Made by a program: the position numbers and the translations under genes | From: Myxococcales bacterium | Lineage (GTDB): Bacteria > Myxococcota_A > Polyangia > Polyangiales > Polyangiaceae | Direction: 5' to 3' | Assembly: GCA_903642325.1 (NCBI GenBank) | Contig: CAHJWM010000041.1 | Span: forward strand, 1 to 43,762 | DNA: 43,762 nucleotides | The notes under the pieces: model-generated | The model's input: only the letters and a program-made list of their open reading frames with translations | What the model was told of the DNA's origin: nothing | The model's database searches: none | Shown here: positions 1 through 43,762 of the stretch, in pieces | Layout: the number at the start of each line of letters is the position of its first letter | Numbering within the stretch: position 1 is the stretch's first letter

Positions 1-117
1 GGCGGGGGGATGACTGGGCGCCCCCTGAGCCGCGCGTTGTTCGGCGCCTGCGGCGTGGGCACCGCCCGAGCGAGCGAGCAGCAGCGCGCACACGAGGACA
101 CGAACGACGGCAGACAT
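1..117 (-). CDS. Secreted protein, N-terminus only (cut by left edge)
   Basis: An ATG at 117 on the minus strand opens a frame that runs off the window edge after 39 codons. The first residues are MSAVVRVLVCALLLARSGG followed by AHA and AGAEQ. This is a short basic start, a hydrophobic core and an AHA-A type signal peptidase I site near residue 22. The mature part seen so far is rich in Ala, Gln and Pro. The frame is too short to show a family. It reads away from the lipoprotein at 230-553 on the same strand, about 110 bases downstream of it. I infer an exported protein from the signal peptide alone. Confidence 0.6.
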   Translation of the reverse strand, partial: MSAVVRVLVCALLLARSGGAHAAGAEQRAAQGAPSHPPA

Positions 118-229
118 CGGACCGATGTACAGCGAACTCCCGAGCCTGACAACGCTACCCAAACGCGCGTCCGGAACTTTCATTGCGGATGAGGTAGACG
201 CAGTGTCGAGCTCGCCGCGACGGTCAGGG

Positions 230-553
230 TCAACCTCCGTCGCCGCCCGTGCCGCCGAGCCCCGCATCGCCCTGGCTGGGCGGCGCGCCGCCCATGCCGC
301 CTTCTTCGAGCCCGTCTGCGCCCCCGGCCCCACCGGCAGCGCTCGAGGAAGACGCACCGCCAGCGGACGGCCCCCCGGCTAGGCCCAGCGTGCCTGCAGT
401 TCCTGACGCAGAAGGGCCTTCCGGCTGCGCGCCCGGTGACTCATCACTGTTGCACGGGATATCTGGCTGAGGGTTCAAGCAGGTGTTCCCGGCACATGCG
501 GCCGCGAACAACGACCCGCAGACCACCCCCATCAGCCACTCCCGAAACCTCAT
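230..553 (-). CDS. Small Gly/Ser/Ala-rich lipoprotein
   Basis: A 107-residue predicted lipoprotein. I chose the ATG at 553, which begins MRFREWLMGVVCGSLFAAAC. The upstream extension to 640 has no signal-like start, whereas this one gives a basic n-region, a hydrophobic core and an AAAC lipobox. After the Cys comes AGNTCLNPQPDIPCNSD, a short Cys/Pro motif that I associate with myxobacterial surface lipoproteins. The rest is low-complexity Gly, Ser, Ala and Pro ending in GGTGGDGG, probably a flexible surface tether. No enzymatic domain is visible. It is divergent from the outer-membrane candidate at 836, with about 280 bases between them. Its function is unknown. Confidence 0.65.
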   Translation of the reverse strand: MRFREWLMGVVCGSLFAAACAGNTCLNPQPDIPCNSDESPGAQPEGPSASGTAGTLGLAGGPSAGGASSSSAAGGAGGADGLEEGGMGGAPPSQGDAGLGGTGGDGG

Positions 554-835
554 ACTTGAAAGATACAAGCTTCCTTGAACAGCGCAACACCGCCCGCCGC
601 TTCGGCTAAGACGCGGCGCAGCAAGCTCAGTTGAAAGCATATCAATTCTGTACTCGATGCTCGCTCACGGCATGATTGCGTCGCCACTTGGCGGGTCTGC
701 TTAAAATTCGCCTTGCGTCGCAGGCTCCACTACAAAGCGCGGCAGGTAGCCTGTTTCACGCTCCTGTTGCTTGCTTCGAATAGGGCGCGTGCTTTGCTGC
801 ACGGATTAATCGTGTTTCTTACACAGGAGCAGACC

Positions 836-1375
836 ATGTCTCTACGTCTCTCGTTCTTGCTGCCGACTCCTCTCGCCGCGCTCGTTGCTGGGTTTTTGGC
901 TTTCGCCCCAACGCGCAACGCGCACGCCAGCAGCGGCACCGCCATCGGCGCGGATCTCGACTACACGCATGGAATCAGTGAGCCCCAGGTTGGTAGCGGT
1001 ACGGGCTTCAACGTTCGGCTCGGCTACAAGCTGGACCTGCTACTAGTCCAACTCACGCCCGAAATCGGCGGCGCGTATCACACTTTTTCCGGTACGGCTG
1101 ACGCGAAATTTTCGCAGGGGATCGTCGGGGCGCGTCTAGCGTTTGGAAAAGTTCTCGAGCCGGGTCTGTATGCCCACGTCGGGTACGGTCACCTCGGGGC
1201 CGCTCTCGGCGGTCGCTCTGGCGCGACTGTCGATGCCGGGCTGACCCTCGATTTCACGCTCTTGCCCTTCATCGATCTCGGCATTCATGCCGGCTATAAC
1301 GGGATGTTGAAGAGCGACCCCGACCCTGCCTTCGACACTTTCGTGGCTGGAGTGCACGGCGCGGTGGTCTTCTGA
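836..1375 (+). CDS. Small outer-membrane beta-barrel-like protein
   Basis: A 179-residue exported protein. The ATG at 836 is preceded by ACAGGAGCAG, a good ribosome binding site, and starts a clear signal peptide (MSLRLSFLLPTPLAALVAG, then NAHA-SSG). The longer frame from 713 has no such support. The mature part alternates polar and hydrophobic residues with repeated Gly and Tyr (FNVRLGYKLDLLL, GLYAHVGYGHLGA, DLGIHAGYNGML) and ends in a hydrophobic strand finishing in Phe (GVHGAVVF). That layout fits a small eight-strand outer-membrane barrel with a C-terminal Phe insertion signal. The substrate and role cannot be told. Confidence 0.7.
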   Translation: MSLRLSFLLPTPLAALVAGFLAFAPTRNAHASSGTAIGADLDYTHGISEPQVGSGTGFNVRLGYKLDLLLVQLTPEIGGAYHTFSGTADAKFSQGIVGARLAFGKVLEPGLYAHVGYGHLGAALGGRSGATVDAGLTLDFTLLPFIDLGIHAGYNGMLKSDPDPAFDTFVAGVHGAVVF

Positions 1376-1627
1376 GGACGAAGTCCGATGGCTCAATCTA
1401 GGTAGGGCAGCTCCTGCTTCGTGGCCCATGCCCGATTTGGGCGACCAAGTCCCGGAGCTGGCCGCCTCAGGCTTAGGGACGCGAGCGGACGAAGAAGTCC
1501 GGTTAAGTCTACGGCTGGAACCGGCAGAAAACCGCGTTCACGCCGCGATGGCAGTGTGACAGAGGAATAGCGAGGGAAGGGCGGCGGGTTGCCCGTCGGT
1601 GGGCCGGAGGTATGCTCTCGGCGTCGA

Positions 1628-2848
1628 ATGCCCGTAATGTACGAGGTCGGCTGCAGCGGCTGCGGCGCGCGCCACGCTCTGAGCCCAGAGCAGGCTCGTC
1701 AGCAACGGGTCGTACGCTGTTCGTGCGGGCAATTCGTGCGCATGGATCGCGCGCTCGTCGAGCCCCGCTCGGATCCGGCCCCAGCGCCCGTGACCGCCTC
1801 CGAGACCACTCCGAAGCCAGCGCACCGCACCGCCTTGCCTTCGCTCTCGGGCGCGCTCGCATCTGCGTCCGCGGGCGATAAGCCGCCCTGGTACGTTGAC
1901 CTTGGAGGCAGCGAGACGATCGAGATGACGATCGAGCAACTGATCATCGCACGCCGCTCGGGCAAGCTCGGGGAGGGCGCGCTCGTGTGGCGCGCCGGCA
2001 TGCCGCGCTGGCGTCCGGTCGGAACCTTGATTCCCGCCACCAGTGCGTCGTTACCGCCGCCACCCAGTCCGGCAGCAGGCGGGCTGCGCGCTCGCTCGCC
2101 GGAGCCCGCGGCGGTGTCGCTTCGAAGCTACGAGCGTCCGCAGGCGACCCTCGAATTTGCCTTAGAGAAGCCGCCGGCGGCGCCCGCGCGAACGCCGTCG
2201 TCTTCAGCGCCGGTCAGACGCCAATCGGACCCGCCCCCGGGCTCCCCGACGCCATTGCCGCCCGCCCCCTCGCTAGGTCCTATCAACGCGCTCGGCCCCA
2301 TGGCCCCGAGCACGGGCTCGTCCGTAGCGGCTACGCCCATCATGGCGACACCGCCCAGCGCTGGCGAGCGCCCGCCTCGCGAACGGCCGCCCTGGGTCAC
2401 CGCTAGCTTCGCGCTGTTGCTTTGCGTGTTGGCGTCGGGCACTGGCGCACTCTTGGTGCGCTCCGTACGAGTGGACCGGCGGGCCGTGCTCAGTTCGGAT
2501 GGCGTCTCCCAGCGTGCCGCGAATGGCAGGGCGAAGTTGCCGGCAAGGCCGCCGCCTACTCTCGTTGCTGCGGAGCCTCTTGTCAGCACGCCCGTGGTCG
2601 ACGTGAACAGCTTGTCCGTGGAGCGCAAGCCGCCTCGCGCCGCGCCTCGCGCCTCCGCGCTGGGCTCGAGTCAGGCGATCGCCCTGCCGACACCGTTGGG
2701 CGGCGACGACAGCGAAGCCCTCGATCAACCTCCAGCTGCGAGCGCCACGCGTCCGGCCGTCAGCAAGCCGCACGACGGCGATTTACAGCCCGCGGCACAC
2801 GCAACCCCATACACGACCGAGACTTTGAACGAAGCCGCGACGCGCTAG
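1628..2848 (+). CDS. Zinc-ribbon / GYF_2 domain membrane protein
   Basis: A 406-residue protein. Residues 9-33 carry CSGC and CSC, an MJ0042-like zinc ribbon. Residues about 87-137 form a GYF_2 (DUF4339) domain: PWYVDLGGSE, an IEQL helix, then GALVWRAGMPRWRPV. Residues about 140-250 are a Pro/Ala/Ser-rich linker. Residues 256-280 form one membrane span (VTASFALLLCVLASGTGALL), followed by a second low-complexity tail of about 125 residues. GYF domains bind proline-rich peptides, so the linker could be an internal or partner ligand; that is inference. An N-terminal zinc ribbon plus GYF_2 is common in myxobacterial signalling proteins. ATG 1628 was chosen over the TTG at 1589; ATG 1637 is also possible. 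Confidence 0.7.
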   Translation: MPVMYEVGCSGCGARHALSPEQARQQRVVRCSCGQFVRMDRALVEPRSDPAPAPVTASETTPKPAHRTALPSLSGALASASAGDKPPWYVDLGGSETIEMTIEQLIIARRSGKLGEGALVWRAGMPRWRPVGTLIPATSASLPPPPSPAAGGLRARSPEPAAVSLRSYERPQATLEFALEKPPAAPARTPSSSAPVRRQSDPPPGSPTPLPPAPSLGPINALGPMAPSTGSSVAATPIMATPPSAGERPPRERPPWVTASFALLLCVLASGTGALLVRSVRVDRRAVLSSDGVSQRAANGRAKLPARPPPTLVAAEPLVSTPVVDVNSLSVERKPPRAAPRASALGSSQAIALPTPLGGDDSEALDQPPAASATRPAVSKPHDGDLQPAAHATPYTTETLNEAATR

Positions 2849-2883
2849 AGCTCCGAGGGCGCGCGTGGTGTTTGGGCTCCATG

Positions 2884-3180
2884 TTACTTATTGGAGGAGC
2901 CATTCGCGGGCACGGGGTCGACAGAGCCGCCAACTCGCTGCTTCGGATCGTACGAGGCACCTTCCTTATCGACGCTCCAGCCCGGCGCCGGTGCTGCGCT
3001 CGACACTCCTTGATGTGACTTGTCGCCGGGCCCGGTCTGGTCCGCGCCCACCGTGTCGCCATCCGCAGTCGTGGGCGACGGCGCCTGATAATCGAGCGAC
3101 GGTGAGCGGAGCGCGTTGCCCTGGCCGGTGGTGCCGCACGCAGCTAGCGTTACCCAACCAAATACCCAGGCTCGAATCAT
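2884..3180 (-). CDS. Small lipoprotein, unknown function
   Basis: A 98-residue predicted lipoprotein. Start ATG 3180 gives MIRAWVFGWVTLAACGTT, a short n-region with Arg, a hydrophobic core and an LAAC lipobox. The upstream extension to 3240 lacks signal features and was not used. The mature part is hydrophilic and low in hydrophobic residues (Gly, Ser, Pro, Asp, Lys), so it is probably unstructured and surface or periplasm exposed. It lies tail to tail with the GYF_2 gene and is divergent from the large lipoprotein at 3344. I recognise no domain. Confidence 0.6.
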   Translation of the reverse strand: MIRAWVFGWVTLAACGTTGQGNALRSPSLDYQAPSPTTADGDTVGADQTGPGDKSHQGVSSAAPAPGWSVDKEGASYDPKQRVGGSVDPVPANGSSNK

Positions 3181-3343
3181 ACGGGACCGTACCACCCCCC
3201 TGGCGCGCGATCCAACCCGATTGACCGCGAAGCGAAGCATTCCTGCAACGAGTCTGTAGCCAATGCGTCAAGCGGCTTCGCACATGCATCGCGCGCCCGG
3301 TTGAGCGTTGACCAAATAAAGTTTTACGGGTGGTATCCCGCCC

Positions 3344-4957
3344 ATGCACCGCTTGCTTTGGTCGTGCTTGTCGACCTGCCTCTGGGCATGCGCGCCGGAG
3401 CTCTCCGCACCACCGAAGAGCCCGCAAACTGAGTCGTTCGCAAGGAAAAGCGATTGGAAACCGGGCCCGCTCGTCCGGCAAACGGTGCTCGTGCCGGAGC
3501 CCGCCGGGGTTCCTTCGCCCGGGGCCGAATGTCAAAGCTATACAGGAGAACCGTCAGCCTCTTGCACGCCGAGCGTATCGGGGCGAGTCGGTCTGGCGAG
3601 CGCGCTCGCTGACGCCGCCCCGGTAAGCCGCGACGGGCTGCTGGCTTGTTTGGAGAGCAGCTCAGATCTTCCCCCCGGCTTCGTGCGCGCATTGCGCGCG
3701 GAGTTGGCACCCGAAGGGTGCGCGGACACCCTGACCCTGCCCTTGCTCGTGCCTCGCCGCCCAGAGCTCGAGCGACGAATGGCAGACACACTGCGCGCTC
3801 TCGCCATCGCCGCCAGGCTCTCGCGTCTGGTGCGCCGGGCGCCTGGGCTCGAATCGCCCCAAGACAAGTCGCACTTCATGCAGTTTTTCCAGAGCACGCT
3901 GAAGCCGTGGATCGTTTCGCAGTCTCAGGCGATTGAGGAGCTCTCGTCGAGCGCCGCCGGCTTGATACCTTACGGGAAAGGCATCGTTGCTGTGGCGGCT
4001 GGCCTGGCCGATATGCGCTTCGTCGCCGTGGTCCGAGACGTCGCTTTGCCCACCGAGATGGAGCGAGACCCAGAGCTCAAAAATGCGTACTACGCCGCTC
4101 TCGACGAGGCGCTCGAGCCGCGGAAGGTCCGCGGACGAGACGCAGCGCTGGTCGGGCTGCGTGAGCTCGCCAGCGAAGGCGTGGTCGCCGAACGCCGCGT
4201 CAGCGAAGCTCGGGCGCTGCTCTCGCAGGTGTACTCAGGGCGGCGGATCGACGCCCTCGATAGGCTGCTGCTGCCGAGCCTACCGGCACCTCTCGTGGAC
4301 ACGATCGACCGCAAGCTGGCGGCAGAGCTGCCCACATTTTACGCGGGCACCTTGCTCGACCGGGCAACCCTCGACGCCGACCTGCTGCGCGCGTTGCTTA
4401 GCCATGGCGTGCCACAAGCGTTCGTGCTGCGGCTCGACCCGGACCAGCTCGACGATGCGAGTAAAAGCTACTTGGCGCGCGGGCTCTTCGATCGCGGGCG
4501 AGCCTACTTTCGTGCCGCAGATTTCTCGGCCAGCGCACGGCTGAGCGTTACGGATCCGACAAAGCCCGAATCGGCACTGCTGCACGCGCTCGCCGACACA
4601 TTGAAAAACGGACCGCGCGACGCCAGCGATCTACTGTTGGCCGGCCCATTCTTACCGACGAGCACGGGAGACGTGAGCGAGCTCGATCAGCTCGCGGCTC
4701 AAAAAGGTGTCCCGAGCGCCGCGCTCGCGACGTTCGACGCAGCCTACCTCCGCAGCCTGGTCCCACCGCAAAACGACGCTCCCTTTTGGGACGACCTCGC
4801 CACACGCTTCGACGCGGCAGAAAGGGCGCTTAGCGATCCGTCGCAGAAGAAGCAAGCACGCGAGTCGAGTCTTGCCGCAAAAGATACGGCCAAAACGCTG
4901 CGCGCCAACCGCCCCCCGAGAGCGGGGTCGACGCCGGCTCGGGATTCAGCGAAATAA
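3344..4957 (+). CDS. Large helical lipoprotein, unknown function
   Basis: A 537-residue predicted lipoprotein. MHRLLWSCLSTCLWACAPE gives a signal peptide with an LWAC lipobox. Residues about 20-110 are Pro/Ser-rich with scattered Cys. From about residue 120 the protein is almost all alpha-helical, with repeated Leu/Ala/Arg/Glu segments (ERRMADTLRALAIAARLSRL, RDAALVGLRELASEG, ERRVSEARALLSQV) that look like helical-hairpin or TPR-like solenoid packing. No catalytic motif is seen. It ends eight bases before the diguanylate cyclase at 4966, so the two are probably co-transcribed. It could be a periplasm-facing partner of that sensor, but this rests on position only. Confidence 0.65.
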   Translation: MHRLLWSCLSTCLWACAPELSAPPKSPQTESFARKSDWKPGPLVRQTVLVPEPAGVPSPGAECQSYTGEPSASCTPSVSGRVGLASALADAAPVSRDGLLACLESSSDLPPGFVRALRAELAPEGCADTLTLPLLVPRRPELERRMADTLRALAIAARLSRLVRRAPGLESPQDKSHFMQFFQSTLKPWIVSQSQAIEELSSSAAGLIPYGKGIVAVAAGLADMRFVAVVRDVALPTEMERDPELKNAYYAALDEALEPRKVRGRDAALVGLRELASEGVVAERRVSEARALLSQVYSGRRIDALDRLLLPSLPAPLVDTIDRKLAAELPTFYAGTLLDRATLDADLLRALLSHGVPQAFVLRLDPDQLDDASKSYLARGLFDRGRAYFRAADFSASARLSVTDPTKPESALLHALADTLKNGPRDASDLLLAGPFLPTSTGDVSELDQLAAQKGVPSAALATFDAAYLRSLVPPQNDAPFWDDLATRFDAAERALSDPSQKKQARESSLAAKDTAKTLRANRPPRAGSTPARDSAK

Positions 4958-4965
4958 ACGAGGCG

Positions 4966-6537
4966 ATGGCGTCTCTACTTCCCGCGAAACGCACGCTTTG
5001 GGGGATTATTTTTGGTTTGGTCACGGTAATGGGCTGGCTGTCTTATGTCAGTGCCCAGCGCTACGCGCGCGCTGAACGTCGGGTCGAGCACACCCTCGAT
5101 GTGCGAGCCACGTTGGGCCGCCTCCTGGGAGCTATCCAGGAGACCGAAGACGATGAGCGTGGGTTCTTACTCACCGGGGACGACCTACAGCTGATGGCCT
5201 GCAGGGCATCCGAAGCCGCCGTTGCCCCGCTGTTCGCGGCCTTATTACGACTCGTACACGACAACCCCACTCAGCTTGATCGGGCTCACGAGCTGTCCAA
5301 CATCATCGCCGAAAAGCAAAGTTTCATGGCTCGAAAACTTGCGCTTTTCCGGCACGGTGAGCGCGACGCCGCGATTGCGCTAGTCGGCGCTGCGCGCGGC
5401 GTCGAGCTCACGACTCGGCTCCGATCTCAATCGGCGGCCATGGACCGCGAGGAAGAGCGCCTGCTCGACCTCCGGAAGGGCGACGCGAGCCGCGCGCAAG
5501 GGCAGGCAATCGGCGCGATTGGTCTCGGGTCCGCGCTGATGATCGCGCTGTCGTTCGTGAGCCTGCTCAGCGTGCACCGCGACGCCGAGGCGCTCAAGCG
5601 CACCGCGGATGACCTTGCCACCAGTGAAGAATATTTTCGCTTGCTCACCGAAAACAGTAATGACCTCGTTCGGACCCACGATCTCGACGGCAACGTCCTG
5701 TACGTGAGCCCGTCGGTCGAGCGCATGCTCGGCTATGCGACCGAGGAATTCCGCGCTTTTCCCCCACTACAATTGGTGCATCCCGATGACCGCGCGGCGC
5801 TGGCCCCAAACCCGGCGCTGCCTCCCCTATCGCAGCGGTTCAAGGACCTGCCCGTCGAGTACCGAGCGTTGCACAAAGACGGTAGTTACCGTTGGCTCGA
5901 GATAAGCTTTGCAGCTCGCCGCGACGCGAACGGCGTCATGATTGGCGAGCAGAGCTCGGCGCGCGACGTCACCGATCGCCGGCTCGCCGAGCAACGCCTC
6001 ACGACCCAAGCCGAGCAGCTTCGCACGCTCTCGCTGCATGACGAGCTCACCGGCTTGTACAATCGGCGCGGTTGGCTGGAGCTCGCTGGACAGCAAATGC
6101 GTCTAGCGATTCGTGAAAAGCGCGGCGCTGCGGTCGTGTTTGCCGACTTGAATGGGATGAAGCAGATCAACGACCTCCACGGCCACGAAGCCGGCGACCG
6201 AGCCTTGCGGGATACCGAGCGCATCCTGCGCACGGCGTGCCGCGAGGTGGACATCATTGCTCGCTTCGGTGGCGACGAGTTCGTTGTCTTCGGCCTCGAC
6301 TTCAAAGAGACCGGCCTGGAAGCCTTGCGCGCCCGCATTCAAGGCGCCATCGCCGAGCAAAATTCATCTGCCACTCGTCCGTTTCGATTGTCTCTGAGTC
6401 TGGGAGCCGCGTTTTTCCGGCCCGAATTCCCGGAAACCATCGACGCGCTGCTGGACCGGGCCGATTCCGAAATGTATCAGCGAAAGCGCGCGCGACGCGA
6501 GAACGGTGGACTGTCCCTGCCTCCGCCAGCAGGCTGA
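4966..6537 (+). CDS. CHASE3-PAS-GGDEF diguanylate cyclase
   Basis: A 523-residue membrane sensor predicted to make cyclic di-GMP from two GTP. Membrane spans lie at about residues 8-28 and 182-205. Between them is a periplasmic CHASE3-type domain (ETEDDERGFLLTGDD is its signature). A PAS domain follows at about 215-335 (YFRLLTENSNDLV to SSARDVTDRR). The GGDEF domain covers about 355-510. The active-site GGDEF is intact at 435-439. An inhibitory I-site RxxD is present at 426-429, exactly five residues before it, so product feedback is expected. No EAL domain is present. ATG 4966 follows ACGAGGCG. It is probably co-transcribed with the lipoprotein before it and is convergent with the HDOD gene. 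Confidence 0.92.
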   Translation: MASLLPAKRTLWGIIFGLVTVMGWLSYVSAQRYARAERRVEHTLDVRATLGRLLGAIQETEDDERGFLLTGDDLQLMACRASEAAVAPLFAALLRLVHDNPTQLDRAHELSNIIAEKQSFMARKLALFRHGERDAAIALVGAARGVELTTRLRSQSAAMDREEERLLDLRKGDASRAQGQAIGAIGLGSALMIALSFVSLLSVHRDAEALKRTADDLATSEEYFRLLTENSNDLVRTHDLDGNVLYVSPSVERMLGYATEEFRAFPPLQLVHPDDRAALAPNPALPPLSQRFKDLPVEYRALHKDGSYRWLEISFAARRDANGVMIGEQSSARDVTDRRLAEQRLTTQAEQLRTLSLHDELTGLYNRRGWLELAGQQMRLAIREKRGAAVVFADLNGMKQINDLHGHEAGDRALRDTERILRTACREVDIIARFGGDEFVVFGLDFKETGLEALRARIQGAIAEQNSSATRPFRLSLSLGAAFFRPEFPETIDALLDRADSEMYQRKRARRENGGLSLPPPAG

Positions 6538-6638
6538 GGGCAACGCTGCAGGCGGTCACCCGTCGAGCGCTCTAACCGCCCGGCATGTTTGCGCTGGGCG
6601 TGCGCCGCCTGCACTCGCTCACTTACGAGAATCGTCGG

Positions 6639-7637
6639 CTACCGACGAAACAGCGCCAAAACCTCTTCGCGTGCGTCGACCATCGGCTGCCAGGTCGAGC
6701 GCAGGTCGGCGGCACTGATGCCAACGTGACGCGCATCGGGGGACGTCGACAGCTCGTCGATCACGACCTCGCTCGGGGCCGAGTCATGGCGCAGACGGTA
6801 TTCCAACCGATCTGCGAGGCGCAGCAACGCGACTTGCATCCCAACCACCCCGCCCCCCGCGTACGCACGTTCGGGTTGATGATGCCAGGCCACGATCTGG
6901 GCAATGGGCTCTGGTAACTTCCAAGCGTGAAGCACGTGCGCTCCCAACACCGCGTGGTCGTAGCCGAGCCGATCGCGTTCGAGCAAGTGCAGCCGGTCGG
7001 GTGTATCGAGCGAGCTTGGGGGCAGGCCGTCGTACGACTCGATGCCGCACTGGATGCCTAACAGTTTGCCGAGATCATGAAGTATTCCCAGCAAAAACAG
7101 CTGATCGCCAGAGCGAAGGCCCCATTCGTCAGCCATGGTGCGGGCGATCGCCGCCGTACCGGCGCAATGGTCGCGAATGGTCGCGCCGCGACTCTTGATG
7201 TCGCGAAACATTTCCATTGTGACCACCCCGACCACGATTTCACGGACGGCATTTCGGCCCAGCCGCGCGCACGCCATGAGCACGCTTTCGCAGGGTACGA
7301 GGCTTCGATACAACGCCGAATTGGCGATGCGCAGAAAGGTCGCCGACAACGCCGGGTCTTTCAGGATCACGCCCTCCAGATCGGCCGTGCGATAGTCCTC
7401 GTCACCGAGGAGTGAGAGCACCTGGCGGGCTACCACCGGAAACGGGCGGATCTTTGCGCTCAGCAACACCGCCGCCAATAGCCGATCAGTTGCACAGTCG
7501 TTGCTGTGCGTCGGGTGAGCGTCCAGGTACCACAGCTGGTCTTCGACGACTTCGCGGGCTGGCGCGTGCACAGGCCTGTTTACGGGCTCAAATGGCCTCG
7601 ACTTAAGGCTCGCGTGCGTGCTCGCAGTGCGTCCCAT
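6639..7637 (-). CDS. HDOD domain signalling protein
   Basis: A 332-residue soluble protein with an HDOD domain at about residues 45-240. Typical segments are FPVVARQVLSLLGDEDY, VILKDPALSATFLRIANSA and CARLGRNAVREIVVGV. An HD-like pair is kept in GILHDLGKLL and WHHQPE. HDOD proteins usually act in bacterial signalling as protein-interaction domains rather than phosphodiesterases; activity here is open. The start is ATG 7637: the open frame continues to 7901, but that stretch is Arg/Ser-rich, antisense to the rnhA coding region and not HDOD-like. It lies 61 bases downstream of rnhA on the same strand and could be co-transcribed. It is convergent with the GGDEF gene. Confidence 0.85.
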   Translation of the reverse strand: MGRTASTHASLKSRPFEPVNRPVHAPAREVVEDQLWYLDAHPTHSNDCATDRLLAAVLLSAKIRPFPVVARQVLSLLGDEDYRTADLEGVILKDPALSATFLRIANSALYRSLVPCESVLMACARLGRNAVREIVVGVVTMEMFRDIKSRGATIRDHCAGTAAIARTMADEWGLRSGDQLFLLGILHDLGKLLGIQCGIESYDGLPPSSLDTPDRLHLLERDRLGYDHAVLGAHVLHAWKLPEPIAQIVAWHHQPERAYAGGGVVGMQVALLRLADRLEYRLRHDSAPSEVVIDELSTSPDARHVGISAADLRSTWQPMVDAREEVLALFRR

Positions 7638-7698
7638 TTCAGCTCGCTCTGAAATCACGCTCGCCCGGCCCGGGCCGCGCCTGCGGCGGACGGCAAAC

Positions 7699-8379
7699 TC
7701 AGCGCACTTTGCGCCGGTACGCCGTAGCCAACGAATCGGCATACTCGTTCCAGCGGTTGCCGGAGTGAGCCGCGATCCAGCGAAGCTCGAGCTCCGGCCG
7801 CTGCCGACAGATCGCGTAGAGCTCCTGGACCAGCTCGAGATTTTTGATGTCGCCGCCTTTGCGCTTCCAACCGCGGGCCTCCCAGCCCTTGGCCCACTCA
7901 TTTACGGTGCTCACGCACAGTTGGCTGTCGGTATAGAGCACGGTTTTTTTGCCCGGCGGCACGAGCGCGGTACCGCTGATCAGCGCGCTCAGCTCCATGC
8001 GATTGTTGGTCGTGTGCGGTTCGTTGCCCCAGCGTTCGTCGAGCACTCGATTGTCCACCACGTACACCGCACCCCAGCCCCCTGGCCCAGGGTTCGGCTC
8101 GGCCGCACCGTCGGTGAACACGCCGTCGACCGGCCCCGCCGAGTACTTGGCCAGCACCTCCGCCACGGTCAGGTTCTCCTCGCGCGAGCCAGACAGAGCG
8201 CGCACCGCACGCACGACGAGCTTCTTCTTCGCGACGCCCGGAGCATTCTGCTTCTTGCAGTCCATGCACACCTTGGGCAACCAGCCCGGGTACTTGGCGA
8301 GGGTTGCCTCGGGAACCCCAAACTCCTTCCCACAGCTCTGACACGTGAAGCTAGTCGGCAAGATGGCCGTGTTTAGCAC
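7699..8379 (-). CDS. rnhA: Ribonuclease HI with N-terminal zinc ribbon
   Basis: A 226-residue RNase HI that cleaves the RNA strand of RNA-DNA hybrids in the cytoplasm. The RNase H fold spans about residues 84-222. The four acidic metal ligands are visible as D90 (FTDGAAEPNPGPGGWG), E129 (NNRMELSAL), D151 (LYTDSQL) and D215 (NEYADSLA), with H205 in the flexible loop. The protein is about 70 residues longer than the usual 155 because of an N-terminal extension with paired cysteines C13/C16 and C38/C41, a probable treble-clef or zinc-ribbon nucleic-acid contact. The GTG at 8379 is the assigned start; the ribosome binding site is weak. The HDOD gene follows. Confidence 0.93.
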   Translation of the reverse strand: MLNTAILPTSFTCQSCGKEFGVPEATLAKYPGWLPKVCMDCKKQNAPGVAKKKLVVRAVRALSGSREENLTVAEVLAKYSAGPVDGVFTDGAAEPNPGPGGWGAVYVVDNRVLDERWGNEPHTTNNRMELSALISGTALVPPGKKTVLYTDSQLCVSTVNEWAKGWEARGWKRKGGDIKNLELVQELYAICRQRPELELRWIAAHSGNRWNEYADSLATAYRRKVR

Positions 8380-8396
8380 AAGCGTGACGGACGCGA

Positions 8397-9302
8397 TCAG
8401 CCGGCGTGCCAGGCCTGGGTGAGCTCGTCGATGAGAAATTGCCGGAAAATGGTGACGGACGCTGGTTGAAAGCGCGCCGCCGGCCAGACCACATTGAGGT
8501 CCGCACCGCTGCTCGCATAGTCGGGCAACAGGTGGACGGGGGATGGCGCGGCTTCGCGCGCCGCGGTGAACCGTACCGCGGTCACTGGCAAGAGCCCAAT
8601 GCCCAAGCCCGCCGAGACCGCCTTTTGGGCCACCGTCATATCGTCCACGCTGACGGGGCCCTGCACAGTCACCTGCTCATCCCCGCTGGGACCGCGCAGG
8701 CGCCACTCCGCCTTACCGTTTTTACCGTTGAACAGCACACATGCGTGGTCCGCGAGCTCCTCGAACGACTTGGGGCGGCCGCGCCGTCGCAGGTAGCTCG
8801 GGGCGGCGAACAGAGCCAATGAATCGCCACCGATTTTGTGGGCGATCAACGCCGAGTCGCGCAACTTGCCGGCCCGCAGCGCGACATCGAAGCCCTCCGC
8901 GATCAGATCGACCAACCGCGATGACAGCGAGAGCTCGATGTGAACGAGTGGGTACGTGCGCACGAAGCGCGCCACCAGACCGACGAGGTCCAGCACGCCC
9001 GAATTGGCGGGTGCCGTGACGCGCACGATGCCGCGCGGAACCGCGCTCGAGTTGGTCGCGGCCGAAGCCGCTTCCTCGAGCCCGGTCAAGGCGAGCCGCG
9101 CTCGGGCGTAGTAAGCGTTGCCCGCTTCGGTCAAATGAAGCTGACGCGTAGTGCGTTGCAGCAAGCTCACTCCGAGCTCCTCCTCCAAGCGCGCCACGGT
9201 GCGACTCACCGATGACTTAGGCAGCCCCAAATGTCTCGCTGCGGCGGTGAAGCTCTCGAGCTCGACGACTCGTAAGAACACCGAGACGTGGTTGAGGTTC
9301 AT
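8397..9302 (-). CDS. LysR-family transcriptional regulator
   Basis: A 301-residue LysR-type regulator. The winged HTH is at residues about 1-60 (MNLNHVSVFLRVVELESFTA, AARHLGLPKSSVSRTVARLE). The C-terminal periplasmic-binding-protein-like effector domain follows, with VTAPANSGV, FDVALRAG and ISAGLGIGLLP-like segments. It belongs by sequence style to the large AaeR/DhcR-like group often divergent from redox or DoxX genes. ATG 9302 is preferred over ATG 9311 because it gives the canonical LysR start. It is divergent from doxX at 9394, with a dyad at 9316-9330 between them. It therefore probably regulates itself and doxX; the ligand is unknown. Confidence 0.9.
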   Translation of the reverse strand: MNLNHVSVFLRVVELESFTAAARHLGLPKSSVSRTVARLEEELGVSLLQRTTRQLHLTEAGNAYYARARLALTGLEEAASAATNSSAVPRGIVRVTAPANSGVLDLVGLVARFVRTYPLVHIELSLSSRLVDLIAEGFDVALRAGKLRDSALIAHKIGGDSLALFAAPSYLRRRGRPKSFEELADHACVLFNGKNGKAEWRLRGPSGDEQVTVQGPVSVDDMTVAQKAVSAGLGIGLLPVTAVRFTAAREAAPSPVHLLPDYASSGADLNVVWPAARFQPASVTIFRQFLIDELTQAWHAG

Positions 9303-9315
9303 TGTTAGCATTTTA

Positions 9316-9330
9316 GCAACTATGCGTTGC
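9316..9330. promoter_or_regulatory. Candidate LysR operator (GCAAC-N5-GTTGC)
   Basis: A perfect 5-5-5 dyad, GCAAC TATGC GTTGC, sits 14 bases before the LysR start and 64 bases before doxX. LysR-type regulators bind interrupted dyads of about this length between divergent genes. A second related half-site, GTTAGC, lies just left at 9305-9310. The assignment is by position and symmetry only. Confidence 0.4.
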
Positions 9331-9393
9331 GTTTGGGATGGCTTGTGACCGGTGCGACAACAATTAAGCTGTTTCTCCTAGGAGAAATCGCGC

Positions 9394-9843
9394 ATGTCCA
9401 ACATCACCAGCAAAATCCCCACCGCCGCCCGAATTTTACTCGGGCTAATCTTCAGCGTCTTTGGCTTGAATGGGTTTCTCCACTTCATTCCAACGCCGCC
9501 CATGACGGGCGGAGCCGGTGCATTCGGCGGCGCCATGTTCGCCACGGGCTACCTGTTTCAATTACTCAAGACCACCGAGGTCGTCTCGGGGCTCTTGCTG
9601 CTCTCGAACCGGTTTGTTCCGCTGGCCTTGGCGCTACTTGCGCCGGTCGTGATCAACATCGTCGCGTTCCACGCCTTTTTGGCGCCTTCGGGTTTGCCAT
9701 TGCCGCTTTTGATCTTGGTGCTCGAGGTTTACTTGGCGCGCAGCTACCGCAGCGCGTACTCCGGTATGTTGCAGGCTCGCACCGTACCCGATGCGGGTGC
9801 GTCGGCGTCCAGCCGCTCGCCCGCCACCGCGCACGCAAGCTGA
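9394..9843 (+). CDS. DoxX-family membrane protein
   Basis: A 149-residue inner-membrane protein of the DoxX-like family with four membrane segments: about 10-30 (AARILLGLIFSVFGLNGFLH), 50-70, 75-100 (ALALLAPVVINIVAFHAF) and 105-125 (LPLPLLILVLEVYLA). The FGLNGF and IPTPPM region is typical of the family. DoxX relatives include the small subunit of thiosulfate:quinone oxidoreductase and other redox-linked membrane proteins, but most are uncharacterised. CTAGGAGAAA precedes the ATG as a strong ribosome binding site. The C-terminal 25 residues are low-complexity. Divergence from a LysR gene suggests inducible expression. Confidence 0.85.
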   Translation: MSNITSKIPTAARILLGLIFSVFGLNGFLHFIPTPPMTGGAGAFGGAMFATGYLFQLLKTTEVVSGLLLLSNRFVPLALALLAPVVINIVAFHAFLAPSGLPLPLLILVLEVYLARSYRSAYSGMLQARTVPDAGASASSRSPATAHAS

Positions 9844-9942
9844 GGGGCTTCGCCCGCTCGGCAGGTCCGGGCGGGCTCCTGAGGCCATGGCGATCGACGT
9901 CGAGAGCACGGCTTCGTTGCCGAAGCCCGCCCTCGCGCTCGC

Positions 9943-10236
9943 TCAGCCGCAACGAGACGGCGGAGCCGCGCACTTGAAGCGCACCTGATAGAGCCCGGCC
10001 AGCGCGGTGACCGCGAAGACGATGGCAGCGGCGCCGCCCAGCGCCTCCGGCAGCACGGACAGCTTCTGAGTGCTGGAAACGAGGAAGAGCTCGAGCGGTA
10101 GCGGCAAGTGAACGTTGGCAGAATTGAGGACCCCGGCGGTCATGACCGCGACGACCGCCCCGGAGACGGTGCCGAACAGGCCGAGCAGCAAGGACTGCCA
10201 GAGGAGCACCCGCCCTGCACCCCCGTCGCGTTCCAC
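9943..10236 (-). pseudogene. Stump of an FtsX/MacB-type ABC permease (C-terminal part)
   Basis: A 97-codon frame whose GTG directly abuts the TAA stop of padR (TAAGTG). Its sequence matches the last two membrane segments of FtsX/MacB-type permeases: LLLGLFGTVSGAVVAVMTAG, then VHLPLPLELFLVSS, then IVFAVTALAGLYQ. The first two thirds of such a permease and the usual final PALRAARLxPVxAL helix are missing; the frame ends instead in an unrelated Cys-containing tail. I read it as the remnant of a transporter once controlled by the upstream PadR protein. It may still be translated because it is coupled to padR. A short intact membrane protein is the alternative. Confidence 0.55.
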
Positions 10237-10899
10237 TTAGCGCTCCTCGTCCAGAGCCGCTTCGATATCACGTACGGCATTGTCGATGATTTCCCCCACG
10301 CGCTTGATGGTCTTTGGTGCGAGCGCGCCGCGCCGGCCCGCCTTGCGAAATGTTTTGAAGAGCCTACCAAGCCGCTTCATGATGTCGCCGAAGTCTTCGA
10401 CGTACGACTCCCACGAGTCTTCTTGGAAGCGCTCGTAAAAGTCCGAGACCTCCTCGCGGTGGGCGAGCAGATCCTCACGACCTAGCTCAGTGAGCTCGTA
10501 GACTTTACGATTTTCCTGCTCGACAACGCGCGCGTGACCGAGCTCTTCCAGCATTTGCAATGTGGGGTAGATCACGCCGGGGCTCGGTCGATATGAGCCC
10601 CCGCTGCGCTCTTCGATGACTTGAATGACCTCGTACCCGTGGCGCGGGCGCTCGGACAGCGCATCCAGCACCAGATAGCGCACGCCGCCGCGTTCAGCGC
10701 GTGGCGGTGGTGAGCCGAACCAGTCGCCCCAGGAAGGCGGCCGCTGCCCGCCGTGACCGCCGCCCCCGCCTGGTGGCCCGAAGGGACCGCGTGGACCCAA
10801 TGGCCCGCGGCGGCCTTGAAGGTGAGCCCATAGCTTGAGCGACTCAATTTCTGGTCGCTCGCCGAAATAGCTTCGGCAGTGGTTGTGTCTTGAATGCAT
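10237..10899 (-). CDS. PadR-family transcriptional regulator
   Basis: A 220-residue PadR-type repressor. Residues 1-70 are a His/Gly/Pro-rich extension (GPLGPRGPFGPPGGGGG). The winged HTH covers about 75-150 (YLVLDALSERPRHGYEVIQV, SPGVIYPTLQMLEELGHARV, RKVYELTELGREDL). A helical C-terminal region follows (about 155-220), probably the dimerisation part. PadR proteins typically repress a neighbouring ABC transporter. Here only a permease stump follows immediately, so the main target has apparently been lost. The AT-rich upstream region holds two short palindromes at 10969-10999 that suit autoregulation. The gly-rich extension is common in myxobacterial and actinobacterial members. Confidence 0.9.
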   Translation of the reverse strand: MHSRHNHCRSYFGERPEIESLKLWAHLQGRRGPLGPRGPFGPPGGGGGHGGQRPPSWGDWFGSPPPRAERGGVRYLVLDALSERPRHGYEVIQVIEERSGGSYRPSPGVIYPTLQMLEELGHARVVEQENRKVYELTELGREDLLAHREEVSDFYERFQEDSWESYVEDFGDIMKRLGRLFKTFRKAGRRGALAPKTIKRVGEIIDNAVRDIEAALDEER

Positions 10900-10968
10900 T
10901 TCTCTTGTTCTTTCAGATATTTAAAACGCCTGATGCGCCCCTTTGGCCCAATTCCAACGAGGCGATAC

Positions 10969-10999
10969 ATCGTAACGATATAACTAATAGATACATCTA
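10969..10999. promoter_or_regulatory. Two AT-rich palindromes, candidate PadR operators
   Basis: In an unusually AT-rich patch between padR (start 10899) and the YqeY gene (start 11133) are two perfect dyads: ATCGT-A-ACGAT at 10969-10979 and TAGAT-AC-ATCTA at 10988-10999. The heptamer ATACATC occurs twice, at 10965 and 10991, 26 bases apart. PadR operators commonly contain ATACAT/ATGTAT-like half-sites. Binding is inferred from position and symmetry. Confidence 0.45.
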
Positions 11000-11132
11000 T
11001 AGCGGCCTTCGCGCAAGGCCAACGCCGTCGTTTAGCCGCGAAGCGGCCCCTGCCGTGGCGCTCGGAGCTCCGCCAGTAGAGTTCAGGAGCCGCCCCCGGC
11101 GATGGGGTATGAGGAAAGTTTGGAGGCTTCCG

Positions 11133-11570
11133 ATGCTCATCGATCAAATCAAGGCGCGCATGTTCCAGGCCATCAAGGCAGGCGCGACGGTGGAAAAGGA
11201 GATCCTGCGCGTGGCCATGGGCGAGATCACGACCGAAGCCGCACGGCCCGGCCGCCTGGGGAATGATGAAGAAACGCTCGCCATTCTGCGCAAGCTGGTG
11301 AAGTCGAACGAGGAAACGCTTTCGTCGACGACCGACGCGGACCAGCGTGTGGTGTTGCAGGAGGAAATTGCGATCCTGAGCCACTACCTGCCGAAAAGCC
11401 TGGGCCCTGACGAGATCACAGCCGCGCTGGCGCCCGTGATCCTTCAGATCAGGGCCGCGGGGAACGACGGGCAAGCCACCGGCATTGCCATGAAGCAATT
11501 GAAGTCCACGGCCGCGGTCGTAAATGGCAGGGACGTCGCCATCGCGATCAAAGCGATGCGCAATGCATGA
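11133..11570 (+). CDS. GatB/YqeY domain protein
   Basis: A 145-residue protein that is a full YqeY-family member. It starts MLIDQIKARMFQAIKAGATV and keeps the family layout: EKEILRVAMGEI, an acidic linker, then ILRKLVKSNEETL, EIAILSHYLPKSLGPDEI and a C-terminal GQATGIAMKQLKS segment. The domain resembles the tRNA-binding tail of GatB and is thought to bind tRNA or amidotransferase substrates; its exact role is not settled. ATG 11133 follows TTGGAGGCTTCCG, a strong ribosome binding site, so the longer frame from 10890 was rejected. It is convergent with ddl. Confidence 0.9.
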   Translation: MLIDQIKARMFQAIKAGATVEKEILRVAMGEITTEAARPGRLGNDEETLAILRKLVKSNEETLSSTTDADQRVVLQEEIAILSHYLPKSLGPDEITAALAPVILQIRAAGNDGQATGIAMKQLKSTAAVVNGRDVAIAIKAMRNA

Positions 11571-11583
11571 GGTCACCCCGCGA

Positions 11584-12711
11584 TCAAACGCTCGAACGGC
11601 GCGCACGCTTGCGGGCGTTGCGCCTTAGAGCGTCGTCTATCAAAAGCGTCATCAGCTCGCGCGCAGCAATGCCGCTCGCGTGCCATAACTTCGGGAACAT
11701 CGAGACGCTCGTGAACCCGGGCAGGGTATTGATCTCGTTGACGTGCAGCGCGCCGGCTTGATCCAGAAACAAATCCACCCTCGCCAGGCCCTCACATTCC
11801 AGCGTTTCGAACGTCGCCAACGCTAAGCGCTGTACAGACGCGACCTGCTCGGCCGTCAGATCAGCGGGGATTTTCAGGACGACACCTGCGCCATCCACGT
11901 ACTTTGCGGCGTACGAGTAAAAGCCGTCTGGGTGGTCAATCGTGATTTCCCCCGGCCGCGAGGCGCGGGCAGGTTCGCCGCCGAGCACCGCGCACTCGAT
12001 CTCGCGCGGATGGTCGAGGCCAGCCTCGACTACCACCTTGTCGTCGAACTCGAACGCTAGCGCCAGCGCGGATTCGAGAGCGTGCAGGGCCAGCACTCGA
12101 CTGACTCCGACGGACGAGCCCAAGTTCGCCGGTTTCACGAATTGCGGGAAGCCGAGCCTGGTCAGTCGGGACAGCGCGGCTTCGGGTGCGTCCAACCACG
12201 CTTTTCGGCGCAGCGTCTCGTAGGGCAATACCGGCAAGCCGGCTTGCAACAGCAGGCGCTTCATCACGTCCTTGTCCATGCCCACGGCGGACCCCAACAC
12301 CCCGGCTCCGACGTAAGGCAACCCGGAAAGCTCGAGTAGGCCCTGCACGGTGCCATCTTCACCCATCGGCCCATGCAACACGGGGAAAATCACATCGGCC
12401 GCCAGCGGCACGTCAGCAGCGGGGCAGCGCACGCTCGTCGCGCCGGGTTGACCTGGGTACGGCGAGAGGAACACGCTGGGCATCGCTTCGTTCAGCGTCA
12501 CGAACTGCGGGTCACGAGCGGCGCTGAGCAATCCGGCTTCATCCTGCAACAGCCAGCGACCTGATTTGGTGATGCCGACGAGGATGGGCTCGTACATGGC
12601 GCGATCGAGTGACTCCACGACGAAGCGCGCGGACAGCAACGAGATCTCGTGCTCCGCCGATCGGCCGCCAAACAGGACCGCAACCCGAAGCTTGGAGCTA
12701 GGCACCATCAT
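11584..12711 (-). CDS. ddl: D-alanine--D-alanine ligase
   Basis: A 375-residue ATP-grasp ligase that joins two D-alanines for the peptidoglycan pentapeptide. The N-terminal signature is VLFGGRSAEHEISLLSA. The ATP-grasp lid follows (VLHGPMGEDGTVQGLLELSG, YVGAGVLGSAVGMDKDVMK, PQFVKPANLGSSVGVSRV), and the metal-binding end is LARVDLFLD then VNEINTLPGFT. The omega-loop reads FYSYAAKY, keeping the Tyr expected of D-Ala:D-Ala enzymes rather than D-Ala:D-Lac ligases. Two ATG codons stand in tandem at 12711 and 12708. It is a stand-alone gene outside a division cluster. The family assignment is secure. Confidence 0.97.
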   Translation of the reverse strand: MMVPSSKLRVAVLFGGRSAEHEISLLSARFVVESLDRAMYEPILVGITKSGRWLLQDEAGLLSAARDPQFVTLNEAMPSVFLSPYPGQPGATSVRCPAADVPLAADVIFPVLHGPMGEDGTVQGLLELSGLPYVGAGVLGSAVGMDKDVMKRLLLQAGLPVLPYETLRRKAWLDAPEAALSRLTRLGFPQFVKPANLGSSVGVSRVLALHALESALALAFEFDDKVVVEAGLDHPREIECAVLGGEPARASRPGEITIDHPDGFYSYAAKYVDGAGVVLKIPADLTAEQVASVQRLALATFETLECEGLARVDLFLDQAGALHVNEINTLPGFTSVSMFPKLWHASGIAARELMTLLIDDALRRNARKRARRSSV

Positions 12712-12795
12712 TTATTAGCTTAAAGCCAAGCGCGCCCGAACCGAAGGCGCCCTCACGGCGCGCAAACGAAAGCTGGTCGATGGTTATCGCGTGCA

Positions 12796-13386
12796 CTAAA
12801 CGCGCAGCTCGCGATAGAGCGACAGAAACGCGGCAGCGGCGGCGGGCAGGCTCGCCTGCCAATCGTCGGCCGCCGTCCCGTCGGCGCCATCGCTGATGTA
12901 CTTCACGCAAGCAAAAGGCACGTGCTCGACGAGGCAGGCCTTGGCCAAAGCGTATGCTTCCATGTCTATTACATCGCAGGCGACCGGGATTTCGCCGGTC
13001 TCGAAGCGATCCCCCGTCCCACATACGCCCTCGGGTAGGCCGTCGAATACCGCCGGGAACTCGAGCGTCACTGGCAGCGACTCGAAAGGCGTCTCACCGA
13101 GCGCAAAGCCGAGCCCCGTTACGTCCATGTCTCGCTGCACGAACCTTCGACAAGAAACGACGCTGCGCGTGGGCAGGCTGCGGCTGCCAGCCGTGCCGAA
13201 GTTCACCACTACGCTCGGTAGCTCGCCGTGCGCGCGCAGCGTCGCAAGCTTCCGCGCCAGCGCAAGAGCCGCATTGACCTTGCCGAGCCCCGTGTACAGA
13301 ACGCTGACATTCGCCTGCTCGAATAAACCTTGAGCCTCGATTTCGAGCGCAATCACCACTAGAGGCACACCACGGACCTCACCCAT
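12796..13386 (-). CDS. Purine nucleosidase of the MTA/SAH phosphorylase superfamily
   Basis: A 196-residue nucleosidase of the 5'-methylthioadenosine/S-adenosylhomocysteine nucleosidase superfamily. Matching segments are VVIALEIEAQ (substrate Glu region), LYTGLGKVNAA, VVNFGTAGS, VIDMEAYALAK (ribose-binding Met-Glu) and KYISDGADG, which keeps the catalytic Asp of the SDxAD motif. It is about 30 residues shorter than E. coli MTA/SAH nucleosidase. The stretch QRDMDVTGLGFALGETPF marks a subgroup usually annotated simply as nucleosidase. Its ATG overlaps the end of apt by eight bases, so the pair is translationally linked: the adenine it releases would be recaptured by Apt. Futalosine hydrolase is a less likely alternative. 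Confidence 0.82.
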   Translation of the reverse strand: MGEVRGVPLVVIALEIEAQGLFEQANVSVLYTGLGKVNAALALARKLATLRAHGELPSVVVNFGTAGSRSLPTRSVVSCRRFVQRDMDVTGLGFALGETPFESLPVTLEFPAVFDGLPEGVCGTGDRFETGEIPVACDVIDMEAYALAKACLVEHVPFACVKYISDGADGTAADDWQASLPAAAAAFLSLYRELRV

Positions 13387-13885
13387 ATCGAATCACGGTC
13401 CTTGCCTTCAGGTTCTGCCAAGCAAAATCGTTCAGCAAACCGATGTCGATCAAGATGCCGATACCCGTCACCTCGTAGCCGGCCAGCACGCTCAATGGCG
13501 CAGCCGCCGATAGTGTGCCGCCGGTGGCGAGCACGTCGTCGACCAAGAGTAGCCGTCCGGAGCCGCGCTGCATCTCCAAAACGCCTGTTCCATACTCGAG
13601 GGCGTAAGCGATATCGACCACCGGCGGCGGCAGCTTGCCCTTCTTGCGAACTGGAACGAAGCCCTTGCCACGCCGCGCCGCCAGCGCCGCCGCCAACACG
13701 AAGCCGCGTGATTCGACGCCGGCCACCGCGTCGAATGCCGCCCATTCAGTCTCGGTGAAGAGCCGGTCGAGCGCGGCCACGGTGTCCGAAAAGTGCTCGC
13801 GCAACAGCAGACTGATGTCGCGAAACAGGATGCCAGGTTGCGGAAAATCCGGCACGTCGACCACGAAACTTGCGAGCTCGTGCAT
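13379..13885 (-). CDS. apt: Adenine phosphoribosyltransferase
   Basis: A 168-residue type I phosphoribosyltransferase that makes AMP from adenine and PRPP. The family layout is complete: VPDFPQPGILFRDISLLL at 11-28, AVAGVESRGFVLAAALA at 54-70, GFVPVRKKGKLP at 75-86, and the PRPP loop VDDVLATGGT at 115-124. The length is usual for bacterial Apt. It lies upstream of, and overlaps by eight bases, the nucleosidase gene at 12796-13386, which gives an adenine-salvage operon that would handle the by-products of methyl transfer and polyamine synthesis. Confidence 0.96.
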   Translation of the reverse strand: MHELASFVVDVPDFPQPGILFRDISLLLREHFSDTVAALDRLFTETEWAAFDAVAGVESRGFVLAAALAARRGKGFVPVRKKGKLPPPVVDIAYALEYGTGVLEMQRGSGRLLLVDDVLATGGTLSAAAPLSVLAGYEVTGIGILIDIGLLNDFAWQNLKARTVIRYG

Positions 13886-14015
13886 GGCCGGACCTTAGCC
13901 ACGAGTTGGGGGCCGGTGAAAGACTCAACTTTTTCGGTGGTGGCAGGGGCAGCGTTCGCGCGCACCTACGCCTTCGGGCCCTTGGCATGAATCGCTCCTT
14001 CTCCAGAGCAGTGAA

Positions 14016-14801
14016 TTATCGTCGAGCAGCGGCGATCAAAGCGCGCAAACGTTCGGCGCGAGGGCTGTCGGGATGAGCGGCGACGAACGCTTCGGCGCGC
14101 TCCGCCGCAAGCCCAGGATCACCGCGTTTGGCCAACGCCTCGATCTCCAGCACGCTGGCCTCCGTCAAGAACACACCCTCGGGCCAGACGTGACGGTAGT
14201 ACGCGATCTCGAGCAGCGCCCCGCGGGCGTCCCCCGAGCCGAGCGCGACACGGGCGCGATCCAACGATTGCACTTGCTCCGGCAGCGACGACCCACGCGG
14301 AAGCGGCGCGCCGGCACGCAGCGACCGCGGCGAGCGGTTCGGCCGCGAAGTCGGCGGCGTCGCCTTCAAAACGACCGACGCCGCGTCAGACGTCGGCCCG
14401 CACGCTGCCGGTGGCGCCAACGCCGGAGGCTCCGGCAGCGCAGCTAGAAAAGCCGCTCGCACCGGCAAATGAGCCGCGAGGACCACGTGCGCCGCGCTCG
14501 TTCGATCCGTCGCTCGATGCCGCAGGTAGGCACCGGCTGCGCCCGCCAGTAGCGCGCCGGACAATCCGAGCCACGCGAGCTTGCTCACGAGCGAGCCGTA
14601 ACCGCCAGCGGCACTCGAAACGCCCACGCCAAGCTCGACCGGCGCTGATAACGATGCGCCGACACCGATCGCCGTGCCGACACCGAGCACCGTCGCGACC
14701 TTGGCGTAAGCCGCGCTCGAAGGCTCGTCCACCTCGGCTGAGCGTAAGAGCGCGCGCGTAAAATCATCCCGAGGCGGCGGCAGGGCGCGACGATTGTCCA
14801 T
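14016..14801 (-). CDS. Membrane-anchored TPR-like protein, probable anti-sigma partner
   Basis: A 261-residue protein whose ATG overlaps the sigma gene's stop by one base (TGATG), so it is translationally coupled to it. Residues 1-65 are cytoplasmic in character (RRALPPPRDDFTRALLRSAE, then an Ala/Gly-rich stretch). A membrane span lies at about 73-92 (LAWLGLSGALLAGAAGAYL). After a Pro/Ser-rich linker, about 180-260 form two TPR-like helical hairpins (QSLDRARVALGSGDARGALL, LAAERAEAFVAAHPDSPRAE). This plan, with the gene placed directly after an ECF sigma factor, fits a myxobacterial anti-sigma or sigma-associated protein. No zinc-binding anti-sigma motif (HxxxCxxC) is present, so the anti-sigma role is inferred from context. 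Confidence 0.7.
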   Translation of the reverse strand: MDNRRALPPPRDDFTRALLRSAEVDEPSSAAYAKVATVLGVGTAIGVGASLSAPVELGVGVSSAAGGYGSLVSKLAWLGLSGALLAGAAGAYLRHRATDRTSAAHVVLAAHLPVRAAFLAALPEPPALAPPAACGPTSDAASVVLKATPPTSRPNRSPRSLRAGAPLPRGSSLPEQVQSLDRARVALGSGDARGALLEIAYYRHVWPEGVFLTEASVLEIEALAKRGDPGLAAERAEAFVAAHPDSPRAERLRALIAAARR

Positions 14802-15481
14802 CAGCGATCACCCAACGCCGGCACGCGTGCCCGGAGCAGCGCCACGCCGAGCTCGAACGCTTCACGTGCACGGCGCAAGCGCGAGGCGACCGTGCCGAGT
14901 GGAATGCCCAGAAGCTCCGCGATCTGCGGCGCGGACAGGCCTTCGAGCTCGTACAGGACGAACGTCACACGCAGATCAGTCGACAGGCGATCGAGCACGT
15001 TATCGAGCATTTGCCGTAGGCGCTTTTGATCGAGCAAGGCTTCTGGATTCGGGCGCGGATCGACCCGCTCCGGCCGCCCTTCGTCGTCGGAGCACTCGCG
15101 GCGAGCCCCCACTGCGCGGCGCAGGTTTGCGGCCACGCGCACGGCGCTGGCCAGTAAAAACGGCCGTTCGCTGCCCGGAGCGATGTCCGGCAAGCGGCGG
15201 GAAGCGATGATGAAGACTTCTTGCGCCGCGTCGTCCGCATAATGCTCGGGGACCCCGAAGCGCCGCACGAGCCGCCAGACGTCACGAAAATGGTGGCGGA
15301 GTAGCGAGGCCACACGTGCGTCATGCTCCGCTTTGATGTCGCCAGCAGGGCGAGTGCCGGATTGTCGCTCGGCAAGTTGGCGTGGCTCAGATTCCCCGCT
15401 GACGCCGACGTCCGGACGGTGCGTCACCGCATCGAACCCCGCTACCGCCAGTGCCATCTCTGAGCCCATCGCCTTCGTCAT
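14801..15481 (-). CDS. ECF-type RNA polymerase sigma factor
   Basis: A 226-residue sigma-70 family factor of the extracytoplasmic function group. Region 2 covers about residues 60-125 (FRDVWRLVRRFGVPEHYADD, AAQEVFIIASRRL). Region 4 covers about 160-210 (LDNVLDRLSTDLRVTFVLYE, LSAPQIAELLGIPLGTVASR, LRRAREAF). Regions 1.1 and 3 are absent, as expected. The first 50 residues are a non-conserved extension, so internal starts at residue 5 or 9 are possible. It heads a three-gene set with the membrane TPR-like gene downstream and the exported-protein gene upstream (stop 15510). It is probably released by an envelope signal. Confidence 0.93.
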   Translation of the reverse strand: MTKAMGSEMALAVAGFDAVTHRPDVGVSGESEPRQLAERQSGTRPAGDIKAEHDARVASLLRHHFRDVWRLVRRFGVPEHYADDAAQEVFIIASRRLPDIAPGSERPFLLASAVRVAANLRRAVGARRECSDDEGRPERVDPRPNPEALLDQKRLRQMLDNVLDRLSTDLRVTFVLYELEGLSAPQIAELLGIPLGTVASRLRRAREAFELGVALLRARVPALGDR

Positions 15482-15509
15482 GGTTCATGTGGTGCCAAGC
15501 CCGAATCGA

Positions 15510-16544
15510 TCACTGGAAGCGATAGGCTAGCCCGATTCGGCCTAAAATGCCGGCCGCGGGCACCTGGAAGGCGCTCGCCGCGCCGGGCCCGGAATCGAAG
15601 GCGTCACGCTTCAGCGCCGCCGTGACACCGCCATCCAACTGAAATGACAAGGCTTCGCCGGCCAGCGCCTCGACCCGCAAGAAACCGCCCGCTGCGAACC
15701 AAGTTTTGGATTGATCTTGAGTGTGATCGGCGAGCGATACCTGACCCTCCAGGATGCCCGCGTCCGCAAACAGGCAAGGGCGGACGAACAACGGCGTTTC
15801 TTGTGGCCAGCGCAATGGGCACAAGGCGCCGCGGAATGCGAGCCAGGTGAAGCTTGCGTTGCCGGCTCGCGTTTCCGTGCTTGCCGCGGCCGCGCGAATC
15901 GCTGAAAGCGCGAACAGAGGCCTCCACACCGAGCCACTTTTGGCCTCCGCCGAAAACTCGACCCCAAGCCCATAGCCAGGGTTCGGAGCTATGCTGCTAT
16001 CGAAACCGAGCCCCGCGCCGACGCCGAAAGTCCAGCGCCGCGGCGAAATGATCGGGCCGACATCGGGTGGCTGCCATCGCCTCGGCGGGCGGCGAGCGGC
16101 GTTGGGAACGACAACGGCGACAGGCGGCGCTTCGGGCACGTCGACGGGCTGATTCGGGTCTGCCGCCAACGCCGCGATCAACGCCAAAGCGGTTGCCACA
16201 TCGTCACACGTCGTGCCACGCACCTCACGCGTCACCTCACGTCCGTCGGATGTGCGAGCCGTCAGGTGACCGATGGCCGTGCCCGAGCGTTCGCTGAGCT
16301 CGGCGTAAAACCCAAGCGCCGGTTCGTCCGCCCGCGCTGGGCGCAGCCGTGGCGCGCGAGTTTGGACTTGGCGTGCGAACTCGATTGCGTCAGGACAGCG
16401 CCCTTCTGCCCAATATTCGAGGCGAAACGGCTCGCTTGCCGCTTGCGCCGCCGCCGGCCGCGCCAGGCACGAAAGCGCAAGCTCGACGAGCGCCGCACGC
16501 GCAGCCCTCGAGACGATTGGCCCGAGCACGCGCGTTCGTATCAC
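15510..16544 (-). CDS. Exported beta-strand-rich protein of a sigma-factor operon
   Basis: A 344-residue exported protein starting at GTG 16544. Residues about 1-35 form a signal peptide (ALVELALSCLARPAAAQAAS). Residues about 40-140 form a small soluble domain with conserved Cys (EGRCPDAIEFARQVQTR, TTCDDVATALALIAAL). A Pro-rich linker follows, and from about residue 170 the protein shows outer-membrane-barrel style strands (WTFGVGAGLGFDS, PGYGLGVEFSAEA), ending in IGLAYRFQ with a terminal aromatic plus Gln. It lies 28 bases upstream of the ECF sigma gene on the same strand. The combination of barrel protein, ECF sigma and membrane TPR-like protein recurs in Polyangia, to my knowledge without assigned function. 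Confidence 0.7.
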   Translation of the reverse strand: MIRTRVLGPIVSRAARAALVELALSCLARPAAAQAASEPFRLEYWAEGRCPDAIEFARQVQTRAPRLRPARADEPALGFYAELSERSGTAIGHLTARTSDGREVTREVRGTTCDDVATALALIAALAADPNQPVDVPEAPPVAVVVPNAARRPPRRWQPPDVGPIISPRRWTFGVGAGLGFDSSIAPNPGYGLGVEFSAEAKSGSVWRPLFALSAIRAAAASTETRAGNASFTWLAFRGALCPLRWPQETPLFVRPCLFADAGILEGQVSLADHTQDQSKTWFAAGGFLRVEALAGEALSFQLDGGVTAALKRDAFDSGPGAASAFQVPAAGILGRIGLAYRFQ

Positions 16545-16609
16545 GTCTTCGCCGCGCCCGCCCCGAAGACGTTCAATTCACATCGCTCGAAAGCGCGGAT
16601 CATGAGATT

Positions 16610-17617
16610 ATGACGATTCACGATGTCTCGCGTGCTCGAAAAGCCACCTACATGAACTTCCAGGAGGACGCGCCAGGGCGAGTCCTGGCCGGAAAGTACG
16701 AGTTGCTCGAAGAGCTCGGGCAAGGTGGCATGGCGGTCGTCTGGCGCGCGAGAACCCGCGGTGCTCGCGGCTTCTCACGCACGGTCGCCGTCAAGCGCAT
16801 CGAGGCCTCCGTGCGCGGTTTCGAAGAAGTCACCGAGATGTTCGTGGAAGAGGCGCGGGTGGGTGCGGCGCTACAGCACCCCAACATCGTGCACGTGCAC
16901 GACTTCGGAATCGACGAACACGGCGCTTATTTTCTAGTTACGGAGTTGGTCGAAGGTCTGCACTTCGGCCGCTTCGTGAGCAGCTTTCTCGAGCATGGGC
17001 TGGAGACGCCTTGGCCGTTCGTGACTGCGATCGCGATCGAGGTGCTCCGGGCTCTCGAGGGCGCGCACGGCCGTCTCGACGAAGCCGGGATCATTTCGCC
17101 CATTTTGCACCGTGATGTGACGCCCGGAAATATCCTGCTGGCCGAGACCGGCCAGGTAAAGCTTGCCGACTTTGGCCTGGCGCGCGCCATGGACCGCGGC
17201 GTCATGACGCGCCCGAACATCGTGAAGGGCAAGTTGTCTTACTTGGCGCCCGAGCTGCTGCTTGGCCTTGCACCCACTGTGAAGTGCGACCTGTTCAGTC
17301 TCGGCGTCGTGCTGTGGGAGGCGCTGGCGGGCGAGCGTTTGTTCGATGCAACGAACGATGCCGACGTCGTAGCCAGAATCCGAGATGCGAAGATTCCGCT
17401 GCTCAGTATGAAGCGCCCGAACCTGCCGATCGCGATCACGTCCGCCGTTCATCGCGCTTTGGAACGAGAGCCAGCCCAGCGCTTCGGCTCGGCGCGCCAA
17501 ATGCTCGATGCGTTCATCTCGGTTCTTCGAGTGTTACCGAACAGCCTCGACAGTCGGGTACTTTCGCCGGTTTTCCGAGAGGCGCAGGCCCGCCTATCCG
17601 GCGCCAAGCTCGTCTGA
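16610..17617 (+). CDS. Soluble eukaryotic-type Ser/Thr protein kinase
   Basis: A 335-residue protein kinase with all catalytic motifs, counted from ATG 16610: Gly-rich loop LGQGGMAVVW, K62 in VAVKRI, H167-R168-D169 in HRDVTPGNIL, D187 of DFG (LADFGLA) and A213-P214-E215. The kinase domain fills nearly the whole chain, with no membrane segment or sensor domain after it, which is short for a myxobacterial kinase. ATG 16652 (MNFQEDAPG) is an alternative start; both lack a strong ribosome binding site. The open frame upstream to 16349 is antisense to the exported-protein gene and was discarded. It ends four bases before the Fur-like box of feoA, so it is probably a separate unit. Confidence 0.93.
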   Translation: MTIHDVSRARKATYMNFQEDAPGRVLAGKYELLEELGQGGMAVVWRARTRGARGFSRTVAVKRIEASVRGFEEVTEMFVEEARVGAALQHPNIVHVHDFGIDEHGAYFLVTELVEGLHFGRFVSSFLEHGLETPWPFVTAIAIEVLRALEGAHGRLDEAGIISPILHRDVTPGNILLAETGQVKLADFGLARAMDRGVMTRPNIVKGKLSYLAPELLLGLAPTVKCDLFSLGVVLWEALAGERLFDATNDADVVARIRDAKIPLLSMKRPNLPIAITSAVHRALEREPAQRFGSARQMLDAFISVLRVLPNSLDSRVLSPVFREAQARLSGAKLV

Positions 17618-17620
17618 ATT

Positions 17621-17635
17621 TGAAAACCGTTTTCA
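17621..17635 (+). promoter_or_regulatory. Fur-box-like operator of feoAB
   Basis: TGAAAAC-C-GTTTTCA is a perfect 7-1-7 inverted repeat. It has the geometry of the classical Fur site TGATAAT-N-ATTATCA, matching its outer TGA/TCA and A-rich core. It starts three bases after the kinase stop codon and 41 bases before the feoA ATG. A possible -10 element (TAGACT at 17642) lies just after it, so bound Fur would block RNA polymerase when iron is plentiful. Confidence 0.7.
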
Positions 17636-17661
17636 GTAGGCTAGACTATACGAGCCTTGCG

Positions 17662-17970
17662 ATGAACCTTGCACATACCCGGATCGGACAAGTGGTGACC
17701 GTGGAGCACGTAGCGGGCGAAGGCTCGTTTCGCCGCCGGCTGATGGAGCTTGGCTTGGTGCCTGGAACGCGCGTTGAAGTGATCGGCGTTGCGCCTTTGG
17801 GCGACCCGCTGGAGCTGCTCGTTCGTGGTAGCAGTCTTTCGATCCGACGCGCCGAGGCCGAAGGGGTCGCCGTCAGAGCGGGCGAAGAGGCAAGCGCGGA
17901 GCGCACCGCCGGCAGGCGCGTGGAGAGCAGCTCCCTCGCGCAACGCGGCTTCGCTCGCAGCGCGCCGTGA
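17662..17970 (+). CDS. feoA: Ferrous iron transport protein A
   Basis: A 102-residue cytoplasmic SH3-like protein that assists FeoB. The FeoA domain occupies residues about 1-75: IGQVVTVEHVAGEGSFRRRL, MELGLVPGTRVEVIG, APLGDPLELLVRGSSLSIRR. The last 25 residues are a non-conserved Ala/Arg/Ser tail. Start ATG 17662 was chosen because the FeoA domain begins there; the frame open from 17284 lies within the kinase gene. Its TGA overlaps the feoB GTG by four bases (GTGA), so FeoB translation is coupled. The preceding palindrome at 17621 suggests iron repression. Confidence 0.92.
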   Translation: MNLAHTRIGQVVTVEHVAGEGSFRRRLMELGLVPGTRVEVIGVAPLGDPLELLVRGSSLSIRRAEAEGVAVRAGEEASAERTAGRRVESSSLAQRGFARSAP

Positions 17971-20195
17971 CGCAGCCCTCACTCGGCTCGGTCGTCGCCA
18001 ATGAGCGTTCGGCGCGGAGCGAGCCGGTCACGCCCGTCCCGCTGATCTTGCTGATCGGCAATCCGAATACGGGCAAGTCGACGCTCTTCAATCGCCTTAC
18101 CGGTCAGAACGTGCGCGTGGGGAACTATCCGGGCATCACCGTCGAGAGGCGTAGCGGCGAGCTCACCCTGGGCGCCGGCTCGATCTCGCGCCGGGTGGAA
18201 GTGGTCGACGTGCCCGGAGCCTATTCCCTGGCGGCGCGTTCTCCAGAAGAGCAGATCGCGCTCTCTGCCGTCCTCGGTTGGGCCGAAAATCCGAAACCGG
18301 ATCTGTGCATCGTGGTCGTGGACGCAGGCCAGCTGGCCCGGAACTTATATCTCGTTTTGCAACTGCTCGAGCTCGACGTGAAGGTCGTCGTCGCGCTGAA
18401 CATGATCGACGAAGTCGTCGATAACCCGCCGAGCGCGCCCGCGCTCAGCCGCTTTCTGGGCGTTCCCTGCGTGCCGACGGACTCGAGGCGGGGCGGTGGG
18501 GTGGACGCGCTAAAGACCGCGATCGACACGGCGCTCGCTGGCCCGGCGCGGTCCGGGCTGCGCATCGTGTATCCGGCCGCGCTCGAGCGCGATGTCCATC
18601 AGGTGACGGCCGCGCTACCAAAAGCATGGGCGACTAGTACGGCGCGCGCACGCGCCCTATCGCTGTGGGCGCTGACTAGTATCGAAGCGGACGACGAGCT
18701 GCGCGGCATCGATCCGGGCCTGCGTGCCGAGAGCTTAGCGGCGCGCTCGAGCGCGGTCGCGCGCGACATCGATCAGGAGGTGATCGCGACGCGCTACGCC
18801 CTGATCGACGAAGCGATCCCGAAGCTTTATGCGCGCCTCGACGCGCATCCGCCCAAGCGCAAGGCTTCCGAGCGCGTAGATCGCGTGCTCCTGCATCCTG
18901 TGTTTGGGTTCGCGATCTTCATCGGCCTGATGCTGGTCATGTTTCAGTCCTTGTTTTCTTGGTCGGACCCAGCGATTCGGCTGATCGAAGCCGGCACGAG
19001 CGGCGCTGCGCGTCTGGTGGAGACGTATGTACCGGCCTCGCTGGCGCGAGATTTAGTAACGAAAGGCATCATCGGCGGGGTCGGTAACGTGATCGTGTTC
19101 TTGCCGCAGATCCTGTTGCTTTTTTTCTGCATCGGGCTTTTGGAAGACTCTGGCTACATGGCCCGAGTGGCATTCCTGATGGATCGCGTGATGAAGGCGC
19201 TCGGCCTGCATGGGCGGGCCTTCGTGCCCATGCTGTCTGGCTTCGCCTGCGCGGTCCCAGCCATTTTGGCCACGCGCACGATGGAGCGACAGCGTGATCG
19301 CCTGCTGACGATGTTGGTCGTGCCGCTCATGACCTGCTCCGCTCGGCTGCCCGTGTACACCTTGGTGATCGGGGCCCTCTTCCCGCCTTCGCGCGTGTTC
19401 GGCTTCGTGCCCGTCCAGGGCTTGCTCATGATTGCCATGTATCTGTTCTCGACGGCGATCAGCTTGATCGCGGCCGGCGTGCTGGGCCGCACGGCGGTGA
19501 GGGGCCGTCGGATCCCGCTGATCTTGGAGCTGCCGCCATACCGAATGCCGAGCCTGCGCGGCACGCTGAGAATGATGTTCCAACGCGCATCCATGTTTTT
19601 GCGCGAGGCGGGCACCGGCATTTTGATTTTCACCGTCCTGCTGTGGGGCCTGCTGTCCTTTCCGCGGCCGACCCGTGTCGACCAGGCAGCACCGCGTGCC
19701 GCGAGTATCCATCAGCGCGCCAATGGCCAGGAAAACCCGCCGGCGGCAACGACCGGCCCACGCCCCGGGCCCACCGCAATCGAGCAAAGCTATGGGGGGC
19801 GCCTCGGCAAGGCCATCGAGCCCGCGCTGCGGCCGCTTGGTTTCGACTGGAAGATCGGGGTCGGTTTGATCGGCGCCTTCGCGGCGCGCGAGGTCTTCGT
19901 CTCCACCCTGGGCTTGGTGTACGGCATCGGCGATGCCGATCAAGACGACGCACCGCTGCGCGATAAGATCCGGGCCGAGCGGCGCGCCGACGGTGGGCGC
20001 TCCTATACGCCCTTGATGGGTTTGTCGTTGATGATCTTCTTCGCGTTGTCCTGTCAATGCATGAGCACGTTGATGGTGGTGTATCGCGAGACCAGGACCG
20101 TGCGCTGGCCGATCTTCATGTTCACGTACATGACCACCCTGGCCTACGTCGCGAGCTTTCTCGTGTACCAAGGCGGTCGCTTGCTCGGCTTCTGA
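17967..20195 (+). CDS. feoB: Ferrous iron transporter B
   Basis: A 742-residue inner-membrane Fe(II) transporter with an N-terminal G domain. G1 is GNPNTGKST at 31-39, G2 is the Thr of NYPGITVE (T58), G3 is DVPG at 81-84 and G4 is NMID near 150. A helical regulatory domain leads to the membrane region from about 310, with Gate repeats such as ARVAFLMDRVMKALGLHGRA, FVPMLSGFACAVPAILATRT and AREVFVSTLGLVYG. Length is usual for FeoB. A Pro/Ala/Gln-rich insert lies at about 570-610 between late membrane segments. GTG 17967 overlaps feoA. mpg starts 17 bases after the stop. Confidence 0.97.
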   Translation: MTQPSLGSVVANERSARSEPVTPVPLILLIGNPNTGKSTLFNRLTGQNVRVGNYPGITVERRSGELTLGAGSISRRVEVVDVPGAYSLAARSPEEQIALSAVLGWAENPKPDLCIVVVDAGQLARNLYLVLQLLELDVKVVVALNMIDEVVDNPPSAPALSRFLGVPCVPTDSRRGGGVDALKTAIDTALAGPARSGLRIVYPAALERDVHQVTAALPKAWATSTARARALSLWALTSIEADDELRGIDPGLRAESLAARSSAVARDIDQEVIATRYALIDEAIPKLYARLDAHPPKRKASERVDRVLLHPVFGFAIFIGLMLVMFQSLFSWSDPAIRLIEAGTSGAARLVETYVPASLARDLVTKGIIGGVGNVIVFLPQILLLFFCIGLLEDSGYMARVAFLMDRVMKALGLHGRAFVPMLSGFACAVPAILATRTMERQRDRLLTMLVVPLMTCSARLPVYTLVIGALFPPSRVFGFVPVQGLLMIAMYLFSTAISLIAAGVLGRTAVRGRRIPLILELPPYRMPSLRGTLRMMFQRASMFLREAGTGILIFTVLLWGLLSFPRPTRVDQAAPRAASIHQRANGQENPPAATTGPRPGPTAIEQSYGGRLGKAIEPALRPLGFDWKIGVGLIGAFAAREVFVSTLGLVYGIGDADQDDAPLRDKIRAERRADGGRSYTPLMGLSLMIFFALSCQCMSTLMVVYRETRTVRWPIFMFTYMTTLAYVASFLVYQGGRLLGF

Positions 20196-20211
20196 CTCAC
20201 GGCCCGTATGA

Positions 20212-20811
20212 ATGTCCGAGCTCGTCCCGCTACCCCGTGCGTTTTATGCCCGTCCGGTATTGCAGGTCGCGAAGGACTGCATCGGGAAGTTATTGGTCCA
20301 TCACACTCAGCAAGGCCCGGCAGTGGGCCGCATCGTCGAAACCGAAGCTTATCGCGGCCCGGAGGACCGCGCCGCACACTCCTTCGGCGGACGACGTACG
20401 GCGCGCACGGAAGTGATGTTCGGCCCGCCGGGTTTCGCCTACGTCTTCTTCGTGTACGGGATGCATTACCAATTCAACGTCGTGACGACGCGCGTGGACG
20501 CGCCGCATGCCGTGCTCGTGCGCGCGGTGGAACCGCTGCTCGGTCTTCAGCACATGGCGGAACGCCGCAATCTGCCGGAGACGAGCCGCGAGCTGACCAA
20601 TGGCCCGGGCAAGTTGTGCCAAGCGTTCGCGATCGGTAGACCCGAATATGGCGCCGACCTTTGTGCTTCGAGCTTGTTCTTAGCCGAGGGGCAAGTTACG
20701 AAAAGCGCGCGCTCGGCCCGCATCGGGGTGGCCTACGCCGAGGATTGGGCGCAAAAACCCTGGCGTTTCTTCGATCCCAAAAGCCGATACGTGTCGCGCG
20801 CGCGTCCCTGA
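20212..20811 (+). CDS. mpg: 3-methyladenine DNA glycosylase (AAG/MPG type)
   Basis: A 199-residue alkyladenine DNA glycosylase that removes alkylated and deaminated purines in base-excision repair. The catalytic Glu region is GRIVETEAYRGPEDRAAHSF, close to the human AAG motif. The fold continues with TEVMFGPPGFAYVFFVYGMH (the Tyr that inserts into the base gap), NVVTTRVDAPHAVLVRAVEP, and NGPGKLCQAFAI. Length is usual for bacterial Mpg. ATG 20212 lies 17 bases after feoB and 22 bases before coaBC on the same strand, so it may ride on the feo transcript. No functional link with iron is obvious, apart from iron-driven oxidative damage. Confidence 0.95.
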   Translation: MSELVPLPRAFYARPVLQVAKDCIGKLLVHHTQQGPAVGRIVETEAYRGPEDRAAHSFGGRRTARTEVMFGPPGFAYVFFVYGMHYQFNVVTTRVDAPHAVLVRAVEPLLGLQHMAERRNLPETSRELTNGPGKLCQAFAIGRPEYGADLCASSLFLAEGQVTKSARSARIGVAYAEDWAQKPWRFFDPKSRYVSRARP

Positions 20812-20832
20812 TAAAACCGACTCAGCCCGCCG

Positions 20833-22155
20833 ATGACCGATCGCCCCCTCCCGCCGCCTCGCGCCCTGTCCCGCCCCGCGTTCGCTGCCGTGGGCCCGCG
20901 GACCCCGCCGCCCGTTTCGGGCTTTCTGCTGCCGCCAAAGCGCTTTGCCGGCAAGCGCATCACCGTCTGCGTGATGGGCAGCATCGCGGCCTACAAAGCG
21001 GTCCTGCTCGTACGTTCTCTGCTGAAGGATGGGGCCCTGGTCGATGTCGTGCTCACGCATTCCGCGCGCGAGTTCGTGGGCCCCGCAACATTTTCGGGTT
21101 TGACCGGCCGTCGCGTGTACACAGATATGTTCGACGCGGACCGCCCCGGAGAGGTGCACGTGGATCTAGCGGCGAGGAGCGACCTCATCCTGGTCGTGCC
21201 CGCAACGGCAGATGCTCTAGCTCGCTTCGCCAGCGGTCGTGCAGACGATCTCGTGACCGCGCTCATACTCTGCGCGACGTGCAACATCGTGGTTGCGCCA
21301 GCCATGCATCCGACGATGTGGAGTCACCCCGCAACACAAAGGAACGTGGCCACGTTGGCCGCCGACCGCCGCATCGGCTTCGCTGGGCCCGTCTTCGGAG
21401 AGGTAGCGTCGGGCGATACCGGTCTTGGCCGTATGGCCGAGCCAGACCAAATAGCGCAGCTTGCTTCGGCCCAATTTGCCGGCATTTCTTTGGTTGGCAA
21501 GCACGTCGTGATCAGCGCGGGGCCCACGGTCGAAGACTTGGACCCCGTGCGCTTCTTCGGCAATCGCTCATCGGGAAAAATGGGCTTCGCCTTGGCAGAG
21601 CGCGCCAAGGTGTTTGGCGCCAAGGTTACGTTGGTTACCGGACCGGTGAGTCTACCGACGCCGAGCGGCGTCCAACGTGTCGACGTGCGGAGCGCGCAAT
21701 CGATGCGAAGTGCCCTATGGCAAGCATTAGCCCCCGATTTGAGTAATGGCGACGCGCTGATCATGACCGCCGCCGTGGCCGATTACCGCCCGGCGCAGAG
21801 CCACTCGACGAAGCTCAAACGCAGTGCCCAGTCGATGACGCTCGAGTTGCTACCAAACCCAGACGTTCTGGCCGAGATCGGTCACGCCCGGAAAGGACAG
21901 AGCCCAGTCTTGATCGGCTTCGCGCTCGAGACCGACACCGACGAGAAGGTCATCCAGCTTGCGCGGGCCAAGCTTGCCGCAAAGCACGTGGACCTAGTCG
22001 TGGCCAATCACGCCTCGGAATCGCTGGCTAAAGACGACATTCGGGCTCTATTAGTGAGCCCCACGGACTGCACCCCGCTGCCCACGCTCGGCAAAGAGCA
22101 AGCGGCCGACCGAATCTTGGACTGGCTGGCGGCGCGTCTGCGGGATCTAGCTTGA
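20833..22155 (+). CDS. coaBC: Bifunctional CoaBC (PPC decarboxylase / PPC synthetase) with atypical CoaC residues
   Basis: A 440-residue two-domain enzyme of coenzyme A synthesis. The CoaC flavodoxin-like domain covers about residues 41-220 (KRITVCVMGSIAAYKAVLLV; His at H109 in VHVDLA) and CoaB covers about 225-440 (VISAGPTVEDLDPVRFFGNR, SSGKMGFALAE, MTAAVADYRP). A 40-residue Pro-rich extension precedes CoaC. Two hallmark CoaC residues differ from the E. coli enzyme: the PxMNxxMW motif reads PAMHPTMW (N to H, H159), and the clamp motif ACGDxGxGRM reads ASGDTGLGRM (C to S, S193). Actinobacterial enzymes may share the PAMH form. The stop overlaps the next gene's TTG. Confidence 0.95.
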   Translation: MTDRPLPPPRALSRPAFAAVGPRTPPPVSGFLLPPKRFAGKRITVCVMGSIAAYKAVLLVRSLLKDGALVDVVLTHSAREFVGPATFSGLTGRRVYTDMFDADRPGEVHVDLAARSDLILVVPATADALARFASGRADDLVTALILCATCNIVVAPAMHPTMWSHPATQRNVATLAADRRIGFAGPVFGEVASGDTGLGRMAEPDQIAQLASAQFAGISLVGKHVVISAGPTVEDLDPVRFFGNRSSGKMGFALAERAKVFGAKVTLVTGPVSLPTPSGVQRVDVRSAQSMRSALWQALAPDLSNGDALIMTAAVADYRPAQSHSTKLKRSAQSMTLELLPNPDVLAEIGHARKGQSPVLIGFALETDTDEKVIQLARAKLAAKHVDLVVANHASESLAKDDIRALLVSPTDCTPLPTLGKEQAADRILDWLAARLRDLA

Positions 22156-22820
22156 AGCGGGTGATCGTGACACTGGCCCTCGCGCTGACCGGGGTGATCT
22201 ACGCCTTTCGCGCCGACTCAGCCGGCACGCCAGCGTTCTGGATCGGGGTGAGCGCGCCGTACGCCCTACTGCTCGCGCTGGCCCTGTATACGATGTGGAA
22301 AGAAGGCACGCTCGTCGAGCTTTTGACACCACGTTGGGGCGATTTATCGATCGGCGCCGTATCGATGATGGGGCTGCTCTTTGCGTCTTGGGCTGCGCGA
22401 CGCCTGCTCTCACCGGCAGCCAGCCCGCGCCAGGCCTGGCTGTTTCGCATTTACTTGCAGCTCGGCAATCCCGAGCATTTGCAGCGCTCGACGGGCTACA
22501 CGTTGCTGATCTTGATGCTCTGCCTCGCCGAGGAGATCGTGTGGCGGGGGATGGTGCTCCGAGACCTGACTCGACGCTTCGGTCGCCGCGGAGCGTTACC
22601 GCTGTCCGCGCTTGCCTACGGCGCCGCCACCGTGCCCACGCTGTGGCTGCTCCGAGACCCCGTTGCCGGCTACAATCCGCTGCTCGTGACGGCGGCCGTG
22701 GGCTGCGGTTTGGTGTGGAGCTTTCTCGCCGCGCAGGTCGGCCGCCTGACGCCAGTGATTATTTCCCACATGGCGTTCACTTATTTCACGATCGTGCAGT
22801 TTCGCTTGCCCGGTCTTTAG
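22152..22820 (+). CDS. CPBP-family (CAAX-like) intramembrane protein
   Basis: A 222-residue multi-pass membrane protein of the CPBP/Abi family, starting at TTG 22152 and overlapping the coaBC stop by four bases. Membrane segments are near 5-20, 30-48, 66-85, 114-128, 150-166, 178-195 and 200-218. Motif 1, EExxxR, is present as E127-E128-I-V-W-R132. The motif 3 His is H206 in IISHMAFT. Motif 2, usually FGLAHLP-like with a metal-binding His, reads YGAATVP with Thr at 160, so one expected ligand is missing. Family members cleave prenylated proteins or act in peptide maturation and immunity; activity here is doubtful. It is convergent with yebC. Confidence 0.85.
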   Translation: MKRVIVTLALALTGVIYAFRADSAGTPAFWIGVSAPYALLLALALYTMWKEGTLVELLTPRWGDLSIGAVSMMGLLFASWAARRLLSPAASPRQAWLFRIYLQLGNPEHLQRSTGYTLLILMLCLAEEIVWRGMVLRDLTRRFGRRGALPLSALAYGAATVPTLWLLRDPVAGYNPLLVTAAVGCGLVWSFLAAQVGRLTPVIISHMAFTYFTIVQFRLPGL

Positions 22821-22857
22821 CCGAGCTCGGAAAGCGGCCTGAAGAAGCTCGCTCGGG

Positions 22858-23607
22858 TCAGCTGCTGAGCCGAGCTAAGTCTTCTTCGGAGATGTCGAAG
22901 TCTGCATACACGTTGGCGACGTCGTCGTGCTCATCGAGGGCATCGACCAGGTTGAGACAGACCTCGGCGTCACGAGCGCTGACGGTCTTTTTGTTTTTGG
23001 GGATCCAAGCCACCTTGCTGGCTTGAATCGGCAGCTTCGCGGCCTCGAGCGCGCTCGCTACCGTATCGCAGTCGTTGGGCGGGGTGTACACCACCCAGAC
23101 GTCACCCTCGTCTCGATAGTCTTCTGCGCCTGCGCTCAACGCCGCTTCCATCAGCTGGTCCTCGGTGACGGCACTCTTCTCGAGGCTGATCGTTCCCAGA
23201 CGATCGAATGCCCATTGCGCGCCGCCCGCACCGCCCATGGCGCCATTGTGCCGCTCGAAGATTTTGCGCAGCTCCGCCGCGCTGCGGTTGCGGTTGTCGG
23301 TCGTGCCCTCGACGAGAAAGAGCGTGCCGCCGGGACCGGTGCCTTCATAGAGTACATCGTCGTAGGCTGCTCCGGCGATCTCACCGGTGCCGCGTTGCAC
23401 CGCGCGTTTGATATTGTCGGCGGGCATTTGCTGGGCACGGCAATCAGCTACCGCCTTACGCAAGCGCGGATTCGCGTCGATATCGCCCCCGCCGATGCGC
23501 GCCGCCGTTACTACTTCCCGGATCAGCTTGGTGAAGATCTGGCCGCGCGCGGCGTCGGTTTTGCCCTTTGCGCGCTTGATTGTTGCCCATTTCGAATGGC
23601 CGCTCAT
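22858..23607 (-). CDS. yebC: YebC/PmpR-family protein
   Basis: A 249-residue full-length member of the YebC/PmpR/TACO1 family. It opens with the family signature MSGHSKWATIKRAKGKTDAA, then RGQIFTKLIREVVTAARIGG and GGDIDANPRLRKAVADCRAQ, followed by YEGTGPGG and the NRNRSAAELRKIF segment. Some family members act as transcriptional regulators, and recent work on others points to relief of ribosome stalling; which applies here cannot be read from sequence. It is divergent from the phosphofructokinase gene at 23725. Confidence 0.95.
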   Translation of the reverse strand: MSGHSKWATIKRAKGKTDAARGQIFTKLIREVVTAARIGGGDIDANPRLRKAVADCRAQQMPADNIKRAVQRGTGEIAGAAYDDVLYEGTGPGGTLFLVEGTTDNRNRSAAELRKIFERHNGAMGGAGGAQWAFDRLGTISLEKSAVTEDQLMEAALSAGAEDYRDEGDVWVVYTPPNDCDTVASALEAAKLPIQASKVAWIPKNKKTVSARDAEVCLNLVDALDEHDDVANVYADFDISEEDLARLSS

Positions 23608-23724
23608 GCGGGCGTCCCTACCACCGCCAAGGAAAGATGTGAAACCGCGCCCGGCCCGCCGCCGGAAAACTTGGTAACCGGCTGGAAAGCGGCTGGAAAC
23701 CTGAGGGAGCCCAAGCTCACCACG

Positions 23725-25086
23725 ATGTCGATTGCGCTGACCGTACCGGAGCGCGCTCAGCGCGTCGTCGCTTCCGACCTGGAAATCAGCATCCTGGGCG
23801 GTTGCGAGTATCCGTCACCACTTGCGGACAGGTTGAGCCAAGCGTCGGTTCATTACGTTGGCCAAGCCGACCGTGTTTTACTCGATGATCGGCTGTCGCG
23901 CGTGGCCGAGTTCAGTGGTGACCTGGCGCGCGCCCCCGCGTTCGAGCTCGCGGGCCCACGTCACAAATTGTTTTTCGACCCAGCCCGCCTGCGCTGCGGC
24001 GTCGTCACATGTGGGGGGCTGTGTCCCGGCTTGAACAACGTCGTGCGCGGTCTGGTGCTCGAGCTAAACCACGGCTACGGGGTGCGGGACATCGTCGGGT
24101 TTCGTTACGGCTACGAGGGCATGATCCCTCGCCACGGGCATAAGCCGCTCTCCCTCACGCCCGAATCCGTGGCCGAAATCCACCATGAGGGCGGCACTGT
24201 GCTCGGCACCTCGCGCGGCAATCAAGATCCGGCGGAGATGGCCGACCGCTTGCTGGAGCTTGGAATTGGGGTGCTGTTCGTGGTCGGAGGCGACGGCACA
24301 TTCCGGGGCGCGATGACACTCGTCGCCGAGCTCAAAAGGCGCGGGCTGCCGATCGGGGTAATTGGCATTCCGAAGACGATCGACAACGACATTCATTTCA
24401 TCGATCGGAGCTTCGGTTTCGAGACCTCCTTTTCAGCCGCGGTCGACGTCATCAAAAGCGCCCACGTCGAGGCGAAAGGTGCAAAAAATGGCGTCGGCCT
24501 GGTAAAATGCATGGGCCGTCATTCGGGCTTCATTGCCTGCCACGCGGCGCTCGCCTCGACCGACGTCGACTTCGTGCTGATCCCGGAAGTTAATGTCAGT
24601 TTGGAGGGTGAGACGGGGCTTTTGCGTTTACTCGAACAGCGTCTCTCCCGCGACTCACACGCGGTGATCGTCGTCGCGGAGGGAGCCGGTCAAGATCTGT
24701 GCGAGGGCACGGACGGCCCCGGCTCGAAGGATGCGAGCGGGAACGCACGCCTGACCGACGTTGGCACGGCATTGCGCGATCACATCATTTCGCATTTCAA
24801 AGCGCGCGGGCTCGACATCACCCTCAAGTACCTAGACCCGAGCTATCACATCCGGAGCGTGCCCGCCTCGCCGGCTGATAGCGTGTATTGCTGGAACATG
24901 GCGCGCAACGCGGTCCACGCGGCGCTCGCGGGGAACACCGAGATGCTCATCGGTCGCTGGCACGGGCGCTTCGTTCACGTTCCAATGCCGCTCGCGACGC
25001 GTTTTCGAAAGCAGGTCGACGTCGCGGGCGACCTCTGGACGAGCGTGGTCGAATCGACAGGGCAACCGGTCGCATTCAACCGGTAG
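23725..25086 (+). CDS. ATP-dependent 6-phosphofructokinase, plant-like clade
   Basis: A 453-residue phosphofructokinase of the long, plant-like group. The nucleotide site has GGDGT at 188-192; Gly191 stands where ATP enzymes keep Gly and PPi enzymes have Asp, so ATP is the expected donor. PKTIDND at 216-222 holds the catalytic Asp; Lys217 next to it is typical of this clade. VRGL near the start, YGYEGMIP and VKCMGRHSGFIACHAALAST complete the fold. It catalyses the committed step of glycolysis. Start ATG 23725 begins the conserved region; the frame open back to 22927 is antisense to yebC. The aldo-keto reductase follows 107 bases later. Confidence 0.93.
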   Translation: MSIALTVPERAQRVVASDLEISILGGCEYPSPLADRLSQASVHYVGQADRVLLDDRLSRVAEFSGDLARAPAFELAGPRHKLFFDPARLRCGVVTCGGLCPGLNNVVRGLVLELNHGYGVRDIVGFRYGYEGMIPRHGHKPLSLTPESVAEIHHEGGTVLGTSRGNQDPAEMADRLLELGIGVLFVVGGDGTFRGAMTLVAELKRRGLPIGVIGIPKTIDNDIHFIDRSFGFETSFSAAVDVIKSAHVEAKGAKNGVGLVKCMGRHSGFIACHAALASTDVDFVLIPEVNVSLEGETGLLRLLEQRLSRDSHAVIVVAEGAGQDLCEGTDGPGSKDASGNARLTDVGTALRDHIISHFKARGLDITLKYLDPSYHIRSVPASPADSVYCWNMARNAVHAALAGNTEMLIGRWHGRFVHVPMPLATRFRKQVDVAGDLWTSVVESTGQPVAFNR

Positions 25087-25193
25087 AAGCGGGGTCGCGC
25101 GCGCGTTGCAGATTCGAGCAACTCCTGGCTTTCCCTGGCTCGCGCGCGGTCTTCGGCTAGCGTGCCCGACACGCCCGGGGTTAGCTTGACGCT

Positions 25194-26033
25194 ATGCGCT
25201 CTCGCCCCTTCGGTCCGCTCGCTATCGACCTACCCGTGATCGGTCTCGGCACCTGGCGCCTCGACGAAGCCGACGCCGACGAAGCGCGGAGGGCGCTCTG
25301 CACCGGGCTCGAGCTGGGCATGCTGCATGTGGACACGGCGGAGTATTACGGGGCCGCGGTGGAGCGAATCGTCGGCGAAGCCGTCGCCGAGCAACGTGAG
25401 AAGGTGTTTTTGGTATCGAAGATCATGCCCAAGGATGCCACGAGGCGTGGCACGGTCCGCACCTGCGAAAAAGATCTGAAGCGCATCGGTACCGACTACC
25501 TCGACTCGTATTTGATCCACTGGCCCGGATCGCATCCTCTCGAGGACAGCATCGCCGGTCTGGAGGAACTACGCGAGGCCGGTAAAATTAGGAGCTGGGG
25601 AGTGAGCAACTTCGACGAGGAGTTGCTGGAGGAAGTGCTACGGATCGCCGGCCCGAATAAGCTCACCTGCAATCAGGTGCTCTATCATCTAGAAGAGCGC
25701 ACGATCGAGCATGCGGTCGTGCCGTGGTGCGAGAAAAACGGCGTTGCCGTCGTGGGCTACACGCCATTTGGCGACTCTGGCTTTCCTCCGCGCGGCAAAG
25801 GCGGGCAGGTATTGGAAAAGCTTGCCCGAAACAAGGGCGCCACCCCACGACAAGTGGCGCTCGCCTTCCTGACTCGAAGAGAAGGCTCGTTCGCCATACC
25901 GAAATCGGGCGACGCGAAGCACGTGCGCGAGAACGCGGGCGCCGCCGAGTTAACGCTCGAGCCAAACGAGCTCACCGAGCTCGATCAGGCTTTTCCCGTC
26001 GGACCGCGCCGTCGCGGCGTGGCCATGCTCTAG
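25194..26033 (+). CDS. Aldo/keto reductase
   Basis: A 279-residue NADPH-dependent oxidoreductase with a TIM-barrel fold. The catalytic tetrad is visible: D47 and Y52 in HVDTAEYYG, K76 in LVSKIMPK, H109 in YLIHWPGSH. Further family segments are IRSWGVSNFDEELLEEVL, NQVLYHLEERTIEH and FAIPKSGDAKHVRENAGA, the last being the cofactor-phosphate site. The overall form resembles the YeaE/2,5-diketogluconate reductase group. The substrate cannot be read from the sequence. It is convergent with the GDT1 transporter gene. Confidence 0.93.
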   Translation: MRSRPFGPLAIDLPVIGLGTWRLDEADADEARRALCTGLELGMLHVDTAEYYGAAVERIVGEAVAEQREKVFLVSKIMPKDATRRGTVRTCEKDLKRIGTDYLDSYLIHWPGSHPLEDSIAGLEELREAGKIRSWGVSNFDEELLEEVLRIAGPNKLTCNQVLYHLEERTIEHAVVPWCEKNGVAVVGYTPFGDSGFPPRGKGGQVLEKLARNKGATPRQVALAFLTRREGSFAIPKSGDAKHVRENAGAAELTLEPNELTELDQAFPVGPRRRGVAML

Positions 26034-26130
26034 TGCACCGCGCCGTAACTCACGTGAAGTCTTTTAGACGATGCGCCCGTGCATCGCGGAGCAGGGAGCT
26101 CTTCGCATAGGACGATGCGACTGAGCCGCC

Positions 26131-26715
26131 CTAGATAACGCCGGTCAGAAGTCCGATGCCCAGCAGCACGAAAACGATCGCGGCGGCACGCTGCGTGTAG
26201 CTCGGGTCGATGAGCTTGCTCAAGCGATTGCCAAGAAACACCGCCAAGGCCGCCACCAAGCACAGCGAAAGGCTCGCGGCGAAAAACACCGTCACCGGCG
26301 CGCGGTAACGAGCGGCCAAAGCGGCCGTACCAAGTTGGGTCAGGTCACCCCATTCAGCGATGAACACGACCAAAAAGGAGCGGTAGAGCACGCGGCGGAA
26401 GCCGACCGCGTCGCTCTCCTGGGGCGCGTCATCGGCCTTTTCTGGCTCATTTTTACGGAGCCACATGAACACGGCCGACACTAGAAACAAGAGCCCCGCC
26501 GCGATATGCACGGGCCGCGCCGGCAACAGCGACAAGACTCCGCCGGCCGCGACCGCGACCAAGCTTTGCACCACCAGCGCCAGTGCCGTGCCAACGAACA
26601 CGGGCATCGCCTTGTGACGCGTCGCCAGGACGAGCGCGGCGACGGCGGTTTTGTCCGGCAGCTCCGCGAGGAAGATCACCCCGAACACCGTGCCGAAGAC
26701 GCGAGGATCGAGCAT
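26131..26715 (-). CDS. GDT1/TMEM165-family (UPF0016) cation transporter
   Basis: A 194-residue inner-membrane protein with two copies of the UPF0016 motif: ELPDKT at residues 18-23 and EWGDLTQ in the second half (VVFIAEWGDLTQLG). Each half has three membrane segments, separated by a charged loop (RKNEPEKADDAPQESD). Family members move Mn2+ or Ca2+ out of the cytosol. Start ATG 26715 gives MLDPRVFGTVFGVIFLAEL, the usual family start; the frame open to 26763 adds only a basic leader. I looked for the manganese yybP-ykoY riboswitch in the short upstream gap and did not find it. It lies 57 bases downstream of the lipoprotein gene. Confidence 0.9.
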   Translation of the reverse strand: MLDPRVFGTVFGVIFLAELPDKTAVAALVLATRHKAMPVFVGTALALVVQSLVAVAAGGVLSLLPARPVHIAAGLLFLVSAVFMWLRKNEPEKADDAPQESDAVGFRRVLYRSFLVVFIAEWGDLTQLGTAALAARYRAPVTVFFAASLSLCLVAALAVFLGNRLSKLIDPSYTQRAAAIVFVLLGIGLLTGVI

Positions 26716-26772
26716 GATGCGCAGTAAACTGCCTGGTCGGTCCGCGCGCAAGCACGCCCTCATCCGCGTCTG

Positions 26773-27564
26773 TCACTGGTGCGCAGCGCGCGCTTTGGCC
26801 GCCGCCATCTGCTCATCGGGCAGCCCGTCGAGCGGAGATGCCGGTTCGATCCAGGCTGGCGTGCCACGTAATGGGTGCCGCTCGTCGCCCAAGCGAAAAG
26901 CCCGCGCGATCTGCTCGGTCATCGGTTGCAGCCCAGCCCTCTCGAAGCATTTTAGGTCCGGTTTGGTGCGCTCAGCGAAGCGCGCTGCTCCGTGGCTGCC
27001 GAGCTGATGGCTCCAGACATCGGTCAACAGCACGATCCTGCCCTTGGCGTCCACGAGGTCTTCGCGAGAAAGAAAGACGGGGGTGTGGCTGCCATCGTCG
27101 GCGCGGCCTCGGACCACGCTCAAGCTGCCGTCCGCTCGCTCTTCGTATTCGACTTGCACGCCTTCGACGTCACCGGGGCCGTACAACGCGTCCTTGATGC
27201 CAGGAAAAAGGTATAAAAAATGGCTGTAAACCGCGTCCATAGCCAGGGCTGGCAGCACCATGTAAGAAAATGCGTTGCTGCCCCAGGGTCGCTCTTCCGA
27301 CCAGTAGATGAAGTAGCCGACTGCAATCTTCCGGCCCACGCGGCGGGTGCGGTAAAGAACCGTATCCCCGAGCGCGCCCATCGACCACGAGCGCTTGCCA
27401 ATGCAAATAGGTTGTTCGACGACGCGCGCCGCGTCGATGTCCGCGGCCGGCACGACTGCCTGCGCTGCAAGCGTAGTTGGCCACGCCGCGGCGCGTGGCG
27501 GCACCGCGCAGCCCGCCAACGCGAGCGCCACGACCCAAAATGCCTGCGCGGCCGAGCTTCTCAA
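26773..27564 (-). CDS. Lipoprotein, unknown function
   Basis: A 263-residue predicted lipoprotein starting at TTG 27564, which is preceded by GTGAGGTTCT (a good ribosome binding site) just after an in-frame stop. The start RSSAAQAFWVVALALAGC gives a signal peptide with an LAGC lipobox. The mature part has aromatic segments (GYFIYWSEERPWGSNAF, YSHFLYLFPGIKDALYGPGD) and a conserved-looking GSHGAARFAERTKPDLKCF stretch. I recognise no named domain. The same-strand GDT1 gene follows at 57 bases, so co-transcription is possible. Confidence 0.75.
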   Translation of the reverse strand: MRSSAAQAFWVVALALAGCAVPPRAAAWPTTLAAQAVVPAADIDAARVVEQPICIGKRSWSMGALGDTVLYRTRRVGRKIAVGYFIYWSEERPWGSNAFSYMVLPALAMDAVYSHFLYLFPGIKDALYGPGDVEGVQVEYEERADGSLSVVRGRADDGSHTPVFLSREDLVDAKGRIVLLTDVWSHQLGSHGAARFAERTKPDLKCFERAGLQPMTEQIARAFRLGDERHPLRGTPAWIEPASPLDGLPDEQMAAAKARAAHQ

Positions 27565-27887
27565 AGAACCTCACGAGGTAGCGCATTTGCGCCACGTTCA
27601 TGAGCTAACGCCCGAACGCAACTTCACTTCAGGGGCACGAAGTACGCGCCTGTGTGCGCTTAGCGCATGCCGCTCGCTGTGCGCGATGGACGAGCCACGA
27701 TAAGACGTCACACATGCACGCGATCGTTCCGGGCAATTCCCGATAGCCGAGCACCACACGCCGCGCACTCCTCCCCACCTCAGGCCGCGGCGGCTGAGCC
27801 TTGGCCCTCACCGCACTGTTCGGATTTGCCGAGCTGCGACGCCGAAGGCTGGACCGGGCTTCGGCGTCCTCGTGACCATCATAAAAC
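27565..27887. other. Gene-free stretch between lipoprotein and metH
   Basis: About 320 bases lie between the lipoprotein start and the metH stop, both on the minus strand. Short frames here show no protein-like composition. It holds the ribosome binding site of the lipoprotein gene at its left end and the hairpin at 27838-27868 near its right end. I see no tRNA, riboswitch or repeat. Confidence 0.5.
27838..27868 (-). terminator. Hairpin after metH, possible terminator
   Basis: GACGCCGAAG (27838-27847) and CTTCGGCGTC (27859-27868) are perfect 10-base arms with an 11-base loop, 20 bases beyond the metH stop. No T-run follows on either strand, so this is either a weak terminator or a 3'-end-protecting stem. 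Confidence 0.4.
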
Positions 27888-31718
<3,831 letters not shown>

Positions 31719-31731
31719 CGTTACGGACTCG

Positions 31732-32700
31732 TCAGCTAGGGGAATGTCGCTTGCCCTTGGGCGGGGCGTGGTCTGCAGCTCTTGGCTTGTCGGCGGTCGC
31801 CAATACCACTTCCAGATGGGGTTTCTTTGCCTCGCGACAGGCGACGCCGCAGCTCTTTACGGCGAGGCCCGCGCGCGTGAGCAGACTGCGCAGGGAACGC
31901 GGTGAGAAGCCTGGGTGGCGCTCTCCGTAGCGGGCCGTTACCTCGTGCTGTTGATGCTCGTTCAGGCACAATAGAACGATGCGCCCCCCGGGCCGCAGCA
32001 CGCGTGCGCATTCCGCTAAAGCACGGGCGGGTTGTTCGGCATAGGTTAGCGTGTGGAAAACGAGCACGGCATCGAAAGCCGCTGCCGCAAACGGTAGTTG
32101 ATGAACGTCCGCCACGCACGCCGTCACGTGCTCGAGCTTGCCCAGCCGCTCGTTGGCGGCTTCGATCATGCGAGCGCTGGTGTCGATGCAGGTCAGTGAC
32201 CTGCAGTACGGCGCTAGCGCCGCTGCCGCTGCGCCATCGCCGGAGCCCACGTCGAGCGTATCGCCGAGCTCGAGGAAGGCGGCGATGCCGAGCGCGAGCG
32301 ACTGCCAGGTCCGGCCCGGCGAGTAATAGCGTTCGAGCTCATCGGCGACGAACTCGGGGAGGCCGCCCCGACGCTCGGTCTCGAGCTCTTGCAAGCGTTT
32401 TTGGTCGCCGAGTAACGTCGGATCCAGAGAGCGCGCCGCCTCGTCGATCACGGTGCGGGCCGTGCTTGGTAGCTTGTCCTGCGCGAGACCGTAAAAGCAC
32501 TGCGTCCCTTGCCGCCGATCCCAAACGAAGCCCGCCTCACGCAGCCGACCAAGGTGCGTAGACACGCGCGATTGCGCCATCCCCGTCACGCGCACCAGAT
32601 CAGAGACACACAGCTCGCGCTCGCGCAGTAGAGCGCATAGCCGAATGCGGCTTTCGTCACCGAGCAGGGTCAGCGTCTCTATGTACTGGGACAGGGTCAT
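31732..32700 (-). CDS. ArsR-type regulator fused to SAM methyltransferase domain (SahR-like)
   Basis: A 322-residue two-domain protein. Residues about 1-85 form an ArsR winged HTH ([51 protein letters not shown]). Residues about 140-310 form a class I methyltransferase fold with [17 protein letters not shown] (SAM/SAH loop), [20 protein letters not shown] and [17 protein letters not shown]. This architecture matches proteobacterial SahR, an SAH-sensing repressor of methionine-cycle genes. Its position directly before metH supports that. It may bind SAH or SAM as a signal rather than methylate anything. ATG 32700 was chosen; it abuts the dyad at 32701. The frame open to 32757 has no ribosome binding site support. 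Confidence 0.88.
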
Positions 32701-32712
32701 ATATCCTGATAT
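32701..32712 (-). promoter_or_regulatory. Candidate autoregulatory operator of the ArsR-methyltransferase/metH operon
   Basis: ATATC-CT-GATAT, a 5-2-5 dyad, lies immediately before the ATG of the ArsR-fusion gene and includes its AGGAT ribosome binding site (on the minus strand ATATCAGGATAT-ATG). Such an AT-rich palindrome stands out in this GC-rich context. Repression by the encoded protein is inferred from position. Confidence 0.5.
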
Positions 32713-32814
32713 CTCAATGCGCGGATGGTCACTCGTCCCGTTTCGCCATCGCGTCAAGCGTGCGTCAAAACCCCGTCGAATTTGGCGGGTGGCCCGGGGG
32801 CGGGAGAAGAGCGC

Positions 32815-32945
32815 GGAGCATCAGTGAAGGTGATGGGTCGGCCGAGTTGCCGCGAGAACTGTTCAGCCATGGCGGCGTGGGTGAGCGCCTCCGCACCGGT
32901 AACGTCGTAAGTTTTACCTGCGTGCCCGGGCTCGACGAGCACTCC
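32815..32945 (-). pseudogene. NmrA-family oxidoreductase fragment, middle part, inverted
   Basis: Read on the minus strand this gives VLVEPGHAGKTYDVTGAEAL then THAAMAEQFSRQLGRPITF and TDAP, the segment about 80 residues before the C-terminus of NmrA-type NAD(P)-binding proteins. The following residues to the stop at 32754 (RSSPAPGPPAKFDGVLTHA) do not fit the family. The missing next segment is found on the opposite strand at 33001-33210. The N-terminal Rossmann half is absent. This is one piece of a gene broken by a local inversion. Confidence 0.7.
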
Positions 32946-33000
32946 GTCGCCGACAAGCGCCCCGGCGCGCGGCAGGTGATCTGTGCCCGCGTTCAGGCGA

Positions 33001-33210
33001 CCGCCAGGCTACGCGGAGGAGGCGATGCGCGGCGCGCTCCTCGGCATGAAGATGCCCGAGTGGCAGGTCGACGGCCTGCTCGAGGATTACGCGCATTACC
33101 GGCGCGGCGAGGCATCCGCAGTAACGTCCGACGTAGAGCGGGTGACAGGATTTCCCGCTCGGCCCTTTGCCGCGTTCGCGCGGGATTACGCGCCGGCATT
33201 CACGCGCTGA
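33001..33210 (+). pseudogene. NmrA-family oxidoreductase fragment, C-terminal part
   Basis: On the plus strand the frame reads PPGYAEEAMRGALLGMKMPE, then WQVDGLLEDYAHYRRGEASA, then VTSDVERVTGFPARPFAAFA and RDYAPAFTR with a stop at 33208-33210. This is the normal C-terminus of NmrA-family proteins, including the MPEW, DVERVTG and FARDY landmarks. Its natural N-terminal neighbour (ending RPITFTDAP) lies inverted just upstream. Both the codons and landmarks are well kept, so the break looks recent. Confidence 0.7.
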
Positions 33211-33242
33211 GCCCAAGCCTACGTTCGATGCCCGCTCGCGTG

Positions 33243-33998
33243 CTAGCTTTCGCGCTCGACGACCACTCCGGGGGCTTGCGTCGCGACATCGCGCGGAGGG
33301 CCAATGGTGGGCTGCCACTGATGCATGATCGCGCGCGAGCGCGGCAGGGGCGGTAAGTTTTGCGCGCGAATCGCCGTCCGCAGGCGTTGGTAGGCCAAGC
33401 GATGCCAAGCTCTTTGATATGGGCGGGCAAACGCGTGAAAGCCAATGCGGGTCCACCAATTGGGCAATGTCCCCTCGCGCCAGGCGGCTTGGATGCGGAA
33501 GCGAACGTCACCCGAGCCGTGGTCTTTCGTGAGCAGAAACCACTCGGCGCCGGATTCCAGATGCCCTTCGAGCGTGTCGTAGCGATACCCAAACAACGTG
33601 CGATCTTTAGTCGCTTCCTGCCGGGTTTCGCGCACGACCACGCCGCACAAGAAATGCAAACCCATGACTTTCAACTCGAGCAACATCGGTCGCCCGCGCA
33701 GCTCGAGCAATGGATCGAAGTAACCGCGGACGATGGACGGGTCAGAAAACTCGTAGCCCGCCACGAGCTTCCGTGCTTGCTCGAACGCGCCTCCCGCCTC
33801 GGGCGGGCCAGGCGGCTCGCGCCCGATCACGGCTTCGGAGTAGTAATGGTGCCAAGACGGGTCTCGCGCCGCCTCATCGTCCGAGGCCGGACCGCTGCTG
33901 GAACATTGGGACAACGCGCTGAGGCGATACTGCAGCTCGTCAGGGCTAAATGTCCGCGCCCAGCGCCAAGCTGGCGCGCACGGGTTGCTAGCCGCCAT
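33243..33998 (-). CDS. DUF1990 family protein (second of a coupled pair)
   Basis: A 251-residue protein with a DUF1990 domain: FSPDELQYRLSALSQCSSSG near the start, then GYEFSDPSIVRGYFDPLLEL, LLELKVMGLHFLCGVVVRE, FGYRYDTLEGHLESGAEWFL, LTKDHGSGDVRFRIQAAWRE, and a C-terminal PYQRAWHRLAYQRLR. The family is small, found in plants and bacteria, with a steroidogenic-acute-regulatory-like or lipid-binding fold suggested but no proven function. ATG 33998 was chosen because it overlaps the stop of the preceding gene by one base (TGATG), meaning coupled translation. The first gene of the pair is a paralogue. Confidence 0.8.
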   Translation of the reverse strand: MAASNPCAPAWRWARTFSPDELQYRLSALSQCSSSGPASDDEAARDPSWHHYYSEAVIGREPPGPPEAGGAFEQARKLVAGYEFSDPSIVRGYFDPLLELRGRPMLLELKVMGLHFLCGVVVRETRQEATKDRTLFGYRYDTLEGHLESGAEWFLLTKDHGSGDVRFRIQAAWREGTLPNWWTRIGFHAFARPYQRAWHRLAYQRLRTAIRAQNLPPLPRSRAIMHQWQPTIGPPRDVATQAPGVVVERES

Positions 33999-34606
33999 CA
34001 GTCCGAGCCTCGCGCGGTGAAGGTCGGCTTGCATACACTCGCATCGTCTGCGTTCGGCTCGACGTGCTCCGTCTCCGCGTACGTTTGCCCGTTGACGCCA
34101 GAGCCGTAAGTGTTGGCGATGGTCTCGACGAACTCCACCCAGGTGTTCGTCTGCATCGCCTCACCCACGGCGAAGAAGCCCGCAGAGAACGCGGCACTTC
34201 CGGACCGACTCCGGCTCCGAATGTGAAATACGACCGCGCCACTCTCATGGCGATACGAGCCGAATGTAATGCGCCCTGCTTCCGGATGGCCGGCGAGAGT
34301 GGCCAGGGTCACGCTCCGTGGCTCGCGGCACACCACGCGCACGCGACACTCCGCCGCCATGCGAATGGTTATATCGAGCTCGTCTCCCACTTCGAGGGGG
34401 TCCTTACCTCCCCCTGCACGCGAAAAGGACACCAACTCGGGTGGCGGGAATTCGCAAAAGCGGTGACGTAAGTCTTCGACTAGCTCGACGGGGGACACGC
34501 GGCAGTCATTGATCAATGCCCAATAATCCCGCTGCAAAAGCGCGCCGGAGCCGTTCTCCGCGAGCTGGACATCGAGCTTCAGTTGCTCCGGGCTGGCAGG
34601 ATCCAT
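33998..34606 (-). CDS. DUF1990-like protein (first of a coupled pair)
   Basis: A 202-residue protein related to DUF1990: ALLQRDYWALINDCRVSPVE, then LVEDLRHRFCEFPPPELVSF, GKDPLEVGDELDITIRMAAE, CRVRVVCREPRSVTLATLAG, HPEAGRITFGSYRHESGAVV and FHIRSRSRSGS. The GHPEAGxI plus hydrophobic strand and the RSRS segment are family landmarks. The last 35 residues, from GEAMQTNTWVEFVETIANTY, contain the usual end of the domain and then a polar tail. It has no signal peptide. It ends in the TGATG overlap with the second DUF1990 gene. It is divergent from the small membrane protein at 34693. Confidence 0.75.
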   Translation of the reverse strand: MDPASPEQLKLDVQLAENGSGALLQRDYWALINDCRVSPVELVEDLRHRFCEFPPPELVSFSRAGGGKDPLEVGDELDITIRMAAECRVRVVCREPRSVTLATLAGHPEAGRITFGSYRHESGAVVFHIRSRSRSGSAAFSAGFFAVGEAMQTNTWVEFVETIANTYGSGVNGQTYAETEHVEPNADDASVCKPTFTARGSD

Positions 34607-34664
34607 TGCTGTAGGCAGACGTTTAGCAAGACGCGCGCCGTGCGCGATGCGCGAGCCTCGGACC

Positions 34665-34679
34665 TGGCACTGCTCTTGC
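34665..34679 (+). promoter_or_regulatory. Sigma54-like -24/-12 element
   Basis: TGGCAC-TGCTC-TTGC matches the sigma54 consensus TGGCAC-N5-TTGC at every fixed position and in spacing. It lies 13 bases before the ATG at 34693, so transcription would begin near 34691 and give a leaderless mRNA without the AAGGA at 34682. This conflict lowers confidence; it may be chance. Confidence 0.3.
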
Positions 34680-34692
34680 GTAAGGATGCCTC

Positions 34693-34977
34693 ATGAGCGA
34701 TGACGTGAACCCGGCCGAGCACAGTCCGCTCTCTACTTCCGCGCCGCTGCGTCGAGCGGAGCACCGTGAAGGCTCGCTCACGCGAGTAATCGAACAACAA
34801 ACGGCCAAAATTCCCTCGCATTTTTTTCTGACTGCCTCCCTCGCGGCGATGGCTTTGTCCGGCGCCCTAGAGTTTCGCGATAACGCCCGAGCCAGTCGCT
34901 TCGTGGGCTCCTGGGTGGCGCCGTTGTTGATGATGGGCGTTTACAACAAGTTGGTTAAGACATTCGGGACATATTGA
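34693..34977 (+). CDS. Small membrane protein, unknown function
   Basis: A 94-residue protein. Residues 1-40 are polar and charged (SPLSTSAPLRRAEHREGSLT, RVIEQQTAKIPS). Two membrane segments follow: about 43-60 (HFFLTASLAAMALSGALEF) and about 70-88 (FVGSWVAPLLMMGVYNKLV). The end, VYNKLVKTFGTY, is a tail I associate with a conserved small family in myxobacteria and acidobacteria. AAGGATGCCTC precedes ATG 34693 with a usable ribosome binding site. It stands alone and is divergent from the DUF1990 pair. A sigma54-like element lies right upstream. Confidence 0.7.
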   Translation: MSDDVNPAEHSPLSTSAPLRRAEHREGSLTRVIEQQTAKIPSHFFLTASLAAMALSGALEFRDNARASRFVGSWVAPLLMMGVYNKLVKTFGTY

Positions 34978-35150
34978 CGCACAGTGGCGCGAGGGCGCGC
35001 TTGCGATCGACTTGCTTCGCGCGGGCCGGCGTGAGCCGAGCGATGGGATGCGGACTGAGACTCGTCACGGCTCAAGCCGCGCCCGCGAGCGGGTGACGCC
35101 AGGCCGCCGAACGCCGCAACCGATCCGACCGTCGCCTTTCCGACCCGACA

Positions 35151-36227
35151 CTATTTTGGAGGCAGCTCTTGAATCCAGGCGCGCAATGCGTCTAGCCCAT
35201 TTTGGTCGATAACGTGGGTGGCGATGGGCGGCATCTGCCAGAAGTCGTCGCGTTTGCTAGCTCGATAAACGATAGCGCTCGCGTCGGGCTTGCCTGGCTC
35301 GATCAAGTTGAGCCAGGCGCCGAGCTCCGGCGAGTAGATGTACGAGCCGAGGCCGACTCCGGTCCGATACACGTTGGTCTGTTCTACCGTTGCCAAGTTT
35401 TCAACCTCGAGCTTCATCCTGAACTGCGTCCACTCGGCCGGTGCTTGGAGGTGGCTGTTGTGGCAGCTCACGCCGCAGTTCGCATGCAAGTAACCCATAG
35501 CCGCTTGCGCGCGCGGCGTGCCGGGGATGGCGATCGGTGAAAGGGCGGGCTCTACGGCATGCCGCTCGTTCAACTCGCGCCAGGTGAATCCGGTGGCGCC
35601 GTCCGAAGCCATGAGAATTTGATCGAAGCCCAGGACGAAGTCCGCGCCGTTTTTGTGGCAGGTGTCGCACTGCGTTTGGCTCGGAATTTCGTAAGAATCG
35701 CCGTCCGTGCCGGGCACATTGCGCAGGCCCTCCGTTAGCTCTAGGGCGTTCGTTTGATCGTCGGTCCAGCGAAAGGTCGTGCGCAACCAGACGCCAGCCC
35801 TTTTTTCAATGTAACGCGTCTCGACGCGCTTGCCGTGCCAAGCGAACTCTTTCCAAAAGCGGGTCCCGTTCGGAAACACCCAATCGTTGGGATTGTTCGC
35901 GTCGATCGCCGAGCCGGGCGGCAGGAACATGTAGCGCTGTTTGTCCATGCCGTCGCTCCACAGCCGGGCGCTTGGCTCGTAGGGCTGAATATCAGGGCCA
36001 AGGGTCTTGGCATACCAATGCTCGCCCTCCCTGCCATAAAGCCCAGTGCAGGCCAGCGAGTTACTCTCAGGACAAGCGAAGTCATATTTCGGTTCCCGAT
36101 CCCCTTGCGGAACGGCCGAGCACCCGCCCATCAGTGCCGCTACGGCCATCCCCACGAGCCGGCGCCGCGTAGAAACGCTCGAGGCACGTGAGCTGCGTTT
36201 CACCGAATGCTTTTCGTGCGCCGTCAC
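35151..36227 (-). CDS. c-type cytochrome lipoprotein
   Basis: A 358-residue predicted lipoprotein. RRRLVGMAVAALMGGC gives a signal peptide with an MGGC lipobox (C36). A globular N-terminal domain of about 150 residues (TLGPDIQPYEPSARLWSDGM, DKQRYMFLPPGSAID, NDWVFPNGTRFWKEF) precedes two haem-binding motifs: CDTCH at 187-191, and CGVSCH at 251-256, a CxxxCH variant. A distal Met is available in QMPPIATHVID near the end. This layout recurs in myxobacteria, planctomycetes and Shewanella-type SO_2930 proteins. Predicted role is periplasmic electron transfer; the partner is unknown. GTG 36227 is the assigned start, and a start at residue 9 is possible. Confidence 0.8.
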   Translation of the reverse strand: MTAHEKHSVKRSSRASSVSTRRRLVGMAVAALMGGCSAVPQGDREPKYDFACPESNSLACTGLYGREGEHWYAKTLGPDIQPYEPSARLWSDGMDKQRYMFLPPGSAIDANNPNDWVFPNGTRFWKEFAWHGKRVETRYIEKRAGVWLRTTFRWTDDQTNALELTEGLRNVPGTDGDSYEIPSQTQCDTCHKNGADFVLGFDQILMASDGATGFTWRELNERHAVEPALSPIAIPGTPRAQAAMGYLHANCGVSCHNSHLQAPAEWTQFRMKLEVENLATVEQTNVYRTGVGLGSYIYSPELGAWLNLIEPGKPDASAIVYRASKRDDFWQMPPIATHVIDQNGLDALRAWIQELPPK

Positions 36228-36326
36228 CCTCTCATTCTTGGGTTTTGGCCGTATGCGCGCGATTGGCCATTATGCCAATTAGCGCCGGAATCCGGCCATG
36301 CCGTCGAGCCGTGCGGGCGCCACGCG

Positions 36327-37325
36327 TCAGAGCTCTTGGCGAACGGGCGTGGTGGGGGACTCCTGCGCCTCGGCTGCGCGTGCAAGTGCCGGCCGGAACG
36401 CGCGTCGGTAAGCTTGCGGGCTAGTAATGACGAATTTCTTAAAGTGCTCGCGCAAGACGCTCGCCGAGCCGAACCCAACCTCGGCGGCGATCGCCTCCAC
36501 CGAGCGAGCGGTCGTTTCGAGCAGACACTGCGCGCGCCGGACGCGTGCGCGAAGCAGCCACTGCACGGGCGTGGTCGCCATTTGCTCGCGGAAGCGACGG
36601 TTCAGCGTGCGCACGCTGAGCGCGGCTCGCCGTGCGATCGCTTGCAGTGTCAGATCCCGACTGACATTCTCTTCCAGCCATCGCAGGAGTGGCGCGAGCG
36701 ATGCGCCATCTGGACTAGGCGACGCATGCACGATGAACTGGGATTGACCGCCCGAGCGCTCGAGGGGCATCACGGCGAGACGGGCCGCATCCGCTGCGAC
36801 CGACGCTCCGTAGTCGCGCCGCACGATGTGCAAGCAAAGGTCCAGCCCCGCCGCCGCCCCAGCAGAGGTGAGCAACTGCCCGTGGTCGATATATAAGACG
36901 TTTGCATCGACTTCGATGGCTGGAAACCGCCGGGCAAGCTCGCCCGCGGCGAGCCAGTGCGTCGCCGCTCGGCGCCCATCTAGTAAGCCGGTCGCGGCGA
37001 GGATGAAGGCCCCAGAACAAATGGATGCGACGCGCGCCCCCGCAGCGGCGGCGGACCGGATCGCCTTCAACAAACGAGGGGGTACCTCAGCCGTCACATC
37101 GCAGACGCCCGGAAGGACGATGGTGTGCGCCTTGGCCAACATGCTGAGCCCGTGACGGGTTTTCATGCGGAACGTGCCCGCGTCTACCTCGCGCGTGACG
37201 CCGCAGACGTGCACGCGGTAGCCTGGCCGGTCTCCGGCCAAGAGCACCCTCCCGAACACCTCACAGGGTATCGCTAGATCAAAAGGAACGACCCCATCGA
37301 GCGCGACGACGGCCACGAGATGCAT
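36327..37325 (-). CDS. GlxA-type AraC regulator (DJ-1/PfpI plus HTH)
   Basis: A 332-residue regulator of the GlxA/FtrA group. Residues about 1-185 form a class I glutamine-amidotransferase-like domain (VVALDGVVPFDLAIPCEVFG, VASICSGAFILAATGLLDGR, ATHW), which senses an unknown ligand. Residues about 215-315 form an AraC double HTH (RWLEENVSRDLTLQAIARRA, ALSVRTLNRRFREQMATTPV, SVEAIAAEVGFGSASVLREH). Its start codon is embedded in the left arm of a strong inverted repeat at 37325-37359. The cytochrome gene follows on the same strand about 100 bases downstream and could be a target. Confidence 0.92.
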   Translation of the reverse strand: MHLVAVVALDGVVPFDLAIPCEVFGRVLLAGDRPGYRVHVCGVTREVDAGTFRMKTRHGLSMLAKAHTIVLPGVCDVTAEVPPRLLKAIRSAAAAGARVASICSGAFILAATGLLDGRRAATHWLAAGELARRFPAIEVDANVLYIDHGQLLTSAGAAAGLDLCLHIVRRDYGASVAADAARLAVMPLERSGGQSQFIVHASPSPDGASLAPLLRWLEENVSRDLTLQAIARRAALSVRTLNRRFREQMATTPVQWLLRARVRRAQCLLETTARSVEAIAAEVGFGSASVLREHFKKFVITSPQAYRRAFRPALARAAEAQESPTTPVRQEL

Positions 37326-37359
37326 GGCAAGAATCTGATCGAACGACGGATTCTTGCCA
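37325..37359 (-). promoter_or_regulatory. 11-base inverted repeat on the GlxA start codon
   Basis: TGGCAAGAATC (37325-37335) and GATTCTTGCCA (37349-37359) are perfect 11-base arms 13 bases apart. The left arm begins on the first base of the GlxA-type ATG. It could be the regulator's own operator, or an RNA hairpin that hides the ribosome binding site. Confidence 0.5.
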
Positions 37360-37415
37360 AGCGCCGGGTCGCGGATTGGCCAAGAGTCGGCGCCTTTTGG
37401 CCATTTCTACTGGTG

Positions 37416-37499
37416 TGCTCGGGAGAGGACTTGAACCTCCATGCCAGTTACGGCGCCAGCACCTCAAGCTGGTGTGTCTGCCAATTCCACCACCCGAGC
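37416..37499 (-). tRNA. tRNA-Leu (anticodon GAG)
   Basis: An 84-base tRNA. Acceptor arms GCTCGGG and CCCGAGC pair perfectly with discriminator A. The anticodon arm is CCAGC-TTGAGGT-GCTGG, giving anticodon GAG at 37463-37465, which reads CUC and CUU leucine codons. The long variable arm after the anticodon stem and the GGTTCAAGTCC T-arm confirm a class II leucine tRNA. CCA is not encoded directly after the discriminator; the next bases are CACCA. Confidence 0.97.
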
Positions 37500-37653
37500 A
37501 GGGTTTCCGGGAGGCCAGTAGCGCCGCGCGGAGAGTGGGCACTCGCCAGCCCAGCTTGGCCGAGTCCGTCGAGTGTGCCGAGAGCGAGGGTGTCTACATC
37601 ACCCAAGGCGAGCTCCGCAAGCCCAGAAGCGCGATTCTGGGCGGAAAGAACGA

Positions 37654-38772
37654 TCAACCAGGGTCACGCGCCAGAGCCTGCGAGGACGGCACGAGGTTCT
37701 GACCGAGCACGTCGATCACCTCACCCATCTCGAATGGCTTACGCACCCAGGCGGTGACACGCTCAGCAACTGCGTCCGGCACGCCGCTAGCTACGCCGCT
37801 GATCAAGATCACCGGGATGCCCGGACATGCGGCCTGCAATCGATCGAACGCCAGCGACACGTCGCCCGACAAGGGCGAGAGATCGATCAGGGCGGCGTCG
37901 AAGGGCCCGGAGGTGACGAGCGCGCTCAGAAATTCGGCAAGCGAACCGGCGAGCACCACCTCCGCACCGCGCGCGCCGAGAGCAAGCTCAACGAGGGAGC
38001 AAACGGCGGCGTCGTCCTCGACCACGAGCACGCGCGCACCGCGCACGGGGGACTTGGCTTGGCTCGCCGGACGCACGCTGGAGCGCGCCTCGGCAATCGG
38101 CCAGCGGAGCTCGAAGCACGCGCCGGGAGTGGCCCGTGCGATGCGCAGCTCACCGCCGTGTCTCCGAGCGAGGGTTGCGCAATGTCGCAACCCGACGCCG
38201 GCGCCGCCGCGGCGCGTGGAGTGCGCGGTGCTCAATAACGTGGGGACGCGTTCGGGGTCGATGCCCGGGCCTTCATCGGCGACGGAGAACAGCACGCTGC
38301 TGCCCGTATCCCGAACGCTCAGCACGACCTCGCCAGCTTCCGGCGAAAAGTCGATCGCGTTCAACAATAGATTGGTCAGGATCTGTAGCGCGCCGCCTGA
38401 ATTGCGGACGAGGGCGTGACCCGAACGCTCGGCGTCCACCAGCACGTGCACGGCGCGGCGCTCGGCTTGCGGCGTAATGCCGAGGGCGGCGGCGTTGAGG
38501 ATCGAGCGCGCGGACTGCTGCTCGCTCTCGCGGACCGGCACCTCGGCGCCAATTGCGGCGCGTGCGATTTGATGACCCAAACGGGCGTGGAGACGCGCCA
38601 CCTCGACCGCTTCATGAGCCGCGCTCGGATCCGCTTCGGCGGAGGCAACGTCCAGCCAGCCAAGTACGACGGTCAGCGCGTTGGAAACTTCGTGCAATGC
38701 TCCAGCTAAATCGGAGTCACGCTCAGAGCCGCCGGAGGGCGGAGGTCTCACGGGTTGACCCGAACGCTTCAC
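37654..38772 (-). CDS. Soluble histidine kinase with C-terminal receiver domain
   Basis: A 372-residue cytoplasmic hybrid kinase starting at GTG 38772. The H-box is HEVSNALTVVLGW with phosphoacceptor H27. The ATPase domain has an N-box (LTNLLLNAIDFS, N134/N138), a G1 box (DEGPGID, 166-172) and a G2 box (GAGVGL, 190-195). The receiver domain (about 246-360) has acidic residues E252-D254, phosphoacceptor D297 (ALIDLSP), S325 and K345 (VRKPFE), so it looks phosphorylatable. There is no membrane span and no sensory PAS or GAF domain, so a partner must supply the signal. The H-box style (HxxxNxLTVILGW) is typical of myxobacterial hybrid kinases. It lies 119 bases downstream of the lipoprotein gene. 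Confidence 0.9.
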   Translation of the reverse strand: MKRSGQPVRPPPSGGSERDSDLAGALHEVSNALTVVLGWLDVASAEADPSAAHEAVEVARLHARLGHQIARAAIGAEVPVRESEQQSARSILNAAALGITPQAERRAVHVLVDAERSGHALVRNSGGALQILTNLLLNAIDFSPEAGEVVLSVRDTGSSVLFSVADEGPGIDPERVPTLLSTAHSTRRGGAGVGLRHCATLARRHGGELRIARATPGACFELRWPIAEARSSVRPASQAKSPVRGARVLVVEDDAAVCSLVELALGARGAEVVLAGSLAEFLSALVTSGPFDAALIDLSPLSGDVSLAFDRLQAACPGIPVILISGVASGVPDAVAERVTAWVRKPFEMGEVIDVLGQNLVPSSQALARDPG

Positions 38773-38891
38773 CAGAAAATCTTATTCTGTGCGCGGAATG
38801 AGCGCCAGTGCTTTCCTGCCTTGGGCCTTCCCCCGATTCCAGTGTTGTCGCATGCGGTGACGGACGTACACGGGCGTGAGCGCGCGTCTAG

Positions 38892-40742
38892 TCAACGCGT
38901 CGAGCCATTCAGGGCGGCTGGAATGAGGAGTTGATAGTCCCCCGTGGTATCGGCCCGAGTCTCCGCGATTTGGACCAACGCATCCGCTTTGCCGGGGTCC
39001 GCCGTGTACTTGCCGGCTTGCGTGTACACATAAACGCGGATCAAAGCCCCCGGCACGGCATTGCGGGTGGTGTTTGACCCCGGTTCCGTTACCGTACCGC
39101 GGTACAGTACAGGCAGCGGCAGGCCGCGCGTGCCCAGATTGGCCCCCGCGCTGTTGTCCGCGCTCGTGCTCACGCCCACACCGGGAACTACGAGCCACGG
39201 GAAGCCAGTCGCGGCAAGGGGACGCACGGAGACGTCGAACGTGCCCGAATCTCCGAGCAACGAAAAATCGCCGCTACTTGTCACGCTGCCGGTGCCGGCT
39301 CGGGGTACCGAGCTGCCCTCGCCCAGCGCCTCATGCAAAACATCGGTCTTGATCGACGCGGCCGAGGCCACCGCCTGTACGAGCGCGGTCGCAACCGGCG
39401 TGGAAAACGAGGCATCGAATGCCTGCCCGTTGATGGGCAGCGCTTGGTTCAGCTCGATCACCTTGCCGGCCTGCTTGCTCGGCGATTCTGCAACTAACCA
39501 CTCCTGAGTGGCTTCGGCGAGCTTGGAGTCCTTGCTGCCGGCGGGGCTGCTATCCAGCTCGCCGCTCGGCACTGCCGAGACGCGGTAAGTGCCGGGCAGC
39601 ACGTCGAGCTCGAACTGGCCGTCGTCACCGACGGTCACCATGCGGACGAAGGACGCGAGCACGCCGGGATCGATACCGTTGATTTTGGTCGCGACCATGG
39701 TCACCGTGGCTGCCACCGGCTCGGGCGTAGCCATATTGGTAACCTGACCTTGGACTCGGACCGAGCTCGGTAGCGAGCTCAGATTACCGAGCGTGCCGCG
39801 GTTTGCGTCGAATAGCCCGAGTGCGCTCCGCGCCAGGAGCACCGATGGCGCGACGGCGCCGGGCGGCGGCGACAAGCGCACGAGCTCCTGGGCCGTGAGC
39901 TCGCTCGTGTCTCCGAGGACCGAAAGATAGGAAACCGTCGCCACGTAATCGGTCTTGCCGAGCGAGCTCACTGCCAGTTGAGCGCGATTCGAGATCACTC
40001 GACCGGACAGGGGATCGAGCATGTCCACGGTCCAACCGTTGAGCGCACCGTCGCCGAGCGGCCAACTCACGTGGAATTCGAAGCTCGATGGCTCGGGCAG
40101 CGGAATGGCGAGGAGCAGTTGATCACCCTCGATATGGTACGCGCGCTGCAACTGGGGCGGCACGATGCACGTCTCTTGGTCTTGGCTCAGGGGCTGGACG
40201 TAGACGTCATAGTCCCCCGGCGGGACATTGACCGAAAAGCTGAAGTGGGCTGGATCGTGAGCGGAGTCGCCGAGCATGCTGCTTCCCACTAGCGTGGTTT
40301 GCGCGACGGCCGCCGGGGAATAGACGCCCAGCGCGCTCGCGCTCGGCGTCAGAGAGATCACGACCGGGATGCTGGCGTCGGATGACGTCAAATAAGGTTT
40401 GCATTTGTAGGCGCCGACCGTCACCTCGCCCGTCACTTGCACGACAGCGTCGAGCGACAGCGGTAACTCGCCGCCCGCGCTCGTCAGATCCAGTTGCTTC
40501 AAAAACTGCGCGCCCGCCGACGGTGAGGTGCCCGCCGGCGGGGTTATCGCGAACAGCGCCGTGCCGAGTGTACCTTTGCGGCTTCGGCACTGTTGTGCGC
40601 TGCAAAAGCCGCCGGGACACTCCGAGTCGCTCTGACATTGATTTTGCGCGATGCTGCTGTGGGCTTGCTGCACGGTCGCTACGTCGCAGGCCGCCAGCAC
40701 CGCCGCGGCGCCAAATGCGCATAGCCGCAGGGCCTGCCTCAT
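38892..40742 (-). CDS. Large lipoprotein with Cys-rich head and Ig/carboxypeptidase-regulatory-like repeats
   Basis: A 616-residue lipoprotein. ATG 40742 starts MRQALRLCAFGAAAVLAAC, with an LAAC lipobox, and overlaps the previous stop by four bases (ATGA). A Cys-rich segment follows (CQSDSECPGGFCSAQQC), a myxobacterial surface module. Further on are beta-sandwich segments in the style of carboxypeptidase-regulatory domains: VRVQGQVTNMATPEPVAATV, VGDDGQFELDVLPGTYRVSA, GDFSLLGDSGTFDVSVRPLA and LPVLYRGTVTEPGSNTTRN. No catalytic motif is visible. The upstream frame to 40835 is antisense-like and lies in the previous gene. A surface binding or structural role is likely. Confidence 0.75.
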   Translation of the reverse strand: MRQALRLCAFGAAAVLAACDVATVQQAHSSIAQNQCQSDSECPGGFCSAQQCRSRKGTLGTALFAITPPAGTSPSAGAQFLKQLDLTSAGGELPLSLDAVVQVTGEVTVGAYKCKPYLTSSDASIPVVISLTPSASALGVYSPAAVAQTTLVGSSMLGDSAHDPAHFSFSVNVPPGDYDVYVQPLSQDQETCIVPPQLQRAYHIEGDQLLLAIPLPEPSSFEFHVSWPLGDGALNGWTVDMLDPLSGRVISNRAQLAVSSLGKTDYVATVSYLSVLGDTSELTAQELVRLSPPPGAVAPSVLLARSALGLFDANRGTLGNLSSLPSSVRVQGQVTNMATPEPVAATVTMVATKINGIDPGVLASFVRMVTVGDDGQFELDVLPGTYRVSAVPSGELDSSPAGSKDSKLAEATQEWLVAESPSKQAGKVIELNQALPINGQAFDASFSTPVATALVQAVASAASIKTDVLHEALGEGSSVPRAGTGSVTSSGDFSLLGDSGTFDVSVRPLAATGFPWLVVPGVGVSTSADNSAGANLGTRGLPLPVLYRGTVTEPGSNTTRNAVPGALIRVYVYTQAGKYTADPGKADALVQIAETRADTTGDYQLLIPAALNGSTR

Positions 40743-41389
40743 TTCGTGGGTACCCCCAGCGCTGGAATGCCGAGCAGTGGGCAATTCACCAGCGTCGCCG
40801 CCGACGCCGTGGGGACGTTGACGTTCAGCCACCAATTGATGATGGCTGCGTCTTTATCGGCTTTATCGGGGTCGAGCACGTCGTTGTCGCTCGGCTCGAA
40901 GCTAGTGCGATGCGCAACCACCAACGACAGTAAGTGGCAGTTTGCGGAAAGCAGGGGCACCTTCCACGTCCACGTCACCTCCCGGCTCGTGTCGGCGTAT
41001 GTCGACGCGGCGACGGTCTGAGTATTCTGCGGCAGACCGGGCGAGCCCGCGCCGTAGTCGACGAAAAAATGAGCGCTCAGCTCTTCACCCGCGTCCTCCG
41101 AGCGCACCGGCACGGCGAACGGGACTTGATCGTTGGTGTTGACGACCAGCACGCTCGACGTGGTCGGGTTCGCCCGAAAACCGTCGATCACCGGTTTCGT
41201 TTGGACCGGGTCGCGGTATTCCGGCGGGTCGGCGACGATACAACCCGAAGCGAACGGCATGTTGCAGGCGAGCACAAGCGACAGGTGTGCCAACCGCAAA
41301 ACCGCAGTCGCCGCCTGCCTCAGCGGCAAGGGCCGCGACAACCGTGTCGCGGCCGCGCTTCGCTTATTTAGTACTCGAGCGAACCCCAC
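40739..41389 (-). CDS. Lipoprotein, unknown function
   Basis: A 216-residue predicted lipoprotein starting at GTG 41389, nine bases after the stop of the large TPR-like gene. The start region is basic (NKRSAAATRLSRPLPLRQ) and the hydrophobic core is AATAVLRLAHLSLVLAC. The modified Cys is either C42 (VLAC) or C50 (ASGC); both are possible. The mature part has a beta-rich look (VIDGFRANPTTSSVLVVNTN, EVTWTWKVPLLSANCHLLSL). Its stop overlaps the ATG of the following large lipoprotein (ATGA), so the two are coupled and probably form one surface complex. I recognise no domain. Confidence 0.7.
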   Translation of the reverse strand: MGFARVLNKRSAAATRLSRPLPLRQAATAVLRLAHLSLVLACNMPFASGCIVADPPEYRDPVQTKPVIDGFRANPTTSSVLVVNTNDQVPFAVPVRSEDAGEELSAHFFVDYGAGSPGLPQNTQTVAASTYADTSREVTWTWKVPLLSANCHLLSLVVAHRTSFEPSDNDVLDPDKADKDAAIINWWLNVNVPTASAATLVNCPLLGIPALGVPTK

Positions 41390-41398
41390 CGTAAGCCC

Positions 41399-43762
41399 CT
41401 AGAACCGTGTGGCGCGGAGATTGGCGCCGAATTGCCAGCGGGTCTCGGCGTATTCCGGGCTAAGGGCGAGCGTCAGCAAGCTGCGCAGCGAGGCTGCACT
41501 GCGGCTGAGCTCAGGAAGCGCGTTCGGCGCGCGCAACTGCTCTTGCGTGACGCCGTCGTCTCCCGCGGCTTCATTCAAGGCGACGCCGAGATCCCCGGCC
41601 ACGAACAGGCCCGCGCGGCGCACGGCAATGCGCGACGCGGCGAGGGCGGCGTCGTAGTCAAGCTGCTCTGGACGGTCGCACAGTTCCCGTAACCGGCGCT
41701 GAAAACGCGCTGGAATGCTCTCCCATAACACCTCCGCCAAGTTCAGCACGCCACCCGACTTGGTTTGACGCGGAGGGCCAAAGGCGAAGCCCAGGGCCTT
41801 CAGTACGGCGCGCGCTTGGGACTCGGGCGAACCGAAGAGCAAGGCATACTGCGGAATCGAAGCGGCGAGCATGGCACCCAAGTGAAAGCGTAGCTCGGGC
41901 GTGTCCTGACGCACGTCCCCCGACAGAATCACCGCGGGGGGCGAGAGCAGCGCCAAGTTGACGGTGATGGGACCCGCGCTACGGCGGTGAAAGAGCGGGG
42001 TTCGGGTGAGCGCCAAAGCGCGCGCCGCGCCCGCGTACACCCGGCCGAGAGGCGCCGAAGAGCTGAGCGCCACGCGCTCCATGCCTGTGACCCCGTACGT
42101 GCTCGCATCGCGCCGAAACACGTGCTCGGCGCCCTCCCAGACGATTGCGAGCGCCTCTTGAACGGGACCCGTGCTGTCCCGGAACAACATGGCGCGCACC
42201 GCGTCTGGCTGTTCGACTTGCTCCGCAAGCGGCGGCGGCTCGATCAGCGGACGTCCAGGGACGAGGAGGGCAAGCACGTGCTCGATCGCCCGCGCATAAG
42301 TAAGATTGCGATCAGCGAGCGCGGCTTCGTGCAGCTTCGTGACGGCCCACGCGTCGCCTGGAGCGAGCAGCGCAAGTCGCCGGCACACCATGACCATGTC
42401 TTGCGTGCGACTGCTCCGATTTTCGAGCTCCTTGACGAGCTCGACGCCCGCCTCGATGGAGCCATCGTGAAGGCGCTGCAGTAACGCGGACTCGCCGGGG
42501 CTGGCAGCGGGGAAGGAGCCATTTTGGCGAAATGTTTCGGGCGCGCGGTAGGGCAAAGGCCGTTGCGGAGGTGGCGACGCGTCCGCGGCGGGCGGCCGGG
42601 TGCTCCGTACCGGCGAAGGACGAATGCTTCGATCGCGCGGAACCGGGGCCTCGGCCACGGGTTCGACGGGCGGCGCAATCGAATAGCGACCTGACACCAC
42701 GGGACGCAGCGTCGCCAATTTGGGTGGTGTCGTATTGTCGTAAGCGGGCCTCGGTGGTGGTGCGCTGATGATTGTATCCAGACTAACTGCCCATAGATCG
42801 CGGAGCGATGGCGCTGCTTCCTGCGCACGGCCGGGCGCTAACGGGTTCGAGCTCACCACGTCCGCCGAGTCGTGCGACGCGGGGGGAACCTGCGAATAGC
42901 GCCCGCGTCCTAACGCCGCGGTTGCCGCCGCGTCGGTCGAGACTTCGACCGCCTCGATCGCGGCCGCGCGCAACGAGCCCGAGGATAGGAGCGTCCTGGG
43001 CGCGGGCGTCGGGCTGCTGCGGCGGCGATCACTTAACACCGAAGACTCGGAGACGGCTGGTGAGACCAAGGTCGATACCTGAGCTCGCGGCGGACGATAA
43101 CGCGTGCTTTCGATACGCGCTTGCTCGCGCGTGTCCGACTCGCGCATCGCAATCGTAAGATAACCATGGGCACGCTCGGTGTTGTCGACGGTGAACGCCA
43201 CCTCGGCCGCGCTCAGCGCGACCTTGCCGCGCGTGCGCAAGCCGTGCAGATCGCCATCCAAGGCAATATCGAACAGGCGCAGCGCCTCTGCCGGCTCGCG
43301 TTCGGATTTGCGCTCGGCCAGGCCGAGGGCCAGAAGCGGCGGCTGACCTAGATCCGCGCTCACACGGCCAAGCTCTGCCTCACCTGCGCCGCCCCCGCTC
43401 ACCACGTCCAGCGCCTCGGCGATCAAAAACGCGCACAGCTCCGCCTGCTCCGCGTCGAGCGTCGTCCTGATGCCGCGCAGCTCGGCGATCGTCCCGCGGG
43501 CGTGCACGAGGTCGCCCGCGCCGTGGCTCATGTACTCGAGCTGACGGGCCAGGAGCTGGGCCGAGGCGAGCTCGGGCGCGATGCGCGCGGCGCGCGTGGC
43601 CAGCGCGAGCGCGAGGTCCGCTCGACCGCCCGACAGCCAGGCGCGCGCCCCCTCATCCTGCAAAGCCACCAACGCCAGCAGGCGCAGGGTGGGATCCGTG
43701 AGCTGTGGCGCGAGCATCGCCGGGGCCTCCTCCTTCGTCCGCCCCGGGGCCGGCGGCTTCTT
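41399..43762 (-). CDS. Large TPR-like protein (5' end beyond right edge or start at 43717)
   Basis: The frame is open to the window edge, giving 787 codons. ATG 43717 follows AAGGAGGAGGCCC, a strong ribosome binding site, so it may be the true start (772 residues). Residues about 20-200 (from 43717) are helical repeats (ARAWLSGGRADLALALATRA, PAEALRLFDIALDGDLHG). About 215-400 is a Ser/Pro/Arg-rich low-complexity linker. About 405-770 is a C-terminal helical region with PGDAWAVTKLHEAALADRNL, ITVNLALLSPPAVILSGDVR and GAMLAASIPQYALLFGSPES. The C-terminal style is that of very long myxobacterial TPR proteins. No signal peptide is visible. The two lipoproteins follow closely. Confidence 0.65.
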   Translation of the reverse strand, partial: KKPPAPGRTKEEAPAMLAPQLTDPTLRLLALVALQDEGARAWLSGGRADLALALATRAARIAPELASAQLLARQLEYMSHGAGDLVHARGTIAELRGIRTTLDAEQAELCAFLIAEALDVVSGGGAGEAELGRVSADLGQPPLLALGLAERKSEREPAEALRLFDIALDGDLHGLRTRGKVALSAAEVAFTVDNTERAHGYLTIAMRESDTREQARIESTRYRPPRAQVSTLVSPAVSESSVLSDRRRSSPTPAPRTLLSSGSLRAAAIEAVEVSTDAAATAALGRGRYSQVPPASHDSADVVSSNPLAPGRAQEAAPSLRDLWAVSLDTIISAPPPRPAYDNTTPPKLATLRPVVSGRYSIAPPVEPVAEAPVPRDRSIRPSPVRSTRPPAADASPPPQRPLPYRAPETFRQNGSFPAASPGESALLQRLHDGSIEAGVELVKELENRSSRTQDMVMVCRRLALLAPGDAWAVTKLHEAALADRNLTYARAIEHVLALLVPGRPLIEPPPLAEQVEQPDAVRAMLFRDSTGPVQEALAIVWEGAEHVFRRDASTYGVTGMERVALSSSAPLGRVYAGAARALALTRTPLFHRRSAGPITVNLALLSPPAVILSGDVRQDTPELRFHLGAMLAASIPQYALLFGSPESQARAVLKALGFAFGPPRQTKSGGVLNLAEVLWESIPARFQRRLRELCDRPEQLDYDAALAASRIAVRRAGLFVAGDLGVALNEAAGDDGVTQEQLRAPNALPELSRSAASLRSLLTLALSPEYAETRWQFGANLRATRF

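Follow-up and report, generated by a model that had tools for sequence, protein, structure and literature searches.

A probable pseudogene relic of an NmrA-like gene with a 5′ truncation and a 200-bp local inversion

How do two neighbouring pieces of what resembles a single NmrA-like protein come to be encoded on opposite DNA strands, and could the locus still make an enzyme? The window analysed here is the whole of contig C41 (43,762 bp), one of the 140 contigs of a 5.83-Mb draft genome whose completeness is rated at 98.97% and contamination at 3.49%, and the features around the two pieces are listed in Table 1. A preliminary description of this DNA had read the middle of an NmrA-like protein on the minus strand and the part that should follow it on the plus strand, and both of the peptides it quoted were found as described, both in the reading frames and when the organism's own genome was searched with the intact 298-residue homologue of locus L052 (Fibrisoma montanum). 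Residues 188–237 of this homologue match the minus strand at 32811–32960 (56% identity, E 2.2e-12), which identifies the minus-strand piece as NmrA-like, and residues 238–297 match the plus strand at 33019–33198 (65% identity, E 6.1e-18). The pieces thus abut at residues 237/238 of the homologue with a gap of 0 and an overlap of 0, and because they lie on opposite strands there is no single continuous NmrA reading frame at the locus. We conclude that it is probably a pseudogene relic: an NmrA-like gene of the SDR oxidoreductase type that has undergone both 5′ truncation and a local inversion.

Table 1. Features of the NmrA-like remnant and its surroundings (window positions)
Feature	Position	Strand	Remarks
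metH	27888–31718	minus	Named from its own sequence; left of the remnant
ArsR/methyltransferase gene	31732–32757 (frame)	minus	Pfam HTH_5 and Methyltransf_11
Left flank	32757–32813		Between the ArsR/methyltransferase frame and the inverted piece; NmrA similarity not detected
CGCGGAG, 7-bp direct repeat, left copy	32812–32818	plus	At breakpoint 32814/32815
NmrA-like middle piece (ALVGDGVLVEPGHAGKTYDVTG...RPITFTDAP)	32814–32960	minus	Residues ~188–237 of the homologue; upstream edge ~32940 to 32960
Putative inverted segment	32815–33014		200 bp; breakpoints ± ~1 base
Filler	32961–33015		55 bp; not recognisably NmrA; in place of the family's VDVRDI region; all but the last base within the inverted segment
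CGCGGAG, 7-bp direct repeat, right copy	33012–33018	plus	At breakpoint 33014/33015
NmrA-like C-terminal piece (EEAMRGALLGMKMPEWQVDGLLEDYAHY...FARDYAPAFTR)	33016–33210	plus	Residues 238–297; stop 33208–33210
DUF1990 gene	33243–34034	minus	Right of the remnant

The family assignment was examined with the two pieces joined. In this form they match the C-terminal parts of SimC7 (5l3z; E 1.1e-7), the NmrA family regulator 8r2j (E 7.4e-7), E. coli YtfG (E 4.1e-4) and, weakly, triphenylmethane reductase (E 5.8e-3), and the intact L052 homologue aligns with the same four proteins across most of its own length. The NCBIfam model TIGR03649 (ergot_EASG) gave E 1.1e-6 with the joined pieces, which is far below its cut-off; neither piece reached a Pfam cut-off, and the sole Pfam match, DUF7722, was below its own. 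Measured against the NmrA family (PF05368, NAD(P)-binding), the C-terminal half is homologous to NmrA-like proteins, and the N-terminal Rossmann half, the nucleotide-binding part that carries the motif GxxGxxG, is absent from the locus. Thus the C-terminal half is shared with NmrA-like SDR proteins, but the remnant has no Rossmann half and the rest of it is divided between two strands. Among the matches listed when one genome per species was scanned (45 loci), no homologue exceeds 61% identity, and the closest come from Cytophagales, Chitinophaga, cyanobacteria, actinobacteria and others; the best identity in an order-level search (183 genomes, E up to 1e-12) was 46%, and a sample of the phylum (377 genomes, E up to 1e-18) contained no closer homologue. 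Judged by such comparisons of sequence, a horizontal origin of the NmrA-like gene is likely.

To the left of the remnant the gene order is shared with relatives, as metH adjoins an ArsR/methyltransferase (fusion) gene in each of the eight loci retrieved from seven relatives' genomes; of the nine window genes that lie further right, none was matched in the retrieved stretches of those eight loci. On the right side, DUF1990 scores above its cut-off in two adjacent, slightly overlapping minus-strand frames, 33243–34034 and 33998–34606. Elsewhere in the window a 97-aa minus-strand frame (9943–10236) looks like the C-terminus of an FtsX-like permease (E 0.0012 to Pfam FtsX, under the cut-off) and is possibly another relic, and a 153-aa plus-strand frame with weak DoxX similarity (9382–9843; E 0.0082, below cut-off) is divergent from a LysR-like frame (8397–9311, named from its sequence).

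Where was the DNA turned? Eight cuts along the 7-bp repeat were tested, and only when 32815–33014 is turned back is TFTDAP/EEAMRGALL restored without an indel; moving the cut 3 bases leftward keeps the joint in frame but inserts two residues, and moving it 3 bases rightward keeps it in frame but two residues short. The right breakpoint lies at ~33014/33015, mapped to about one base, and the left one is placed by inference at ~32814/32815. The inversion had previously been drawn from ~32815, which agrees with the left end found here, to ~33000 with the joint at TDAP/PPGY; the right end has to be moved, since no other cut gives DAP/EEAM without an indel, and the residues VPAFRRPPGYA that precede the joint on the plus strand give no clear gain in score over shuffles in 17 homologues (in the best case, L064, 56 of 300 shuffles were as good). 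The stretch RSSPAPG... that follows the joint likewise gives no clear gain in the same 17 homologues (the best were L069 and L068, with 42 and 50 of 300 shuffles as good, respectively). Duplication instead of inversion was therefore rejected, as similarity past the joint is not clearly above that of shuffles.

Almost all relatives with a match carry this part of the gene in one piece. When 90 loci were examined with a single joined query, 86 of the 87 with a match span the joint on one strand; the only one that does not is L090, whose frame is apparently garbled upstream, and L039, L047 and L116 gave no match. Because the joined query had also served to collect these loci, the set is biased toward continuous genes, although a split gene would still appear in it as two matches, as it does in the organism's own genome. 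Separate tblastn searches with the two pieces found both in 50 of the 90 loci, on the same strand in 49; the best matches met with a gap of exactly zero in 28 of these 49 and were 3 to 24 bases off in the other 21, of which 20 had a match that overran the joint. In the remaining locus, L111, the separate matches are on opposite strands, yet the single joined query finds it continuous. The absence of gap or overlap, the continuity in relatives and the lack of added score past the joint together indicate that one gene was cut and turned and that these are not two overlapping copies, and the abutting pieces and the relatives' continuity bear out the proposal of an NmrA-like gene with a local inversion. 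Two independent fragments of two gene copies could in principle have become adjacent by chance, as bacterial genomes often hold several NmrA-like genes and this one has 14 matches above the Pfam cut-off, but the pieces meet within the family without overlap or gap, and the genome search gave no further close copy (no other NmrA-like match that covers more than 100 residues exceeds 33% identity to the L052 homologue); we regard such a coincidence as very improbable.

The inversion by itself does not make the gene whole. It had been proposed that turning the segment back restores one continuous frame, and this is correct for the DAP/EEAM joint, but inversion alone is insufficient, since ~55 bp (32961–33015) is not recognisably NmrA and the 5′ end is truncated. 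Residues 1–187, including the Rossmann half, are missing from the locus as the preliminary description had stated, and the whole-genome search found no orphan copy of them, nor was a further copy of the gene found when it was sought. A frame on contig C85 (L003, 14628–15104) is NmrA-like with an early stop (172 aa), lies near the contig end and apparently belongs to a different subfamily; it was judged not to be the missing front half, as it has 33% identity to residues 15–157 of the homologue and that different subfamily affiliation.

In a PSSM test of 32955–33018, 180 of 200 shuffles were as good against the upstream columns and 198 of 200 against the whole profile, and the values for the left flank were 105 and 59 of 200, respectively; part of the middle piece, serving as the positive control, beat 200 of 200 shuffles. 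Of the VDVRDI motif that is conserved upstream of the middle piece in the family, the R aligns here and the D and I do not, and a few residues beyond it an alanine that is invariant in 33 relatives is replaced by glycine (at 32951), so that either the upstream edge of the middle piece is uncertain or decay has begun. Family similarity ends between ~32940 and 32960. Besides itself, 32940–33018 has 26 short matches in its own genome (E up to 10; the best is 20 bp of GC-rich DNA, E 0.0025), which were taken as chance. Since 32961–33015 has no NmrA similarity above that of shuffles, the 5′ truncation would have occurred before the inversion or together with it.

The ends of the segment were examined for traces of how it was turned. 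Each breakpoint is centred in a copy of the 7-bp direct repeat. When 5000 pairs of sites 200 bp apart were drawn at random from the window, 4 had centred runs of at least 7 at both sites, a frequency that should be read as a few per thousand because the centre was taken from homology and three in-frame centres are possible; 403 of the 5000 had an equally good direct match somewhere in the 30-base ends. Reconstruction of the joints gives palindromes of 8 bp on the right (CTCC/GGAG) and 6 bp on the left, from which the direct repeat follows. Inverted repeats at the segment ends are not beyond chance, as the best match was equalled in 1568 of 5000 random pairs. The region 32700–33300 contains 18 short inverted pairs, and the nearest fit among them, a 10-base pair (32806–32815 with 33033–33042), was rejected as a marker of the breaks because the right arm falls within the conserved C-terminal piece. 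A DNA search of relatives gave two short matches that start at the right repeat (33012–33045), and both were set aside as chance in GC-rich DNA: the one in the same-genus genome G004 sits in a transporter-like gene that has no match to the joined protein, and the one in G053 is antisense in another gene, where the best match to the joined protein covers 28 residues (E 1.7e-4).

These end sequences bear on two other causes. The earlier suggestion of a now-lost mobile element finds no support in the inverted repeats at the ends or in the short genome matches of 32940–33018. A reversible intragenic inverton, in which a flip of the segment would switch the gene between two forms, would account for the turning of part of a coding sequence whose residues are well kept. 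Invertible segments of this kind are flanked by inverted repeats and occur in a population in both orientations. Like them, the locus has a piece of DNA turned round within a gene, but it has no inverted repeats beyond chance and instead a centred direct repeat, which argues against reversibility, and flipping the segment back gives no complete alternative frame, as a recognisable front half is still lacking; we consider an inverton extremely improbable.

The truncated and inverted relic appears to be young. Conservation was counted over 33 of the 45 loci (6 without a C-terminal match and 6 with frames outside 240–340 aa were left out); columns at least 95% conserved in these relatives are kept at 16 of 16 positions in the C-terminal piece and 2 of 3 in the middle piece, and those at least 90% conserved at 17 of 17 and 6 of 8, respectively. 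Both pieces are free of internal stops, and their GC content at the three codon positions is coding-like (0.76/0.51/0.69 in the middle piece and 0.73/0.52/0.80 in the C-terminal piece). The kept columns, the lack of stops and the coding-like GC would together fit a fairly recent event, in keeping with the good preservation and probable recency first suggested, and the case is stronger for the C-terminal than for the middle piece.

The rearrangement is known from one genome, a draft, and the division of that draft into 140 contigs would favour an artefact of assembly or amplification, in which a chimeric contig or read hides an intact gene of the real genome; amplification chimeras resemble such inversions, according to PMC1855051. 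However, an artefact would need two junctions and a lost front half, not one junction, and the search did not find the front half elsewhere in a genome rated nearly complete. Assembly k-mers are usually longer than the 7 bp of the direct repeat. We therefore think an artefact rather unlikely.

If the rearrangement is real, an ancestral NmrA-like gene would have stood divergent from the ArsR/methyltransferase gene, would have lost its first ~187 codons with the cofactor-binding Rossmann half, and would have had the 200-bp segment (codons ~188–237 plus ~54 bp of other DNA) reversed in place. The cause may have been an error-prone local event, either a replication template switch or the end joining, at ~2 bp of shared sequence, of a flipped fragment, and the inversion event perhaps also made the truncation. 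More specifically, one template-switch event could have deleted the first half of the gene and inverted the adjacent 200 bp by way of a single short palindrome at the joint, the reconstructed CTCC/GGAG that now appears as CGCGGAG at either end; we put this forward tentatively, as a possibility that is more doubtful than not, and if it is true the locus would be an unusually readable natural record of inversion with deletion without inverted repeats. Short-range template switching yields a segment replaced by its reverse complement in great-ape genomes, as described in PMC7954356 and PMC8755829, and the microinversions and template-switch mutations treated there are short segments turned into their reverse complement. 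A microinversion in addition leaves its flanks unmoved; at the right end of the segment studied here the sequence agrees with this, as turning it back restores DAP/EEAM, whereas at the left end the missing front half of the gene leaves no joint to compare. The human–chimpanzee microinversions of PMC8755829 are <33 bp long and flanked by inverted repeats, whereas the segment here is 200 bp long, has no such repeats and is accompanied by a truncation. Judged by title, none of the papers among the literature matches listed concerns a pseudogene with a microinversion of this kind.

A working enzyme cannot be expected from this locus, which overall is a case of ordinary gene decay with an unusually clear small inversion and no evident function. 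Small inversions of this sort are easily overlooked by annotation, as each piece is too short for a gene call, and the locus could illustrate how bacteria come by local inversions that lack flanking repeats.
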